Assembly: GCF_026283925.1 (NCBI RefSeq)
Contig: NZ_JAPDPF010000001.1
Span: 62,001-126,000 of the forward strand
Origin: Dyella halodurans
GTDB lineage: Bacteria; Pseudomonadota; Gammaproteobacteria; Xanthomonadales; Rhodanobacteraceae
Direction of reading: 5' to 3'
DNA length: 64,000 nucleotides
Every line of letters starts with the position of its first letter. The first letter of the stretch is position 1. A model generated the notes under the pieces. It was not told the origin of the DNA, made no database searches, and saw only the letters and a program-made list of their open reading frames with translations. Both the position numbers and the translations under genes were made by a program. This document shows positions 1-64,000 of this stretch, piece by piece.

Positions 1-1
1 G

Positions 2-376
2 TTCGCTGCTGTTGCGGATCACGTTCGCCAGCAGATGGGGCCAGGAGGTCGTTTTGAGTTTGTCGACAAGACCGAGCATGAAATGGTCGATCGCGACCTG
101 ACCAACATGCAGTCGCTATACGACAAGTTCGGCACGGTCGACGCGATGGACCAGGCGTCCAAAGTCCAGCTCTATAACAACCAGTCCGAAGTCAATGCCA
201 TCCTGACCAAGAAGGATGCTGACCGGGAGATTTGCGAGCAGGTCAAACCGATGGGCTCCAATATTCCCAAGACGGTCTGCCGCACCAATCGCCAGGTGCA
301 GGAAGACAACGGGGCTGCGCAGCGGTACATGCAAGACATGAAGCAGGTGCAGACCCTGAAGGGCAGCAAGGGTTAA
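2..376 (+). CDS. Hypothetical protein, 5' end outside the window
   Basis: An open frame runs in from the left edge, so the start is not visible; an internal ATG at position 35 is probably not the true start. The visible 124 residues are polar and rich in Gln, Lys and Asp, look mostly helical, and contain two cysteines (in REICEQVK and KTVCRTNR) that could form a disulfide if the protein is secreted. I do not recognise a family. It is followed by a rho-independent terminator at 505-547. No function is assigned. Confidence 0.6.
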   Translation, partial: FAAVADHVRQQMGPGGRFEFVDKTEHEMVDRDLTNMQSLYDKFGTVDAMDQASKVQLYNNQSEVNAILTKKDADREICEQVKPMGSNIPKTVCRTNRQVQEDNGAAQRYMQDMKQVQTLKGSKG

Positions 377-504
377 CGCTGAAGTGAGAGTCGGTTAACC
401 AACGTGTAACCGCAGGGCCCCTATAAAGGTTTCACTGCAATTTGCTTGACACTTCAACCGCAAGGTCGGGTGACAGCAGATTACGGTATCGGGGCAGTAG
501 CTTG

Positions 505-547
505 GGCCCAGGCGAACGACGACAAGTCGACCCGCCTGGGCCTTTTT
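505..547 (+). terminator. Rho-independent terminator
   Basis: Ten-base inverted repeat (505-514 paired with 533-542, GGCCCAGGCG/CGCCTGGGCC) followed by five T. It ends the transcription unit of the partial gene at the left edge and insulates the two-component system that follows. Confidence 0.85.
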
Positions 548-665
548 CTTTACGCCCGGCCGGTTTTATTCAGCTTGGCGCCCTTCCGACCCCCCTTTCC
601 CGCATTCAAGCTTGTTAAGCTTGCCACCTCGGCCGGTCCCTATGCCGGCTGCGTATGGAGGACGC

Positions 666-1352
666 ATGCGCGTACTGGTGATTGAAGACAACAGCGATAT
701 CGCGACCAATATCGGCGATTACCTGGAAGATCGTGGCCATGTGGTCGATTTCGCCGGCGACGGCGTTACCGGACTCCATTTGGCCGTGGTGCACGACTTC
801 GACGTGATCGTGCTCGATCTCACCCTGCCAGGCATGGATGGCCTCGACGTGGCGCGCAAGCTGCGCCACGAGGCGCACAAGCAGACGCCCATCCTGATGC
901 TGACCGCGCGCGACGCGCTGGAGCAGAAGCTGACCGGCTTCGAGTCCGGTGCCGACGACTACATGACCAAGCCGTTCGCCCTGCAGGAGCTGTCCGCGCG
1001 CCTGGAAGTGCTGGCGCGTCGCGGCAAGGGCCCGCAAAGTCGCGTCCTGAAGGTGGGTGACCTTACCTACAACCTCGACACGCTCACGGTGACCCGCGAG
1101 GGCAAGTCGATCCAGCTCAACCCCATCGGCCTGAAACTGCTGCAGGCGCTGATGGAGGCGAGCCCGTCGGTGGTGACCCGCCAGGATCTGGAGCAGCGCG
1201 TGTGGGGCGAGGAGCTGCCCGACAGCGATTCGCTGCGCGTGCACATCCACGGTCTCCGCGCAGCCATCGACAAACCGTTTGAAAAGCCGCTGATCCACAC
1301 GCGGCACGGTATCGGATATCGGATGGTCGAGCCGGATGCGGTCCAGGCGTAA
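666..1352 (+). CDS. OmpR/PhoP-family response regulator
   Basis: 228 residues. The N-terminal receiver domain (about 1-115) has the acidic pair in VIEDN, the phospho-acceptor Asp51 in VLDLTLPGMDG and the conserved Lys in TKPF. The C-terminal winged-helix domain (about 125-222) ends in the typical RHGIGYRM motif. The start is ATG 666, nine bases after GGAGGA begins at 657; an upstream in-frame ATG at 612 lacks a ribosome site. It overlaps the next gene, its histidine kinase, by 17 bases, so the two are co-transcribed. The stimulus and target genes cannot be read from the sequence. Confidence 0.93.
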   Translation: MRVLVIEDNSDIATNIGDYLEDRGHVVDFAGDGVTGLHLAVVHDFDVIVLDLTLPGMDGLDVARKLRHEAHKQTPILMLTARDALEQKLTGFESGADDYMTKPFALQELSARLEVLARRGKGPQSRVLKVGDLTYNLDTLTVTREGKSIQLNPIGLKLLQALMEASPSVVTRQDLEQRVWGEELPDSDSLRVHIHGLRAAIDKPFEKPLIHTRHGIGYRMVEPDAVQA

Positions 1353-2619
1353 GCTCAGGTTTCGCCTGGTCGTCTCGTTCGCGCTGTTCGGCTTTGGCCT
1401 CAGCGCGTTGTTCGCGATCGCGGCGCTGAATATCCGCGGTCGCGTGGAAGATCAGCTGGTCAACGCCAGCCTGCTCGACGATGCGCGTTGGGCCAATCAG
1501 CAGGCCCACGAACACCCCGGCACGCCGAGCGGCTCGCGCCTGCTCACCGGCACCGTGCTCAGCGATCGCACGCTCTACAAGGCACCGCTTTCATGGCAAA
1601 ACCTGCCGAACGGCGTGCATGACATCTTTGAGACCGATGAAGAGGGCCAGCGGCATCACTACAAGCTGGCGGTCTACCACGAAAACGGCATCATCAGCTT
1701 TATCCGCTACGACGTTTCGCGCGAGGAGCTGGGCAAGCAGCAGCTGCTGGTCAGCGTCATTGGCGCGGTTTTCCTGTTTGGTCTGCTATCGCTTGCGCTC
1801 GGTCTGTGGCTCTCGCGCAAAGTCCTGAAGCCAGTCAGCGACCTGGCGCGACGCCTGCGCGACTTTCGCAAGAACGGCAAGGCCGAGCTGCTGGCACCGC
1901 ATTTTGCAGACGACGAAGTGGGCGAGCTGGCGCTGGCGCTGGACGAGTACGCGCAACGGCTTACCGCCATGGTCGAGCGTGATCGCGAATTCAATTCCGA
2001 TGTGAGTCACGAGCTGCGCACGCCGCTGGCGGTCATCGCCAGCACTACCGAATTGCTGCAGGGTTCGCCCGATCTCACCGATAAGTTGCGCGAGCGCCTG
2101 AAGCGCATCGAGCGTGCCTCGCGCCAGGCTACCGAGCTGATCGAGGCCTTGTTGCTGCTGTCGCGTGCGGAACGGCGTGGGCCAACTCGCGGTGAAACCA
2201 CTGACGTGGCAAAGGTCGCGGCCGACGTGATCGAGAGCCAGCGCCCGCAGATGCGTGACAAGCCGCTGGGCGTCGAGCTGACGGTCAAGCAGTCGGTGAG
2301 CATCAACGCGCCGGCTTCGGTGCTCTCGGTGGCGCTGACCAATCTGATTGGCAACGCGATCAAATACACCATGGAAGGCATGGTGACCGTTGAAGTAAGC
2401 GCCAATCGCATCGAAGTGATCGATACCGGCCCCGGCATCAAGCCGGAGGACGCCGAGCGCTTGTTCCAGCGCGGCGTGCGTGGTGAAGGTGCGGGCGGCA
2501 GCGGTGCGGGACTGGGCCTGGCGATCGTGCGCCGCCTCTGCGAACTCTACGGCTGGGACGTGTCGATGCGTCCACGCACCGACAGCAACGGCGCCATCGC
2601 GAGCATCGTGTTCGGCTGA
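1336..2619 (+). CDS. Sensor histidine kinase
   Basis: 427 residues. Two membrane helices (about 9-29 and 137-158) flank a periplasmic sensor region of about 105 residues. Then come HAMP (about 160-210), HisKA with the phospho-accepting His in DVSHELRTPL, and HATPase_c with the N box (LTNLIGNAIKYT), G1 (DTGPGIK) and G2 (GSGAGLGLAIV). It should sense an envelope or external signal and phosphorylate the regulator encoded immediately upstream, whose gene it overlaps. The periplasmic domain is not one I recognise. Confidence 0.93.
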   Translation: MRSRRKLRFRLVVSFALFGFGLSALFAIAALNIRGRVEDQLVNASLLDDARWANQQAHEHPGTPSGSRLLTGTVLSDRTLYKAPLSWQNLPNGVHDIFETDEEGQRHHYKLAVYHENGIISFIRYDVSREELGKQQLLVSVIGAVFLFGLLSLALGLWLSRKVLKPVSDLARRLRDFRKNGKAELLAPHFADDEVGELALALDEYAQRLTAMVERDREFNSDVSHELRTPLAVIASTTELLQGSPDLTDKLRERLKRIERASRQATELIEALLLLSRAERRGPTRGETTDVAKVAADVIESQRPQMRDKPLGVELTVKQSVSINAPASVLSVALTNLIGNAIKYTMEGMVTVEVSANRIEVIDTGPGIKPEDAERLFQRGVRGEGAGGSGAGLGLAIVRRLCELYGWDVSMRPRTDSNGAIASIVFG

Positions 2620-2644
2620 GTTGGCCTGAGCCTCCGGACGGAAA

Positions 2645-2665
2645 GGGGCGAGTCTGCCTCGCCCC
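2645..2665 (-). terminator. Possible terminator after ilvE
   Basis: Eight-base inverted repeat GGGGCGAG/CTCGCCCC with a five-base loop. Read on the minus strand it is followed by TTTCC, a short T run only. It lies between convergent genes (the histidine kinase and ilvE), where it could serve both. Confidence 0.5.
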
Positions 2666-2671
2666 AAGTCC

Positions 2672-3589
2672 TCAGAGCGCTTCCAGCCAGCCCCACTGGT
2701 CGTTGGTCTTGCCAGTGAACAGGCCGAAGAACAGCTCCTGCAAACGACGGGTGACACGGCCGGCCTTGCCGCTGCCGATCTGCTTGCCGTCCACCGAACG
2801 AATCGGCGTGATCTCGGCGGCGGTACCGCACATCAGCAGTTCGTCGGCGAGGTAGAGGTATTCGCGCGGGATATCGCGTTCGACGACTTCAATGCCATCT
2901 TCGCGCGCCAGGGTCTTGAGCGTGTCGCGCGTGATGCCGGCAAGAATCGACGCGCTGGCCGGCGTGGTGTGCAGCACGCCATCGAACACCAGGAACAGGT
3001 TTTCGCCGGCACCCTCGCTGAGCAGGCCGCTGGAGGCCAGGGCGATGCCCTCGCCAAAGCCCAGGCGACGGGCTTCGCGTGCGATCAGCTGGCCGGAAAG
3101 GTAATTGCCACCAGCCTTGGCGCCCGCGGGAATGGTGTTCGGGGCAAAGCGCTGCCAGCTCGATACACAGGCGTCGATGCCATTTTCCAGCGCCTCGGGA
3201 CCGAGGTAAGGACCCATCGGCCAGGCGGCCACGGCAACGTCGATCGGCGTTTCGGCCGAGAGACCAAAACCACCCAGGCCGCGATAGGCCACCGGGCGCA
3301 AATAGGCCGCGCTGAGGCCGTTCTTGCGCACGACCTCGCGGCAGGCAGCCGCCAGCTCGACTGCCGAGTAGGGCAGGGCCATGTCGTAGATCTTGGCCGA
3401 CTGGTACAGGCGGTTGAGATGGTCGGTGAGACGGAAAATGGCTGCGCCATCAGGCGTGGCATAGCTGCGGATGCCTTCGAATACCGAGGACCCGTAATGC
3501 AGCGCGTGCGCCATGACGTGGGTGGTCGCCTCCTGCCAGGGCTTGATCACGCCGTTCTGCCAGATCCAGTCGGGGTACTGCTGCGCCAT
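2672..3589 (-). CDS. ilvE: Branched-chain amino acid aminotransferase
   Basis: 305 residues, the usual length for a class IV PLP-dependent aminotransferase. It starts MAQQYPDWIWQNG and contains HALHYGSSVFEGIRSY near residue 30. The PLP lysine is in GAKAGGNYLSG, and LLSEGAGENLFLV and MCGTAAEITPI are the conserved C-terminal signatures. It transfers the amino group between glutamate and the keto acids of Leu, Ile and Val. The start ATG at 3589 is preceded by GGAGAA; the longer reading frame upstream has no support. A GC hairpin at 2645-2665 follows the stop. It is convergent with the two-component operon. Confidence 0.93.
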   Translation of the reverse strand: MAQQYPDWIWQNGVIKPWQEATTHVMAHALHYGSSVFEGIRSYATPDGAAIFRLTDHLNRLYQSAKIYDMALPYSAVELAAACREVVRKNGLSAAYLRPVAYRGLGGFGLSAETPIDVAVAAWPMGPYLGPEALENGIDACVSSWQRFAPNTIPAGAKAGGNYLSGQLIAREARRLGFGEGIALASSGLLSEGAGENLFLVFDGVLHTTPASASILAGITRDTLKTLAREDGIEVVERDIPREYLYLADELLMCGTAAEITPIRSVDGKQIGSGKAGRVTRRLQELFFGLFTGKTNDQWGWLEAL

Positions 3590-3722
3590 GTCGGTTCTCC
3601 GCGGAAAATCGCAACATGATAACGCGCGACGCGCCAAGGCGGTTTCATGCCTGGTCCAGGCGGGCTCCTGGCGGCGTTCCAGCGATGGGCGGGAGCCCGG
3701 CCAAGGCGGCGGTCCGCGGAGC

Positions 3723-4352
3723 TCAGCCGGGGCTGCGCAACCACAGGCAACCGGAACGCCGCACCACGACGAAGTGCGTATCGTGGGGCACGCCGCTGCC
3801 ATCGTTGGCCGCCGTGCGTACCACCAGTTGCCGATCGGCAGGCGGTGGCGAAGGCGCGGCGGCAGGCGTTGCGGCGTCGGCCGGATCCAGCGAACGCTCC
3901 AGGCTGCCCATGTCGCTGGACTGGGCCGGGGCCGGCGCCGCATCCTCAGAGGCTTCGCCGACATCCAGCAGCGTGTGCTGCATCAGTTCGCTCAGGGATC
4001 GGATATCGGCGACCACGGCCCCGCGCCCGTAACCACTCCAAAGCATCAGCCCGGCCAGGCGGTTCGGGTCGTGCCGGCTGAAGGCGTCAATGACGCTCTG
4101 GCGCAGCTCGGGCACGCTCGCGGCACAAAGCAGCGGTGGCGGTATGGCCGGTTCCTGTGGCGGGTTCGCATGGGTGGTCGCCCCGGCGGCCGCCGCATCG
4201 GCCATCGGCGTCGCCTGCAGCGCCGCACAGGGCTGATCCGTGAACAAGGGGTTGCCGTCCGCGCCCACGCAGCGGTGAATGCCTTCCTGTGCCGCCGCAC
4301 CCATCGGTAGCAGAAACAGCAGGAGCAACAGGCGGATACGCGTGGACACCAT
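3723..4352 (-). CDS. Secreted hypothetical protein
   Basis: 209 residues. A Sec signal peptide (STRIRLLLLLFLLPMGAAAQ) is followed by a short segment, IHRCVGADGNPLFTDQPCAAL, that resembles the DUF4124 type of periplasmic domain (a disulfide-capable pair around a Gly-Asn-x-Leu-Phe core). A low-complexity Ala/Pro linker and a C-terminal beta-rich stretch (HFVVVRRSGCLWLRSPG) follow. It lies 28 bases downstream of metF on the same strand and may share its transcript. No enzymatic motif is visible. Family assignment is tentative and the role unknown. Confidence 0.75.
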   Translation of the reverse strand: MVSTRIRLLLLLFLLPMGAAAQEGIHRCVGADGNPLFTDQPCAALQATPMADAAAAGATTHANPPQEPAIPPPLLCAASVPELRQSVIDAFSRHDPNRLAGLMLWSGYGRGAVVADIRSLSELMQHTLLDVGEASEDAAPAPAQSSDMGSLERSLDPADAATPAAAPSPPPADRQLVVRTAANDGSGVPHDTHFVVVRRSGCLWLRSPG

Positions 4353-4380
4353 CGAACGAGCATACCCTCGTCCGAGTGGG

Positions 4381-5208
4381 TTAACCGTGCAGTCGATCCA
4401 GAATCGCCCGCGTCGCCTGGGCCCGGTTCAAGGTGTAGAAGTGCAGTCCGGGCGCGCCGCCCTCCAGCAAGCGACGACAAAGCTGGGCCACCACGTCGGC
4501 GCCAAGCTCCCGCACCGATACGGCATCGTCGCCATGGGCCTGCATGCGTTTGGCGATCCAGCGCGGGATTTCCGCGCCACACATGTCGGAGAAGCGCTTG
4601 AGCTGGGTGAAATTGGAGATCGGCATGATGCCCGGCACGATCGGCACGTCCACGCCAAGGCGGCGCACGTCGTCGACGAAACGGAAGTACGCATCCGCAT
4701 TGAAGAAATACTGGGTGATCGCACCATCGGCCCCGGCATCGATCTTGGCCTTGAAGTGGCGCAGGTCTGCCAACGCATCATCGGCCTGCGGGTGGGTTTC
4801 CGGATAGGCGGCCACCTCGATGTGGAAGTGGTCACCCGAATGTTCGCGGATGAACTGAACCAGTTCGGAGGCGTAACGGAAGTCGCCCGGCGACGCCATG
4901 CCCGAGGGCAGGTCGCCGCGCAGCGCCACGATGCGGCGGTAACCCGCGGCGCGATAGCTATCCAGCAACTCGGCCAGCTCGGCCCGGGTGCCACCTACGC
5001 AAGACAGGTGCGGGGCCACGTTCAGGCCATGCTCGCTATGCAAGCGGTTCACCGTTTCGCCGGTGTAGTTGAGCGTCGAACCGCCAGCACCAAAGGTCAC
5101 CGACACATATTCCGGCGACAACGCCTTGAGCGCGATCGCCGCCTTGTCCAGCTGTGCACGCTGCTCGTCGGTCTTGGGCGGAAAGAACTCAAAGCTGATC
5201 GGCGGCAT
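4381..5208 (-). CDS. metF: 5,10-methylenetetrahydrofolate reductase
   Basis: 275 residues, full length for a bacterial MetF. It starts MPPISFEFFPPKTDEQR, the family's N-terminal signature with the catalytic Glu in EFFPPK. Later motifs are VTFGAGGSTLNYT, RGDLPSG, AAYPETHPQA (substrate region) and PGIMPISNFTQL. It is a TIM-barrel FAD enzyme making 5-methyl-THF, the methyl donor for methionine synthesis. ahcY and metK of the same cycle lie 14-25 kb away. The upstream region holds an eight-base inverted repeat at 5244-5271 that is a candidate operator. Confidence 0.95.
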   Translation of the reverse strand: MPPISFEFFPPKTDEQRAQLDKAAIALKALSPEYVSVTFGAGGSTLNYTGETVNRLHSEHGLNVAPHLSCVGGTRAELAELLDSYRAAGYRRIVALRGDLPSGMASPGDFRYASELVQFIREHSGDHFHIEVAAYPETHPQADDALADLRHFKAKIDAGADGAITQYFFNADAYFRFVDDVRRLGVDVPIVPGIMPISNFTQLKRFSDMCGAEIPRWIAKRMQAHGDDAVSVRELGADVVAQLCRRLLEGGAPGLHFYTLNRAQATRAILDRLHG

Positions 5209-5243
5209 CGCGACGGGTCCTGAAGTGGCGGTGCCGAGATTAT

Positions 5244-5271
5244 ATATCTCTTTTTCGCGATACAGAGATAT
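5244..5271. promoter_or_regulatory. Inverted repeat upstream of metF, candidate operator
   Basis: ATATCTCT at 5244-5251 and AGAGATAT at 5264-5271 form a perfect eight-base inverted repeat with a 12-base spacer. It sits in an AT-rich patch 36 bases before the metF start, where the surroundings are about 65% GC. The layout suits a dimeric repressor. ArsR-type regulators of methionine and SAH genes (SahR) are known in Proteobacteria, but I cannot confirm that this is their site. Confidence 0.5.
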
Positions 5272-5339
5272 CCCAATGGGGTCGAGGTCGGGGGGAGAAC
5301 ACCTGCGACAAATCGCGCCCCGTACCTACCCCCCTTCAC

Positions 5340-5353
5340 TTGATCTAGATCAT
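5340..5353 (+). promoter_or_regulatory. Fnr/Anr box for the cco operon
   Basis: TTGATCTAGATCAT matches the Fnr-family consensus TTGAT-N4-ATCAA at 9 of 10 defined positions. It lies 76 bases before the ccoN start, which leaves room for an activator-type promoter starting near 5388. cbb3 oxidase operons are classically activated by Fnr/Anr at low oxygen, so position and target agree. Confidence 0.8.
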
Positions 5354-5415
5354 GCGTGGACCAGGGGGCGCCAACCAGACTTCACAGGATTCAGACATGC
5401 CTAGGAGTGGGCCTC

Positions 5416-6861
5416 ATGGTGGGCGTCGAGGGGACATATAACGACAAGGTCGTGCGGCAGTTCGCCGTGATGACCGTGGTGTGGGGGATCGTGGGCATGC
5501 TGGTCGGCGTCATCGTCGCGAGCCAGCTGTACTGGCCCGACCTCACGTTCGGCGTGCCGTGGCTCAGCTACGGCCGTCTCAGGCCATTGCATACCAATGC
5601 CGTGATCTTCGCGTTCGGCGGCTCGGCGTTGTTCGCCAGCAGCTTGTACGTGGTGCAGCGCACCTGCCACGTGCGCCTGCTATCGGACAAGCTGGCGTCA
5701 TTCGTGTTCTGGGGCTGGCAATTGGTGATCGTGGCCGCGGCCATCACCTTGCCGTTGGGTCTCACCCAGGGCAAGGAATACGCCGAGCTCGAATGGCCCA
5801 TCGACGTGCTCATCACGATCGTCTGGGTCGCCTATGCGGTACTGTTCTTCGGCACCATCGCCAAGCGCAAGGTGAAGCATATCTACGTCGCCAACTGGTT
5901 CTTTGGCGCGTACATCATCACCATCGCCTTGCTGCACATCGTCAACAACCTCGCCATCCCGGCCGGCCTGTGGAAGTCCTACTCGGTGTACTCCGGCGCG
6001 GTCGATGCGATGGTGCAGTGGTGGTACGGCCACAACGCCGTAGGCTTTTTCCTGACCACGGCCTTCCTCGGCATGATGTATTACTTCGTGCCCAAGCAGG
6101 CGGATCGTCCGATCTATTCCTACCGGCTGTCGATCGTGCACTTCTGGGCGCTGATCGCGGTGTACATGTGGGCCGGCCCGCATCACCTGCAATACACCGC
6201 GCTGCCCGACTGGGTGCAGTCGCTGGGCATGGTGTTCTCGCTGGTGTTGCTGGCGCCGTCCTGGGGCGGCGCGATCAACGGCATCCTCACCTTGTCGGGG
6301 GTCTGGTACAAGCTGCGCACCGATCCGATCCTGAAGTTCCTCATCGTCTCGCTCTCGTTCTACATGATGAGCACGTTCGAGGGGCCGATGATGTCGATCA
6401 AGACGGTCAACTCGCTCAGTCACTACACCGACTGGGGTATCGGCCACGTGCACTCGGGCGCACTCGGCTGGGTGGCGATGATTTCGATCGGCTCGATCTA
6501 CGCGATGCTGCCGCGGCTGCTCAATCTCTCGAAGATGTACTCGACCAGGTTGATCGACACCCACTTCTGGCTGCACACGATTGGCGTAGTCGTCTACATC
6601 GCCACGATGTGGATTGCCGGCGTGACGCAGGGCCTGATGTGGCGCGCTACCGATCCCGAGAACGGCACCCTGGTCTACTCGTTCGTGGAAGCGCTCAACG
6701 CTACCAAGCCGTATTACCTGTTCCGTCTCTGCGGTGGACTGATCGTGCTCTCGGGCATGTTGGTGATGGCCTGGAACGTGTTCAAGACCTTCCGGCTGGC
6801 GGCAGCAAGCACGGTGCCGCAAGTGGTGCTTCCGCCCGATCTTTCGGACGCCCGTGCCTGA
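5416..6861 (+). CDS. ccoN: cbb3-type cytochrome c oxidase subunit I
   Basis: 481 residues and about twelve membrane helices. It is the catalytic haem-copper subunit carrying low-spin haem b and the haem b3-CuB site where O2 is reduced. Conserved His-rich segments are visible: [59 protein letters not shown] and [17 protein letters not shown]. The start chosen is ATG 5416, preceded by AGGAG at 5403-5407; the in-frame upstream extension to 5356 would overlap the promoter region. It is the first gene of the cco operon. Confidence 0.96.
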
Positions 6862-6871
6862 GGGAACAGAC

Positions 6872-7513
6872 ATGAGTCATACACACGCAAAAATCGAAAA
6901 GAACATCGGCCTGATGATGATCTTGATCGCCGTGGCGGTGTCCTTCGGCGGCCTGGCGGAAATCGTGCCGTTGATGTTCCAGGCCGAGGCGATCAAGCCG
7001 CTGCCGGGCATCAAGCCCTATCCCGCGCTGGAACTGGCGGGGCGCGACATCTATGTGCGTGAGGGTTGCTACGGCTGCCACTCGCAGATGATTCGCACGC
7101 TCCGCTTCGAGACCGAGCGCTACGGGCATTACTCGCTGGCCGGCGAGTCGGTCTACGACCATCCGTTCCAGTGGGGCAGCAAGCGCACCGGGCCGGACCT
7201 TGCGCGCGTCGGCCTGCGCGGCTATTCCGACGATTGGCACCGCGCGCATCTGAACGATCCGCGCGACGTGGTGCCGGAGTCGAACATGCCGGCGTATCCG
7301 TGGCTGGCCCAGGCGAAGCTCGACGGCGCGGAAATTGCGCAGCATATGCGTGCGCTCAAGCGCATTGGCGACCCCTACACGGACGCCGACATCGCCGGCG
7401 CGCCGGCGGCGGTCGCCGGCAAGACCGAACTTGATGCGGTCGTCGCCTATCTGCAGGGGCTGGGCACTCATGTCTCGCAGGCGGATATGCAAGTGGCAGA
7501 GGGGGCTGAGTGA
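6872..7513 (+). CDS. ccoO: cbb3-type oxidase subunit II, membrane-anchored monohaem cytochrome c
   Basis: 213 residues. One N-terminal membrane anchor (about 10-32) is followed by a periplasmic cytochrome c domain with haem-binding CYGCH (in [13 protein letters not shown]) and an axial Met in [10 protein letters not shown]. It passes electrons from CcoP to CcoN. ATG 6872 has AGGGA upstream; a GTG at 6854 overlapping ccoN is less likely. It lies 10 bases after ccoN. Confidence 0.95.
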
Positions 7514-7514
7514 C

Positions 7515-7655
7515 ATGTTGCCTGGCCTGATTACCGCGGCATTGCTGTCGCTGTTCGTGGGGGGCTGCATCTGGCTTTGGCGTCCGGGCCACAAGTCCGT
7601 GCTCGATGCAGCTGCGCAGATGCCTCTGGAAGACGATAAGGAGCAAACAACATGA
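7515..7655 (+). CDS. ccoQ: cbb3-type oxidase subunit CcoQ
   Basis: 46 residues. One membrane helix (LPGLITAALLSLFVGGCIWLW) is followed by a short charged cytoplasmic tail ending DDKEQTT. Size, topology and position between ccoO and ccoP identify CcoQ, a small accessory subunit that stabilises the oxidase. ATG 7515 begins one base after the ccoO stop, and the end overlaps ccoP by four bases (ATGA). Confidence 0.9.
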   Translation: MLPGLITAALLSLFVGGCIWLWRPGHKSVLDAAAQMPLEDDKEQTT

Positions 7656-8584
7656 CGCCCGCCTGGACGTGGTACGTAGTGATCCTGACGGTGTTGAACC
7701 TGGGTGGTTGCGCGTGGCTCCTCATGGGCACGGCCAAGCGTCGATCGAGTGATCCCAAGCCGGACGAAACCGGGCATGTCTGGGATGGCAATCTCACCGA
7801 ATTCAACAAGCCGCTGCCGCGCTGGTGGATCAACCTGTTCATCATCACCATCGTTTTTGCCGTGGCTTATCTGGTCTGGTTCGGCGTGGGCGAGCTGAAA
7901 GGCGTCGGTCACTGGAGTTCCAAGTCCGAATGGGCGCTGGACAACGCCGCCGAGGAGGCCAGGCTGGATGACACGCTCAAGCTCTATGCAGGCAAGCCGA
8001 TCGACGTGCTGGCCCAGGACCCGTCCGCGGTGTCGATTGGTCGCACCATCTTCATCAATCGATGCGCGGCTTGTCATGGCTCGAGCGGGCACGGCGCGGT
8101 TGGATTTCCTGATCTGACCGACGATATCTGGCATTGGGGCGGTACGCCCAATCGCATACTCGATACGATCCAGAACGGGCGCCAGGCGGTCATGCCTGCT
8201 TGGGCCGACACCTTGAAGGCACAGGGCGGCCCCAACGCGGTGGATGACACGATTGCCTACGTGCTGTCGCTGTCCAGGCCCGATCAGCCGAAGGATGCGG
8301 TGGAACGCGGCGAAAAGATGTTCGCCACGATCTGCGTGGCCTGCCATGGCGCGCAAGGCAAGGGCAACCAGGTGGTGGGCGCGCCCGACCTCACCGACAG
8401 CTACTGGCTGTACGGCAGCAGCATGGCGTCGCTGCACAAGACGCTGAGCGAAGGTCGCCAGGGCGCCATGCCTGCATGGAAGCCGGTGCTTGGCGATACC
8501 CGTACGCGCTTGGTCGGCGCCTATGTGTGGACGTTGTCGCCGCACCGGGATCCGCCGCCCACCGGGGCCGTGGTCGCGGAATGA
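7652..8584 (+). CDS. ccoP: cbb3-type oxidase subunit III, dihaem cytochrome c
   Basis: 310 residues. Two N-terminal membrane segments (about 5-25 and 58-80) flank the N-terminal CcoP domain. Two cytochrome c domains follow, with haem sites CAACH and CVACH and candidate Met ligands in QAVMPAWAD and GAMPAWKP. It accepts electrons from soluble cytochromes c and feeds CcoO/CcoN. The start overlaps ccoQ and the stop overlaps the next gene (ATGA), so the operon is translationally coupled. Confidence 0.96.
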   Translation: MTPAWTWYVVILTVLNLGGCAWLLMGTAKRRSSDPKPDETGHVWDGNLTEFNKPLPRWWINLFIITIVFAVAYLVWFGVGELKGVGHWSSKSEWALDNAAEEARLDDTLKLYAGKPIDVLAQDPSAVSIGRTIFINRCAACHGSSGHGAVGFPDLTDDIWHWGGTPNRILDTIQNGRQAVMPAWADTLKAQGGPNAVDDTIAYVLSLSRPDQPKDAVERGEKMFATICVACHGAQGKGNQVVGAPDLTDSYWLYGSSMASLHKTLSEGRQGAMPAWKPVLGDTRTRLVGAYVWTLSPHRDPPPTGAVVAE

Positions 8585-8895
8585 TGATGAAGCGGCGATC
8601 GCTCAAACCGCCAGACCAGGCGTCGGTACGTGCTTCGGTGCGGCGTGTCGGCGCCATCCTGTGGCCAAGCTTCTTCGTGGCCGGCGTGGTGACCATGGTG
8701 TTCTTTGCCTACGTCGACCCCGAAGCGCTACAGGACATGACTTTTCCGTCGTTGAAGCTCAGCCGCGAACTTGGCTATACGCTGGGCTTCTTCCTGATCT
8801 GGCTGGCGACCGCATCGTCCAGCCTGTTTACCTGGATCCTGTTGCGTCCGGCACGGCTGGTCCGGGGCGGTTTACGTTCGGGCAGGGCATCATGA
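8581..8895 (+). CDS. Small two-helix membrane protein between ccoP and ccoG
   Basis: 104 residues. A basic N-terminus (MMMKRRSLKPPDQASVR) is followed by two hydrophobic segments (about 22-40 and 62-82) joined by a short acidic loop. The start overlaps the ccoP stop and its own stop overlaps the ccoG start (both ATGA), so it is an integral member of the operon. I know no named Cco protein of this kind. It is not CcoQ, CcoH or CcoS, which are all present elsewhere in the operon. An assembly or stability role is inferred from context only. Confidence 0.8.
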   Translation: MMMKRRSLKPPDQASVRASVRRVGAILWPSFFVAGVVTMVFFAYVDPEALQDMTFPSLKLSRELGYTLGFFLIWLATASSSLFTWILLRPARLVRGGLRSGRAS

Positions 8896-10445
8896 GTGGT
8901 CGCATTCCGCTGCGCGTCATCGACGACAGCGATTCGTATTACGTCAGCGAACGCAAGGTCTACTCGCGCGAGGTATCGGGGCGATTCAATCGCCTGCGCG
9001 TGGCGGCCGTGCTGTGGCTGCTCGGCATGTTCTATCTGTTTCCATGGCTGCGCTGGAACGGGCAGCAGGCAGTCCTGCTCGATCTCCCGGCGCGCAAGTT
9101 TCATATCTTCGGCCTGATGTTCCTGCCGCAGGACTTTCTGTTCCTGTCGATGCTGCTGATCATTGCGGCGCTTGCGCTGTTCTTCTTCACCGCCCTGGCC
9201 GGTCGACTGTTCTGCGGCTATGCCTGTCCGCAAACCGTCTGGACCGAAGTCTCGATCTGGATCGAGCGTTGGTGCGAAGGCGACCGTAACAAGCAAATGA
9301 AGCTGGATGCGGGGCCGTGGAATCGCGAAAAGATCCTGCGCAAGGGCGCTCGGCACGGGCTGTGGGCGCTGTTCTCGCTGTGGACCGGCTTTACCTTCGT
9401 CGGATTCTTCAGCCCGATCGTCGGCCTGGCGCAGCGCACCCCGTGGGCCTGGGGCGGCTGGGAAACATTCTGGATTCTGTTCTACGGCTTCGCCACCTGG
9501 GGCAACGCCGGCTTTCTGCGTCAGCAGGTATGCAAGTACATGTGCCCCTACGCGCGCTTCCAGAGCGCGATGTTCGATCGAAACACCTTGATCATCGCCT
9601 ACGATCCCATGCGTGGCGAACCACGCGGTTCGCGCAAGCGTGGCTTGCAGAGCGTGCTGGCGCGTGCCCGCGGTCTGCTCGACAAGGCCACGGCCTACGA
9701 CTATGTGTTTCGCGCCAGCCGGCATCCCTCGGCGGCGGACAACCGTGCACAGGCCGGCGGCACCATCGCTCTGGCGGGGGCCGCCGGTGCCACGGCCGAA
9801 CCGCTGCCGAAATTTACCGCCGAGCTGCTTGGCGACTGCATCGACTGCACGATCTGTGTGCAGGTGTGCCCCACCGGCATCGATATCCGCAATGGCCTGC
9901 AGTACGAGTGCATTGCCTGCGGTGCCTGTATCGATGCCTGCGACGATGTGATGAAAAAGGTCGGCTACCCGACCGGGCTGATTCGCTACACCACGCAGAA
10001 TCACATCGACAGCAAGCCGGCGCGGGTGCTGCGGCCGCGCATCGTGGTCTATGGCTGTCTGTTGCTGGCCCTGGCCGGTGGCTGGATGTACGGCGTGACC
10101 CATCGCAGTGTGCTGATTGCCGAGGTGCTGCGTGATCGCAATGCCATGTACAGCCAAGGCAGCGGTGGCAGCATCGAGAACAGCTACACGCTCAAGCTGG
10201 TCAACAAGGATCAGCAGGCGCACCGCTTCATGATCGATGTGAGTGCCGCCGACATGCCTGGCGTCAGCCTGCGCGGCGGCCCGAAGACGGTGCTGGCGCA
10301 AAGCGGCGAAGTGGTTTCGGTGCCCGTTACGGTCAGCGCCTCGGCCGAGGTATCCGGTCGCCACGCCATGCAATTCCAGGTCCGCGGCGTCGATGTGGAT
10401 GCCACCACGACCGTCAACAGCAGCTTCTTTGGGCCACTGCCATGA
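8892..10445 (+). CDS. ccoG: cbb3 oxidase accessory iron-sulfur protein CcoG/RdxA/FixG
   Basis: 517 residues. It has several membrane helices with cysteine motifs at helix ends (FCGYACPQTVWTE, CKYMCPYARFQS). A dicluster ferredoxin domain carries CIDCTICVQVCP and CIACGACIDACD for two [4Fe-4S] clusters, and the C-terminal domain is an Ig-like FixG_C fold. CcoG proteins are implicated in cupric reductase activity during cbb3 assembly. The ATG at 8892 overlaps the preceding stop, and the end overlaps ccoH. Confidence 0.94.
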   Translation: MSGRIPLRVIDDSDSYYVSERKVYSREVSGRFNRLRVAAVLWLLGMFYLFPWLRWNGQQAVLLDLPARKFHIFGLMFLPQDFLFLSMLLIIAALALFFFTALAGRLFCGYACPQTVWTEVSIWIERWCEGDRNKQMKLDAGPWNREKILRKGARHGLWALFSLWTGFTFVGFFSPIVGLAQRTPWAWGGWETFWILFYGFATWGNAGFLRQQVCKYMCPYARFQSAMFDRNTLIIAYDPMRGEPRGSRKRGLQSVLARARGLLDKATAYDYVFRASRHPSAADNRAQAGGTIALAGAAGATAEPLPKFTAELLGDCIDCTICVQVCPTGIDIRNGLQYECIACGACIDACDDVMKKVGYPTGLIRYTTQNHIDSKPARVLRPRIVVYGCLLLALAGGWMYGVTHRSVLIAEVLRDRNAMYSQGSGGSIENSYTLKLVNKDQQAHRFMIDVSAADMPGVSLRGGPKTVLAQSGEVVSVPVTVSASAEVSGRHAMQFQVRGVDVDATTTVNSSFFGPLP

Positions 10446-10918
10446 ACCAGAAACGCAGCCTCTGGCGCGAACCGATGATATGGATGCTGGTGGGCCTGCC
10501 GCTGGCTTCGGTCGTGATCGGCTTCAGTCTGTTGTTCGCCGCCGTTCATCCGGGCCGTGAGGACAGGGAGACCGTGGACAGGACGACGCAAGTAGGCAGG
10601 ATGCTCGTCTCCGCGCACAGCCTGACCGAAGTGTCGACCCGCGGGCTGGTGCTGCGGACCAAGGGCGACATGATCGAGGCCCTGCCCATGGATGGGGATT
10701 TTCCACGCGGCGGAAAGCTGACGTTGACCCTGACGTCGCCGCATTCCGCGGACGGAAGTCGCACCTACCAGCTTGCGCCAAGCGAGCTGGGCTGGCGTGG
10801 CGTTGGCTCGCTGGAGGGAAGTGACGACTGGGCGGTACGGCTGGGATCCGACGACGGGGGCTGGCTGCTGCATGGACAATGGCCGTCGCAAGCGCGATTC
10901 ATTCACCTGATGCCTTAA
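10442..10918 (+). CDS. ccoH: FixH/CcoH family protein
   Basis: 158 residues. One N-terminal membrane helix (WMLVGLPLASVVIGFSLLFAAV) is followed by a periplasmic beta-rich domain of the FixH family. CcoH is a membrane-anchored assembly factor of cbb3 oxidase. It overlaps ccoG by four bases, and the annotated start of ccoI lies inside its 3' end. Confidence 0.9.
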   Translation: MNQKRSLWREPMIWMLVGLPLASVVIGFSLLFAAVHPGREDRETVDRTTQVGRMLVSAHSLTEVSTRGLVLRTKGDMIEALPMDGDFPRGGKLTLTLTSPHSADGSRTYQLAPSELGWRGVGSLEGSDDWAVRLGSDDGGWLLHGQWPSQARFIHLMP

Positions 10919-13329
10919 ACGTGGATTGGGCCGTAGACACTGCCAGGTCACCTGGCGTCCAGGCTTGCTATCACTGCGGGGAAGCCCTGTCAGTGCAGGC
11001 GACGTGGCTCGACCTGGATGGCAGCAAACAGGGCTTCTGCTGCGATGGATGTGCGGCGGCTGCGCAATGGATTCGCCAGTCCGACCTGGGCGACTACTAC
11101 CGCCTGCGAAGTGCAACGCCCGCCCGCGTGGCAGTCGACGCGCCCGATCTCAGCGCTTGGGATGGCGAAGATCTGCTCAGCGAGCACGCGTTCCCGGTCG
11201 ACGGTGGACTTGAGATCACCCTGCTGACGGATGGCATGCGCTGCGCGGCCTGCGCCTGGCTGATCGATCGCGCCCTGCGGCGCGAAGCGGGTGTTCTTGA
11301 TATCAGCGCCAATGCGATCACGGGTCGCATCCGGGTGGGCTGGGACCCGGCGCGAGTGTGTTTGTCGCACGTGCTCCAGCGCCTGACCCTGCTGGGCTAT
11401 CGCCCTTATCTGGCTGGTGGTGCGGCGCGCGAGCGCGAGCGCGTGGCCGAGCGGCGGCGCTGGTTGTTGCGTCTTGGTATCGCCGGACTCGGCGCGATGC
11501 AAACGATGATGCTGTCCGAGGCGCTGTATTTCGACTTCTACCACCACATGGCGGTATCCACGCGGGATTTTTTTCGCTGGGTCACGTTACTGGTGTGTAC
11601 GCCGGTGGTGTTCTATTCCGGCTGGCCATTCCTCTCGGGGTGTTGGCGGGAGTTGCGCCAGCGTCACCTTGGCATGGACAGCTTGATCGCCAGTTCCACC
11701 CTGTTGGCTTACCTGGCCAGCGTGGTTGAAACGATGCGGGGCGGTGCGCAGGTCTGGTACGACGCCGCGGCCATGTTTGTATTTTTGCTGCTCGGCGCGC
11801 GCATGCTGGAACAACGGGCGCGGCGCGTGGCCAGTCAGCAGGTGGATGCTCTGGCGCGTTCCAGGCCGACGCTGGCCGTGCGCGAGCGTGCCGACGGCGT
11901 GCGCGAATCGGTAGCGCTGACGGCGCTGCAAGTGGGTGACATCGCGTGCATGGCCGTCGGTGAGGTGGTACCGGCCGATGGGCGGCTGCTGGATGCCGTC
12001 GCCGTGTTTGAGGAGGCCCTGCTGACCGGTGAGTCCCGGCCGGTGAGCAGGGAGCGGGGGGCTTCGATCTTCGCCGGCACGGTGTGCCGGGAAACACCTG
12101 CGCGGATCGAGATCACCCAGGTCGGCAGCGCCACGCGCCTGTCGCAGTTGACGCGCCTGGTCGAACAGGCCCAGGCCCATCGGCCGCTGCTGGCGCGCAT
12201 GGCCGATCGCATCGGCAGCTGGTTCGTGGCCTCGTTGCTGGTGGTCGCGGTGCTGGTCTACGTGGGATGGCGCATCTACGACCCCACGCGCGCTTTCGAA
12301 GTCACCTTGTCCCTGTTGGTCATCAGTTGCCCCTGCGCTCTGTCGCTTGCGGTGCCCGCGGCCTTGGCCGCGACGCATGGCGCCCTGGCGCGCCTGGGGG
12401 TGCTGTCGATTCGTGCCGATGGTCTGGACAGTCTGGCCAGGGCCACCGATGTGGTATTCGACAAGACCGGCACCCTGACCCGGATGCAGCCAACCCTGGA
12501 CGACGTGCAGGTGTTCGAAGGAATGACGCCGGCCAAGGCCAAGGCGATTGCCGCGGCACTGGAGCGTGACAGCGGCCACCCGATCGCCGCAGCCTTCGTC
12601 GAGCAGCGCATGGGGCTGCAGGCCAGCGAAGTCCGGGCCGTCCGCGGGCAGGGGCTGATCGGCAAGGTCGATGGGGTGGAGTGGAAGTTGGGCCATGCGC
12701 CCTTCGCGGCGAAGCGCGAGGACGACGGCTGCCTCTGGCTGAGCAGCGGCTCGCGAGTCGTGGCGCGCTTCCGTTTGCAGGAACGCCTGAGGCCGGATGC
12801 ACGCACCGCAGTCGACCATCTGCGTCAGTTGGGCCTGGCCGTCTATTTGGCCAGCGGTGACGCCTTGGACTCGGTGCAACGCCTGATGCGACAGCTCGAC
12901 ATTGGCGAGGCGCACGCGCGCCAGACATCGGAAGACAAGCTCGCCCTGGTCAGGCGACTGCAGGCGCAGGGGCGCATCGTGGCCATGGTCGGCGACGGCT
13001 TGAACGATGCGCCGGTGCTCGCTGGTGCGGACGTTTCGCTGGCCATGGGCGAAGGGGCTGCGTTGGCGCAGCGAGCAGCCGATATGGTGCTGACGGCGCC
13101 ATCGTTGCTGCGGCTTCCCGCCGCCGTGAAACTCGCCCGGCGTACCCAGCGCATCATTCGGCAGAATTTTGCCTGGGCCGTCGGCTACAACCTGCTCGCC
13201 CTGCCCTTGGCCATGGCCGGGGAAGTGACTCCCGCAGTGGCGGCGCTGGGCATGGCGGTATCGTCGCTGATCGTTACATGCAACGCCTTGCGGCTGACGC
13301 GCATCACGGTGCCGGAGGCGACCGCGTGA
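10879..13329 (+). CDS. ccoI: Copper-exporting P1B-type ATPase CcoI/FixI
   Basis: 816 residues. An N-terminal Cys-rich segment (CYHCGEAL, GFCCDGC) precedes a heavy-metal-associated domain (GMRCAACAWLID). The P-type core has TGES, the intramembrane metal site SCPCALSL, the phosphorylated Asp in DKTGTLT and GDGLNDAP. It moves copper for CuB insertion into the cbb3 oxidase. The start is uncertain: ATG 10879 overlaps ccoH by 40 bases, and a GTG at 10921, just after the ccoH stop, is an alternative. It overlaps ccoS by four bases. Confidence 0.93.
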   Translation: MAVASAIHSPDALNVDWAVDTARSPGVQACYHCGEALSVQATWLDLDGSKQGFCCDGCAAAAQWIRQSDLGDYYRLRSATPARVAVDAPDLSAWDGEDLLSEHAFPVDGGLEITLLTDGMRCAACAWLIDRALRREAGVLDISANAITGRIRVGWDPARVCLSHVLQRLTLLGYRPYLAGGAARERERVAERRRWLLRLGIAGLGAMQTMMLSEALYFDFYHHMAVSTRDFFRWVTLLVCTPVVFYSGWPFLSGCWRELRQRHLGMDSLIASSTLLAYLASVVETMRGGAQVWYDAAAMFVFLLLGARMLEQRARRVASQQVDALARSRPTLAVRERADGVRESVALTALQVGDIACMAVGEVVPADGRLLDAVAVFEEALLTGESRPVSRERGASIFAGTVCRETPARIEITQVGSATRLSQLTRLVEQAQAHRPLLARMADRIGSWFVASLLVVAVLVYVGWRIYDPTRAFEVTLSLLVISCPCALSLAVPAALAATHGALARLGVLSIRADGLDSLARATDVVFDKTGTLTRMQPTLDDVQVFEGMTPAKAKAIAAALERDSGHPIAAAFVEQRMGLQASEVRAVRGQGLIGKVDGVEWKLGHAPFAAKREDDGCLWLSSGSRVVARFRLQERLRPDARTAVDHLRQLGLAVYLASGDALDSVQRLMRQLDIGEAHARQTSEDKLALVRRLQAQGRIVAMVGDGLNDAPVLAGADVSLAMGEGAALAQRAADMVLTAPSLLRLPAAVKLARRTQRIIRQNFAWAVGYNLLALPLAMAGEVTPAVAALGMAVSSLIVTCNALRLTRITVPEATA

Positions 13330-13526
13330 TCATCCTGCTGGTGCTCATTCCGCTCAGCCTGGTCTTGTTGGCTGCCGCCATTGGCGCTTTTGTGTGGGCA
13401 GTGCGCAAGGGCCAGTTCGACGACATGGACACGCCGGCGCTGGATATCCTGCACGACGACGTTTCGCCGCGTCTTCCATCGCCGGACGTGCGCGACGGCG
13501 CCACGAGAGGCGACGATGCCGGTTAA
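13326..13526 (+). CDS. ccoS: cbb3 oxidase maturation protein CcoS
   Basis: 66 residues: one membrane helix (IILLVLIPLSLVLLAAAIGAFVWAV) followed by the family signature RKGQFDDMDTPALDILHDD. CcoS is needed for cofactor insertion into CcoN. The start is the GTG at 13326 in a GTGA overlap with the ccoI stop; earlier in-frame starts fall inside ccoI. Confidence 0.92.
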   Translation: MIILLVLIPLSLVLLAAAIGAFVWAVRKGQFDDMDTPALDILHDDVSPRLPSPDVRDGATRGDDAG

Positions 13527-14247
13527 TGGTCTGGCCCTCTCGGCGGTACTGCTTACGGGCCTGCTCGGCGGCGTGCATTGCGCCGCCATGTGCGGCGGCA
13601 TTGCGACCGGCTTTTCCGTATGGTCGCCACGGGCGGGGTGGCGCGGCGCACTGCAATTGAACCTGGGAAGAGTGGCTGGCTACGTCCTGGCGGGCGCGCT
13701 CGCCGGAGGGGTCGGGGATGGCCTGCTGCGCTTGTTCGAGTGGCAGGCGCTGGCCCTTGCCATGCGGATGGCGGTCGGTGTCGTGCTGGTGGTGGCAGCC
13801 TTGCGCCTGCTCGACCGGCGCGGCCGGCTCGGTGTGCTTGCGCGTCCAGGGACGCGGCTGTGGCGGTTGCTGCGGCCGTTGCAACAGCGCTTGCTGCCGG
13901 CGAATACCGTTGGGCGCCGGGTGGCGGCTGGGGTGCTGTGGGGATGGCTGCCGTGCGGCCTGAGTACGACGATGCTGGCCGCGGCGTGGTTGCAGGCCAG
14001 TGCGCGCGATGGTGCGTTGACCATGGCGGTCTTCGGGCTGGGAACCCTGCCCGTGATGCTTCCGTTGACCTGGTCGGGCGCGCGGGTCGGGCGCTGGTTG
14101 CAGCAGCCAGCGCCGCGGCGCTGCGCGGCTCTGTTCATCCTGCTGGCCGGGGTGTTGACGTTGTCGGCGCCGTGGCTCATGCACGTACCGGCGCTGCATG
14201 GCGTGCTCGGCGCGCTGGGGTGCGGACCGGCGAGCCGCGTCGAGTAG
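13516..14247 (+). CDS. TauE/SafE-family membrane protein of the cco operon
   Basis: 243 residues and about six to seven membrane helices. It begins LSAVLLTGLLGGVHCAAMCGGIATGF, the GGxHCxxMCGG motif typical of the TauE/SafE-like proteins encoded beside ccoI/ccoS, with a second conserved Cys in WGWLPCGLST. Membrane position and the Cys/His motif suggest metal or thiol transport linked to oxidase maturation, but the substrate is not known. ATG 13516 overlaps ccoS by 11 bases. It is the last gene of the operon. Confidence 0.85.
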   Translation: MPVNGLALSAVLLTGLLGGVHCAAMCGGIATGFSVWSPRAGWRGALQLNLGRVAGYVLAGALAGGVGDGLLRLFEWQALALAMRMAVGVVLVVAALRLLDRRGRLGVLARPGTRLWRLLRPLQQRLLPANTVGRRVAAGVLWGWLPCGLSTTMLAAAWLQASARDGALTMAVFGLGTLPVMLPLTWSGARVGRWLQQPAPRRCAALFILLAGVLTLSAPWLMHVPALHGVLGALGCGPASRVE

Positions 14248-14954
14248 GTCGGCTCCATGGGCCATGGATGCATGGATCTCCATGGCGGTCATCTCATGGT
14301 GATCACCGATCGCTTTTCGGTAGACCGGCATGGCATGCCGGTCCCGCGCCGTTACTGAAGCGACGACCTCGCGTGTTGCCGCTCGCTACCCGTCGTCCTG
14401 TTTAGGGTGCGTTAGCGTCTTGGTTGCCGCTGATAAAGAGCTGGCAGGCTCGCTCCGACGGTTTGCCATCGACGAAATGATTGAGACTTTTCTGATACCC
14501 ACGCCCCCTTGCTGCGCATAGGATTCCGCGGCTGCTTAAACGTTCGAACTGCGTGGCGAATTCGTGTGGCCAATGTGTAGCGATCACTCGATCACTACGG
14601 AGTACGGGCACCAGCAAGAGTCGAATGCTGAAGCGGTCACGCCTGGGTCAATGGCCGGCGTGACTACTTCATGCGATGTCCTGGCTATCAGGCATCGGCA
14701 AGAATCCGAGTTTTTGGGCGAGCGTGGCCATCGTCGCGACGACGGAAGGGTGCACCCTAAGCACCGAGCCGGAAGCGGATTGACGGCGCGCGTGATGATG
14801 GCGAGCGTGAGCTCGCCCGAGACGAGGATGAAACGGACGGGCATTGGCACGTCATGGAATGACGGCGTGGACGACCAGCGGAACGGTCGGATCGCTACCT
14901 GTTCGATATCGAAGTTGTACTTGAGTATCTCCCACCCACTGAAGGAATAGTTCC
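14248..14954. other. Intergenic region without a convincing gene
   Basis: 707 bases between the cco operon and the small peptide gene. Short frames occur on both strands, but none has a ribosome site together with a recognisable product. A near-perfect palindrome (GACCGGCATG and CATGCCGGTC with one base between) lies at 14323-14343. No T-rich terminator was found for the cco operon. The promoter of the peptide gene should lie in the last 100 bases, but I see no clear -35/-10 pair. Confidence 0.6.
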
Positions 14955-15050
14955 ATGCAGAAGATCGATCGCGAAGCTCTGAAGAAAGCCGACGTTGCCG
15001 GCGGTTGCGACAAGGTCACCACCAACCCGATCAACCCGGTCTTTCCGTAA
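14955..15050 (+). CDS. Double-glycine leader peptide, putative secreted peptide precursor
   Basis: 31 residues, with AAGGA at 14942-14946, eight bases before ATG 14955. Residues 1-17 are MQKIDREALKKADVAGG: a charged amphipathic leader ending Val-Ala-Gly-Gly, the type of site cut by peptidase C39 transporters. The remaining 14 residues are CDKVTTNPINPVFP: an N-terminal Cys, no other Cys, three Pro and a repeated Asn-Pro. A terminator at 15218-15248 and a C39 transporter gene about 1 kb downstream support a real precursor of a secreted peptide (bacteriocin-like, signal or modified peptide). I recognise no known family. Confidence 0.78.
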   Translation: MQKIDREALKKADVAGGCDKVTTNPINPVFP

Positions 15051-15217
15051 ACGGTAGAGCGGCCACCGACGGCCGGTGCGGAGCCAGGGCGATCGAGCCA
15101 TGGCCCGATGACGGATTGAGGCTGCCGTGAAAGCCGTGCTTGGACGGTGACATCGCGCAGGGATCATTCCCTTTCGAAGGCCGTGCGTCCCGTCGGCTAC
15201 GAGCATGTAGAAGTTGC

Positions 15218-15248
15218 AAACCCCGCGCACTCGGATGCGCGGGGTTTT
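15218..15248 (+). terminator. Rho-independent terminator after the peptide gene
   Basis: Twelve-base inverted repeat (15218-15229 with 15236-15247, AAACCCCGCGCA/TGCGCGGGGTTT) with a six-base loop and a T run. It lies between the small peptide gene and the transport genes. The peptide can therefore be made from a short abundant transcript, with the transporter from readthrough or its own promoter. Confidence 0.85.
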
Positions 15249-15344
15249 CAGTATCAGTAGCGCCGATGGGATCGGGGCGGCGCATGGCGGGCGGCAGCGC
15301 CGACCCAGGCGTGGCCGCCGGCGTTTCGGGCTGGAGTTTTGGAT

Positions 15345-16118
15345 TTGGATATCAGCAGGCTTCCCACCTTTAAGGACGTGTCATGGCGCTGGTTGACCTA
15401 TCTTGGTTCGGCGACCTTGCTTGGCGCCATCGTGTTTGCGTGCGTGCATGAGGTGGAACTAAAACGGGATGCGCCCTGCGAAATCGTCTCGCTTTCCGAG
15501 TTCAAGCTGCGCGGTTATGACGGCCTGGTCGCGGCGGTCTTCGTGCAGCCGGGGGAGCGTGTTGCTTCCGGCATGCCGTTGTTCAATCTTACGTCCGATG
15601 TCATTCCGCCCGACGGTGCGAATGCAGATGGGCGGCCAGACGCCGGCAGGACGATCGTGGCGCCGCGCACCGGTGTGGTGGTCGCGTCGGGTCTGTTGCA
15701 GGGTCGGCGGCTCGATCCCGCCGAGGTCGTCATGGTGATCGATACCGATTCGCAGCGTCACCTGGTGGCGGTGTTGCAGGTACCGTCGCGCCAGCGTGGT
15801 TTTGTGAGTGTGGGGCAGACCGTACGCATCAAGCTTGATGCGATGCCCTACACCCGTTTTGGCACTTACGAGGCGCGCATCGTGTCAGTTTCCGCGACGG
15901 CGCAGCGCGGAAGCGACCCGTCGGGGCGGACCGCCGGCACAACCCATGACGCCGGCGACTACCTGGCTTGGGCGATGCTGCCGGACAAGCGCTTGCCGCA
16001 CGCCGGACCGCCGCCGCAAATCCTTCCCGGCATGCGGGGCCGGGCAAGCATCGTGGTGGAGCGCACGACCATCGCCGGATGGGTGCTGGCACCGCTGTTG
16101 CGCAGGCTCAGGGGTTGA
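15345..16118 (+). CDS. Short HlyD-family membrane fusion protein
   Basis: 257 residues from a TTG start at 15345, eight bases after GGAG; a TTG at 15339 is too close to that site. One membrane helix (about 17-35) precedes two half lipoyl motifs (GYDGLVAAVFVQPGERV and TIVAPRTGVVVASGLLQG) and a C-terminal beta-barrel region. Only about 20 residues separate the two half motifs, so the long coiled-coil hairpin of ordinary type I adaptors is absent. It lies two bases before the C39 ABC transporter and is its likely adaptor. Confidence 0.85.
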   Translation: MDISRLPTFKDVSWRWLTYLGSATLLGAIVFACVHEVELKRDAPCEIVSLSEFKLRGYDGLVAAVFVQPGERVASGMPLFNLTSDVIPPDGANADGRPDAGRTIVAPRTGVVVASGLLQGRRLDPAEVVMVIDTDSQRHLVAVLQVPSRQRGFVSVGQTVRIKLDAMPYTRFGTYEARIVSVSATAQRGSDPSGRTAGTTHDAGDYLAWAMLPDKRLPHAGPPPQILPGMRGRASIVVERTTIAGWVLAPLLRRLRG

Positions 16119-16120
16119 AC

Positions 16121-18247
16121 ATGCGCGTCATCTATCAGAATGAAGTGGCCGAGTGCGGCTATGCCTGCCTGGCCATGGTCTTGACCGAACTGGGGCGCGC
16201 CACCGACGTGCGCGAGATCTCGGCGTTCCGGCCGATTTCCTCGCACGGCCTGTCCATGACGGACCTGTACGACGTGGCCCTGGAGTTCGGCCTTTCCGTG
16301 GAGGCTTACCGGTTCGAGCGCAACGATCTGGCGCAAATCAAGCCCGGTTCGATCCTGCACGTTGGCGGCGCCCATTTCGTCGTGTTCGAGAAACTGGGTC
16401 GGGGCTATGTGCAGGTGATCGATCCGGCCACGGGGCGCCGCCGGGTGGCGCTGGACACCCTGCTCGCCACCATGTCGGGCTACCTTCTCGAATGCGCGCC
16501 GACGCCGCAGCTGCAACGGATTCGCGCCCGCTCGCGGATGCCGGCAGCGCTGGAACGGGTGCGCGCGTGGAATCCACAGTTGCGCAGTTCCATCGCCAAG
16601 GTGATGTTCGTCGCACTGGCGGCACAGTTCGCGATCCTGGCCATGCCTTATCTGGGCTGGCTGATGCTGGATGAGGTGGTCGGCACGGACAACCTCAGCC
16701 TCATCCATACGCTCGTGTGGACATTCGCAGGCATTTTTGCCATCGGCACGTTCGCTCAGTTCGCCCAGGACTATCTGACCGAACTGGCCTGCCAATGGGT
16801 GCGCGTGAATGCGACCGAAGGCTTGTTGAGCCATTTGTTGCGCAATCCGCTGTCCTATTTCGAAAAACGCAACGCGGGCGATCTGTTCGCCAGGATCAAG
16901 GCGCAGGACGACATCAGCGCCCATGCGGTGCGCGTCCGGATCTCGTTGGGGATCGATCTGGCCGTTGGTTTGCTCGCGCTGGCCTTGATGATGATGCAAA
17001 GCCCGCTGCTGGCGACGCTTGCGCTGCTGGGCATTCTCTTGCCAGCGCTGGTTGCGCTGGCCTTGTTCGCTCGCATGCGCGATACCCGCCTGCGGGTCTT
17101 GGAGGAATCTACGCGCTGCGACGAGACCTTGCTCGAAACCATCCGTGCGGCCGCCCTGATCAAGCTGTCATGCGGCGAAACCCGCCGCACGGCGGCCTTC
17201 ATGGGCAAGTTCAAATCCTATGCGGCGGTTGCGCTGCAGGAATCGCGTCTGGTGGCGAAGCGCGACGTTGCGCTGCAGCTGATCAGTTACGGCGAGCTGC
17301 TGGTGATGACCTGGCTTGCCGCGAGCCTGCTGCTTCGCGGCAGCCTCTCGGTCGGCGTGTTCTACGCGTTCATGATCTACCGGTCGCTGGCGTCCGCACG
17401 TCTCGCTCGCTCGGTCAATGCGGGGTTTGCCCACTTGATGCTGGATGCTCCCGCGGCGCGGGTGGACGACATCATGAGCAGCGAGCAAGAGCGCTATACG
17501 CCGATGGCCGACCGACAGAAGGCCGTCGAGGTGGCGTCGTTCGAGTCGATTGCCATGCGCCATGTCTCGTTCCGCTACGGCATATCCGACGGCATGGTGC
17601 TTGCCGACGCGAGCCTGGAGATCCGGCGCGGCGACAAGATCGTGGTGACGGGGCCATCCGGCAGCGGCAAGTCCACCTTGTTCAAGCTGCTGGCGGCGGC
17701 CGAACCGCTGCAGGACGGCGAGCTCCTGCTGAACGGCATCCGCTGGCCGAACCTGACGGTGGACGAGATCCGCCGCCACGTCGTGCATCTGCGCCAGGGC
17801 GACGTCATCTTGCGTGGCTCGATTGCCGACAATGTGTCGCTGTTTACGGCCGATGCGGATGATGAACGCATCCGTCGCGTGCTCGAGCAGGTCGGCCTGT
17901 GGTCTGACGTGATGCGTATGCCGATGCGCACGCGCACGCTGATCAGCGACACCGTGGCCAATATTTCGGCAGGTCAACGGCAGCGCCTGCTGCTGGCGCG
18001 TGCGCTGTACCAGCCGAAGGAAGTGCTGCTGCTGGACGAGCCGACTGCAAACCTGGACGCCGGCTCGGTGTCCGGAGTCGCCGAGTTGCTGCGGCAGCTG
18101 GATCGCACCGTGGTGGTGATCACGCATGACCTCTCGCTGGCCCAGGCGTTCGAACGGCGCTACCGCCTGGTCGATGGCGCGCTGTCGCCTTCGTCGCCGG
18201 TGCATGCCGCCACACCGGAAGTACCGGTTTCAGAGACCGCGGTCTGA
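16121..18247 (+). CDS. Peptidase-C39 ABC transporter (peptide processing and export)
   Basis: 708 residues. The N-terminal C39 domain (1-125) has a complete catalytic set: Gln6, Cys12 in AECGYACLAM, His85 in GGAHFVVF and Asp101 in VIDPATG. It should therefore cut leaders, unlike HlyB-type domains that lack the Cys. The membrane domain spans about 160-440. The ATPase has Walker A GPSGSGKST (511-519), signature ISAGQRQR (near 616), Walker B LLLDEP (Asp639) and H-loop VITHD. The start is ATG 16121 with AGGGG upstream. Its natural substrate is most simply the double-glycine peptide at 14955-15050. Confidence 0.93.
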   Translation: MRVIYQNEVAECGYACLAMVLTELGRATDVREISAFRPISSHGLSMTDLYDVALEFGLSVEAYRFERNDLAQIKPGSILHVGGAHFVVFEKLGRGYVQVIDPATGRRRVALDTLLATMSGYLLECAPTPQLQRIRARSRMPAALERVRAWNPQLRSSIAKVMFVALAAQFAILAMPYLGWLMLDEVVGTDNLSLIHTLVWTFAGIFAIGTFAQFAQDYLTELACQWVRVNATEGLLSHLLRNPLSYFEKRNAGDLFARIKAQDDISAHAVRVRISLGIDLAVGLLALALMMMQSPLLATLALLGILLPALVALALFARMRDTRLRVLEESTRCDETLLETIRAAALIKLSCGETRRTAAFMGKFKSYAAVALQESRLVAKRDVALQLISYGELLVMTWLAASLLLRGSLSVGVFYAFMIYRSLASARLARSVNAGFAHLMLDAPAARVDDIMSSEQERYTPMADRQKAVEVASFESIAMRHVSFRYGISDGMVLADASLEIRRGDKIVVTGPSGSGKSTLFKLLAAAEPLQDGELLLNGIRWPNLTVDEIRRHVVHLRQGDVILRGSIADNVSLFTADADDERIRRVLEQVGLWSDVMRMPMRTRTLISDTVANISAGQRQRLLLARALYQPKEVLLLDEPTANLDAGSVSGVAELLRQLDRTVVVITHDLSLAQAFERRYRLVDGALSPSSPVHAATPEVPVSETAV

Positions 18248-18261
18248 TTGGTGCGTCCCCG

Positions 18262-19170
18262 ATGAAGTGGCTCATGTCCTTGTGGAAAAGCCTGGCCCGG
18301 CTGCGGCAGGCATGGCTGATCAGCCTTTCGGCGCGTTCGATCGAGCGGCTCGCCACGCTCACCTGGTGTGTCAAAAGCCTGTTCAACGCGCGCGAGCGAT
18401 GGAACGGCATCACCCGTTACGAGATGGGGCGTGAGCTGTGGTTGCTCGATGCGGCCGACAAGTGGCGCGCGATGACCGGTAAAACCCTGGAGACCCTGCT
18501 CGACCGGCGATTCCATGACGGCCGGGTAGCGCGCCCCGACGAGGCGTGGCCCGACCTGCGGGAGGTCGCCCGGACGCTGGCGCGCCAGATCGTTGCGCTC
18601 CGGGGCGACGATCCCGCGCGGCCGGTGATTCTTTCGCCGTTCCATTACGTATCGCAATGCGCCTATGTGTATGTACTCGACGAGGTGCGCAAGGCGCTGG
18701 GGCTGGAGACCTTGTCGGCGGTGACCGGCGTGTTTGCCGGCAAGGAGATGGTCATGCCCAGGCTGGAGCCGCTTTATACGCGCGACGATGGCCAGCGCAA
18801 CAATCTCGGCCTGCGCGTGATCCAGGCCTTGCGGCGGGATGGCGTGGTCGTGCTGTTTGCCGATGCGGCCCCCTACACCATGCACCGATTTCCCATGGAG
18901 ACCGTCGACGTCACGGTGCTCGGGCGCCCTGGCCGGATTCATGGCGGCGTGTTCCGCATCGGCGCGCGGATGAATACGGTGCTGTTGCCGTTCTATTTGC
19001 GCTTTACGCACGGCCGCTTCAGCGCGGAGATACTGGAGGCGGTGGAACTGGCTTCGCCTGACGCGCCACAACAGGTGGCGGACAGGATCAGCATCGCCTT
19101 GAAAGGCAATTACGCGCACTGGCTGATGGCGGGGCATCCTTCCATGTACGGGTTTGCATCCGTGAAATAA
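18262..19170 (+). CDS. LpxL/HtrB-like acyltransferase-fold protein
   Basis: 302 residues. The order of segments resembles lipid A late acyltransferases: VILSPFHYVSQCAYVYV, then LGLRVIQALRRDGVVVLFADAAPY, then GGVFRIGARMNTVLLPFYLRF. The family's catalytic motif is HX4(D/E); here it reads His128-YVSQ-Cys133, so the acidic residue is missing. It lies 14 bases after the transporter gene and is probably co-transcribed. It may be a divergent acyltransferase acting on the exported peptide or on lipid, or a non-catalytic homologue. Similarity is judged by eye. Confidence 0.65.
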   Translation: MKWLMSLWKSLARLRQAWLISLSARSIERLATLTWCVKSLFNARERWNGITRYEMGRELWLLDAADKWRAMTGKTLETLLDRRFHDGRVARPDEAWPDLREVARTLARQIVALRGDDPARPVILSPFHYVSQCAYVYVLDEVRKALGLETLSAVTGVFAGKEMVMPRLEPLYTRDDGQRNNLGLRVIQALRRDGVVVLFADAAPYTMHRFPMETVDVTVLGRPGRIHGGVFRIGARMNTVLLPFYLRFTHGRFSAEILEAVELASPDAPQQVADRISIALKGNYAHWLMAGHPSMYGFASVK

Positions 19171-19212
19171 CCCAGCCGGAGGGCAGGGATGCCGGTGCAG
19201 CCTTGCGCAAAA

Positions 19213-19238
19213 GAAAGGCCGCCCGTGGGCGGCCTTTC
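19213..19238. terminator. Bidirectional terminator
   Basis: Twelve-base inverted repeat GAAAGGCCGCCC/GGGCGGCCTTTC with a two-base centre, lying between the convergent acyltransferase-like gene and ahcY. A-rich and T-rich flanks let it work on both strands. Confidence 0.8.
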
Positions 19239-19265
19239 GATGGGTCACACAGACCGTGCCACCGC

Positions 19266-20699
<1,434 letters not shown>

Positions 20700-20744
20700 G
20701 GCGTAGCTCCGGATGTTGCGACCTGGGGAGTCGCATCGTTAACC

Positions 20745-20869
20745 GGGCGCCGTTACAAGTTGAATCCGTCGAGCCTGGCCGGGGAAGGCGAATGCCCGCA
20801 CGGGAAAGTGCGGGCTGTAGCGGAGATCTCCGCGTTCGCGATGCCAACGGTCGCAGCGCCCCTCGACGG
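20745..20869 (-). ncRNA. SAH riboswitch upstream of ahcY
   Basis: Read on the minus strand, CCGTCGAG (20862-20869) pairs with CTCGACGG (20766-20773) to close P1. The conserved core GGGGCGCTGCGACC follows the first arm, and GGCCAGGCTCGACGG forms the second side. AACGGCGCCC (20745-20754) downstream can pair with GGGCGC in the core, giving the pseudoknot of the SAH riboswitch class. An extra GC hairpin (GCCCGCA and TGCGGGC, about 20794-20815) fills the variable arm. It ends 46 bases before the ahcY start. Confidence 0.92.
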
Positions 20870-20877
20870 GACTGCTG

Positions 20878-20883
20878 AGTATA
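20878..20883 (-). promoter_or_regulatory. Promoter -10 element for ahcY
   Basis: TATACT on the minus strand, nine bases before the first P1 base of the riboswitch, so the transcript would begin right at the aptamer. No good -35 hexamer is visible at 16-18 bases upstream. Confidence 0.5.
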
Positions 20884-21398
20884 ACGTCAGAGAGGAATGG
20901 GTTCTGCCCCCTGGCGGCGATGCCCGGCTGCGGCGCCGCCCATGGCGGATGACCTCGAGCCCGGAGGTGGGAACACTAAAATCGCAAGTTATTGCGCCAA
21001 GGATCCTGGCGAAGGCCTGGATCGGCGGTCTCGGCAGTCAGGTCTCGTCGGTTTCCGTTCGCTGCGCTCCCCATGGCGGTGCCTGCGCAGAAGGCGACCA
21101 TCGCGGCGACCGCACCTGGCCGGGGTCATGTCTTGCCAGCTCCATGCCACGGCAGGCCCGGTGGAAGCGCCCGTCCGCCGCAGCTTTCGATCAGCCCGCA
21201 CCGCGACCTGCTGGCAGGGCTGCAGATGCCGTCGCCTGGCATGCCAATGCAACCACGACGCTGATAGGGGCCGACGAGCAGGGGGTGCCCAGTGCCCGGA
21301 TTTCGCTCGAGTGGAAGGATCGTTTTGCGGCGCTGCACAAATGGGTGGGGCTTAGGGTAGTCTTGGACGTCCAGACATCCAATTCTCTCCAGGCATCG
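20884..21398. other. Intergenic region between ahcY and ppc
   Basis: About 515 bases between the ahcY promoter and the ppc start. The reading frame of ppc stays open upstream, but it carries no phosphoenolpyruvate carboxylase homology and a better start exists at 21399. I see no RNA gene or repeat. It should contain the ppc promoter, which I cannot place. Confidence 0.6.
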
Positions 21399-24104
21399 AT
21401 GAACCAGTACCGCAGTCCTGAGTTCGCCCCGCACGAATCCCCGTTGCGCGAAGACGTCCGCCGCCTTGGCACCCTGGTCGGCAACATGTTAGCCGAGCAG
21501 GTCTCGCCGGCTTTCCTCGACGACGTGGAACGCATTCGCATGGCGGCCATTGCGCGTCGCCACGAAGGAGCGCCGCTGGCCTTGTTGGCAGACTTGCTGA
21601 GCGGCCTCGAAACGCCGCGCGCCGAGGCGCTGGCGCGGGCCTTCGCCACCTATTTCCAGGCGGTAAACATTGCCGAGCGCGTGCATCGCATCCGTCGCCG
21701 GCGCGATTATCAGCGGGCCGGCGGTGCCCCTCAGCCCGAGTCCTTGCTTGATGCACTGACGCAGTTGAAGGCGCAAGGCGTAGAGGCAGGCGAGCTGCTT
21801 GAGTGGCTGGAACGGTTGCAAGTGGAACCAGTTTTCACCGCGCATCCTACCGAGGCGGTGCGCCGTTCCCTGCTCGAGAAAGAACAATCCATCGTGCGCG
21901 CGCTGGTCGACAATTTCGATCCTACGCGCACGCCCCAAGAGCGCAAGGAGGACGAAGATCGCATCTTCATGGCGCTCAACGCCGGCTGGCAGACGGCCGA
22001 AGCCTCGCCGGTGAGCCCTACCGTGCAGGACGAACATCACCACGTCGGCTTCTATCTGGCCAACCCGGTCTATCGCATCGTGCCGGCTCTGTACGAGTCA
22101 CTCGCCGACGCGCTGCAAGCTGTTTATGGCGTAGCGGTGCCGCTGCCGCGCCTGCTGAGTTTCGCCACCTGGGTGGGTGGTGATATGGATGGCAATCCGA
22201 ACGTGGGCGCCGCCACCATCGCCGCCAGCCTGGCCACGCAGCGCGCGCATGTGCTGGAGCATTACATCGAGGACATCGCCGGACTGGGTCGCTTGCTCAG
22301 CCAGACCGAAGGGCGCGTCGCGGTCGATGACGCGCTGGCGCTGCGCCTGGCGGACTATCGTGTGCGCTTTCCCGAGGCGGCGGCCAAGGTTCGCCCGCGT
22401 CACGCGGACATGCCGTATCGCGCCCTGCTGACGGTGATCGGCGCGCGTCTGGAGGCAACGCATGATGACGACCATCCGGAAGGCTATACCTCGGTCCGCG
22501 AATTGCTCGACGACCTGCACCTGATCGCCCTGAGCCTGGTCGACCACCGTGGCCTGCACGCCGGTGCCTATGCCGTGCAGCGACTGATCTGGCGCGTGCG
22601 TACCTTTGGCTTCCATCTGGCCAGGCTGGACGTGCGGCAGGATTCGCGCGTGCACGATGACGCGCTGGCCAGCCTACTCGGCGACAGCGAGTGGGCGCAG
22701 CGTGATACGGCGGCGCGCGTGCTTCGCCTGCGCCCCATTGCCGGCGGCGAAACCAAGCTCGATACCAGCCATGAGCCGACCGCGGTCGCCTTGTACGATG
22801 TCTTCGCCACCTTGGGCGATGCGCGTCGACGCTATGGCATTCACGCCCTGGGCCTGTACATCATCAGCATGGCGCGTTCGGCCGCCGACGTGCTCGCCGT
22901 ACTGGCGCTGGCTCGCTACGGCGGACTGATCCAGGACGGCAAGGTGCCGCTGGATATCGCGCCGTTGTTTGAAACCGTGGACGACCTCACCAACGCACCC
23001 GCCACGTTGCGTGCCCTGCTCGATGATCCGGTGTATCGCGCACATCTTGCCTCGCGCGGCGATCGCCAGTGGGTGATGCTGGGCTACTCCGACAGTGGCA
23101 AGGATGGCGGCACGCTGGCTTCGCGCTGGGGTCTGCAGCGCGCCCAGGTGGAGTTGCTCGAAGTGGCGTCGGCAGCCGGTATCCGATTGTCGTTCTTCCA
23201 TGGTCGCGGCGGCTCCGCCAGCCGTGGCGGTTCGCGCATCGCCCCGGCCTTGATGTCGTCACCGCGCGGCTCGGTGGCGGGCGTGTTGCGCATCACCGAG
23301 CAAGGCGAGGTGATTCATCGCAAATACGGCATCCGCGCCTTGGCGCTGCGCAATCTCGAGCAGACCGTGAGTGCCGTGCTGCGCGCGTCGCTGCGACCCC
23401 GCACCGAGGAGCCACGCGAGGACGAATGGCGTGCGCGCATGAGCCAGCTGGCCACATGCAGCCGCGAGCACTACCGCGCCTTCGTCGATCGTGAGGGCTT
23501 CGTGGACTATTTCCGCGCCGCCACCCCCATCGACGTGATCGAGCGCATGACCCTGGGGTCGCGCCCTGCGCGCCGTCGCAGCATGCGCGGCGTGCAGGAT
23601 CTGCGCGCGATTCCGTGGGTGTTCGCGTGGACGCAGTGCCGCTCGATCCTGCCAGGCTGGTACGGTCTCGGTACCGCGCTGGAGCAGGGCGTTGCGCTGT
23701 TCGGCGAACAGGAGATGGCCGAGATGGCCCGCGACTGGCCGTTCTTCGCCAATATGCTCGACGACGTGGCCATGGTGTTGGCCAAGTGCGACCTGGATAT
23801 CGCCGAGGCGTTCTCGCGACTGGCGGGTCCGTTGCATGAGCCGTTCTTCGGCTTGATCCGCGACGAGTTCGAACGCACGCAGCGCTGGCTGACCCGGCTC
23901 AAGCGAACCGACCAGCTTTTGCAGAACGAGCCGCGCCTGGCCGTCTCGATCGGCCTGCGCAATCCCTACATCGATCCGATGAGCCTGTTGCAACTGGACC
24001 TGCTGCGCCGCTGGCGTGCTGGCGGCGAAGCGGATGAGGCGCTGCTCGGTGCGCTGGTGGCGTGCGTCAATGGCGTGTCGCAAGGCTTGCAGAACACGGG
24101 TTAA
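21399..24104 (+). CDS. ppc: Phosphoenolpyruvate carboxylase
   Basis: 901 residues, normal family length. It fixes bicarbonate onto PEP to form oxaloacetate, replenishing the TCA cycle. Catalytic motifs are [14 protein letters not shown] (active His), [19 protein letters not shown] and [12 protein letters not shown], with the C-terminal [16 protein letters not shown] and the terminal QNTG allosteric site. The start ATG 21399 (MNQYRSPEF) gives the normal N-terminus; the open frame upstream to 20670 runs antisense over the ahcY leader and start and is not coding. Confidence 0.95.
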
Positions 24105-24301
24105 TGGCGGTCCAGCCAGACCGCCGGCGAGACCGCCGGCGGCTGCAACGAGCAGATTTGTCGCACACCCGTGTCGCGGTCGTCCTTCGGCATCGCGAGG
24201 TCTTGGATGTCATGCCAATGCGTCGGTGACATGCTGCAGCGGGCCTTGTCGTTGCCCTGGATCATCCCCATCGAGGGATGACCCCAAGGACGAGGCACGC
24301 C

Positions 24302-25294
24302 ATGATCGATTTGTACAAGCTGCACTGGTCGCATTACGTCGAAAAGGTGCGCTGGGCCCTGGATTTCAAGCGTCTTCCCTGGCGCGGCATCGATATCGCG
24401 GCCTTCACCAAGAAGGAAATGCGCGGCTTCGACTGCGCGCAAACCGTGCCGCTGATCCATGACACGGGGACTGGCGTAGCGATCAGCGATTCATCGCCGA
24501 TCATCCGTTATCTGGAAGAGACCTATCCCGAGCGACCATTGTTTCCTGCCGATCCGTCCGAGCGCGAACGCGTGTGGCAATGGATGTTGCGGCTCGACTC
24601 GACCCTGGGTCTGTATGCGCGCCGTCTGGGCTATACCCAGGTCATCATGGAGTGTCCGCAGACCCTGGCCGAATTATTTCTGCCCAACTTTTTCGGCGGC
24701 CTGTTCGCACGGCGCGGTTGGCGCGCATTGGCCTCACCCGTCGTCGGCATGATGCTGACCTTGCGCTTTCGCTTTCATCACAATCGGCAGGACCGCATCT
24801 ACGAACAACTCGAGGCCCTGCTGATTCCCTTGGTACGTAGGCTCGAGCGTGACGACTTCCTGGTAGGCGGGCAGTTCACCGCGGCGGACCTGACCCTGGC
24901 CTCGCTGCTGCGGCCGCTACGCATCGTGCCGCATTTCAGTCACGCCCCTTCATTGCAGTCGCTGTTCGTGTGGCAGGAGCAACTCTTTCGCACCCAGGGG
25001 AGGGATGTGACCTTTCCCTACGAGGACGCGATCCGAGCACAACGCCAGCGCAGTGGCAGCATGCGCTCGCGGGTGAGCTGGATGCAGGCGCCTGACGATA
25101 GGCAGGCCGCACCGGTGGAGCGCGAGAGCCTGCAGGTGGCCAGCAATGACCAGCAGCCAGTCAGTGCTTGGACGGTGTTGCGAGGGCTGCCGGCTTATCT
25201 GAAGTTGCGCTGGTTCAGTGGCGTGAAGAAGATGCCGTACATGCCTGCGGCCTATCTTGGGATCAGCCGTTCCCGGGTTCTTCACCGCGCCTGA
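24302..25294 (+). CDS. Glutathione S-transferase family protein
   Basis: 330 residues, longer than a classical GST (about 200-220). The N-terminal thioredoxin-like domain (MIDLYKLHWSHYVEKVRWALDFK, then VPLIHD and DSSPIIRYLEE for glutathione contact) is followed by a helical GST_C domain (LVGGQFTAADLTLASLL). A C-terminal extension of about 90 residues has a Tyr/Pro-rich end. The usual CPxC or Ser catalytic residue is replaced by HWSHY, with Ser as a candidate. The substrate is unknown. It lies about 200 bases after ppc, probably a separate unit. Confidence 0.8.
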   Translation: MIDLYKLHWSHYVEKVRWALDFKRLPWRGIDIAAFTKKEMRGFDCAQTVPLIHDTGTGVAISDSSPIIRYLEETYPERPLFPADPSERERVWQWMLRLDSTLGLYARRLGYTQVIMECPQTLAELFLPNFFGGLFARRGWRALASPVVGMMLTLRFRFHHNRQDRIYEQLEALLIPLVRRLERDDFLVGGQFTAADLTLASLLRPLRIVPHFSHAPSLQSLFVWQEQLFRTQGRDVTFPYEDAIRAQRQRSGSMRSRVSWMQAPDDRQAAPVERESLQVASNDQQPVSAWTVLRGLPAYLKLRWFSGVKKMPYMPAAYLGISRSRVLHRA

Positions 25295-25335
25295 AAGCGG
25301 TTGCGTGCGGATCGGTTCCTGGACCATGGTCTAGG

Positions 25336-25366
25336 CGACAGCGGCGGCGAACTGGCGCCGCTGTCG
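25336..25366. terminator. Hairpin between convergent genes
   Basis: Eleven-base inverted repeat CGACAGCGGCG/CGCCGCTGTCG with a nine-base loop between the GST-like gene and uup. The stem is strong but there is no T run, so termination is plausible rather than certain. Confidence 0.5.
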
Positions 25367-25380
25367 TGGTCATCCTTGAA

Positions 25381-27252
25381 TCAGCTGTCCAATTCCGACC
25401 AGCGTGCATAGGCGCCGTCGAGCTCGGCTTGCGCGGCAGCCAGCGCTTCGTTTGCCTTGACGATGGTGGCGCTATCCTGCTGGAAGAATGAGGGATCGTT
25501 CATCGCCTCGCTGCGTGTGGCGATGTCGGTTTCCAACTGCTCGATGCGCAGCGGCAACTGCTCCAGTTCGCGCTGCTCCTTGAAACTAAGCTTGCGCTTC
25601 GCCGATGTTGCGGCAGGGGCCGGATCCTGGCGAACCAGGCCCGGTTTGGCGGCGGCCGCCGCCACGGCTTGCGCGGCTGCCGGGCGCTGCCATAGCCAGT
25701 CGCTGTAGCCGCCCACGTATTCGCCGATCTGACCATGGCCTTCGAGCACCAGGGTGCTCGACACCACGTTATCGAGGAAGGCGCGGTCGTGCGATACCAG
25801 CAGCAAGGTGCCCTGGTAGTCGGTGAGCAGTTCTTCCAGCAGTTCCAGCGTCTCCACGTCGAGATCGTTGGTCGGTTCGTCCATCACCAGCAGGTTGGAC
25901 GGCTGGGCGAACAGCTTGGCCAGCAGCAGGCGATTGCGCTCGCCGCCGGACAAACGCGTGATCGGCGCGCGCGCGCGCTCGGGCGAGAACAGGAAGTCCT
26001 GCAGGTAGCCGATGATGTGCTTGCGGCTGCCGTTCAATTCGATGAAGTCGCGGCCTTCGGCCACGTTGTCCAGCGCATTCAACTTGTCGTTGAGCTGCAG
26101 GCGGTGCTGGTCGAAGTAGGCGATCTGGATGCCGGTGCCGAGCGTGGCGTGGCCGCGCTGGGGCTTCAGCTCGCCGAGCATGATCTTCAGCAGCGTGCTC
26201 TTGCCGGCGCCGTTCGGACCGATGATGCCGATGCGGTCGCCGCGCATCACGGTGGTGGTCAGGTTGTCGATTAGCACGCGGCCGTCATAGGCCTGGTGCA
26301 CGTGTTCGAGATCGATCACCTTCTTGCCCGAGGCCTGCGCGTTGGCCGCGGTCATCTTGACGTTGCCGCTCAGGTTGCGCCGTTCGGCGCGCTCGACACG
26401 CAGCGCCTTCAAAGCACGCACGCGGCCTTCGTTGCGCGTGCGGCGGGCCTTGATGCCCTGGCGGATCCACACTTCTTCCTGGGCCAGTTTCTTGTCGAAC
26501 AGTGCGTTCGCCTGTGCTTCGGCATGCAAACGCTCTTCGCGGCGGCGCAGGTAGTTGTCGTAGTCGCCAGGCCAATCGGTGAGCTGGCCGCGGTCGATCT
26601 CGACGATGCGCGTCGCCAGCGCGCGCAGGAAGCTGCGGTCATGGGTGACGAAGATGAGGCTGCCGTCGAACTGCTTGAGAAAGGCTTCCAGCCAGCCGAT
26701 GGCTTCGATATCGAGATGGTTGGTCGGTTCGTCCAGCAGCAATACGTCCGGCTTGCGCACCAGCGCCTGCGCCAGCAGCACGCGGCGCTTCATGCCGCCG
26801 GAGAGTGCGGCGAAATCGGTGTCGGCTGGCAGCTCGAGCTTGGTCAACACTTCGGTAACGCGCCGATCGAGGTCCCAGCCATGCTGCGCCTCGATCTGGG
26901 TCTGCACTTCGCCCAGAGCATCGAAATCGCCTTCGTGCAGCAGGTGGTGGTAGCGCGCCAGCAGATGGCCGAGATCGCCGAGTCCTTCGGACACGACGTC
27001 GAACACGGTGCCTTCGGTGCCCTGCGGCACCTCCTGCGCCATGCGGGCAACCACGATGCCGTTCTGTACGCGAAGCTCGCCATCGTCCGGCTTGAGCTCG
27101 CCGGCGATCAGCTTCATCAGGGTGGATTTGCCTTCGCCGTTACGGCCGACAATGCAGACGCGCTCGTTGCGTTCGATCGAGAGATCAACATGTTCGAGCA
27201 GGAGGGGGCCGCCGATGCTGAAATCGACGCGCTGAAGTTGGATTAGGGACAT
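25381..27252 (-). CDS. uup: ABC-F ATPase Uup
   Basis: 623 residues. Two ABC ATPase domains have Walker A sites GRNGEGKST and GPNGAGKST, signatures LSGGMKRR and LSGGERNR, and DEPTNHLD/DEPTNDLD. They are joined by a charged linker (KARRTRNEGRVRALKALR), with no membrane segments. The last 65 residues form the coiled coil typical of Uup (FKEQRELEQLPLRIEQLE onward), which in E. coli binds DNA. ABC-F proteins act on the ribosome; Uup has also been tied to transposon excision and ribosome assembly. Monocistronic here. Confidence 0.93.
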   Translation of the reverse strand: MSLIQLQRVDFSIGGPLLLEHVDLSIERNERVCIVGRNGEGKSTLMKLIAGELKPDDGELRVQNGIVVARMAQEVPQGTEGTVFDVVSEGLGDLGHLLARYHHLLHEGDFDALGEVQTQIEAQHGWDLDRRVTEVLTKLELPADTDFAALSGGMKRRVLLAQALVRKPDVLLLDEPTNHLDIEAIGWLEAFLKQFDGSLIFVTHDRSFLRALATRIVEIDRGQLTDWPGDYDNYLRRREERLHAEAQANALFDKKLAQEEVWIRQGIKARRTRNEGRVRALKALRVERAERRNLSGNVKMTAANAQASGKKVIDLEHVHQAYDGRVLIDNLTTTVMRGDRIGIIGPNGAGKSTLLKIMLGELKPQRGHATLGTGIQIAYFDQHRLQLNDKLNALDNVAEGRDFIELNGSRKHIIGYLQDFLFSPERARAPITRLSGGERNRLLLAKLFAQPSNLLVMDEPTNDLDVETLELLEELLTDYQGTLLLVSHDRAFLDNVVSSTLVLEGHGQIGEYVGGYSDWLWQRPAAAQAVAAAAAKPGLVRQDPAPAATSAKRKLSFKEQRELEQLPLRIEQLETDIATRSEAMNDPSFFQQDSATIVKANEALAAAQAELDGAYARWSELDS

Positions 27253-27519
27253 CCGCCTATTCTAGGTGATGCGCCACCACGTTCGATCGCCCGCTGGGTT
27301 TTAACGGCGAATTTATGGCGTCTGCGGGGCGCAATGCAGTAGTTTTACCGACTTAAGCTTCGGTCGTATCTGCCGAACTCCTCGCTGCGAAACGGCTTTG
27401 CGGGACTCCTCATCGAGCCCGCGTCGAAGCGCTGCGATCCTCCAAAGACCATGTCAGGGGAAATAACCCTTGAATAACATGGCATTATGTTGTCAAATTT
27501 AACCATTATCTAGGTGCCG
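27253..27519. other. Divergent promoter region of uup and the carboxypeptidase gene
   Basis: 267 bases between divergent starts. The part next to the carboxypeptidase gene (27465-27515) is AT-rich for this genome, with TTGTCAAATTTAACC and TATGTTGTC stretches, and is the likely promoter zone. No defined operator was recognised. Confidence 0.4.
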
Positions 27520-28680
27520 ATGGCGGCGCGAGGGGTCAGGGTGGCCATCAAGATCAAAACACCGAGATGGTTGTCTGCTTGCCGTCAGAGCCTGACTGCA
27601 GCGGCGCTGCTGGCGCTCGCCGCCATCACGGGCGTCGCCCACGCGGGTTATGCGGCCATTGTCGTCAGTGAATCGGATGGTCAGGTGCTGACCGCGGTGA
27701 ATCCTGATGAACCGAATCGCCCTGCGTCCTTGGCGAAGATGATGACGCTTTACCTGACCTTCCAGCAGCTGGAGAGCGGTCAGATCAAGCTCGACCAGGA
27801 GCTGCCGGTGTCGGCGTGGGCGGCGGGTCGGCCACCGACCAAGCTCGATCTGCGCCACGGCCAGACCATTTCGGTCGGCGACTGCATCCTCGGCATGATC
27901 ACCAAGTCGGCCAATGACGCCGCCACGGTGGTGGCCGAAGGCCTGGGCGGCTCCGAAGGCCACTTCGTCGAAATGATGAATGCCCAGGCCCTCAAGCTCG
28001 GCATGACCGGCACGCACTTCGAGAATGCGTCGGGCCTGCCTGATCCGGACGATTCCACCACGGCGCGCGACATGTCCAAGCTGGCCATGGCGCTGTATCA
28101 CGACTTCCCGCAGTACACCCACTACTTCGCCACGACGGAATTCATGTTTCGCGGCAGGCTGGTGCGTGGTCATAACAACCTGATGGAACGTTATCCGGGC
28201 ATGGATGGGCTGAAGACCGGCTTCACCAATGCGTCCGGCTTCAATCTCGCCTCGACGGCCGTCCGCGATGGCCATCGTCTCTTCAGCGTGGTGCTGGGCG
28301 GTCGTACCGCCGCCGCCCGCGACAATCTGATGGCGCGCTTGTTGGATGACGGCTTCGAGGATCGCGCGACCCCCGACTACCTGGTGGCCCGGGCCGGTGG
28401 CGCGACCGGAACCGGCACGGCGCAGAAGATCCTGACGGCGCTGTCGCCCATTGGCACGGCTGAAGCCGAGCCCGCGCCCGTGCCGGAGCGGCATCATCGT
28501 CGCGGCAAGGTAAGCAAGGCCAGCGCCGTGGCAAGTAACAGCTGTATCAAGCGCAAGGGCGCGACCTGCCCCGCAGCGGCCAAGCGTACCCCGGCCAAGA
28601 AGGCGTCCTCGGCTCATTCGCAGCAGGCTCAGGCGAATGCCGAGACCGCGGCCAAGAAACCGGCGAAGACCGAGACCTAG
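27520..28680 (+). CDS. D-alanyl-D-alanine carboxypeptidase (PBP5/6 type)
   Basis: 386 residues. An N-terminal signal sequence (LTAAALLALAAITGVAHA) is followed by a peptidase S11 domain with the active-site triad motifs SLAK (SxxK), SAN (SxN) and KTG in GMDGLKTGFTNASG. It trims the terminal D-Ala from peptidoglycan pentapeptides in the periplasm. After the catalytic domain comes a tail of about 100 residues rich in Lys and Ala (KRTPAKKASSAH, AAKKPAKTET) instead of the usual amphipathic anchor, possibly for binding wall or nucleic acid. ATG 27520 is preferred to GTG 27514. Confidence 0.9.
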   Translation: MAARGVRVAIKIKTPRWLSACRQSLTAAALLALAAITGVAHAGYAAIVVSESDGQVLTAVNPDEPNRPASLAKMMTLYLTFQQLESGQIKLDQELPVSAWAAGRPPTKLDLRHGQTISVGDCILGMITKSANDAATVVAEGLGGSEGHFVEMMNAQALKLGMTGTHFENASGLPDPDDSTTARDMSKLAMALYHDFPQYTHYFATTEFMFRGRLVRGHNNLMERYPGMDGLKTGFTNASGFNLASTAVRDGHRLFSVVLGGRTAAARDNLMARLLDDGFEDRATPDYLVARAGGATGTGTAQKILTALSPIGTAEAEPAPVPERHHRRGKVSKASAVASNSCIKRKGATCPAAAKRTPAKKASSAHSQQAQANAETAAKKPAKTET

Positions 28681-28881
28681 GCACGGCGATAGCTTGCCTC
28701 GCTGCATGCCGCCTGGGGCACGCCGGGCGGTGGTCACAAGACTCAGAACCCGATGGCTTGCGTCGCAGTGCGGCGCCCAGATATCGCATGCCACCGCGGT
28801 GGTACGGGCGCTTTCTATCGGCGGATTCACCCTGCTGCGTGGAGCGGGCGGATTATCCGGACACAACGTATCGCCAAAAGA

Positions 28882-28907
28882 AAACGGGCCGCGTGAGCGG
28901 CCCGTTT
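28882..28907. terminator. Bidirectional terminator
   Basis: Eleven-base inverted repeat AAACGGGCCGC/GCGGCCCGTTT with a GTGA loop, flanked by A-rich and T-rich ends. It lies between the convergent carboxypeptidase and metK genes. Confidence 0.88.
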
Positions 28908-28930
28908 CTGTTTGAAGCATGGCGAGAGGC

Positions 28931-30130
28931 TTACTTCAGCTTGGCATCGGCGCGCAGCGCTTCGGCCTTGTCGGTCTTTTCCCACGAGAACGCGGTGTAG
29001 GTCTTGCCGTCCGGACCCTTCACTTCGTACGGGGTGCGGCCGAAGTGACCGTAGCTGGCGGTCTGCTGGTACATCGGGTGCACCAGGTCGAGCATCTTGA
29101 TGATGCCGTACGGGCGCAGGTCGAAGTGCTTGCGGATCAGCTTTTCGATCTTCTCGTCGGCGATCTTGCCGGTGCCGAAGGTGGTCACCGAAATCGAGGT
29201 CGGCTCGGCCACGCCGATGGCGTAGCTGACCTGCACTTCGCAACGGTCGGCAATGCCGGCGGCCACGATGTTCTTGGCCACGTAGCGAGCGGCGTAGGCT
29301 GCCGAACGATCGACCTTGGACGGATCCTTGCCCGAGAACGCACCACCACCATGACGAGCCCAGCCGCCGTAGGTGTCGACGATGATCTTACGACCGGTCA
29401 GGCCGCAGTCGCCCACCGGGCCGCCGATCACGAACTTGCCGGTCGGGTTGATGTGGAACTTGGTGCCCTTGTGCAGCAGCTTGGCCGGCAGCACGGGCTT
29501 GAGGATGTGCTCGCGCACGGCCTCGATCAGGTCCTTCTGCTTCACGCTCGGGTCGTGCTGGGTCGACAGCACCACGGCGTCGATGGCAGTCGCGACGCCG
29601 TCTTCATAGCGCAGGGTGACCTGGCTCTTCGCGTCCGGGCGCAGCCACGGCAGCGGCGAGTTCTTCTTCTTGCGGACCTTGGCCTGCTGCTCGACCAGGC
29701 GGTGCGAGTAGTAGATCGCCGCCGGCATGTAGTCCTTGGTTTCGTTGGTCGCGTAGCCGAACATCAGGCCCTGGTCGCCAGCGCCCTGTTCTTCCGGCTT
29801 CTTGCGGTCCACGCCCTGGTTGATGTCCGGCGACTGCTTGCCGATCAGGTTCAGCACGCCGCAGGTCTCGCCGTCGAAGCCGACGTCGGAGGAGTCATAG
29901 CCGATGTCGACGATGACCTTGCGGGTCAGCGCTTCCAGGTCGATCCAGGCGCTGGTGGTGATCTCGCCGGCGACGATTGCGACGCCCGTCTTCACCATCG
30001 TTTCGCAAGCCACGCGCGCACGCGGATCCTGCGCGATGATCGCATCGAGGACGGCATCGGAGATCTGGTCGGCGACTTTGTCCGGGTGGCCTTCGGAAAC
30101 CGACTCGGAAGTGAAGAGGAAGTTGCTCAT
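28931..30130 (-). CDS. metK: S-adenosylmethionine synthetase
   Basis: 399 residues, normal length. It makes SAM from methionine and ATP. Signatures are [19 protein letters not shown] (ATP and metal site), [12 protein letters not shown], the gating-loop region, [21 protein letters not shown] and [19 protein letters not shown] (P-loop). AAGGAAGGA precedes the start. Its upstream leader contains a small hairpin (CATGTC and GACATG near 30214-30230) and no recognisable SAM riboswitch. Confidence 0.97.
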
Positions 30131-30422
30131 CGCGGGATATATCCTTCCTTACGGATAGAAAGATGAAAGGGGTGGCGCATGATACACGGGGAACCCCCGT
30201 TTTGCAGCCTCAGCATGTCTGCCGGACATGACGATTTCATGCCGATTCAGCCATTTGGACGGCTTTAAGGCTCGCTGCAAACGCTTCGAACGGCTATCTG
30301 AAGGCGTCTGCCGACCGGCCAGAACCGGCGGAGCATAGCGCAGTGGGATCCCATGGCGGGTGGGAATGGCCAGGGCGGCAATATCGCCGCCCCAGGTGTG
30401 GCGGAGTGACGACCCGGCTGAT

Positions 30423-32252
30423 TTACCCCTGCGAGCGCAATCGGGTGAAGCCATCCTCGCTCCAACTTTCGCTGCCGACGCCGTGGTGCACGAAAAACAG
30501 CCCCTCGGGGTCGTACTTGCGTTTCACCGAGGCCAGCCTGGGATAGTTCGTGCCCCAGAAGGACGCCTGCCAATCGTGCTCGAAGTAGTCACTCTCGGAT
30601 ACATAGGAGCCGGCGCCAGGGGCGGCTTTGAGCAGCGCGGCCATGGCTTGGCCGATGCGTCCCGCCTCGTCGCGCGCATGGGCCAGATCGGGCTCGGCCT
30701 CGGGCATGCCGGGAAAGGCGGGATCGCCTTCGCTGGCGATGATCGCCAGGGCAAACGCATCAAGGGCTTGCGGATTCATCGCCGTATCGCGCGCCAGGGC
30801 CACCGCGTCAGCCGGCGCGCCGGCCAGGCCCTTGTTGAAGTGCAGCGACAAGCCCCAGTGGCGGCTGGCCGCGAACAGGGCGTCGACCAGCGTCGTCTGC
30901 TGGTCGACGCCGAGCAGCGACTGCGGCAACCAGGCCGAACGGTAGCCGTGGATGAATTGCGCCACCTGGCCCTGGTCGCCGGCCCAGAACATGTGATTCC
31001 TTGGGGCGCCGGGGCGACTGTCGGCGACCATCAGGCCGGGCGCATGCTGGCGGAAGAACTCCGCATCCCAGGAATGCCGGGCCGGCAAGGCCAGCACCTG
31101 GATCTCGGAGGTGAAGCGATAGGCCCTGCGCGCACGCACCCAGGCCAGCAAGGGCGCCCAGACCTGTTCCGCGGCAGCCTTGTCCAGGCCCTGGAACACC
31201 ATGGACAGGCGCAGCGTATTGTCGCCGCGAAACACCAGCTGCTCACCCCAGTGCGGATTGAACAGCGCCTCGCGATAGAAGCCGATGACCTGCGCGATCA
31301 GGACGCGGTAGGCCTCGTCGGAATCGGCCTGGATGGCGCCGGATACTCCGCCGAAGCTGTCCGGCAGATCGTGGGTGCGCAGGGTCAAGCGGGTCACCAC
31401 GCCCAGGCTGCCGCCACCGCCGCCCTTGATGCCCCAGAACAGGTCGGCATGCTGGTGCGCGTTGACGACCAGCGCCTTGCCGTCAGCCGTGACAACCTCG
31501 GCTTCGAGCAGTCCGCCCGACGCCGTGCCGAAGTTCTTGGAAAAACTGCCAAAGCCGCCGCTCTGCACCAGGCCTGCCACACCTACCGTGGTGCAGCCGC
31601 CGCCTTGCACGTAGCGCCCGCCCTGGGTAGTGACCGCGTCATAAGCGTCGATCCACAGGGCACCGGCTTGCACGGTCACTGCCGGCAGCGGGGCCTGGAT
31701 GCCTTCGCCGCCCTGTGCCACGAACGCATCGTGCAAGGTCACGGCGTTCATATGCCGCGTCCAGATCAGCAGCGAATCGGGCGAGGCTGAGGTGCCCTGG
31801 TAACTGTGGCCACCACCTTTCACGACCAGGCGCAGGTGATGCTCGCGGGCGAAATTCACCGCCGCGATGACATCCGATGTGTTCTGTGCCGCCACGGCAT
31901 AGGCGCTGGGACGGGAGGTCCAGGCATCGACCCAGCCGCTGGTTTGCGTGAGGGCGGGTTCGTCACCGATGAAAAACGGGTTCTTGATCTGCGCCAGTGC
32001 TTCGCGGCAGCCGTCGTCGTTGGTCAGGCAGCCATCAAACGGTGAACGCAGGCGCTGCAGGCGCCCTCCCACCGCTTGCTTCAATTGCTCCCATTGCGCC
32101 GCCGACGGCCAGGCCGGATCGCCGGGGCGTATGCGCGAGCGTAGCCGGGGGACGGACGCTGGCGCTGCTTTGGTGGTAGCGAAGGCCGGCGACGCCAGCC
32201 AGGTTAATAGCGGCAAGGTCAGGGCGGCCTTCAGCAAATCGCGGCGATGCAT
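30423..32252 (-). CDS. Exported FAD-dependent oxidase, berberine-bridge (BBE) type
   Basis: 609 residues. The N-terminus MHRRDLLKAALTLPLLTWLASPAFA has a twin-arginine type signal. FAD_binding_4 follows, with GGGHSYQG (His is the usual 8-alpha flavin attachment site) and GGGCTTVGVAGLVQSGGFG, where the Cys sits at the position used for the second flavin bond in bicovalent BBE enzymes. The C-terminal BBE motif is NYPRLASVKRKYDPEGLFFVHHG. It probably oxidises a sugar or alcohol in the periplasm; the substrate is unknown. The start at 32252 has GAGGGG upstream; longer starts are less likely. Confidence 0.85.
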   Translation of the reverse strand: MHRRDLLKAALTLPLLTWLASPAFATTKAAPASVPRLRSRIRPGDPAWPSAAQWEQLKQAVGGRLQRLRSPFDGCLTNDDGCREALAQIKNPFFIGDEPALTQTSGWVDAWTSRPSAYAVAAQNTSDVIAAVNFAREHHLRLVVKGGGHSYQGTSASPDSLLIWTRHMNAVTLHDAFVAQGGEGIQAPLPAVTVQAGALWIDAYDAVTTQGGRYVQGGGCTTVGVAGLVQSGGFGSFSKNFGTASGGLLEAEVVTADGKALVVNAHQHADLFWGIKGGGGGSLGVVTRLTLRTHDLPDSFGGVSGAIQADSDEAYRVLIAQVIGFYREALFNPHWGEQLVFRGDNTLRLSMVFQGLDKAAAEQVWAPLLAWVRARRAYRFTSEIQVLALPARHSWDAEFFRQHAPGLMVADSRPGAPRNHMFWAGDQGQVAQFIHGYRSAWLPQSLLGVDQQTTLVDALFAASRHWGLSLHFNKGLAGAPADAVALARDTAMNPQALDAFALAIIASEGDPAFPGMPEAEPDLAHARDEAGRIGQAMAALLKAAPGAGSYVSESDYFEHDWQASFWGTNYPRLASVKRKYDPEGLFFVHHGVGSESWSEDGFTRLRSQG

Positions 32253-32564
32253 GGTTGACCCCTCGTTGATGGAAGTGATCACTTTGCACGGGCCACAAAG
32301 CGCGACAAGCGCAGAGTGATGAGAGACGGCCCGACAGGGATGAACGGTGGGACTGACGGGACAGGAGTGTCGCCTGCGCTATAGCAGCCACGCGTGAACG
32401 CGCTGGCATGAGCAGTCACTTATGGTGTCCCAGCGAATTGATGATGGCGCACGGTGCCGTCCGGGCGTCGGCGTCCTCACCCGGGGACATTCTCCTGCGC
32501 TGCTTTCGCATGAACGTGCTTCCGCGATCAAGTAGCCTGCATCACGTACACCCGAGGGAACGTG
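32253..32564. other. Divergent intergenic region
   Basis: 312 bases between the flavin oxidase and the alpha/beta hydrolase. Short frames exist but none has supporting features. It should contain both promoters; no clear operator or hairpin was seen. Confidence 0.5.
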
Positions 32565-34025
32565 ATGGTCAGATCGGTCTTGGATTCAGGTCGAGTGACG
32601 ACGATTAGCACGAGGCTTACAAAAAAATGGATGGGGCTCGTTGCCGTCTTCTTGCTCCTCGGAATGATTGATCGAGGGGCAAACGCCGACGACGCCTCGG
32701 ATAGCTCGAAAGCACCTGATGCGGCGTTGCTCCATGAACGGGTCATCCACGTTTTTGGCGCCGCGGCAGATCCCATATCGTTGCAGGTGACCTTGTATAC
32801 ACCCAGCGGTGAAGGCCCCTTTCCGCTTGCCGTCATGAATCATGGCGCAACTGGAAACGAGCCGCCCGAGCGGCAGCCTCGGTACCACCTTACGTTTGCG
32901 GCCTACTATTTCCTCTCCCGCGGGTACGCGGTCGCCATGCCGATGATGCGAGGATACGCCGGCTCGGAGGGGCATCTCAGCGCCCATGGCTGCGACGATG
33001 TCGCCACGGGTCTCGACGCTGCGCGTGATATCCAGGCCGTGATCGACTATTTGAAACATCAGCCTTTCATTGACGGTTCCCGCATCGTGGTAGCTGGTCA
33101 GAGTTTTGGTGGCTGGAACGCACTCGCGGTTGGCACGCTGAAAGAGCCTGGCGTCAAGGGATTGGTCAGCTTTGCGGGCGGGATGAGGGCGTCCGACTGT
33201 CACCATCAAGATGAAGCATTGATCCAGGCAGCCGGCACCTTGGGCGGGCGTACGTCCACGCCATCAATCTGGTTTTTTGGCGACAACGACTCGCTGTTTC
33301 CCCCGCCGGTCTCGCGCTCGATGTATGAGCACTATGTGGCGGCCGGCGGACCCGCGGAACTCGTGGCCTATGGTTCGTTCGGAAACGATTCGCACAACAT
33401 GCTGGGCTCAGGCGCAGCGCTTCCCATTTGGGTGCCCAGGGTCGATGCGTTTCTTGGGAGGGTTGGACTACCAAACACGTTGGTGCATGCCGAGTACCTA
33501 CCCACGTCTGCGCCGCCGCCGACCCACTATGCCGCCCTGGATGATGCTCAAGCATTGCCTTACTTGAATGCGAAAGGGCCCCAAGGGGTTGCCTACTATC
33601 GAAAGTTCCTGGAGCGGCCGTTACCGCGAGCCCTGGCCATTGGCACACGGGGGGCTGGTTCTGCGCAAGGAGGATTTGATCCGATCGCGCAGGCATTGAA
33701 ACTGTGCGGTCAGACCAGTAGTGGCTGCCGCCTCTACGTAGTCGACAATGACGTCGTTTGGACACGACCTACACCGGCACCGCTGCCCACCCACTTCGGC
33801 AAGCTTGATGATGAAGAAGCGGTGCCATACCTGAGTACGGAGGGAAGGGCCGGCTACAGGAAATTTCTGTCCATGCCAAGGCCGCGTGCTTTCGCCATAT
33901 CCCCTGATGGCGGGTGGGATGCCGCATCCCTGGGCGAGGACCCAGTAGCCTATGTGCTGGCAAAGTGTGGTCAGCTCCACCACCAGTGTCGTCTTTACGC
34001 CGTCGATGGAGATGTCGTCTGGTAG
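32565..34025 (+). CDS. Secreted alpha/beta hydrolase with duplicated C-terminal domain
   Basis: 486 residues. An N-terminal hydrophobic segment (WMGLVAVFLLLGMIDRGANA) suggests export. A dienelactone-hydrolase-like domain follows, with nucleophile motif GQSFGG, a candidate acid in FFGDNDSLF and His in FGNDSHNML. The last 170 residues hold two copies of one unit, each starting PTH(Y/F)..LDD..A(L/V)PYL and ending CGQ...CRLY(V)(A)VD.DVVW with a conserved Cys pair. ATG 32565 follows GAGGGA. The substrate is unknown, and I have no name for the repeated unit. Confidence 0.82.
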   Translation: MVRSVLDSGRVTTISTRLTKKWMGLVAVFLLLGMIDRGANADDASDSSKAPDAALLHERVIHVFGAAADPISLQVTLYTPSGEGPFPLAVMNHGATGNEPPERQPRYHLTFAAYYFLSRGYAVAMPMMRGYAGSEGHLSAHGCDDVATGLDAARDIQAVIDYLKHQPFIDGSRIVVAGQSFGGWNALAVGTLKEPGVKGLVSFAGGMRASDCHHQDEALIQAAGTLGGRTSTPSIWFFGDNDSLFPPPVSRSMYEHYVAAGGPAELVAYGSFGNDSHNMLGSGAALPIWVPRVDAFLGRVGLPNTLVHAEYLPTSAPPPTHYAALDDAQALPYLNAKGPQGVAYYRKFLERPLPRALAIGTRGAGSAQGGFDPIAQALKLCGQTSSGCRLYVVDNDVVWTRPTPAPLPTHFGKLDDEEAVPYLSTEGRAGYRKFLSMPRPRAFAISPDGGWDAASLGEDPVAYVLAKCGQLHHQCRLYAVDGDVVW

Positions 34026-34229
34026 CGCCCTGATGTCGCCGTCTCCCGATCTTTGCCCAAAAACTGCATCAACTGATGCTGACACGCCCGACTGTTCAAG
34101 CGGTCGGCGTCATGCCGCGATTCCATGGGCCGCTCGACTCCGACGATCGCGATTCAACAGAGCTGTAGAACAGAGTTCGAATCAACGTCCGGTATGGTGC
34201 GCGGAGGTGCCACAACGCCTGCACCTCGC

Positions 34230-35060
34230 TCAATACACCGTCGCCTGTGCCTGCACAAAGCCAAAGAAGAACACCGCGTTGGGGTCGTTGCGTACCGCCT
34301 GCAATTCCCGGCGCATGCCTTCGACGGTCGCCGCATCGACCTTGCCGGTATCGGTCAGTTGGTCCGCGGCCGATAGCAGCAGCTCTTCCCAGAACTCGAT
34401 CATCTGCTTGCGCTTACCGGGTTGCCGGTTATCCAGGTGGAAGCTTTTGACCTCGGTCTGCACATCGCGATAGCCGCCGGCCAGCAGCAGGTTGCCCAGC
34501 TTGGCGCCGATGAACGGATCGCCGCCACTGTCGTACTGGTGGTCGTTGAAGGCCATCCAGTAACGCAGCAGATGGGGCGAGTACGGATCGAGAAAGAACG
34601 ATGAGTTGAGCACTTCGGTTACATAGATGACCGAGCCCGGGCTCAGCACGCGGCGCACTTCGCTGAGCACGCGGGCAGGGCTGGGCATGTGTTCCAGTAC
34701 CCAGCAGAGGTAGGCGCCGTCGAAACTGCGTTCGGCGAAGGGCAGGTCGGTGGCATCGGCGAGTTGCAGCGTATAGCGCGCACTGCACCACGCGGTGGCC
34801 GCCAGGTTCTGTTCGGCCGCCGCGAGCTGGGCGGCGGAGCGGTCCACGCCCGTGACATGCAGATGGGGAAAGCGTCGCAGCAGGATCTCGGTCTGCGCAC
34901 CGACGCCGCAACCCACTTCCAGCAGGCGCGAGGTCTCGCTGTAGTCGATGCGGCTGAACAGCTTGGTCTCGAACATCCGCGCCTGGCGCATCAGGCGCGA
35001 CTGCTCGTCGGAGGAGAAACCGTGGATATACGGAAATTCGCCAGTGACGATGCTGTTCAC
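34230..35060 (-). CDS. Class I SAM-dependent methyltransferase
   Basis: 276 residues. The Rossmann-fold SAM site is LLEVGCGVGAQTEILLRRFP (motif I), with the acidic residue in VTGVDRS, ADATDLPF (motif II) and VLEHMPSPARVLSEVRRVLSPGSVIYVTE (motif III region). Sequence style resembles UbiE/Methyltransf_11 small-molecule methyltransferases. No neighbour indicates the substrate; the lipoprotein esterase gene lies 83 bases upstream on the same strand and might be co-transcribed. Confidence 0.85.
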   Translation of the reverse strand: MNSIVTGEFPYIHGFSSDEQSRLMRQARMFETKLFSRIDYSETSRLLEVGCGVGAQTEILLRRFPHLHVTGVDRSAAQLAAAEQNLAATAWCSARYTLQLADATDLPFAERSFDGAYLCWVLEHMPSPARVLSEVRRVLSPGSVIYVTEVLNSSFFLDPYSPHLLRYWMAFNDHQYDSGGDPFIGAKLGNLLLAGGYRDVQTEVKSFHLDNRQPGKRKQMIEFWEELLLSAADQLTDTGKVDAATVEGMRRELQAVRNDPNAVFFFGFVQAQATVY

Positions 35061-35143
35061 GATGGCAGTCCTTTGGTGGGAGCGCGACCAAGTCGGAAAC
35101 GCTACAACGTTGGCTGTCTACGTCAAGTCGCCGTTGAGCTTGC

Positions 35144-36115
35144 TCAGTGACCGCTGACACAGGCGCTCCCCGCGCAGGCCGCCGCCGATCCCTGGGGGTC
35201 GTTTTGCCGCGCTGCCGGGTGCGAGCGGATGAAGGCAAGAACGTCAGCCAACGTAGGCGCGTCGCTTCGCAAGGGGCGGGACAAGGCAAACAGGACCGCT
35301 TCGTGTCCCAGGCCGGGATATAACTTGAGCGTCACGTCTTCGTGGTGGGCTTGCATCGTCCGGGTCAGCGAGATCGCGTTGGACGGCTCGACCTCGTGAT
35401 CGTTGCTGCCTTGCAGTAGCAACATGGGCGGCTCGGCCCCATCAACATGCAAAACCGGCTGGGCCCTCTTCTGTTCCTCCATCGTACGGCCGAACATACC
35501 GAGCATATCCGTTTCATTGGCCGCGATCGGCATGAAGTCGTAGCAGCCAGCCAGGCCGATAAAGCCGGCCAGGTCCGACGGGTGGATACCGTAGGCGCCC
35601 AACCACTGCGGATCGGTAGCCACCAGGGCGGCGATCTGGCCACCAGCCGAGTGCCCCATGACGAAGATGTCGTCCGGCGTTCCGCCCAGTTCGCTGGCAT
35701 GCTGATGCGCCCAGGCCACCGCTCGCGCGGCATCCTGCATGAAGCCGTCCATGCGCACCTGGGGATATTTGCGGTAATCGGGGATCACGACGATCACGCC
35801 CTGCGCCGACAGCGCCGTACCCACGAAGCGATACCAGGCACGCTCGCCACGCATCCAGTCGCCGCCGTAGAAGAACACCACGATCGGCGCGTGCTCCGCG
35901 TGCACGGGCGCATAGATATCCAGCGCGAGCTGGTGATCGGCATCGAAAACGATGCTGTGCTGCTGCTCGATGTGCTTGTGCTGATCGGTGGCATTGAGCC
36001 CGGCGAACAGGGTGGCTTCGCAGCCGCTCAGCAGCAAGACGGCGCCCAGTACGAGCAGTCGACCAAGACGGACGAACCGCTGGTGCTGGATACGTCGATG
36101 GCGGCACTGAATCAT
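35144..36115 (-). CDS. Alpha/beta hydrolase lipoprotein (esterase/lipase family)
   Basis: 323 residues. A signal peptide ends in a lipobox (VLLLSGC), so it should be a lipoprotein. The fold is hormone-sensitive-lipase/BD-FAE-like: the oxyanion segment VVFFYGGDW, nucleophile elbow GHSAGG, acid in LLQGSNDHEVEP and His in YPGLGHEAVLF. It probably cleaves small esters at the envelope. The start ATG 36115 is the first in frame; a shorter start is possible because the N-terminus before the hydrophobic core is long and basic. Confidence 0.85.
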   Translation of the reverse strand: MIQCRHRRIQHQRFVRLGRLLVLGAVLLLSGCEATLFAGLNATDQHKHIEQQHSIVFDADHQLALDIYAPVHAEHAPIVVFFYGGDWMRGERAWYRFVGTALSAQGVIVVIPDYRKYPQVRMDGFMQDAARAVAWAHQHASELGGTPDDIFVMGHSAGGQIAALVATDPQWLGAYGIHPSDLAGFIGLAGCYDFMPIAANETDMLGMFGRTMEEQKRAQPVLHVDGAEPPMLLLQGSNDHEVEPSNAISLTRTMQAHHEDVTLKLYPGLGHEAVLFALSRPLRSDAPTLADVLAFIRSHPAARQNDPQGSAAACAGSACVSGH

Positions 36116-36200
36116 GAAGAGGAGCGCATGCGGCAGAGCGCCGATGATGCATCAGGGCTGCGCGCAAGGGTTTGCGATCGCTGCGTGCGATCGCGAGGTT

Positions 36201-37187
36201 TCACGCCGCCAGTCGTTCCCCGGCGCCTAGCGCGGCGAAATAGTCCCGCGTCAGTTGCAGCTGTTCGGCGGCGCTTTCCGCGCGATTCACCACGTGGCGG
36301 AACGCGGCATTTTCGGGGCGATCCTTCGCGTACCAACCCAGATGCTTGCGCGCGATGCGCACGCCCTGCAGTTCGCCATAGAACGCATACAGCTGTTCGA
36401 GATGATGGATCAGGATCTCGCCGACTTCATGTGGCGTCGGCTCGGGCAGCGTTTGGCCGGTGGCGAGGTAGTGCGAGATCTCGCGGAAGATCCACGGCCG
36501 ACCTTGCGCACCGCGGCCCACCATCACCGCATCGGCGCCGGTGACGTCGAGCACGTGCTTCGCCTGTTGCGGCGTGACGACGTCGCCGTTCGCCAGCACC
36601 GGGATGCGCACGGCGGCTTTCACGGCCGCGATGGTGTCGTACTCGGCCTCGCCCTCGTACTTGTCGGCACGCGTGCGGCCATGCACGGCCAAGGCGGCAA
36701 TGCCTGCGTCCTCGGCGATCTTCGCGATGCTCAGCGCGTTCTTGTTCGCGCGATCCCAGCCGGTCCGGATCTTCAGCGTCACCGGCACATCGACCGCGTC
36801 GACGACTGCCTTGACGATGCGCGCCACCAGCGGCTCGTCCTGCAGCAGGGCCGATCCCGACCACACGTTGCAGACCTTCTTGGCCGGGCAACCCATGTTG
36901 ATGTCGATGATCTGCGCACCATTGTCGGCGTTGTAGCGTGCTGCCTCAGCCAGCATGACCGGGTCATAGCCGGCGATCTGCACGCTCACCGGCTCGGGTT
37001 CGCCGGCATGGTCCATGCGCCGCAACGACTTGCGTGTCTGCCACAGGCGCGGATCGGATGCGGTCATTTCCGACACGGCCAGACCCGCGCCCAGCCGCTT
37101 GCACAGCAGGCGAAACGGTTTGTCGGTGACGCCGGCCATGGGCGCGAGCACCACGTTCGGGTCGATGCGGTAAGGACCAATCTGCAT
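36201..37187 (-). CDS. dusB: tRNA-dihydrouridine synthase B
   Basis: 328 residues. A FMN TIM-barrel enzyme reducing uridines in the tRNA D-loop. Signatures are VLAPMAGVTDKPFRLL near the N-terminus, IDINMGCPAKKVCN with the catalytic Cys, VHGRTRADKYEG, IPVLANGDV and VGRGAQGRPWIF. The order fits DusB rather than DusA or DusC. The start is ATG 37187 (MQIGPYRIDPNVV); the longer frame upstream covers a REP-like repeat. It is not followed by fis, which is its common partner in enterics. Confidence 0.92.
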   Translation of the reverse strand: MQIGPYRIDPNVVLAPMAGVTDKPFRLLCKRLGAGLAVSEMTASDPRLWQTRKSLRRMDHAGEPEPVSVQIAGYDPVMLAEAARYNADNGAQIIDINMGCPAKKVCNVWSGSALLQDEPLVARIVKAVVDAVDVPVTLKIRTGWDRANKNALSIAKIAEDAGIAALAVHGRTRADKYEGEAEYDTIAAVKAAVRIPVLANGDVVTPQQAKHVLDVTGADAVMVGRGAQGRPWIFREISHYLATGQTLPEPTPHEVGEILIHHLEQLYAFYGELQGVRIARKHLGWYAKDRPENAAFRHVVNRAESAAEQLQLTRDYFAALGAGERLAA

Positions 37188-37220
37188 CCGCCCATTGTAC
37201 CCGGAGGCTGCTTTTCCTGT

Positions 37221-37244
37221 TGTAGGAGCGCACCCATTGCGCGA
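37221..37244 (+). repeat. REP-like repeat, single copy
   Basis: TGTAGGAGCGCACCCATTGC plus GCGA, differing by one base from the repeat arms at 39389-39469. It lies in the short gap between dusB and the nucleoside symporter gene and contains the inner inverted repeat GCGCA/TGCGC. Confidence 0.8.
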
Positions 37245-37255
37245 CCCGGGCCGCC

Positions 37256-38524
37256 TCAGTTCGCAGCCTTCTCCGCCCACACCCGCGCGCCGGCCGGATC
37301 ATGCTTGTGCTTGAACAGGAACATGAACAGCAGCGCGACCACCAGCGAATACAGCGCAAAGGTGACCCAGATGCCGTGCCAGTCCTTGCTCTGGTCGGGG
37401 TGGGTGAAGAAGGCCTCGATGATCAGGCCGCTCAGCGAGCTGCCCAGCACCGCGCCGATGCCATTGGTCATCAGCATGAACAGGCCCTGCGCGCTGGCGC
37501 GGATCGAAGGGTCGCTCTGACCTTCGACGAACAGCGAGCCGGAGATATTGAAGAAATCAAAGGCCATGCCGTAGACGATGCACGACAGCACGATCATCCA
37601 CAGGCCCGGGCCCGGGTCGCCATAAGCGAACAGGCCAAAGCGCAGGGTCCAGGCGAACATGCTGATCAGCATCACGGTCTTGATGCCGAAGCGCTTCAGG
37701 AAGAACGGAATCGCCAGGATGAACAGCGTCTCGGAAATCTGCGAGATCGACATGATGATGGCCGGGTAGCGTACCGCCACCAGGTCCTTGTAGGCGTCCA
37801 TGCGGGCGAAATCATGCAGGAAGGTGTCGCCGTAGGCATTGGTCAGCTGCAGCGAGGCGCCAAGCAGCATCGCGAAGACAAAGAACACCGCCATGCGTGG
37901 ATCGCGGAACAGCGAGAACGAGGTGAGTCCTAGCGTGTCGAGCAGCGACTGATTGGGCTTGCGCTGGAAGCGCGGCGGGCAGGGCGGCAGGGTGAACGCG
38001 TACAGGCCCAACAGCAAGGCCGCGCCGGAGGCGACATAGAACTGGCCGGACGAGGTTTCCAGGCGCAGCAGGCTCACCGTCCACAGCGCGGCGATGAAGC
38101 CCACCGTGCCCCACACGCGGATCGGCGGGTAGTCCTTGACGATGTCCTTGCCGTCGCTTTTCAGCGCGTTATAGGCCACCGCGATGGAGAGCGAGATGGT
38201 CGGCATGTAGAACATCATGTTGAGCAACATCACCCAGAACATCAGCCCCGGCGACTGCACCATCGGCACGCAGAACAGTACCAGGGCGCCGCCGATATGC
38301 ATCAGGCCATAGAGCTTCTCCGCGTTGATCCATTTGTCCGCGACCACGCCCATCAGCGACGGCATGAACAACGAGGCGATGCCCATGGTCGAGAAGATCG
38401 CGCCGAACTGCGCGCCGGACCACTGCTTGGTCTGGAACCAGTAGGCGCCGATCGTCAGCAGCCATGACCCCCATACGAAGAATTGCAGGAAGTTCATCGC
38501 AATCAGGCGCAGTCGAAGATTCAT
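37256..38524 (-). CDS. MFS nucleoside:H+ symporter (NupG/XapB type)
   Basis: 422 residues, close to NupG length, with twelve predicted helices. It starts MNLRLRLIAMNFLQFFVWGSWLLTIGAYWF, the N-terminal style of the nucleoside:H+ symporter family, with MGVVADKW (the MFS loop 2-3 motif) and RVWGTVGFIAALW. It probably imports nucleosides at the inner membrane. Longer frames upstream to 38782 are not supported. No nucleoside catabolic gene lies nearby. Confidence 0.85.
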   Translation of the reverse strand: MNLRLRLIAMNFLQFFVWGSWLLTIGAYWFQTKQWSGAQFGAIFSTMGIASLFMPSLMGVVADKWINAEKLYGLMHIGGALVLFCVPMVQSPGLMFWVMLLNMMFYMPTISLSIAVAYNALKSDGKDIVKDYPPIRVWGTVGFIAALWTVSLLRLETSSGQFYVASGAALLLGLYAFTLPPCPPRFQRKPNQSLLDTLGLTSFSLFRDPRMAVFFVFAMLLGASLQLTNAYGDTFLHDFARMDAYKDLVAVRYPAIIMSISQISETLFILAIPFFLKRFGIKTVMLISMFAWTLRFGLFAYGDPGPGLWMIVLSCIVYGMAFDFFNISGSLFVEGQSDPSIRASAQGLFMLMTNGIGAVLGSSLSGLIIEAFFTHPDQSKDWHGIWVTFALYSLVVALLFMFLFKHKHDPAGARVWAEKAAN

Positions 38525-38749
38525 CAGCAAGTTCGTATGGGTTGAAGCGGTTGGACGGTAGGGCGGGACACGCTCTTCCGGGCAGGCCAATGGCGATGGC
38601 GGCCTGTCGCGGCGATCCCGATGATCCCCTGTATGGCGCCTTGGGCGACCCATGGCCATGCCAAAATAGCCGCCAGCGTAGAGGAATGGGTGCTGGCGCG
38701 ACAAGTTGCGGCGCCGCGACGCCTGTTCGGACCCTTGAGGAGATGAAGC

Positions 38750-39379
38750 GTGAGTTTGTTCCTGACCATTGCGGTCGTGCATCTGGTAGCCCTGTTGAGC
38801 CCGGGTCCCGACTTTTTCTTCGTCTCGCAGACGGCCGTCAGTCGCACCCGCCGCCAGGCCATGTTTGGCGTGGTGGGCATCACCCTGGGCGTGATGGTGT
38901 GGTCGGCGTTGGCCCTCGCAGGCCTGCAGTTGCTGCTGCAGCGGCTGGCGTGGCTGGAGCGCCTGATTGCCATCGCTGGCGGCCTCTACCTGGCCTGGAT
39001 GGGCGTCAAGATGCTGCGCGGGGCGCTGAGCAAACCGTCGCCGCCTAGCGCGGAACAGAAGCCGGCGCTGCAGCAGGGCGACTCGGCCACCTTGCGTGCC
39101 GGCCTGTTCACCAACCTTTCCAACCCCAAGGTGGTCATTTATTTCGGCAGCGTGTTCTCCGCCTTCCTCGGCGACCGTGTGAGCACCGGCGCCCGCTGGG
39201 GCCTGTGGACCATGGTCATCCTCGAAACCCTGTTGTGGTTCACGCTGGTTGCCGGCGTGTTTGCACTACCGGCCATGCGCCGCGGCTACCTGAGGCTGTC
39301 GCGCTGGATCGATGGGCTGGCTGGCGCGGTCTTCGTGCTGTTCGGACTGCACCTCATTTTTGCCAAGCGTTCGGTATAA
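38750..39379 (+). CDS. LysE/RhtB-family amino acid exporter
   Basis: 209 residues and about six helices. It starts with GTG at 38750, preceded by GAGGAG. Family motifs are LSPGPDFFFVSQTAVSRTRRQAMFGVVGITLG at the first loop and FTNLSNPKVVIYFGSVF near the middle. Members export lysine, homoserine or threonine; the substrate here is not determined. A REP-like inverted pair follows immediately. Confidence 0.9.
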   Translation: MSLFLTIAVVHLVALLSPGPDFFFVSQTAVSRTRRQAMFGVVGITLGVMVWSALALAGLQLLLQRLAWLERLIAIAGGLYLAWMGVKMLRGALSKPSPPSAEQKPALQQGDSATLRAGLFTNLSNPKVVIYFGSVFSAFLGDRVSTGARWGLWTMVILETLLWFTLVAGVFALPAMRRGYLRLSRWIDGLAGAVFVLFGLHLIFAKRSV

Positions 39380-39388
39380 CCGCCCCCT

Positions 39389-39469
39389 TGTAGGAGCGCA
39401 CCCAGTGCGCGAAAAGCCAACGGAGCGGTGACGCCGTAACGGCCATCGCGCACTGGGTGCGCTCCTACA
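39389..39469. repeat. REP-like inverted pair
   Basis: Two 24-base arms (39389-39412 and 39446-39469), each beginning TGTAGGAGCGCACCCAGTGC on its own strand, face each other across 33 bases. A single transcript could form a long hairpin. The same unit recurs at 37221 and 44076-44150, always between genes. Confidence 0.92.
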
Positions 39470-39477
39470 GAGAGGCA

Positions 39478-40848
39478 TCAGGGCAGTAATTTTCCCGGAT
39501 TCAGGATGCCATCCGGATCAAACGCCGACTTCACGTTGCGCATCAGTTGCAGCGTGCTCGGTTGCAATGCCAACGGCATGAACTCGCGCTTGACCAGGCC
39601 GATGCCGTGCTCGCCTGAAAGCGTGCCGTCCAGCGCGATCACCAGTGCAAACACCTCCGCCAGGCAGGCATGCGCGCGCTCGCGCTCGGCCTCGTCGCGC
39701 GGCAGCAGGTTGACGTGCAGGTTGCCATTGCCGGCATGACCGAAGCTGACGATCAGCACGTCGTGCTTCTTCGATAGTTGCTTGATGCCATCGACGAGTT
39801 CGGGCAGCCGGCTCACCGGCACCACCACGTCCTCGTTGATCTTGTTCGGCGAGATCGTGCGCTGTGCAGGGGATAGCGCCTTGCGCGCGGACCACAGCGC
39901 CTGCGTTTCCTCCACTGTCTCGGCAATGCGTAGCTCTTCCAGCCCATCGCCGCGCGCGGCACGTGCTACTGCTTCCATGGCGCCCGCCAAGGTATCCGGC
40001 TCGCCATCCACTTCGACCATCAGCATGGCACCGGCCAGCGGCACCACGTCACCGCCGTAATCACGGGCGAGCTTGAGCGCCACGTCGTCGATGAATTCAA
40101 GCGCGCACGGCGTAACCGGCTGCGCCATGATCCGCGCCACCGCCCGTGCAGCGGCGCCCACGTCGCGATAAGTGGCGCGCATGGTGCGCAGCCCGGTGGG
40201 TTTGGGCGTGAGCTTGAGCGTGGCTTCGGTGATCAGCGCAAGCGTGCCTTCCGAGCCGATCAGCAGGCGGGTGAGGTCGTAGCCGGTGGCGCCCTTGCTC
40301 GTATAGGTGCCGCAGCGGAAGCCGTCGCCGGTGCCCGCGACGGCGCGCAAGCCCAGTGTGTTCTCGCGCGGACTGCCGTATTTCACCGTGCGCGGGCCGG
40401 CCGAATTGCAGGCGAGGTTGCCACCGATGCTGCACCATGGCGCCGACGAGGGGTCGGGCGGCCAGAAGAACCCATGGGGTTTCAGTGCCTGCTGCAGGTC
40501 ACCATTGAGAACGCCAGGTTCCACCACCGCGAAGCGATTGTCAGGATCAATGCGCAGGATGCGGTTCATGCGCTCGAAGCTCACCACCACACCGCCATCC
40601 ACCGGCACTGTGGCGCCAGTGGTATTGGTGCCGCGGCCGCGGCCGATCACCGATACCTGATGGGCGCGGCAGGCTTGCACCAGGGCTTCTACCTGCGCGT
40701 GCTCGGTAGGGAACACCACGGCATCCGGCTTCGCGTTGCGGCGCGAATTGTCGTAGGCGTAGGCGAGGCGTTCGGCGTCACCGGTGGCCAGCGAGGCCTC
40801 CGGAAAGTGCGAACGGAGGGTGACAAGCAAGGAGTCGGGAAGGCTCAT
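39478..40848 (-). CDS. FAD-linked oxidase, GlcD/D-lactate dehydrogenase type
   Basis: 456 residues. FAD_binding_4 domain (about 35-215: VVFPTEHAQVEALVQACRAH, GRGRGTNTTGATVP, IGGNLACNSAGPRTVKYG, GSEGTLALITEATLKL) is followed by FAD-oxidase_C (SFGHAGNGNLHVNLLP, GEHGIGLVKREFM, DPDGILNPGKLLP). It oxidises a 2-hydroxyacid such as glycolate, D-lactate or D-2-hydroxyglutarate; the substrate cannot be told from sequence. No glcE/glcF partners are adjacent. Predicted cytoplasmic or peripheral. Confidence 0.88.
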   Translation of the reverse strand: MSLPDSLLVTLRSHFPEASLATGDAERLAYAYDNSRRNAKPDAVVFPTEHAQVEALVQACRAHQVSVIGRGRGTNTTGATVPVDGGVVVSFERMNRILRIDPDNRFAVVEPGVLNGDLQQALKPHGFFWPPDPSSAPWCSIGGNLACNSAGPRTVKYGSPRENTLGLRAVAGTGDGFRCGTYTSKGATGYDLTRLLIGSEGTLALITEATLKLTPKPTGLRTMRATYRDVGAAARAVARIMAQPVTPCALEFIDDVALKLARDYGGDVVPLAGAMLMVEVDGEPDTLAGAMEAVARAARGDGLEELRIAETVEETQALWSARKALSPAQRTISPNKINEDVVVPVSRLPELVDGIKQLSKKHDVLIVSFGHAGNGNLHVNLLPRDEAERERAHACLAEVFALVIALDGTLSGEHGIGLVKREFMPLALQPSTLQLMRNVKSAFDPDGILNPGKLLP

Positions 40849-40896
40849 GCGCGCAGTATCCCACCGGATGCAGCCTGCGCGGGAATCACGGCGGGG

Positions 40897-41253
40897 CTAG
40901 TGCGCTTCGAACGCGCCGCGCAACCAGTCCATCCGCGCCTGGTCCTCGGGGCCGTCGTAGGTCACCACATCGAAACGACAGCTTTGCTGTGCGTACTTGC
41001 TGTGGGCAGCAAGCCACAGTTCGGCGGTACGTATCAGCTTTTGCTGCTTGCTGGCGGTAACCGAAGCTGCAGCGCTGCCGTGCACGGCATGCAGGCGGTG
41101 ACGTACTTCGACAAAGACCACCGTGTCGCCATCGAGCATGACCAGGTCGAGCTCGCCGTGGCGGATGGTGTAGTTGCGCGCCAGCAGTTTGAGGCCGGCG
41201 CGCTGCAGGGCGGCGCCGGCACGTTCTTCGAAGCGCGCTCCCGCAGCCCGCAT
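40897..41253 (-). CDS. yraN: UPF0102 family protein YraN
   Basis: 118 residues. It has the PD-(D/E)xK nuclease-like core of this family: ARNYTIRHGELDLVMLDGDTVVFVEVRHR, followed by SVTASKQQKLIRTAELWL. The function is unproven; nuclease or Holliday-junction-type roles have been suggested. It follows lpoA on the minus strand, the conserved rsmI / lpoA-yraN arrangement. The start at 41253 lies inside a short tandem repeat that links it to the lpoA stop. Confidence 0.9.
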   Translation of the reverse strand: MRAAGARFEERAGAALQRAGLKLLARNYTIRHGELDLVMLDGDTVVFVEVRHRLHAVHGSAAASVTASKQQKLIRTAELWLAAHSKYAQQSCRFDVVTYDGPEDQARMDWLRGAFEAH

Positions 41254-41290
41254 CAGCCCGGCTCCAATCAGCCCCGCTCCAATCAGCCCT
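41246..41290. repeat. Short tandem repeat at the lpoA/yraN junction
   Basis: Two copies of a 15-base unit (GCTCCAATCAGCCCC at 41261-41275 and 41276-41290, one base different) with a degenerate third copy before them. The repeat covers the lpoA stop codon and runs up to the yraN start. Confidence 0.75.
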
Positions 41291-43133
41291 GGCTGGGCTG
41301 ATCGTTGCCGACGGGCGGCGACAATGCCGGTGCGCTGTCCATCTGCAGGCTACCATTGAGCGGACGGGCCAGGCCGTCCTGGAACTTCGCCCACACCAGC
41401 ACCCGGCGTACGCGACCGAACTGGTCGGCAGTGAGCTGACCACTGGCGCCCGGTAGATAGCTGCCGGGATGCGCGCGCAGCCAGTCGACGTAGGGCGCCA
41501 GACTCCAGGCATCCATGCCAAAGGCGAACAATCGTGCCGAGGTGCCGCGCGCGGCCGGCAGCTGCGCGGCGATGTCGCCGCGGTTGGGCAGGCCGGGTTG
41601 TGCGTCGAACAGCCACGGCGCGTCGCAGAATTCGACGCCTTCCAGGTCGCGGTTCGCGCCGGCATCGTCTACGCCGGCATAGATATGTGAAGTGCCAAAC
41701 ACCGGGAGGTTCACGCGGGCGAGCTTGAGCTGCGGCAGCAGCAGCCGCGCCTGCTGCGGGCGCATGCTGATGAAGACACCGCTCGTGCTGGCACCGCCCG
41801 CCTCACTGGGAGGGTTGCCGGGGTCATTGCCATCGGTGGGCATGCCCAGCCCGGTAATGGTCGGGGCGAAGTTGACACCCGTGGCAGGCAGGTTGCCCAT
41901 GCCGGCCACCTTGCCGCCGCGCGCCTCGATTTCGGCCTTGAAGGCGGTGGCGGCGCGCTGCGCAAAGTCGTCGCTGCTGACGATGACGTAGGCAGTGAGG
42001 GTGCCGCGCTCGGCCATGTGGTCGGCGGCCTGGGCACCTTCGGTTTCAGGGAGCAGGCCAAATTCGCTCACGCCATTGGCGGGCAGGCTCTTGTCGTCCG
42101 GGTGATTCAGCGCGAGCAGGGCGACCGGCAGGTCCGACAGGCCGAACAGGGCGGAAACCTCGCCACGCGTCAGCGGCCCGATCACCAGTTGTGCCCCGTC
42201 GGTGACGGCCTGTTGATAAGCCTTGATGGCGCTGGCGGCCGTGCCGCCGCTGTCGTATACGCGCACCAGCGGTCGGGGCGCGTGATTTCGCGAAGCATCC
42301 GCGTAGGCAGCGAAAAAGCCCTCGCGAATGGCCGAGCTCGCCGCGGCAAGATTGCCGTTCGCCGGCAACAGCAAGGCGACGCGCGCAGGCATCTTGTAGC
42401 CCTCGCGCACATTGGCGCCTTCACCCGGCGTCATGGTACCGACTTCCTGTTCCAGCGCGGGTTGCTGGCGCGCCACGGCGACGCCGAGCTGGGTCAGCGC
42501 CTCGTTCACCCACGGCAGCATGCGATCGCCTTGCTGCATGGCGCTGGCGCGCTGTTTCAGCGGGTCGGCGCCGAGTTTGACCAGCAAGGCGACCAACTGC
42601 TTGCGATTCTGTGTCTGGTCCAGGCCGCTGAGCTGGCTGTCCATCTCCATGCGCGAGCGCGCGGCACCCCAGTAATCGCCGGTCTCCTGCATGGCCTGCG
42701 CGCGCAGCTCGAGCAGGCGAAGCTGCAGCGCCGGTGGCACGCTGATGTTCGGTTGCGTGGTGAGCTGCAGGGCGCGGTTCGCATCGTGCTGCTTCAGCGC
42801 CAGCTCGGCCTGCAGCAGGTCGAGCCGCGAGGGCTCGTCACCGGTCAGGCGCTGGCGTCGAATATCGTTGGCGAACGGTGCTGCGCGGTCGAGCTGGCCT
42901 TCCTGACGATACGCTTCGGCTGCAAGCAGGCGATAGTGATCGGGGGTGGCGGAGGTTTTCGCCAGGGCCAGGTACGCCTGTGCGGCGTCCTCGAACTTGC
43001 CTTGCTGGGCGAGCGCATCGGCCTGCTGGCTGGCGGCGATTTCGGCGGGGGAGCGGGTCGCCGTTGGCGGAACGCAGGCGCTGAGTGCGAGTGAAATCAG
43101 CAGGACAATGCCTGCGGCGCGGTACAAGCGCAT
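41283..43133 (-). CDS. lpoA: Outer-membrane lipoprotein activator of penicillin-binding protein 1A
   Basis: 616 residues. The lipoprotein signal is LYRAAGIVLLISLALSAC (lipobox LSAC). An N-terminal TPR-like helical domain (about 30-260) precedes a C-terminal periplasmic-binding-protein fold (ARVALLLPANGNLAAASSAIREGF onward). LpoA reaches through the peptidoglycan to stimulate PBP1A. The position next to yraN and divergent from rsmI is the classic arrangement. The start at 43133 has AAAGGGA upstream. Confidence 0.9.
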   Translation of the reverse strand: MRLYRAAGIVLLISLALSACVPPTATRSPAEIAASQQADALAQQGKFEDAAQAYLALAKTSATPDHYRLLAAEAYRQEGQLDRAAPFANDIRRQRLTGDEPSRLDLLQAELALKQHDANRALQLTTQPNISVPPALQLRLLELRAQAMQETGDYWGAARSRMEMDSQLSGLDQTQNRKQLVALLVKLGADPLKQRASAMQQGDRMLPWVNEALTQLGVAVARQQPALEQEVGTMTPGEGANVREGYKMPARVALLLPANGNLAAASSAIREGFFAAYADASRNHAPRPLVRVYDSGGTAASAIKAYQQAVTDGAQLVIGPLTRGEVSALFGLSDLPVALLALNHPDDKSLPANGVSEFGLLPETEGAQAADHMAERGTLTAYVIVSSDDFAQRAATAFKAEIEARGGKVAGMGNLPATGVNFAPTITGLGMPTDGNDPGNPPSEAGGASTSGVFISMRPQQARLLLPQLKLARVNLPVFGTSHIYAGVDDAGANRDLEGVEFCDAPWLFDAQPGLPNRGDIAAQLPAARGTSARLFAFGMDAWSLAPYVDWLRAHPGSYLPGASGQLTADQFGRVRRVLVWAKFQDGLARPLNGSLQMDSAPALSPPVGNDQPSQG

Positions 43134-43227
43134 GGCCAAATCCCTTTCGATCTTTTTGACGACATAGTCGGCGGATGGGCGATGATAGCCCATTGGATTG
43201 CCGCCTCGCGGCGGAGGAAAGGGCAAG

Positions 43228-44055
43228 ATGTCACAGATTCAGCCGGGCCTGCTATGGGTCGTTGCCACACCGATTGGCCATCGCGACGACTTTTCCGCAC
43301 GCGCCATCGAAACCTTGCGCTCGGTCGCGGTGATTGCTGCCGAGGACACGCGGCACAGTCGCCCGCTGCTTACCCACTACAACATCGGCACGCCGCTGGT
43401 AGCCCTGCATGAGCACAATGAACGTGACGTCGTCGATGCGATCGTGCGGCGCTTGCAGGGCGGTGAATCGGTCGCCCTGATCTCGGATGCGGGGACGCCC
43501 TTGATCAGCGACCCCGGCTTCCGGCTGGTGCGGGCTGCGCGTGCGGCCGGGATCCGCTGTGCCCCGGTGCCGGGTCCGTGCGCGGCGATCGCAGGACTTT
43601 CCGTGGCAGGTCTGCCCAGCGACCGCTTCGTCTTCGAAGGTTTCCTGCCGCCCAAGTCCGCCGCGCGGCGCGCCCGCTTGCAGGAACTTGCGGGCGATCC
43701 ACGCACGCTCATCTTCTATGAGTCGTCGCATCGGGTGGCGGAGAGCCTTGCCGATATGCGCGACGTCTTCGGCGCGGCGCGCGAGGGCGTGCTGGCGCGC
43801 GAGCTGACCAAGCTGTTTGAGACGGTGCTTGGCGAACCGCTGGGCGAGCTGGCGACGCGGGTGGTGAGTGACCCGGATCAGCAGCGCGGCGAGCACGTGA
43901 TCCTGGTAGCCGGTCGCGGCGAGGAAACCGATGCGCGCGAAGCGGAGGGGCGTCGGGTGTTCGCCTTGTTGCGCGAGGAGTTGCCGCCCGCCAAGGCAGC
44001 GAAGCTTGCGGCGGCCATTACTGGTGCCCCGCGCAAACTGCTCTACGAGGGTTAA
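43228..44055 (+). CDS. rsmI: 16S rRNA 2'-O-ribose C1402 methyltransferase
   Basis: 275 residues, tetrapyrrole-methylase fold. Signatures are LWVVATPIGHRDDFSARAIETL near the start, AEDTRHSRPLLTHY, LISDAGTPLISDPGFRLV, VPGPCAAIAGLSVAGLPSDRFVFEGFLP and FYESSHRV. It methylates C1402 in the ribosomal P site together with RsmH, which is encoded 1.3 kb downstream. ATG 43228 follows GGAGG; the in-frame upstream start at 43198 is less likely. Divergent from lpoA and followed by a REP-like pair. Confidence 0.94.
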   Translation: MSQIQPGLLWVVATPIGHRDDFSARAIETLRSVAVIAAEDTRHSRPLLTHYNIGTPLVALHEHNERDVVDAIVRRLQGGESVALISDAGTPLISDPGFRLVRAARAAGIRCAPVPGPCAAIAGLSVAGLPSDRFVFEGFLPPKSAARRARLQELAGDPRTLIFYESSHRVAESLADMRDVFGAAREGVLARELTKLFETVLGEPLGELATRVVSDPDQQRGEHVILVAGRGEETDAREAEGRRVFALLREELPPAKAAKLAAAITGAPRKLLYEG

Positions 44056-44075
44056 GGGCGGTCGGCCTTTGTTGT

Positions 44076-44150
44076 TGTAGGAGCGCACCTTGTGCGCGAT
44101 CACGGCATCACCACTCCGTTGGCTCTTCGCGCACTGGGTGCGCTCCTACA
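44076..44150. repeat. REP-like inverted pair
   Basis: Arms at 44076-44099 and 44127-44150 match the unit at 39389-39469 (left arm with two changes, right arm identical), separated by 27 bases. It lies between the rsmI stop and rnpB and may act as the rsmI terminator. Confidence 0.9.
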
Positions 44151-44213
44151 GGCAGAGCTGCGGTGCGTGCACTTCTCAGGCGTCTTGAGCCGCGTCTTGC
44201 ACTACAATGCCGC

Positions 44214-44582
<369 letters not shown>

Positions 44583-44820
44583 CGATTCACCACCGGCCGT
44601 CATCGCCATGTCGATCCTGACGTGGCGATGACGACTGCGTGGCGGGCATGAACGGGTGATTCATGCCGGAGCCTTCCGGAGGGCCGTCGGGCCTGCGGAA
44701 AGATGGACTGGCGTTTTGAAAAAATCCTACCCATTCAAGCACCTTTGGGTGTTTCCTCAGAAAGGGCTGGAATTACTGCCAGATCATCGCCTTTCTCATT
44801 GATTCACAAGCGAAATTCCC
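44583..44820. other. Gap between rnpB and the dcw promoter
   Basis: About 240 bases with no supported gene. A small hairpin (GGCATGA and TCATGCC near 44645-44670) may be the rnpB terminator, but the following sequence is not T-rich. Confidence 0.45.
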
Positions 44821-44849
44821 TTGACAGTCTCAGGGGGCGAGACTATCGT
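44821..44849 (+). promoter_or_regulatory. Main dcw cluster promoter
   Basis: TTGACA at 44821-44826, a 17-base spacer and TATCGT at 44844-44849: a strong sigma-70 promoter 45 bases before the mraZ start. Its -10 element runs directly into the MraZ decamer repeats. Confidence 0.85.
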
Positions 44850-44887
44850 GGGTTCCTGTGTGAAATCGTGGGAATTCGTGGAGTCTA
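44848..44887 (+). promoter_or_regulatory. MraZ operator: four tandem decamers
   Basis: GTGGGTTCCT, GTGTGAAATC, GTGGGAATTC and GTGGAGTCTA follow each other with exact 10-base spacing at 44848-44887. MraZ binds TGGG-type repeats spaced by five bases upstream of its own gene, so this is an autoregulatory site. It overlaps the promoter's downstream edge, which suits repression. Confidence 0.82.
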
Positions 44888-44893
44888 TTGGCC

Positions 44894-45340
44894 GTGTTCC
44901 AGGGCGAAACTGCCATCACTGTTGACGACAAGGGCCGGCTGGCCATTCCGACCGCGTATCGCGAGTTGGTGGCCGACGCCTGCGCCAATCGTCTGGTGAT
45001 CACCTACAACCCCTTCGAATCGGGCTGCCTGTGGCTGTTCCCGTACGCCGAGTGGGAGCAGGTGCGCGACCAGGTGAACGCCCTGCCCAAGGTCAAAGCC
45101 GCCCATCGCGACATGCAGATGAAGCTGGTGGGCGCCGCGAGCGTGGTCGAGCCGGATGGCGCGGCACGCATCCTGCTGCCGACCAGCCAGCGCGCAACCA
45201 CGGGCATCGAGAAGAAAGCGGTTCTGCTGGGCATGGGCAACAAGTTCGAGCTTTGGAGCGAACAGGCCCACCTGGCCAAGATCCGCCAGACCATCGGCGA
45301 AGACGAGATCACCAACGAGATGGCGGAGCTGCGCCTGTAA
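44894..45340 (+). CDS. mraZ: Transcriptional regulator MraZ
   Basis: 148 residues from GTG 44894, giving the normal N-terminus (M)[23 protein letters not shown] lies ten bases upstream. The TTG at 44888 would add two residues and sit too close to that site. It has two SpoVT/AbrB-like halves, each with a DxxGR-type turn (DDKGR and [11 protein letters not shown]). It binds the decamer repeats just upstream and regulates the dcw cluster. Confidence 0.95.
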
Positions 45341-45393
45341 CCGGCAACGGTGGCGGCGCGGCGGAATTTACGGGACGGGAGCGGGAGTGCGGC

Positions 45394-46317
45394 ATGGCCG
45401 AGCAGTTGCGGCACATCCCGGTGATGCTGGGTGAAGCAGTGGAGGGACTCGCCGTGTGGGAAGGCGGGCGTTATCTCGATGGCACCTTCGGACGGGGCGG
45501 TCACGCCCGGGCCGTGCTGTCGCGTCTCGGTCCCGATGGTCGCCTGCTGCTGATGGATCGCGACCCCCAGGCCATCGCCACGGCGCAGGCCGAGTTTGCC
45601 GCCGATCCGCGCGTATCGATCCGTCACGCCAATTTCTCCAGCATGGCCGAGTGGGACGAAACCGCCGGCGGCCTGGACGGCATCCTGCTCGACCTGGGCG
45701 TGTCCTCACCGCAGCTGGACGAAGCCGCACGCGGCTTCAGCTTCATGGCCGATGCGCCGCTGGACATGCGCATGGACACCACTCAGGGCGAAAGCGCCGC
45801 GGATTTCCTCGCCCATGCCGGCGATCGCGAGATCGCCGACGTGTTGTGGGTGTTTGGCGAGGAGCGCTTCAGTCGCAAGATTGCGCGGGCCATCGTCGAG
45901 GACCGTGCTGAAAACCCGATCACCCGCACCGGCCAGCTGGCCGCGCTGATCGAGCGCGTGGTGGGTCGCCGCGAACCGGGCAAGCATCCGGCCACGCGCA
46001 GCTTTCAGGCCCTGCGCATCCACGTGAATGGCGAGCTGGACGCGCTGGCGACAGGCCTCGACGCGGCCTTGTCGCTGCTCAAGGTGGGCGGCCGCCTGTC
46101 GGTGATCAGCTTCCACTCGCTGGAGGATCGCGCGGTCAAGCTGTTCATCCGCGACCACTCCGGCCGCGTGCAAGGCAGCCGCCGTGGCCCGCCGGTGGCG
46201 GCGGCACCCGCCCGCCTGGCTGCGGTGGGCAAGGCGCAGTTTCCTTCCGATGCCGAGTTGTCCGTCAATCCGCGCTCCCGTTCGGCGGTGCTGCGCGTGG
46301 CGGAGAAACTCGGATGA
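45394..46317 (+). CDS. rsmH: 16S rRNA N4-cytidine C1402 methyltransferase
   Basis: 307 residues. The start [22 protein letters not shown] site [46 protein letters not shown] and the C-terminal [12 protein letters not shown] are all RsmH hallmarks. It methylates N4 of C1402 in 16S rRNA. ATG 45394 follows GGGAG; the longer frame overlapping mraZ is not used. It overlaps ftsL by four bases. Confidence 0.96.
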
Positions 46318-46586
46318 AGGTCCTCGGCGGCATCTTCATGCTGATCCTCATCGCGGCGGTGCTGTCCAGCGCCATTGCCGTGGTGTGGACGCGCCATGAG
46401 AGCCGCGTGCTGTTTGTCGAACTGACCCGTCTGCAGGACCAGCGCGACGACCTCAATATCGAATACGGCAAGCTGGAGCTGGAGCAGGCCACCTGGGCCG
46501 AGCCGCGTCGCGTCGATGACGAGTCGCGGCAGAAGCTCGGCATGGTCAATCCCAAGCCGCAAGACATCCAGCTGGTGCGCCGATGA
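46314..46586 (+). CDS. ftsL: Cell division protein FtsL
   Basis: 90 residues. A very short cytoplasmic tail, one membrane helix ([21 protein letters not shown]) and a periplasmic leucine-zipper-like coiled coil ([27 protein letters not shown]). It forms a complex with FtsB and FtsQ and activates FtsW/FtsI at the septum. ATGA overlaps occur on both sides. Confidence 0.93.
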
Positions 46587-48397
46587 AGCCGCGCCCGCGT
46601 ACGAGCGCCCATCCCACTCGCCGCCGCAACGCGGCCCCGAGCACGCGCCGTCGCATGGTGGTGGTGGCGGTGGTGCTGGGCCTGGCCTCGCTGGGCCTGG
46701 TGGCGCGCGCCTTCGATCTGCAGGTGGTGCGCAAGGAGTTCTATCAGAACCAGGGCGATGCGCGCTTCCTGCGCGAGGTGCCGATCGCGGTTTCGCGCGG
46801 CACCATCTTCGATCGCAATGGCGAGCCGCTGGCTGTGTCGACGCCGGTGGTTTCCATCTGGGCGAATCCGGCCGAGCTGCTGGACAACGAGGATCGCCTG
46901 CCGAAACTGGCCGCCGCCATCGGCATGGATGCTGGCGCGCTGAAGGAATACCTGGCGCAGCGCTCGGAGAAGGAGTTCGTCTATCTGAAGCGGCAGATGT
47001 CGCCGGATGCCGCGCAGGTGGTGCTGGACCTGGGTGTGCCGGGCGTCAATGGCCAGCGCGAATTCCGCCGCTTCTATCCTTCGGGTCCGGTGACCGCGCA
47101 CGTGCTCGGCTTCACCAATATCGACGACCACGGCCAGGAAGGCCTGGAGCTGGCCTTCGACGACTGGCTGGCCGGCAAGAAGGGCGCCAAGCGCGTCATC
47201 CGCGATCGCATGGGCCATGTGGTGGAGGATGTCGAGCTGGTGCGCGCGCCGCAGCCGGGCCGCGACATCACGCTCAGCATCGATCGGCGCATCCAGTTCC
47301 TCGCCTACAACGAGCTCAAGAACACCATCGAGCAGTCGGATTCCGACTCCGGCTCCATGGTGATCATCGACGTGCGCAATGGCGAAGTGCTGGCCATGGT
47401 GAACTGGCCGACCTATAACCCCAATGCCCTGCGCGGCAGCAATCCGTCCAGCCGCCGCAACCGCGCGATGACCGACGTGGTCGAGCCGGGCTCCACCATC
47501 AAGCCGTTCGTGATGGCGGCCGCGCTGTCCAGCGGCAAGTACACGCCCACCGGCCCGCTGGTGGACACCGGCAACGGGCACTTCTTCTATATCTCGCATG
47601 ACATCCGCGACACCCATGCCAACGGCATGCTGTCACCCACCGGCATCCTCGCCAAATCCAGCAATATCGGCGCGGCGAAGGTGGCGATGACGCTGGATAC
47701 CGGCCTGTTGTACGAGACCTATCGTGGCTTTGGTTTTGGCAACAGCACCAACAGCGGCTTTCCGGGCGAGGCCTCGGGCTACCTGAAGCCGGGCAAGAGC
47801 TGGGGCATGCTGGAAAAGGCCATCCTGGCCTACGGCTACGGTCTCAACGTGACGCCGCTGCAGCTGGCGAACGGCTACGCCACCATCGCCGACGACGGCG
47901 TCATGCATCTGCCCACCTTCGTGAAGGGCTCGGACAACGAGGCCAAGCAGATCATCGATCCGAAGATCGCCAAAGAACTGGTGCAGATGATGGTCTCGGT
48001 GACCCAGCCCGGCGGCACCGCGGCACCGTATACCTGGATCGCCAACTACGGCGTGGCCGGCAAGACCGGCACTGCGCACAAGGCCAGTGCCGGTGGCTAT
48101 TCGAAGAACAACTACAGCGCGGCCTTCGCCGGCATCGTGCCCGCATCCGATCCGCGCATGGCGGCGGTGGTGGTGATCGACAACCCGAAGAAGGGCAGCT
48201 ACTACGGCGCGCTGGTATCCGGCCCGGTCTTCGCCAAGGTCATGGATGGCGCGCTGCGCCTGATGGACGTGCCCCCGGACAACATCGGTCGGTGGTATGT
48301 CGGCGGACCGTTGCAAGGACAGAACGGCCTGACCGGGAGCAAGCCCCCCGTGGTGGAGACCGTCGACGATTCGCCGGTCGAAGGGGAGACGCCATGA
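46583..48397 (+). CDS. ftsI: Peptidoglycan transpeptidase FtsI (PBP3)
   Basis: 604 residues. N-terminal membrane helix (about 22-42), PBP dimer domain, then the transpeptidase domain with STIK (SxxK, in VVEPGSTIKPF), SSN (SxN, in LAKSSNIGAAK) and KTG (in VAGKTGTAHK). It cross-links septal peptidoglycan with FtsW. It overlaps ftsL and murE by four bases each. Confidence 0.97.
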   Translation: MKPRPRTSAHPTRRRNAAPSTRRRMVVVAVVLGLASLGLVARAFDLQVVRKEFYQNQGDARFLREVPIAVSRGTIFDRNGEPLAVSTPVVSIWANPAELLDNEDRLPKLAAAIGMDAGALKEYLAQRSEKEFVYLKRQMSPDAAQVVLDLGVPGVNGQREFRRFYPSGPVTAHVLGFTNIDDHGQEGLELAFDDWLAGKKGAKRVIRDRMGHVVEDVELVRAPQPGRDITLSIDRRIQFLAYNELKNTIEQSDSDSGSMVIIDVRNGEVLAMVNWPTYNPNALRGSNPSSRRNRAMTDVVEPGSTIKPFVMAAALSSGKYTPTGPLVDTGNGHFFYISHDIRDTHANGMLSPTGILAKSSNIGAAKVAMTLDTGLLYETYRGFGFGNSTNSGFPGEASGYLKPGKSWGMLEKAILAYGYGLNVTPLQLANGYATIADDGVMHLPTFVKGSDNEAKQIIDPKIAKELVQMMVSVTQPGGTAAPYTWIANYGVAGKTGTAHKASAGGYSKNNYSAAFAGIVPASDPRMAAVVVIDNPKKGSYYGALVSGPVFAKVMDGALRLMDVPPDNIGRWYVGGPLQGQNGLTGSKPPVVETVDDSPVEGETP

Positions 48398-49866
48398 GCG
48401 CGCGCCTCGACCAGTTGCTCAAGGGCATCGCCGACACCCCGGGTGTCGGCGATATCGTCGTTTCGGGCCTGGCGCTGGACTCGCGTCAGGTGCGTCCTGG
48501 CGATGCGTTCTTTGCGCTGCGTGGCACGCGCGGGCATGGCATCAGCTTTGCCGAGGGTGCCGTCGCCCGCGGCGCGCGTGTCGTATTGGCCGAAGCGCCG
48601 GCTGACCAGGCGCCGCCGATGGATGTGCCGGTACTGTGGGTGGACGGCTTGCATGGCAAGGTGGGCGAGATCGCTGCGCGCTTCTTCGGGCGTCCGTCCG
48701 AGTCGCTGCGCGTGATCGGCGTGACTGGCACCAACGGCAAGACCTCCACCGTGCAGTTGCTGGCCCAGGCGCTGGAGCATCTGGGCCATCGCGCGGCCAC
48801 CATCGGCACCCTGGGCGCCGGCTTGCATGGCCGCATCAGCGAAGGTGAGCGCACGACGCCTGATGCAATCAGCGTGCAGGGGCTGCTGGCGTCGTTCCGC
48901 GACGAGGGCGCCACCCACGTGGCGATGGAAGTGTCCTCGCACGCGCTGGAGCAAGGCCGCGTGGCGGCCGTGGCGTTCGAGATGGCCGCCTTCACCAACC
49001 TCACCCGCGACCATCTCGACTACCACGGCAGCATGGAAGCCTATGGTGAAGCCAAGGCCAAGCTGTTCGCCTGGCCGTCGCTGCACGCTGCCGCCATCAA
49101 TATTGATGATGCCTTTGGTCGTCAGCTTGCCGACCGCCTGCCGGCGGACGTGCGCGCGCTGCGCCTGAGCGCCGAAGGCGATGCGGCAGCGGATCTTCGT
49201 GCCGTCGATGTCAGCACGTCAGCTGAAGGCCTCTCCTTCGAGCTGCAGACGCCGTGGGGCACCCATGCTGTGCGCAGCCGTCTGCTTGGCCGCTTCAACG
49301 TCGCCAATCTGTTGACGGTGGTCGCGTGCCTGGGTGCGCTGGGTGAAGCGTTCGAGCCTATCGTCGCGGCCATCGAGGCCTTGCAGCCGATCAACGGCCG
49401 CATGAACCGCCTCGGCGGCGTCGAGGGCCTGCCGCTGGTCGTGGTGGATTACGCCCACACGCCGGACGCGCTGGAGCAGGCGCTCACCGCGCTGCGAGCG
49501 CATTGCGAAGGTCGCCTGATCTGCGTGTTCGGCTGCGGCGGCGAGCGTGATGCCGGCAAGCGGCCGGAGATGGGCGCGATTGCGGAGCGCCTGGCCGACC
49601 AGATCATCATTACCGACGACAACCCGCGTGGCGAAGACGGCGACGTCATCGTGGCGCAGATCGTTGCCGGGCTCCGTCAGCCGGCGACGGCGACGGTCGA
49701 GCGCGATCGCGCGGTGGCCATCGACCGCGCCCTTGCCCTTGCCGCCGCCGGCGACGTGGTGCTGATCGCCGGCAAGGGGCATGAGACCTACCAGGAGGGC
49801 GCTGCCGGCAAGCGACCGTTTGACGATCTTGCCGTGGCTCGCCACGTACTGGAGGCACGCGCATGA
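48394..49866 (+). CDS. murE: UDP-MurNAc-tripeptide synthetase, meso-DAP adding
   Basis: 490 residues. Mur ligase with the ATP loop GVTGTNGKTSTVQ and the DNPR motif (TDDNPRGED) that marks meso-diaminopimelate specificity, so the peptidoglycan is of the usual Gram-negative type. It adds the third residue to UDP-MurNAc-L-Ala-D-Glu. Start ATG 48394 overlaps the ftsI stop; earlier frame starts are inside ftsI. Confidence 0.96.
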   Translation: MSARLDQLLKGIADTPGVGDIVVSGLALDSRQVRPGDAFFALRGTRGHGISFAEGAVARGARVVLAEAPADQAPPMDVPVLWVDGLHGKVGEIAARFFGRPSESLRVIGVTGTNGKTSTVQLLAQALEHLGHRAATIGTLGAGLHGRISEGERTTPDAISVQGLLASFRDEGATHVAMEVSSHALEQGRVAAVAFEMAAFTNLTRDHLDYHGSMEAYGEAKAKLFAWPSLHAAAINIDDAFGRQLADRLPADVRALRLSAEGDAAADLRAVDVSTSAEGLSFELQTPWGTHAVRSRLLGRFNVANLLTVVACLGALGEAFEPIVAAIEALQPINGRMNRLGGVEGLPLVVVDYAHTPDALEQALTALRAHCEGRLICVFGCGGERDAGKRPEMGAIAERLADQIIITDDNPRGEDGDVIVAQIVAGLRQPATATVERDRAVAIDRALALAAAGDVVLIAGKGHETYQEGAAGKRPFDDLAVARHVLEARA

Positions 49867-51233
49867 TGCGCCTGAGCGCCATCGCCCTGTGGACCCGCGG
49901 CCGCTTGAACAGCGCCGATATGGACGTGACCGGCGTCGCCATCGACACCCGCAAGCTGAAGCAGGGCGACCTGTTCGTGGCGATCAAGGGCGAGCGGGTC
50001 GACGGTCATGACTACCTCGACGAGGCCATGGCGCGCGGTGCCGTGGCAGCGCTGGTCACGCGCAAGGTGGAATCGGCCCTGCCGCAGGTCTTGGTGGACG
50101 ATACCGAGCTGGCGCTGGGTGACTTGGCGAGCGCAGTGCGGGCGCAGAGCAATGTGCGCGTCATCGGCATCACCGGTTCCAACGGCAAGACCACGGTGAA
50201 GACGCTCACGGCGTCGATCCTGTCGCGTCACGGTCGCATCCACGTCAATGCCGGCAATTACAACAACGAACTGGGTTTGCCACTGACCCTGCTGTCCATG
50301 CCGCAGGACACCCAGTTCGCGGTGCTCGAAATGGGTGCAGGCAAGCCGGGCGATATCGCCTATCTCGCTGCCATCGCACGGCCCGATATCGGCCTCGTCA
50401 ACACCATTGCGCCCGCGCATCTTGAGCGGATGGGTAGCGTGGAAGGCGTCGCCGAGACCAAGGGCGCGCTGTACCAGGCCTTGCCGGTCGACGGCGTGGC
50501 GATCATCAATGCGGACGATGCGTTCGCCAGCTTCTTCGCAGGGCTGGCAGGCACGCGCCGCCAGTTGCGTTTCGGGCTGGACCACAAGGCCGACGTCGGC
50601 GCGGACATCCTCGAGCAACGCGTGGACGGTTCACGCTTCGTGCTGAGCACGCCGCTGGGCGACGCCGAAGTGATGCTGCCGCTGGCAGGTCGCCACAACA
50701 TTGCCAACGCACTCGCCGCCGCGTCGATTGCGCTCGCGCTCGAGGTGCCGCTGCACGCCATCGTCGCTGGTCTCGAACAGGTGCCAGGTGTCGCCGGCCG
50801 GTTGCAACTCGAGCACATGCCCGGCAACTGGACCTTGATCGACGACAGCTACAACGCCAATCCCGGTTCGGTCGGTGCCGCCATCGATACGCTGGCCCTG
50901 GCGGACGGCGAACGCTGGCTGGTGCTGGGCGATATGGCCGAGCTTGGCGAGAACGCCGCGGCGCTGCATGCCGGTATCGGTGAGCACGCGCGCAAGCACG
51001 GCATCGACCGGCTGTTCGCCGTGGGTCCCTTGAGCGCTGCGGCGGTCAAGGCATTTGGCGAGGGCGGCGAACACTTCGCGGACAAGGCGGCGCTGGCCGC
51101 CGCGCTGAAGCAACAGGTACACGGCGGCGTCACCTGCCTGGTCAAGGGCTCGCGCTCGGCCGGGATGGATCAGGTGGTCGTCGCACTTCGCAACGACAAG
51201 GGTAAAGGGGAGGGCGCATCCGATGCTGCTTGA
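49863..51233 (+). CDS. murF: UDP-MurNAc-pentapeptide synthetase
   Basis: 456 residues. Mur ligase with ATP loop [28 protein letters not shown], and [15 protein letters not shown] in the C-terminal domain. It adds D-Ala-D-Ala to the UDP-MurNAc tripeptide. It overlaps murE by four bases and mraY by eleven. Confidence 0.96.
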
Positions 51234-52323
51234 ACTCGCAGGCTGGATGGCACGGGACTTCACCGCCCTGCACCTGTTTCAGTACATCACGTTCCGCACG
51301 ATCATGGCCGCGCTCACCGCGCTGTCGATGTCGCTGCTGTTTGGCCCGTTCCTGATCCGCAAGCTGGCCGAACTCAAGGCCGGCCAGGTAGTGCGCAAGG
51401 ATGGCCCGCAGACGCATTTGTCCAAGGCCGGCACGCCGACCATGGGCGGCGTGATGATCCTGCTGGCGGTGAGCATTTCCACCTTGTTGTGGACCGACCT
51501 GCACAATCGCTACGTGTGGCTGGTGCTGGCCGTGTTGCTCAGCTTCGGCGTGATCGGCTTCTACGACGACTACAAGAAGCTGGTGCTGAAGGACAGCCGC
51601 GGCCTGGCCTCGCGCTGGAAGTATTTCTGGCAGTCCGTGTTCGGCCTCGCTGCCGCGTTGTTCCTCTACTACACCGCCCCGCAGGCGACCGGCGTGCTGC
51701 CGGTGGCGGAGACGGCGTTGTACGTGCCGCTGTTCAAGCAGGTGGCACTGCCGCTGGGCGTGATGTTCGTGGTCGTCGCCTATTTCATGATCGTGGGCTT
51801 CTCCAATGCGGTGAATCTCACCGATGGCCTGGATGGCCTGGCCATCATGCCGACGGTGCTGGTGTCGGGTGCACTCGGTGTCTTTGCCTACCTGGCCGGC
51901 AACAAGGTGTTCTCGGAATACCTCGGCATTCCTTCGATTCCCGGTGCGGGCGAACTGGCGATCTTCTGTGGCGCGCTGTCCGGCGCTGGCCTGGGTTTCC
52001 TGTGGTTCAACACCTATCCGGCCCAGGTCTTCATGGGTGACGTTGGCGCCCTCGCCATCGGCGCGGCGCTCGCCGCCATCGCGGTGATCGTGCGCCAGGA
52101 GATCGTGCTGCTGATCATGGGTGGCGTGTTCGTGATGGAAACCGCCTCGGTGATGATCCAGGTGGCCAGCTTCAAGATGACCGGCAAGCGGGTATTCCGC
52201 ATGGCGCCGATCCATCACCACTTCGAGCTGAAAGGCTGGCCGGAGCCGCGCGTCATCGTGCGCTTCTGGATCATCAGCGTCGTGCTGGTGCTCATTGGTC
52301 TCGCCACGTTGAAGGTGCGCTGA
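51223..52323 (+). CDS. mraY: Phospho-MurNAc-pentapeptide translocase
   Basis: 366 residues and ten predicted helices. It transfers phospho-MurNAc-pentapeptide to undecaprenyl phosphate to make lipid I. Signatures are [13 protein letters not shown], the aspartate pair in [18 protein letters not shown] and the His loop [11 protein letters not shown]. It overlaps the murF end. Confidence 0.97.
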
Positions 52324-52325
52324 CG

Positions 52326-53564
52326 ATGCTCTTCGACACCACCCAGGCCAAACGACGACAGGGACCCCGCGGCAGCTTCGACATGCCGCTGGTGATCGCG
52401 CTCGTCGGTCTGGCGAGCGTTGGCGTGGTGATGGTGACCTCCAGCTCGATCGCAGTGGCCGACAGCCAGCACATCGGTGCGTTCTATTTCTTGAAGAAGC
52501 ACCTGTTGTTCCTGGGCCTCGGCGTCGTCTTCGCCGTGATGGCCATGCGCACCGAGCTGAAGCTGTTGGAAAAGAATGCCTACCTGCTGCTCGGCGCTGC
52601 GGTGCTTTTGCTCCTGCTGGTGTTCGTGCCCGGCATCGGCGCACGCATCAACGGCGCGCGTCGATGGCTGCATCTCATTGTCACCACCTTCCAGCCGGTG
52701 GAAGCGGTCAAGTTGATCCTGGTCGTGTATACGGCCAGCTACCTGGTGCGCCATCGGGAAAGCGTCGAGACCTCGTTCTGGGGTTTGTTCAAGCCGATCG
52801 TGGTCGCGGGAATGTTCGTGGTGCTGCTGTTGCTGCAACCGGACTTCGGTTCGGCGACGCTGATGATCGCGGTGACCATCGGCATGATCTGGCTCGGCGG
52901 TGCGAAGCCGGTGTATCTCGGTGGCATGGGCCTGCCGGTGGTGGCCTTGCTGTGGTTCGTGGCGAAGTTCGAACCCTATCGCATGCGCCGACTGACCTCG
53001 TTCATCGATCCGTGGGCGGATCCGTTCAACGACGGCTTCCAGCTCACCCAGTCGCTGATGGCGATCGGACGCGGTGAGTGGACCGGCGTGGGGCTGGGGT
53101 CGAGCGTGCTCAAGCTGTCCTATCTGCCCGAAGCGCATACCGACTTCATCTTCGCGGTGATCTCCGAGGAACTCGGCCTCGCCGGCATCCTGCTGGTCAT
53201 GGGCCTGTTCGCGCTGGCCGTGGGGCGCGGCCTGTACATGGGCCTCAAGGGCATGGAGATGGGGCAGCGCTTCGCCGGTTACGTCGCCTTCGGCATCTCC
53301 CTGATGCTGGGCGCGCAGACCATGGTGTCGATTGGCGTGAATCTCGGTGCGTTGCCGACCAAGGGTCTGACCTTGCCGTTGATCAGCTACGGCGGCTCCT
53401 CCATCGTGCTGACCTGCGCGATGGCCGGCGTACTGCTGCGCACCACCTACGAAATCAATCGCGCCATCGACGCGCGCCAGATGGCGGCGCGACTGCCGGC
53501 CAACGCCGTGCCCGATGCGAATACTGCAGCTGCCGTGCCTGCGCGCGAGGCGGTGACCGCATGA
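52326..53564 (+). CDS. ftsW: Septal peptidoglycan polymerase FtsW
   Basis: 412 residues, SEDS family with ten helices. Conserved segments are KKHLLFLGLGV, GARRWL near helix 3, QPDFGSATL, and the C-terminal GLTLPLISYGGSSIVL. It polymerises lipid II at the septum with FtsI. The start is two bases after the mraY stop and it overlaps murG by four. Confidence 0.96.
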   Translation: MLFDTTQAKRRQGPRGSFDMPLVIALVGLASVGVVMVTSSSIAVADSQHIGAFYFLKKHLLFLGLGVVFAVMAMRTELKLLEKNAYLLLGAAVLLLLLVFVPGIGARINGARRWLHLIVTTFQPVEAVKLILVVYTASYLVRHRESVETSFWGLFKPIVVAGMFVVLLLLQPDFGSATLMIAVTIGMIWLGGAKPVYLGGMGLPVVALLWFVAKFEPYRMRRLTSFIDPWADPFNDGFQLTQSLMAIGRGEWTGVGLGSSVLKLSYLPEAHTDFIFAVISEELGLAGILLVMGLFALAVGRGLYMGLKGMEMGQRFAGYVAFGISLMLGAQTMVSIGVNLGALPTKGLTLPLISYGGSSIVLTCAMAGVLLRTTYEINRAIDARQMAARLPANAVPDANTAAAVPAREAVTA

Positions 53565-54634
53565 GTGCGCAGGCTCCCGTGCTGATCATGGCCGGCGGCA
53601 CCGGCGGACATATTTTCCCCGGCCTGGCCGTGGCCGAGGCGCTGCAGGCCCAAGGCGTGCCGGTGGTGTGGCTGGGCGCGGAAGGCGGCATGGAAACGAA
53701 AGTGGTGCCGGTCCATGGCATCGAGCTGATCACCGTGCCGGTGGGCGGGCTGCGCGGCAAGGGCGTCAAGACCCGCCTGCTGGCGCCGTTGATGCTCGCG
53801 CGTGCGCTGATGGCATCGCTAGCCGTGCTGCGCCGGGTCAAGCCGCGCAGCGTGTTGTCGATGGGCGGCTATGTGGCCGGGCCGGGCGGTGTTGCCGCGC
53901 GGCTCACCCGCCGTCCGCTGCTGGTGCATGAGCAGAATCGCGTGGCCGGCTTCACCAATCGCAAGCTCGCCGGATTTGCCCAGCGCGTGCTGGCCGGCTT
54001 CAGCGACGCCTTGCCCGGCGCCGAGTGGGTGGGCAACCCGGTGCGCCGCGCGATCGCCGGCTTGCCGGCGCCGCGTGAGCGGATGGCTGCTCGCAGTGGT
54101 CGGTCGCGCCTGCTGGTGCTGGGCGGCAGCCTGGGCGCGCGTGCCTTGAATCTGGCGCTGCCGCAGGCACTGTCCCTGCTCGCGCCAGGGCAGCGACCCA
54201 AAGTGCTGCACCAGTGCGGCAACCGCGGCATCGACGAAGCACGCGCGGCCTATGCCAAGGCCGGCGTCGACGCGCAAATCGTGCCGTTTATCGAAGACAT
54301 GGCCGGCACCTATGCCTGGGCCGACCTTGCCGTATGCCGTGCGGGCGCCCTGACGCTGGCCGAGCTGACGGCTGCAGGGCTTGGCGCCGTGCTGGTGCCG
54401 TTCCCTTATGCGGTGGACGACCACCAGACCCGCAATGCCGAGGCGCTGGTCGCCACGGGTGCGGCCGAATTGATGCAGGAGCGAGATCTGGACGTACAGC
54501 AACTGGCGCAGCGCCTCGAGGCGTTGCTGGGAAATCGTGATCAGCTGGTGGCGATGGCCGAGGCCGCGCGCACGCTGGCCAAGCCCGATGCGGCCGCGGT
54601 GATCGCGCGCGCCTGCATGGAGGTGAGCGCATGA
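53561..54634 (+). CDS. murG: Lipid II synthase (GlcNAc transferase)
   Basis: 357 residues. GT-B glycosyltransferase that adds GlcNAc to lipid I. N-terminal GGTGGHIFPGLAVAEAL, then SMGGYVAGPGGVAARL, HEQNRVAGFTNR, GGSLGARALN, and the donor site CRAGALTLAELTAAG. Start ATG 53561 in an ATGA overlap with ftsW. Confidence 0.96.
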   Translation: MSAQAPVLIMAGGTGGHIFPGLAVAEALQAQGVPVVWLGAEGGMETKVVPVHGIELITVPVGGLRGKGVKTRLLAPLMLARALMASLAVLRRVKPRSVLSMGGYVAGPGGVAARLTRRPLLVHEQNRVAGFTNRKLAGFAQRVLAGFSDALPGAEWVGNPVRRAIAGLPAPRERMAARSGRSRLLVLGGSLGARALNLALPQALSLLAPGQRPKVLHQCGNRGIDEARAAYAKAGVDAQIVPFIEDMAGTYAWADLAVCRAGALTLAELTAAGLGAVLVPFPYAVDDHQTRNAEALVATGAAELMQERDLDVQQLAQRLEALLGNRDQLVAMAEAARTLAKPDAAAVIARACMEVSA

Positions 54635-56073
54635 CGCCGCGTCGCCTGCTCGCCCACGAAGACCTGATGACCACCTTCCGCCGCGTGCATTTCATCGGTA
54701 TCGGTGGCGTAGGCATGAGCGGTATCGCCGAAGTGCTGCACAACCTCGGCTATGCCGTGTCCGGCTCGGACCGCGCGAATTCGCCGACGGCGCAGCGACT
54801 GGCGCAGCTGGGTATCGTCGTGCACGTTGGCCATGCCGCGGAAAACCTCGGTGACTCCGACGTGGTGGTTACCTCGAGCGCGATCAGCGCCGACAACCCC
54901 GAGCTGGTTGCTGCGCGCGCCGCGCGCATCCCGGTGGTGCCGCGTGCGGAGATGCTGGGCGAGCTGATGCGTTTCCGTCGCGGCATCGCGATTGCCGGCA
55001 CGCATGGCAAGACCACCACCACCAGCCTGGTGGCGAGCGTGTTGGCCGAAGCGAATTACGATCCGACCTTCGTCATCGGCGGCCAGCTCAACGCCGCCGG
55101 CGCCAACGCGCGCCTGGGCACCGGCCAGTACATCGTGGCCGAGGCGGACGAGTCCGACGGATCGTTCCTGATGCTGTCGCCGGTGATCGCCGCGGTCACC
55201 AATATCGACGCGGACCACCTGGAAAACTACAACGGCGACTTCGCCCTGGTGAAGAAGGCCTTCAGCGACTTCCTGCACCGCCTGCCGTTCTACGGCCTGG
55301 CGGTGCTGTGCGTCGACGATCCGGAAGTCGCCGAGCTGGCCAAGTCCACCACGCGCCGCGTGATGAGTTACGGCATCGACACCCACGACGCCGACGTGCG
55401 CGCCAGCAACCTGTCGCAGCATGGCTTCGAAATGCATTTCGACCTGTGGCTGCCGGGCCGCAACGAAGCGCTGCGTATCAAACTCAACCTGCCGGGCCGT
55501 CACAACGTGCTGAACGCGCTGGCCGCCGCCACCATTGGCTGGCAGCTGGGCGTGGAAGCCGAGGCGATTGCCCACGCGCTGGAGAACTTCCAGGGCGTGG
55601 GACGTCGCTTCCATCGCCGGGGCGAGATCGCGCTCGACCAGGGCAAGGTCTTGCTGGTCGATGACTACGGCCATCACCCGCGCGAGCTGGCTGCCGTATT
55701 CGAGGCGGCCCGTGGCGGCTGGCCGGATCGCCGCCTGGTGGTCGGCTTCCAGCCGCATCGCTACAGCCGCACGCGCGACCTGCTGGACGACTTCGCCAAC
55801 GTGCTGGCTGAGGCCGACGTGCTGGTGCTGACCGATGTCTATCCGGCCGGCGAAGCGCCCATTGCCGGCGCGGACGGCCGTGCGCTGGCGCGCGCCGTGC
55901 GTGCGCGCGGCAAGGTCGATCCGGTGCTGATCGACCATCCGCGTGAACTGAAGACCACGCTGCCCGCGCTGCTGCGCGACGGCGATCTGTTGCTGCTGCT
56001 TGGCGCCGGCGATATCGGCGCAGCAGCGGTGGAACTGGCCCAGGCCGGTCAACTGAAGACGAGCAAACCATGA
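54631..56073 (+). CDS. murC: UDP-MurNAc-L-alanine ligase
   Basis: 480 residues. N-terminal Rossmann site [20 protein letters not shown] loop [23 protein letters not shown] and the C-terminal [13 protein letters not shown]. It adds L-Ala to UDP-MurNAc, the first peptide step. Overlaps murG and ddlB by four bases each. Confidence 0.97.
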
Positions 56074-57005
56074 GCAAGACGATTACCGATCCCGCACAGT
56101 TTGGCCGCGTCGCCGTGGTGATGGGTGGCAGCTCGGCCGAGCGCGAGGTGTCGCTCGACTCCGGCCGCAACGTGCTGGCTGCGTTGCAGGCACGTGGCGT
56201 CGATGCGCACGCCATCGACGGCATCCCGGCGCTGCTCGATGCCGTGCGCGCAGGGCACTTCGCCCGCGTGTTCAACATCCTGCACGGTGGCGGTGGCGAG
56301 AACGGCGAGCTGCAGGGCGCGCTGCAGTCGCTGCGCGTCCCATTCACCGGCTCGGGCGTGCTGGGCTCGGCGCTGTCGCTGGACAAGATCCGCGCGAAGC
56401 TGGTGTGGCAGGCCTTGGGCCTGCCGACGCCGCGCTTCAAGGCGCTGCCGCGCGGTGCCGACGTGCATGCCGCCGCACGCGAGATCGGCTTCCCGCTGAT
56501 CGTGAAGCCGGCCTGGGAAGGTTCCAGCGTCGGCGTCACGCGCGTATTCGACGAGAAGGATCTGGACGCAGCGGTGGAGCTTGCGCACAAGTACCCCGGC
56601 GACCTTCTGATGGAAACCCTGATCGAGGGCGGCGAATACACCGTCGGCATTCTCGACCGCCAGGTGCTGGCCACGATCAACATCGTGCCCAAGGGCGAGT
56701 ACTACGACTACAACGCCAAGTACATCGCCGAGGACACCCAGTACCTCGTGCCGGGCCTGCAAGGTGAGGCCGAGCGTGAGATGCAGGAGCTCGCGTTGCG
56801 CGCGTTCGATGCGCTGGCCTGCTCGGGCTGGGGCCGCGTCGACGTAATGCGCGACAAGCAGGGCCGCAACTGGCTGCTGGAAGTGAATACCGCGCCGGGC
56901 ATGACCTCGCATTCGCTGGTGCCCAAGGCCGCGGCCGTGGCGGGCATCGACTACCAGACCTTGTGCTGGCGCGTGCTGGAAACGAGCTTCCGGGAGGGCG
57001 TGTGA
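56070..57005 (+). CDS. ddlB: D-alanine:D-alanine ligase
   Basis: 311 residues, ATP-grasp fold. Motifs are [48 protein letters not shown] and [18 protein letters not shown]. It supplies D-Ala-D-Ala for MurF. It overlaps ftsQ at GTGA. Confidence 0.96.
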
Positions 57006-57739
57006 GGGGAACCATCCGCCTCGTTGCCTGGTGTCTGGCCATCGCGCTCGTGGCGCTGCCGATCGTCGGCGTGCTGCGCGGATGGTTTGCGGCCAATCGT
57101 TGGCCGGTGACTCAGTTGACGGTGCAGGCCGAGTTCAAGCACGTGACGCAGGATGAACTGCGCCAGGCCGTGATGCCGCGGCTGGGCAAGGGGTTCTTCG
57201 CCCTCGACCTCGATGGCGTGCAGAAGGCGGTGGCTGGGTTGCCGTGGGTGGAGTCGGTGGAAGCGCGCAAGCGCTGGCCTGACACCTTGATCCTGCGCAT
57301 CTACGAGCGCCAGCCGTTCGCGCGCTGGAACGAGAAGCAGCTGATAAGCCGCCAGGGCCTGGTGTTCGATGTGCCCGACGTGGCCGCCAACACCGACCTG
57401 CCGGACCTGCGCGGCCCCGATGCGCGCCTGGCCGAAGTGGTGAGCTTCTATGCGGAAACGCAGAAGGCGTTCACCAATACGCATTTGAAAATCACCGGCG
57501 TCGCGCTTACCGAGCGTGGCAGCTGGAGTCTCACCACGAGTAACGGCGCGCAGATCGTCCTGGGCGATCGCGACCAGGCCGGTCGCCGCCTGCGCCGTTT
57601 CCTCGATGTCTATCCGCAGCTGATGGCTGGCCACACCGAGGGTTTTGCCTATGCCGATCTTCGTTACACCAATGGATTTGCTGTTCGATGGCCGCCGCAG
57701 GCGAATGCCGTGAACGCTGGAGGCACGCCCCGCACATGA
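57002..57739 (+). CDS. ftsQ: Cell division protein FtsQ
   Basis: 245 residues from GTG 57002, which overlaps the ddlB stop. An upstream ATG at 56963 would overlap ddlB by 43 bases and is less likely. One membrane helix ([18 protein letters not shown]), a POTRA domain ([24 protein letters not shown]) and an FtsQ beta domain ([25 protein letters not shown]). It bridges early and late division proteins with FtsB/FtsL. Confidence 0.92.
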
Positions 57740-58968
57740 AGACCAAGAACGATAAACAGCTGGTGGTCGGCCTCGATATCGGCACCTCCAAGGTGGTTGC
57801 CATCGTCGGCGAGTACGAGCCGGGCGAACCGATCGAAGTGATCGGCATCGGCACGCACGTCTCGCGCGGCATGAAGCGCGGTTCGGTGGTCGACATCGAA
57901 TCCACCGTGCATTCGATCCAGCGCGCGGTCGAAGAGGCCGAGCTGATGGCCGGTTGCGATATCCGCTCGGTGTTCGCCTCGATTTCCGGCAGCCACCTGG
58001 AGACCAAGAACTCGCATGGCACCGCGGCCATCCGTGACCGCGAAGTGACGCCGGGCGATCTGGACCAGGTGCTGGAAGCCGCCAGCGCCGTGGCGATTCC
58101 GGCCGACCGCAAGGTGCTTTACAAGGAATCGCAGGAGTACCGCATCGACGGCCAGGACGGCATCCGCTCGCCGGTCGGCATGAGTGGCGTGCGCCTCGAG
58201 GCCAGCGTGCACCTGGTTACCGGCGCCGCCGCCGCGGTGCAGAACATCAGCAAGTGCATCCAGCGTTGCGGTCTGACCGTGGACGAGCTGGTGCCTTCGG
58301 CCGTGGCCAGCTCGAAGTCGGTGCTGACCGATGACGAGCGCGAGCTGGGCGTCTGCCTGGTCGATATCGGCGCCGGCACCACCGACATCGCGATCTATAC
58401 GCAGGGCGCGATTCGCTACACCAAGTCGCTGCCGGTGGGCGGCGACCAGGTCACCAACGACATCGCCTACGGCGTGCACACGCCGACCGCGCATGCCGAG
58501 GAAATCAAGATCAAGTACGCCTGCGCGCTGGCCCAGCTGGCGCACGCGGAAGAAACCATCCAGGTGCCCAGCGTGGGCGATCGGCCGCCGCGTCGACTGG
58601 CGCGCCAGTCGCTGGCGCAATCGGTGCAGGCGCGCTACGAGGAAATCTTCGAGATGGTGCAGGACGAGCTGCGCCGCTCCGGCTACGACAGCCTGGTGGC
58701 AGCCGGCGTGGTGCTGACCGGCGGCGCCTCCCGCATGGAGGGCGCGCTGGAGCTGGCCGAGGAGATCTTCCACAAGATGGTGCGCGTCGGCGTGCCGCAG
58801 CACGTCAGTGGCCTGGGCGAGGTGATCGCCAATCCGCTGCATTCGACCGGCGTCGGCCTGCTGCTGCATGGCGCGCGCTCCGGCGGCATGCGCGTGAGTG
58901 GCCCGGCCGGCGGCAGCGTGGGTGGCTTGGTGGACAAGTTGCGCGGCTGGATTACCAAGAATTTCTGA
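57736..58968 (+). CDS. ftsA: Cell division protein FtsA
   Basis: 410 residues. Actin-like ATPase anchoring FtsZ to the membrane. N-terminal VVGLDIGTSKVVAIVGEYE (phosphate 1), VDIGAGTTDIAIYTQG (phosphate 2), VLTGGASRMEGALELAEEIF (adenosine), and a C-terminal amphipathic membrane-targeting helix (VDKLRGWITKNF). ATG 57736 is in an ATGA overlap with ftsQ. Confidence 0.97.
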   Translation: MKTKNDKQLVVGLDIGTSKVVAIVGEYEPGEPIEVIGIGTHVSRGMKRGSVVDIESTVHSIQRAVEEAELMAGCDIRSVFASISGSHLETKNSHGTAAIRDREVTPGDLDQVLEAASAVAIPADRKVLYKESQEYRIDGQDGIRSPVGMSGVRLEASVHLVTGAAAAVQNISKCIQRCGLTVDELVPSAVASSKSVLTDDERELGVCLVDIGAGTTDIAIYTQGAIRYTKSLPVGGDQVTNDIAYGVHTPTAHAEEIKIKYACALAQLAHAEETIQVPSVGDRPPRRLARQSLAQSVQARYEEIFEMVQDELRRSGYDSLVAAGVVLTGGASRMEGALELAEEIFHKMVRVGVPQHVSGLGEVIANPLHSTGVGLLLHGARSGGMRVSGPAGGSVGGLVDKLRGWITKNF

Positions 58969-59086
58969 TTTCGGCGGGGCATGAGGCCCAGCCATGGACG
59001 AATGGATGTTCGTCCGCCACCTCGGGGCGACAGGAAGGTCGACGCCCGCGGTTACAACGACAACGAAGCTCTATGGAGGACGGGAA

Positions 59087-60268
59087 ATGTTTGAACTGAT
59101 CGAAAAACTCGCACCAAATGCAGTGATCAAGGTCATCGGCGTGGGCGGCGGCGGCGGTAATGCCGTGGCTCACATGCTCAATGCAAACATTGACGGCGTC
59201 GAATTCGTCGTCGCCAACACCGACTCGCAGGCGATGAAGAGCTGTGGCTCTCGTACGCACCTGCAGCTCGGCGCCAATGTAACCAAGGGTCTGGGTGCTG
59301 GCGCCAACCCGGAAGTGGGCCGTCAGGCCGCGTTGGAAGATCGCGAACGCATCGAGGAAATGCTCGAGGGTGCCGACATGGTGTTCATCACCGCCGGCAT
59401 GGGCGGCGGCACCGGTACTGGCGCAGCCCCCGTGGTGGCCCAGTTGGCCAAGGAAAAGGGCATCCTCACCGTGGCGGTGGTGACCAAGCCGTTCCCGTTC
59501 GAGGGCCGTCGCCGCATGCAGGTGGCGATGAAGGGCATCGAGGACCTGTCTCAGCACGTCGATTCGCTGATCACCGTGCCGAACGAGAAGCTGTTGTCCG
59601 TGCTCGGCCGCGAAGTCACCCTGCTGAATGCGTTCAAGGCCGCCAACGACGTGCTGCAGGGCGCCGTGCAGGGCATCGCGGACCTGATCACCGCGCCGGG
59701 CCTGATCAACGTCGACTTTGCCGACGTGCGCACCGTGATGTCCGAAATGGGCATGGCGATGATGGGCTCGGGCACGGCCCGTGGCGATGATCGCGCCCAG
59801 GCGGCAGCCGAAGCGGCCATCAACAACCCGTTGCTGGAAGACGTCAACCTGAACGGCGCATGCGGCATCCTGGTCAACGTGACGGCCGGTCCGAACCTGA
59901 CCATGCGCGAATTCGACGAAATCGGCCGCATCATCCACGATTTCGCCAGCGAAGACGCCACCGTGGTCATGGGCACCTCGCTTGATCCCGAAATGCAGGA
60001 CGATGTCCGCGTCACCGTGGTGGCCACTGGCCTCAACCGTGCCGCTGCCCGCCAGCCGATGCGTCCGGTGGCCACCCAGCAGGTCGAGATGCGCCAACGT
60101 CCGCGTCCGGTGGTGCTGCGTACCGGTACCGGCAACGAAGTGGTGGATTACGCCCAGCCGGAGTCGGTCACCAGCAGCCGCGTCGATACCTCGGCGTCCG
60201 CCAAGAGCGCCGATCCGAGTTTCGACTACCTCGATATCCCGGCCTTTCTCCGCCGCCAGGCGGACTGA
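59087..60268 (+). CDS. ftsZ: Cell division GTPase FtsZ
   Basis: 393 residues. Tubulin homologue. GTP site [10 protein letters not shown], tubulin signature GGGTGTG (residues 106-112), T7 loop [11 protein letters not shown], a variable linker (about 320-378) and the conserved C-terminal peptide [12 protein letters not shown] that binds FtsA and ZipA-type partners. ATG 59087 has GGAGGA at 59075-59080. The 118-base gap after ftsA, unusual in this cluster, may hold an extra ftsZ promoter. Confidence 0.98.
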
Positions 60269-60730
60269 CAAGCTGACAGGGCAAATAATTTGAAGAAAAA
60301 TTGAACAAATCGCCGACTTCACTTGTCAGTAACGAATCGCGCGTCTTCCGTTTTGGCGGATCGGACCCGCGAGGGCCTTCCCCGTGGAATACGGGTGGCT
60401 TGGCTGACGCTGCTCGGTGATCGTTCTTGAGTACGTAGGGCTTCATAGACCGTGCCTCAGGGATGACGCATGACCGGCCTGGGTGATCCCGGGTAGGTCC
60501 AGCGTCCCGCAACCGGAATCCCGTCCCGGTCGCGGGGCGCTGCGTCTAGATTCAAGTCATTGAAGATGTTAGGAAATTCCCTGATTCTCCGGCTTTTGGG
60601 TAACTTTCGTTAATGAAAGGAACATGAAAGGGATGTCAGGGTTTGTGGCGTGGATTGGCTTTTCACAGGTTAAGACTGTGTTAGCATCGCTCCCCTAATT
60701 TGGCTGCTGCCCCTTACAGGTACCAAAAAA
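60269..60730. other. Intergenic region between ftsZ and lpxC
   Basis: 462 bases without a supported gene. It starts AT-rich just after ftsZ (60280-60310), has a GC-rich middle, and ends AT-richer. CTGACAAG (60265-60272) and CTTGTCAG (60322-60329) form a distant inverted repeat. A weak promoter candidate for lpxC is TTTTCA (60660-60665), 16 bases, TAGCAT (60682-60687). A small RNA cannot be excluded. Confidence 0.5.
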
Positions 60731-61645
60731 ATGATCAAGCAGCGTACGCTCAAGAACATCATTCGTGCCACTGGCGTCGGTCTGCATACCGGCGACAAGG
60801 TCTACATGACGCTACGCCCGGCTGCTCCGAACACGGGTATCGTGTTTCGTCGTACCGATCTGAATCCGCCGGTTGAACTGCCGGCGCGCCCCGACAAGGT
60901 GGGCGACACGCGCCTCTCCACCACCCTGGTGAACGGCGACGTGCGCGTTTCCACCGTGGAGCATCTGCTCTCGGCCATGGCCGGTCTGGGTATCGACAAC
61001 GCGTATGTCGATCTTTCCGCGCCCGAAGTGCCGATCATGGATGGCAGCGCGGGTCCGTTCGTGTTCCTGCTGCAGTCTGCCGGCATCGAAGAACAGAACG
61101 TGGCTAAGCGCTTCATCCGCATCAAGAAGCCGATCAAGGTACAGGAAGGCGACAAGTGGGCCAGCTTTGAGCCGTTCGAAGGCTTCAAGGTCGGTTTCTC
61201 GATCGAATTCAACCACCCGATCATCAGCAAGCGCACGTCCAAGGCAGAGATCGATTTCTCCACCACCTCCTTCGTGAAGGAAGTGAGCCGCGCGCGTACC
61301 TTCGGTTTCATGCGTGACATCGAAATGCTGCGCGAGCACAACCTCGCGCTGGGCGGTTCGATGGACAACGCGGTCGTGCTCGACGATTACCGCGTGCTCA
61401 ATGAAGACGGCCTCCGCTACGAGGACGAATTCGTCAAGCACAAGATCCTCGACGCCATTGGCGACCTGTACCTGCTCGGCCACAGCCTGATCGGCGCCTA
61501 CTACGCGCACAAGTCGGGCCACGAGCTCAACAACAAGCTGCTGCGTACGCTGATGGCCGACGCCACGGCATGGGAAGAAGTCAGCTTCGCTGACGATCCG
61601 GCCACCTCGCCGATCTCCTACGCGCACCCCGCCCAGGCGATTTAA
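60731..61645 (+). CDS. lpxC: UDP-3-O-acyl-GlcNAc deacetylase
   Basis: 304 residues. Zinc enzyme of the committed step of lipid A synthesis. N-terminal [23 protein letters not shown], zinc His in [29 protein letters not shown], and [17 protein letters not shown] with the second zinc His and Asp. The catalytic His is in SGHELNN. Its stop codon overlaps the left end of a 315 bp fold-back element. Confidence 0.97.
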
Positions 61646-61958
61646 GAGCCTGTTCACGCTCTCCACGTGGCCTGCGCCGGGAGCTGTTTGCGCGCAGACC
61701 AAGCAAGAGCGAAGGAGTGTACGTCCGTGCACGACTGGGTGATGAGGCCGGGCTGCGCACAAACAGACCTGGCCCGGAGGGTTGAGCGCGTGCGCCCGCC
61801 AGGAACCGGCACGCGGCTCGACCTGACCACCAGTCCTCGCTCCTCAGGGCCGGCGCCATCCATGGCGCCTCCCCGCGTGCAGGCGCTTCGTCACGCACCG
61901 ATCCCTGGCGAGCGCACGCGCTCAACGCGGGCTACGCGGAGAGCGTGAACAGGCTCTT
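61644..61958. mobile_element. 315 bp fold-back (MITE-like) element
   Basis: The ends are perfect 21-base inverted repeats (61644-61664 and 61938-61958, starting AAGAGCCTGTTCACGCTCTC), extending to 25 bases with one mismatch. Inside are a 23-base inverted pair (61781-61803 with 61904-61926, one mismatch), a third pair (about 61678-61697 with 61753-61777) and a GGCGCCAT/ATGGCGCC palindrome. There is no transposase gene, and the frame across it codes nothing recognisable. It separates lpxC from its terminator, as expected of an insertion. No target duplication is obvious. Confidence 0.75.
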
Positions 61959-61991
61959 TGCCGCCCGCTTTTCGCCCAAGCTGAACAAACT

Positions 61992-62027
61992 GAACGGCCG
62001 CGTCCTGAGGACGCGGCCGTTCGTTTT
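61992..62027 (+). terminator. Strong terminator after lpxC
   Basis: Fourteen-base inverted repeat (61992-62005 with 62009-62022, GAACGGCCGCGTCC/GGACGCGGCCGTTC), a three-base loop, then GTTTT. It is the end of the dcw-lpxC transcription unit and could also serve dciA on the other strand. Confidence 0.9.
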
Positions 62028-62191
62028 GTGATATACCCTTCGCCTTCCATATGCTGCTGTTCACGTTCTGATGACATTCCAGTCGGTCAGGTCCGTGGGG
62101 GCGTGTTATAAACCCTGTAGCGCCGGTTTCCGGATCGGCGTCAGGGAAGTACGGAAATGCTGTAGGGCGGAACCCGGCACACGCTGTGCGA

Positions 62192-62686
62192 TCAAGCGGT
62201 TCCGTCGGATCGGGAATCAGAAACTTCGGCGATGGACGCCAACTCGAGGAACAGATCCCGTAATTCCGGGTCTGTGGTTGAGGCCGCGGCGGCTCTCAGG
62301 TGAGAGGCGGCGGCGGGCGAAAGCGGTTTGGACCGATCCGGCACGATTTCTGTCGGTGGTTGGGGGGCCACTTTCACGGTGACTGCACTGGCGTACGTGC
62401 CGATGGCGCGTGCGGTCGAGAGGATTTGCGTCTGGAGCAGGCGCAGCCTCGCGGCCAGGGCCGGGGTAGGAGCCAGAAAAACGAGACGGCCGTCGTGCAG
62501 GTTGGCAAAACGAACCTGGTCGCGGAGTGGTGACGGTAACGTCTGGCGCAGTGCGCGATCCAACGCATCCAACTCACGGGCTTTGCGGGCCAGTGAGGCA
62601 ACGGGGCCAAACTCGATGACGGGTTTCAGGCCAGAGCCGGTGCGGCGGGATGGAGTTGGGACGTCGCGCTGCATGGATGCCGACAT
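62192..62686 (-). CDS. dciA: DUF721 protein, likely DciA helicase loader
   Basis: 164 residues if started at 62686; a longer start at 62710 would overlap the divergent M23 gene by six bases. The DUF721 core is ALDRALRQTLPSPLRDQVRFANLHDGRLVFLAPTPALAARLRLLQTQIL, a KH-like fold, with a disordered Pro/Ala-rich C-terminal half. DciA loads the replicative helicase DnaB in bacteria lacking DnaC. The location between lpxC, an M23 peptidase and secA is a known gammaproteobacterial arrangement. Confidence 0.82.
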   Translation of the reverse strand: MSASMQRDVPTPSRRTGSGLKPVIEFGPVASLARKARELDALDRALRQTLPSPLRDQVRFANLHDGRLVFLAPTPALAARLRLLQTQILSTARAIGTYASAVTVKVAPQPPTEIVPDRSKPLSPAAASHLRAAAASTTDPELRDLFLELASIAEVSDSRSDGTA

Positions 62687-62704
62687 CTTCAAAGTAGTAG
62701 AGAC

Positions 62705-63634
62705 ATGCAAATCATACTTGTGTCACGCACCAAAAAGGTGCCGAAAACCTGGAATCTTGCTGACAAGCGGCTGCGTTTTCGCCTGTTTGGGCTCGCCGCC
62801 GCAGCCGTGCTCGGTTGCGCTGGACTGGGTGGTGCCGTGGCCATGGCCGTCGCCAGTCCGCACGACCGGGCGCTGGCCGAGATTCGCCAGCTGCGCCAGC
62901 AGGTGCAGCAGCAGAATCTTCAGCTGACCGGCGTGCGCAAGGATGCCCAGCGAGATATCGACGCGCTGGCGGTAAAATTGGGCCAGTTGCAGGCCCAGTC
63001 CACCCGGCTCAACGCGCTCGGCGAGCGCCTGACCCAGGTCGGCAAGCTCGACGATGGCGAGTTCAACTTCGACGAGCAGCCCGCCGTGGGTGGTGTGGAA
63101 GACTCGGCGGACAGCGCATATGCCTTGCCGCCGACACTGAATGCCAGCATCGACCAACTGGCCGGCCAGTTCGACAGCCAGCAGGCGCAGCTATCAGCGC
63201 TGCAAAGCCTGCTGCTCGACGCCAAGATCGAATCCAATCTGAAGCCTACCGGCATGCCGGTTGAGGGCTATATCTCTTCCTATTTCGGTGGCCGCCCCGA
63301 TCCGTTCAGCGGACACGCGGCCTACCACACGGGTCTCGACATCTCCGCGCCCAAGGGGACCCCGGTGCATGCCGTAGCCGAGGGCATGGTGACCTTTGCG
63401 GGCGAGCGTACCGGCTATGGCGACGTGATCGAGATCGATCACGGCAACGGCTACATGACGCGCTATGCCCACAACAGCAAGCTGGACGTGAGTCCTGGCC
63501 AGCGTGTGCACGTGGGCGACGTGGTCTCCGAGGCCGGCTCCACCGGTCGTTCCACCGGCTCGCACGTGCATTTCGAGGTCTGGTACAAGGGCCGCGTGGT
63601 CAATCCGCTGGCCTTCGTGAAGAACCATCGCTGA
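62705..63634 (+). CDS. M23-family (LytM) peptidase
   Basis: 309 residues. Cytoplasmic basic start, one membrane helix (FGLAAAAVLGCAGLGGAVAMAVA), a periplasmic coiled coil (about 60-115, ALAEIRQLRQQVQQQ onward) and a C-terminal M23 domain. The zinc ligands are in YHTGLDISAP (HxxxD) and SHVHFEVWY (HxH), so it appears catalytically competent. It probably cleaves peptidoglycan cross-links or regulates division hydrolases. Upstream of secA; the gap between them is 244 bases. Confidence 0.92.
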   Translation: MQIILVSRTKKVPKTWNLADKRLRFRLFGLAAAAVLGCAGLGGAVAMAVASPHDRALAEIRQLRQQVQQQNLQLTGVRKDAQRDIDALAVKLGQLQAQSTRLNALGERLTQVGKLDDGEFNFDEQPAVGGVEDSADSAYALPPTLNASIDQLAGQFDSQQAQLSALQSLLLDAKIESNLKPTGMPVEGYISSYFGGRPDPFSGHAAYHTGLDISAPKGTPVHAVAEGMVTFAGERTGYGDVIEIDHGNGYMTRYAHNSKLDVSPGQRVHVGDVVSEAGSTGRSTGSHVHFEVWYKGRVVNPLAFVKNHR

Positions 63635-63878
63635 GTGATGATCCGGGTGGCCTGCGGCCGCCCTTGAAAGCCCCCTTGCGCGCCGCCACTCCTTGACGGG
63701 GACGATGAACGGGGGGGTTCGGCGCGGCCGATGGCCACGCCGGGCGGGTTGTTCCAAGGCTCCGGCAGCAGGCGGAGCTCAGCGTTTGGGATACCCAGCC
63801 GACCCTAGTATCATCATTCCTTTCGTCCTGCCCGGATTTGCCGGGCGGGCGGCTTATGAATCCTGATCCGGAAGATCG

Positions 63879-64000
63879 ATGTTCAATCGTGCCCTGACGA
63901 GCCTTTTCGGTAGCCGCAATGAACGCGTGCTGCGCCAGCTCTCCAAGAATGTAGCCCGCATCAATGCGTTGGAACCCGAGTTCGAGAAGCTGAGCGACGA
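63879..64000 (+). CDS. secA: Preprotein translocase ATPase SecA, N-terminal fragment
   Basis: The first 40 codons only; the gene runs off the right edge. The N-terminus [18 protein letters not shown] followed by [20 protein letters not shown] matches the start of SecA. SecA drives proteins through SecYEG. GGAAG precedes ATG 63879. The dcw-lpxC-(M23)-secA order supports the call. Confidence 0.9.

Follow-up and report, generated by a model that had tools for sequence, protein, structure and literature searches.

The window is a 64,000-nucleotide stretch of Dyella halodurans DNA in which four genes, all read on the + strand as the initial annotation had it, form the locus described here. The precursor peptide gene has 31 codons (14955..15050, +; ATG at 14955, stop at 15048-15050) and is assigned by its translation, its leader family and alignment A2. 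An AAGGA motif (14942..14946, +), 8 nt 5' of the ATG, is a likely ribosome-binding site, which bears out the earlier reading of a short frame with a good ribosome site. The translation divides into a 17-residue leader, MQKIDREALKKADVAGG, and a predicted 14-residue core, CDKVTTNPINPVFP, and matches no Pfam or NCBIfam family at E<=1. On its own genome, the A2 precursor profile, which includes the window peptide as a row, scores that peptide at 1.3e-12 and the next-best place at 0.022. Between the peptide and transporter genes lies a strong hairpin (15218..15247, +) with a 12-pair stem followed by a T-run, which may be a terminator or an attenuator (folding energy of the stretch -25 kcal/mol; z -5.5 relative to 200 shuffled sequences). 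The terminator claimed earlier thus stands as a stable hairpin with T, but it is not listed by a simple consensus terminator scan, whose terminator-like sites occur at background level. A consensus promoter scan found no promoter.

The export genes follow. A short HlyD-family periplasmic adaptor of 259 aa with a TTG start (15339..16118, +; Pfam HlyD_3, 9.5e-14) corresponds to the HlyD-like gene proposed initially, with some 150 residues missing between the two conserved regions relative to the 397-aa Paraburkholderia adaptor. The adjacent C39 peptidase-ABC transporter of 708 aa (16121..18247, +; Pfam C39 1.5e-22, ABC_tran 1.5e-27) has an intact C39 domain fused to an ABC exporter, as in C39 (Gly-Gly) export. 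Its Q6, C12, H85 and D101 are exactly the four residues previously named, and a Walker A motif, GPSGSGKS, begins at residue 511. The Gln/Cys/His/Asp set is present in 54 of 55 aligned transporters, including that of the window; the alignment leaves out 5 of the 60 loci, where the transporter is broken, absent or too short. Transporter genes are truncated or broken as read at L032 (Cupriavidus lacunae), L023, L030 and L068. No outer-membrane channel gene (OEP, PF02321) occurs inside the window's stretch, and the locus does not by itself encode a tripartite system. There are 53 OEP matches in the genome, and a channel encoded elsewhere could serve the exporter. A TolC-like gene lies 3' of the transporter at both Burkholderiales loci tested by Pfam, Paraburkholderia included, and at others by similarity.

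A Gly-Gly leader, the C39 Gln/Cys/His/Asp residues, an ABC core and an HlyD adaptor are shared with other C39 exporters of Gly-Gly peptides, those of the colicin V/class II microcin and NHLP types, but the window locus has its own leader family and an LPLAT partner. The best NCBIfam match of the transporter is NHLP export (TIGR03796), where it scores 312.9 bits against a cut-off of 853. NHLP precursors carry a long nitrile-hydratase-like leader, in contrast to the 17 residues seen here.

The last gene (18262..19170, +) encodes an acyltransferase-like protein of 302 aa, placed by predicted fold and alignment in the LPLAT fold, with H128 at the catalytic position and Cys at +5. Structure prediction gives a clear LPLAT fold with PatA and LpxM as the closest solved folds. 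Sequence comparisons are less definite: there is no Pfam family at E<=1, the cut-off for Lip_A_acyltrans (PF03279) is not reached, and NCBIfam gives a weak match to a PIM acyltransferase (5e-4). Comparison of the LPLAT profile with LpxL of relatives aligns just the C-terminal half, at E 0.001 and a probability of 21%, and a search against sequences of solved structures returned one meaningless match (E 1.9). Some distant enterobacterial relatives do carry PF03279 in precomputed annotation.

The HX4D/E motif is the signature of the LPLAT superfamily, and a lipid acyltransferase with this fold would be expected to have an acid at His+5. The His is kept, and none of the 58 loci read (of 59) has Asp or Glu at His+5, which is Tyr in 55, Phe in two and Cys in one, the window. 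The LpxL-like gene of the initial annotation is therefore upheld for its predicted fold, but not by a Pfam match or the expected acid. Gln occupies His+4 in 26 aligned near-clade proteins, and Asp does so in all five distant homologues, which share 18-21% identity over aligned residues. His128, Ser131, Asp201, Arg225 and His227 are invariant in 12 proteins, down to ~20% identity.

The gene set recurs in other bacteria. A single-protein scan of genome contigs confirmed no relative, while a profile search found 55 loci; genome searches scored the best few first-look candidates per genome (e.g., 9 of 64, 28 of 142 and 5 of 59), so that an absence there does not amount to proof, and locus counts include related genomes and hence are not independent. 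A strict leader pattern, composed once the first precursor matches were known, finds 70 frames within 1.2 kb upstream of cassettes at 58 of 60 loci. Elsewhere in 1.23 Mb it has one match, a second precursor-like frame in Herbaspirillum. Conservation of the small frame in relatives had been set beforehand as a test of the proposal, and its outcome supports a conserved Gly-Gly precursor gene that belongs with the C39 transporter. Eight relatives' precursors yield one chance-level NCBIfam match (E 0.27), and the leaders form a separate family. The 70 frames contain 68 different cores, which are short and dominated by Ser, Thr, Pro, Ala, Cys and Lys. A core Lys is near-invariant in the near clade and is not kept in distant clades. 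In a simple scan, 25 of 58 loci have a terminator-like hairpin 3' of their last precursor gene and the other 33 have none.

Peptide, transporter and LPLAT-fold genes recur together, as an earlier check on the proposal had asked, and this supports the LPLAT-fold gene as a regular member of the set. Gene order varies, with the LPLAT gene either 5' or 3' of the transporter. One genome has a split locus, in which three precursors adjoin the LPLAT gene and none adjoin the transporter. Seven genomes, all of one family, also have precursors at a distance from the LPLAT gene. Of the loci examined, two (L071 and L074) carry a close LPLAT homologue with no C39 neighbour, and each homologue adjoins a transporter-gene remnant. 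At E<=1e-40, the LPLAT profile finds only the window's own match among 200 genomes of its order. Two relatives of the same genus retain the LPLAT gene and have neither transporter nor peptide; one has Leu at an otherwise invariant Pro of the LPLAT protein.

These features are best explained by a locus for maturation and export of one peptide, with a core acylated by the LPLAT-fold protein, a reading to which we assign a probability of about 0.6. The conserved leader would mediate recognition of the 31-residue precursor, and the LPLAT-fold enzyme would acylate the core at the cytoplasmic face, in the near clade most likely on Lys20 (the third core residue) or the neighbouring Cys. The C39 domain would then cut after Gly16-Gly17, and the ABC transporter and short adaptor would export the 14-residue core. 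Cleavage, export and core acylation are all inferred, as are the acylation site and acyl donor. The product may be a secreted amphiphile, an antagonist or a signal. Good indirect support for an LPLAT acting on the peptide comes from the split locus, the near-invariant core Lys, and the fatty-acid genes of enterobacterial-type clusters, which accompany three of the five distant LPLATs.

Several observations count against peptide acylation: the missing acid at His+5, the loss of the core Lys in distant clades, the two peptide-less relatives, the seven genomes with distant precursors, and three plasmid clusters without a recognised precursor. The LPLAT could have a lipid substrate instead. One such explanation, which we consider rather unlikely, is that it is a self-protection or envelope enzyme acylating lipid A or phospholipid, with the peptide only cut and exported. 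PatA and LpxM acylate lipids, persistence of the LPLAT after peptide loss resembles that of an immunity gene, and the enterobacterial fatty-acid genes would also suit a special lipid. However, this leaves the near-invariant core Lys unexplained, sits poorly with the absent His+5 acid in the near clade, and requires export of unmodified cores whose composition is not obviously membrane-active.

The same missing acid, with Gln at His+4, could indicate a protein without catalytic activity that, as a chaperone or lipid-binding adaptor, delivers the precursor to the transporter in the membrane. The five invariant residues argue against this, as does Asp at His+4 in the distant proteins, three of them with fatty-acid genes, and we regard it as distinctly improbable. 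It is very hard to credit that the neighbourhood is fortuitous, with a small frame that is no gene or an LPLAT from another pathway. The strong hairpin does lie between the peptide frame and the transporter genes, but a chance frame was rejected given the leader family, the recurrence of the gene set in varied order, and leader pN of 0.24 against pS of 0.65 (saturated, a crude estimate). An unrelated LPLAT neighbour was likewise rejected, as it recurs with transporter and precursor across loci.

A parallel to the proposed system is AatD, an acyltransferase that serves one secreted polypeptide and is likewise found with an ABC exporter. It differs in being of apolipoprotein-N-acyltransferase type and in having a Sec-exported protein, CexE (dispersin), as its substrate. 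PatA and LpxL/LpxM share with the window LPLAT the fold and the His ending the first strand, but the window protein lacks Asp/Glu at His+5 and its family is tied steadily to peptide exporters. RiPPs lipidated by GNAT acyltransferases include selidamides, nostolysamides (acylated at Lys1) and microvionin (PMC13060382). Those named resemble the locus in pairing a ribosomal precursor with an acyltransferase, but use a GNAT fold and lanthionine synthetases instead of an LPLAT fold. No GNAT family occurs among Pfam matches of the window's four frames, and no lanthionine synthetase among frames examined with Pfam. The earlier statement that no C39 and LpxL-fold pairing had been described holds as far as searches of open-licence literature reach. 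Within the same scope, the recurrence of peptide, exporter and acyltransferase as a trio points to a family of small peptides, as yet undescribed, that may carry a lipid.

The odds seem even that all this amounts to a new Gram-negative class of ribosomal lipopeptides, with precursors bearing short Gly-Gly leaders acylated by a diverged LPLAT and cut and exported through C39. This joint reading includes an acylating motif of H-X3-Q in the near clade or H-X3-D in the distant clade replacing HX4D/E, an enterobacterial acyl chain supplied by the cluster's own mini fatty-acid synthase, and, in some genomes, one cassette that acts in trans on several scattered precursors. Should the LPLAT indeed acylate the peptide, a fold known from lipid-modifying enzymes would be producing secreted lipopeptides, and precursors of great core diversity would open to discovery. 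An unnamed gene set of Paraburkholderia, Caballeronia, Rhodanobacter, Cupriavidus and enterobacteria would become a pathway that can be put to the test and whose product can be predicted.

Three plasmid clusters have no convincing recognised precursor: none was seen in the upstream stretches read for E. coli and Salmonella, and the only candidate in the Chimaeribacter cluster is a short frame ending in MIKLSAEPPTMMIGGKTKTDFA. A distant blastn search with the G982 LPLAT gene found no near relative in 20,395 E. coli records. The E. coli plasmid-type cluster occurs in 9 of 5,426 genomes, always on plasmids.

The locus under study occupies the forward strand of the window. It begins with a precursor frame of 31 codons (14955–15050, by translation), with AAGGA eight bases before the ATG. 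A strong hairpin (15218–15247; folding z −5.5) follows, and then an HlyD-like adaptor of 259 residues (15339–16118, Pfam), a C39-ABC transporter (16121–18247, Pfam) and an acyltransferase-like frame (18262–19170). The parts listed in the initial annotation were thus all located on one strand, and the four C39 residues it described as intact are present in the transporter. For the acyltransferase-like frame, Pfam gives no match at E ≤ 1 and NCBIfam only a weak one, to the family for phosphatidylinositol mannoside acyltransferase; we refer to it and its homologues as LPLAT, after the predicted fold. Of 38 transporter matches in this genome, only the window's own is full-length, the remaining 37 having at most 38% identity. 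A cbb3 oxidase subunit (7652–8584) and a cation-transport ATPase lie on the 5' side, and an S-adenosylhomocysteine hydrolase on the opposite strand lies on the 3' side.

Comparative sequence evidence indicates that the small 31-codon frame is a gene. An acyltransferase profile led to 55 loci in public genomes, mainly of Paraburkholderia, but also of Burkholderia, Caballeronia, Cupriavidus, Herbaspirillum and Rhodanobacter. Adaptor and transporter match at E ≤ 1e-4 in all 55, the transporter being broken or truncated in some (L023, L030, L032, L068). All 55 also carry small MQKIDRNELAKSAVAGGCCK-type frames, between one and four per locus, directly 5' of the cassette. With four same-genus loci and the window, 60 loci were available. 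A strict leader pattern, drawn up only once the first frames had been seen, finds 70 frames within 1.2 kb upstream of the cassette in 58 of the 60; outside these stretches it matches once in 1.23 Mb, at a second precursor-like frame in Herbaspirillum. The expectation that relatives keeping the transporter would also keep the small frame holds in these loci. The two loci with no upstream match, L071 and L074 (same-genus), have an LPLAT and a transporter reduced to its tail, and show no adaptor match.

Residues were counted in the 67 precursors with a 17-residue leader; three of the 70 differ in leader form and were dropped. All 67 have Leu9, Gly16 and Gly17 (the two glycines by selection of the frames), and Arg6 is found in 65, Lys20 in 63 and Cys18 in 55. 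Pooled pN for the leader is 0.24 against a pS of 0.65, a crude and saturated estimate. The cores, 14–48 residues long by the pattern used, are rich in Ser, Thr, Pro, Ala, Cys and Lys, and 68 distinct cores occur among the 70 frames. Those of L045, L054, L057, L058 and L059 are Ser/Thr/Asn-rich with short Val/Ile runs (e.g. ATNTTDLTISITG) and might aggregate; elsewhere cores are Cys/Pro-rich.

Across genomes, sequence searches indicate that the precursor, transporter, adaptor and LPLAT genes travel together. From the Paraburkholderia xenovorans family, 249 genomes were searched. The genomes in these surveys are kin to each other and hence not independent, and the best first-look candidates of each were scored, so that the counts are lower bounds. 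The transporter matches at E ≤ 1e-100 in at least 35 of the 249, six of them at no more than 31–32% identity, and an orthologue is present in at least 29 (partial or broken as matched in G547, G588 and G609, and in two pieces in G496). Strong LPLAT matches occur in at least 27 genomes (two frames in G609), weak ones in two more, and precursors in at least 29. The search for the genes together in related genomes, which the initial annotation had proposed, found both transporter and precursor in 27 of the 27 strong-LPLAT genomes. Among the matches listed, the exceptions are G547 (precursors and a transporter piece, no LPLAT), G588 (a transporter piece alone) and G582 (precursors alone). Of 197 genomes from the family of the window's organism, three have the transporter at E ≤ 1e-120, and precisely these three match the precursor profile at E < 1e-7, their precursors being themselves rows of the profile. 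Relaxing the profile limit to E ≤ 1 brings in 124 genomes, with 0.012 as the best match after those three. LPLAT is strong in five of the 197 and weak in two more. At E ≤ 0.001, the precursor profile matches six places in five whole genomes, all inside the cassette locus.

Seven of the 249 genomes carry additional precursors far from the cassette, three of these genomes at a distance of about 57 kb, so one cassette may serve several precursors. The same leader family is seen distant from the cassette in L148–L155, L157 and L163, alone or in groups of two or three, in some cases about 57 kb away or on another contig. In G611 roughly 0.7 Mb separates LPLAT from the genes for transporter, adaptor and channel; three precursors adjoin LPLAT and none was seen by the transporter.

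The main rival to peptide acylation is that LPLAT shields the cell by modifying its own lipids, a reading that the orphan LPLATs of L071 and L074 fit. However, the L071 LPLAT has Leu at an otherwise invariant Pro, and its locus resembles the product of a deletion that joined a cytochrome oxidase gene to the transporter tail. There, a single frame (L071 8382–9032, genome G102) starts as cytochrome oxidase subunit I (Pfam) and ends as the C39 transporter tail, as if a single deletion had taken out the stretch between the oxidase operon and the cassette locus.

Distant relatives offer the strongest functional hint. In G457 and G499, the two weak-LPLAT genomes among the 249, which are Cupriavidus by protein names, LPLAT adjoins a C39-ABC gene (Pfam), with a small Gly-Gly frame of a different type nearby. 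LPLAT was found at E ≤ 1e-7 in at least six of 398 genomes of the phylum: the window's, G930 (taken as the same genome as G388, from identical coordinates), G676, and G889, G978 and G982, which form one family. All six have a C39-ABC neighbour, divided into two frames in G982, and a Gly-Gly frame; in the distant clade these frames (MKKVDREELTKSELAGGCCK... in G676) were hand-picked without a statistic. The five distant LPLATs share 18–21% identity with that of the window over aligned residues.

We regard the family of G889, G978 and G982 as enterobacterial, since relatives of its proteins and plasmids come from Rahnella, Serratia, Yersinia, Pantoea, E. coli and others. In these three, HlyD-type, MacB-type and outer-membrane genes come next (Pfam where tested), followed by a FabF-type ketosynthase in all three. 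All three also have a FabG-type reductase, and a MaoC-type dehydratase scores above the Pfam cut-off in two and below it in G978. Of the two clusters inspected for an acyl carrier protein, that of G982 has a recognised one; the 82-residue frame at that position in G889 has no match. The whole series, carrier protein included, is annotated on a Chimaeribacter plasmid, and the ketosynthase and reductase on an E. coli plasmid. A DsbA-like gene adjoins LPLAT in G889 and G978. The making of acylated peptides would call for such chain-building genes beside an acyltransferase and a secreted peptide, but so would that of a special lipid. Clusters of this type, with LPLAT, C39 exporter, MacB-type pump and fatty-acid genes, were seen at L174/L176, L173/L177, L175/L178, L179 and L180. 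Chromosomal ones have a Gly-Gly frame; in plasmid ones none was recognised, or just one, very short.

From the genes, leader, C39 residues and predicted fold in hand, we infer each chemical step of the most likely pathway as follows. With a hairpin between the genes, the precursor would be translated in excess over the transporter. Its leader would be recognised and the core then acylated on the cytoplasmic side of the membrane. A side chain would be the acceptor, since the N-terminus of the core does not become free until the precursor reaches the transporter; cleavage after Gly17 and export would follow. In the window's clade, the best candidate acceptor would be the near-invariant Lys20, with Cys residues second; Lys20 is not kept in distant clades.

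Measured from the longest start, with L032 and L061 left out, adaptors have a median length of 405 residues over the loci measured, against 259 in the window and 258–289 in L016, L072 and L073, a shortness particular to the window's group. The window adaptor lacks the middle ~150 residues between two conserved ends, the region in which such adaptors carry the channel-contacting hairpin. Among the 53 outer-membrane-channel domain matches in this genome, none lies in the window.

That C39 transporters export Gly-Gly peptides is established. Searches of the open-licence literature turned up no case in which such export is paired with an LPLAT, in line with the initial annotation, to which no described system with a C39 transporter and an LpxL-fold protein was known. 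Acylated ribosomal peptides are known from GNAT enzymes, as described in PMC13060382, whereas the acyltransferase of the window locus is by prediction an LPLAT. Should acylation be demonstrated, the locus may represent a new class.

A fimbrial-subunit-like gene lies near the cassette in L016 (Pfam) and, by similarity, in L017, L039, L069, L072, L073 and L074; by similarity, such a gene is found in 14 of the 60 loci. Usher and chaperone genes are also near the cassette in L016 and, by similarity, in L017.
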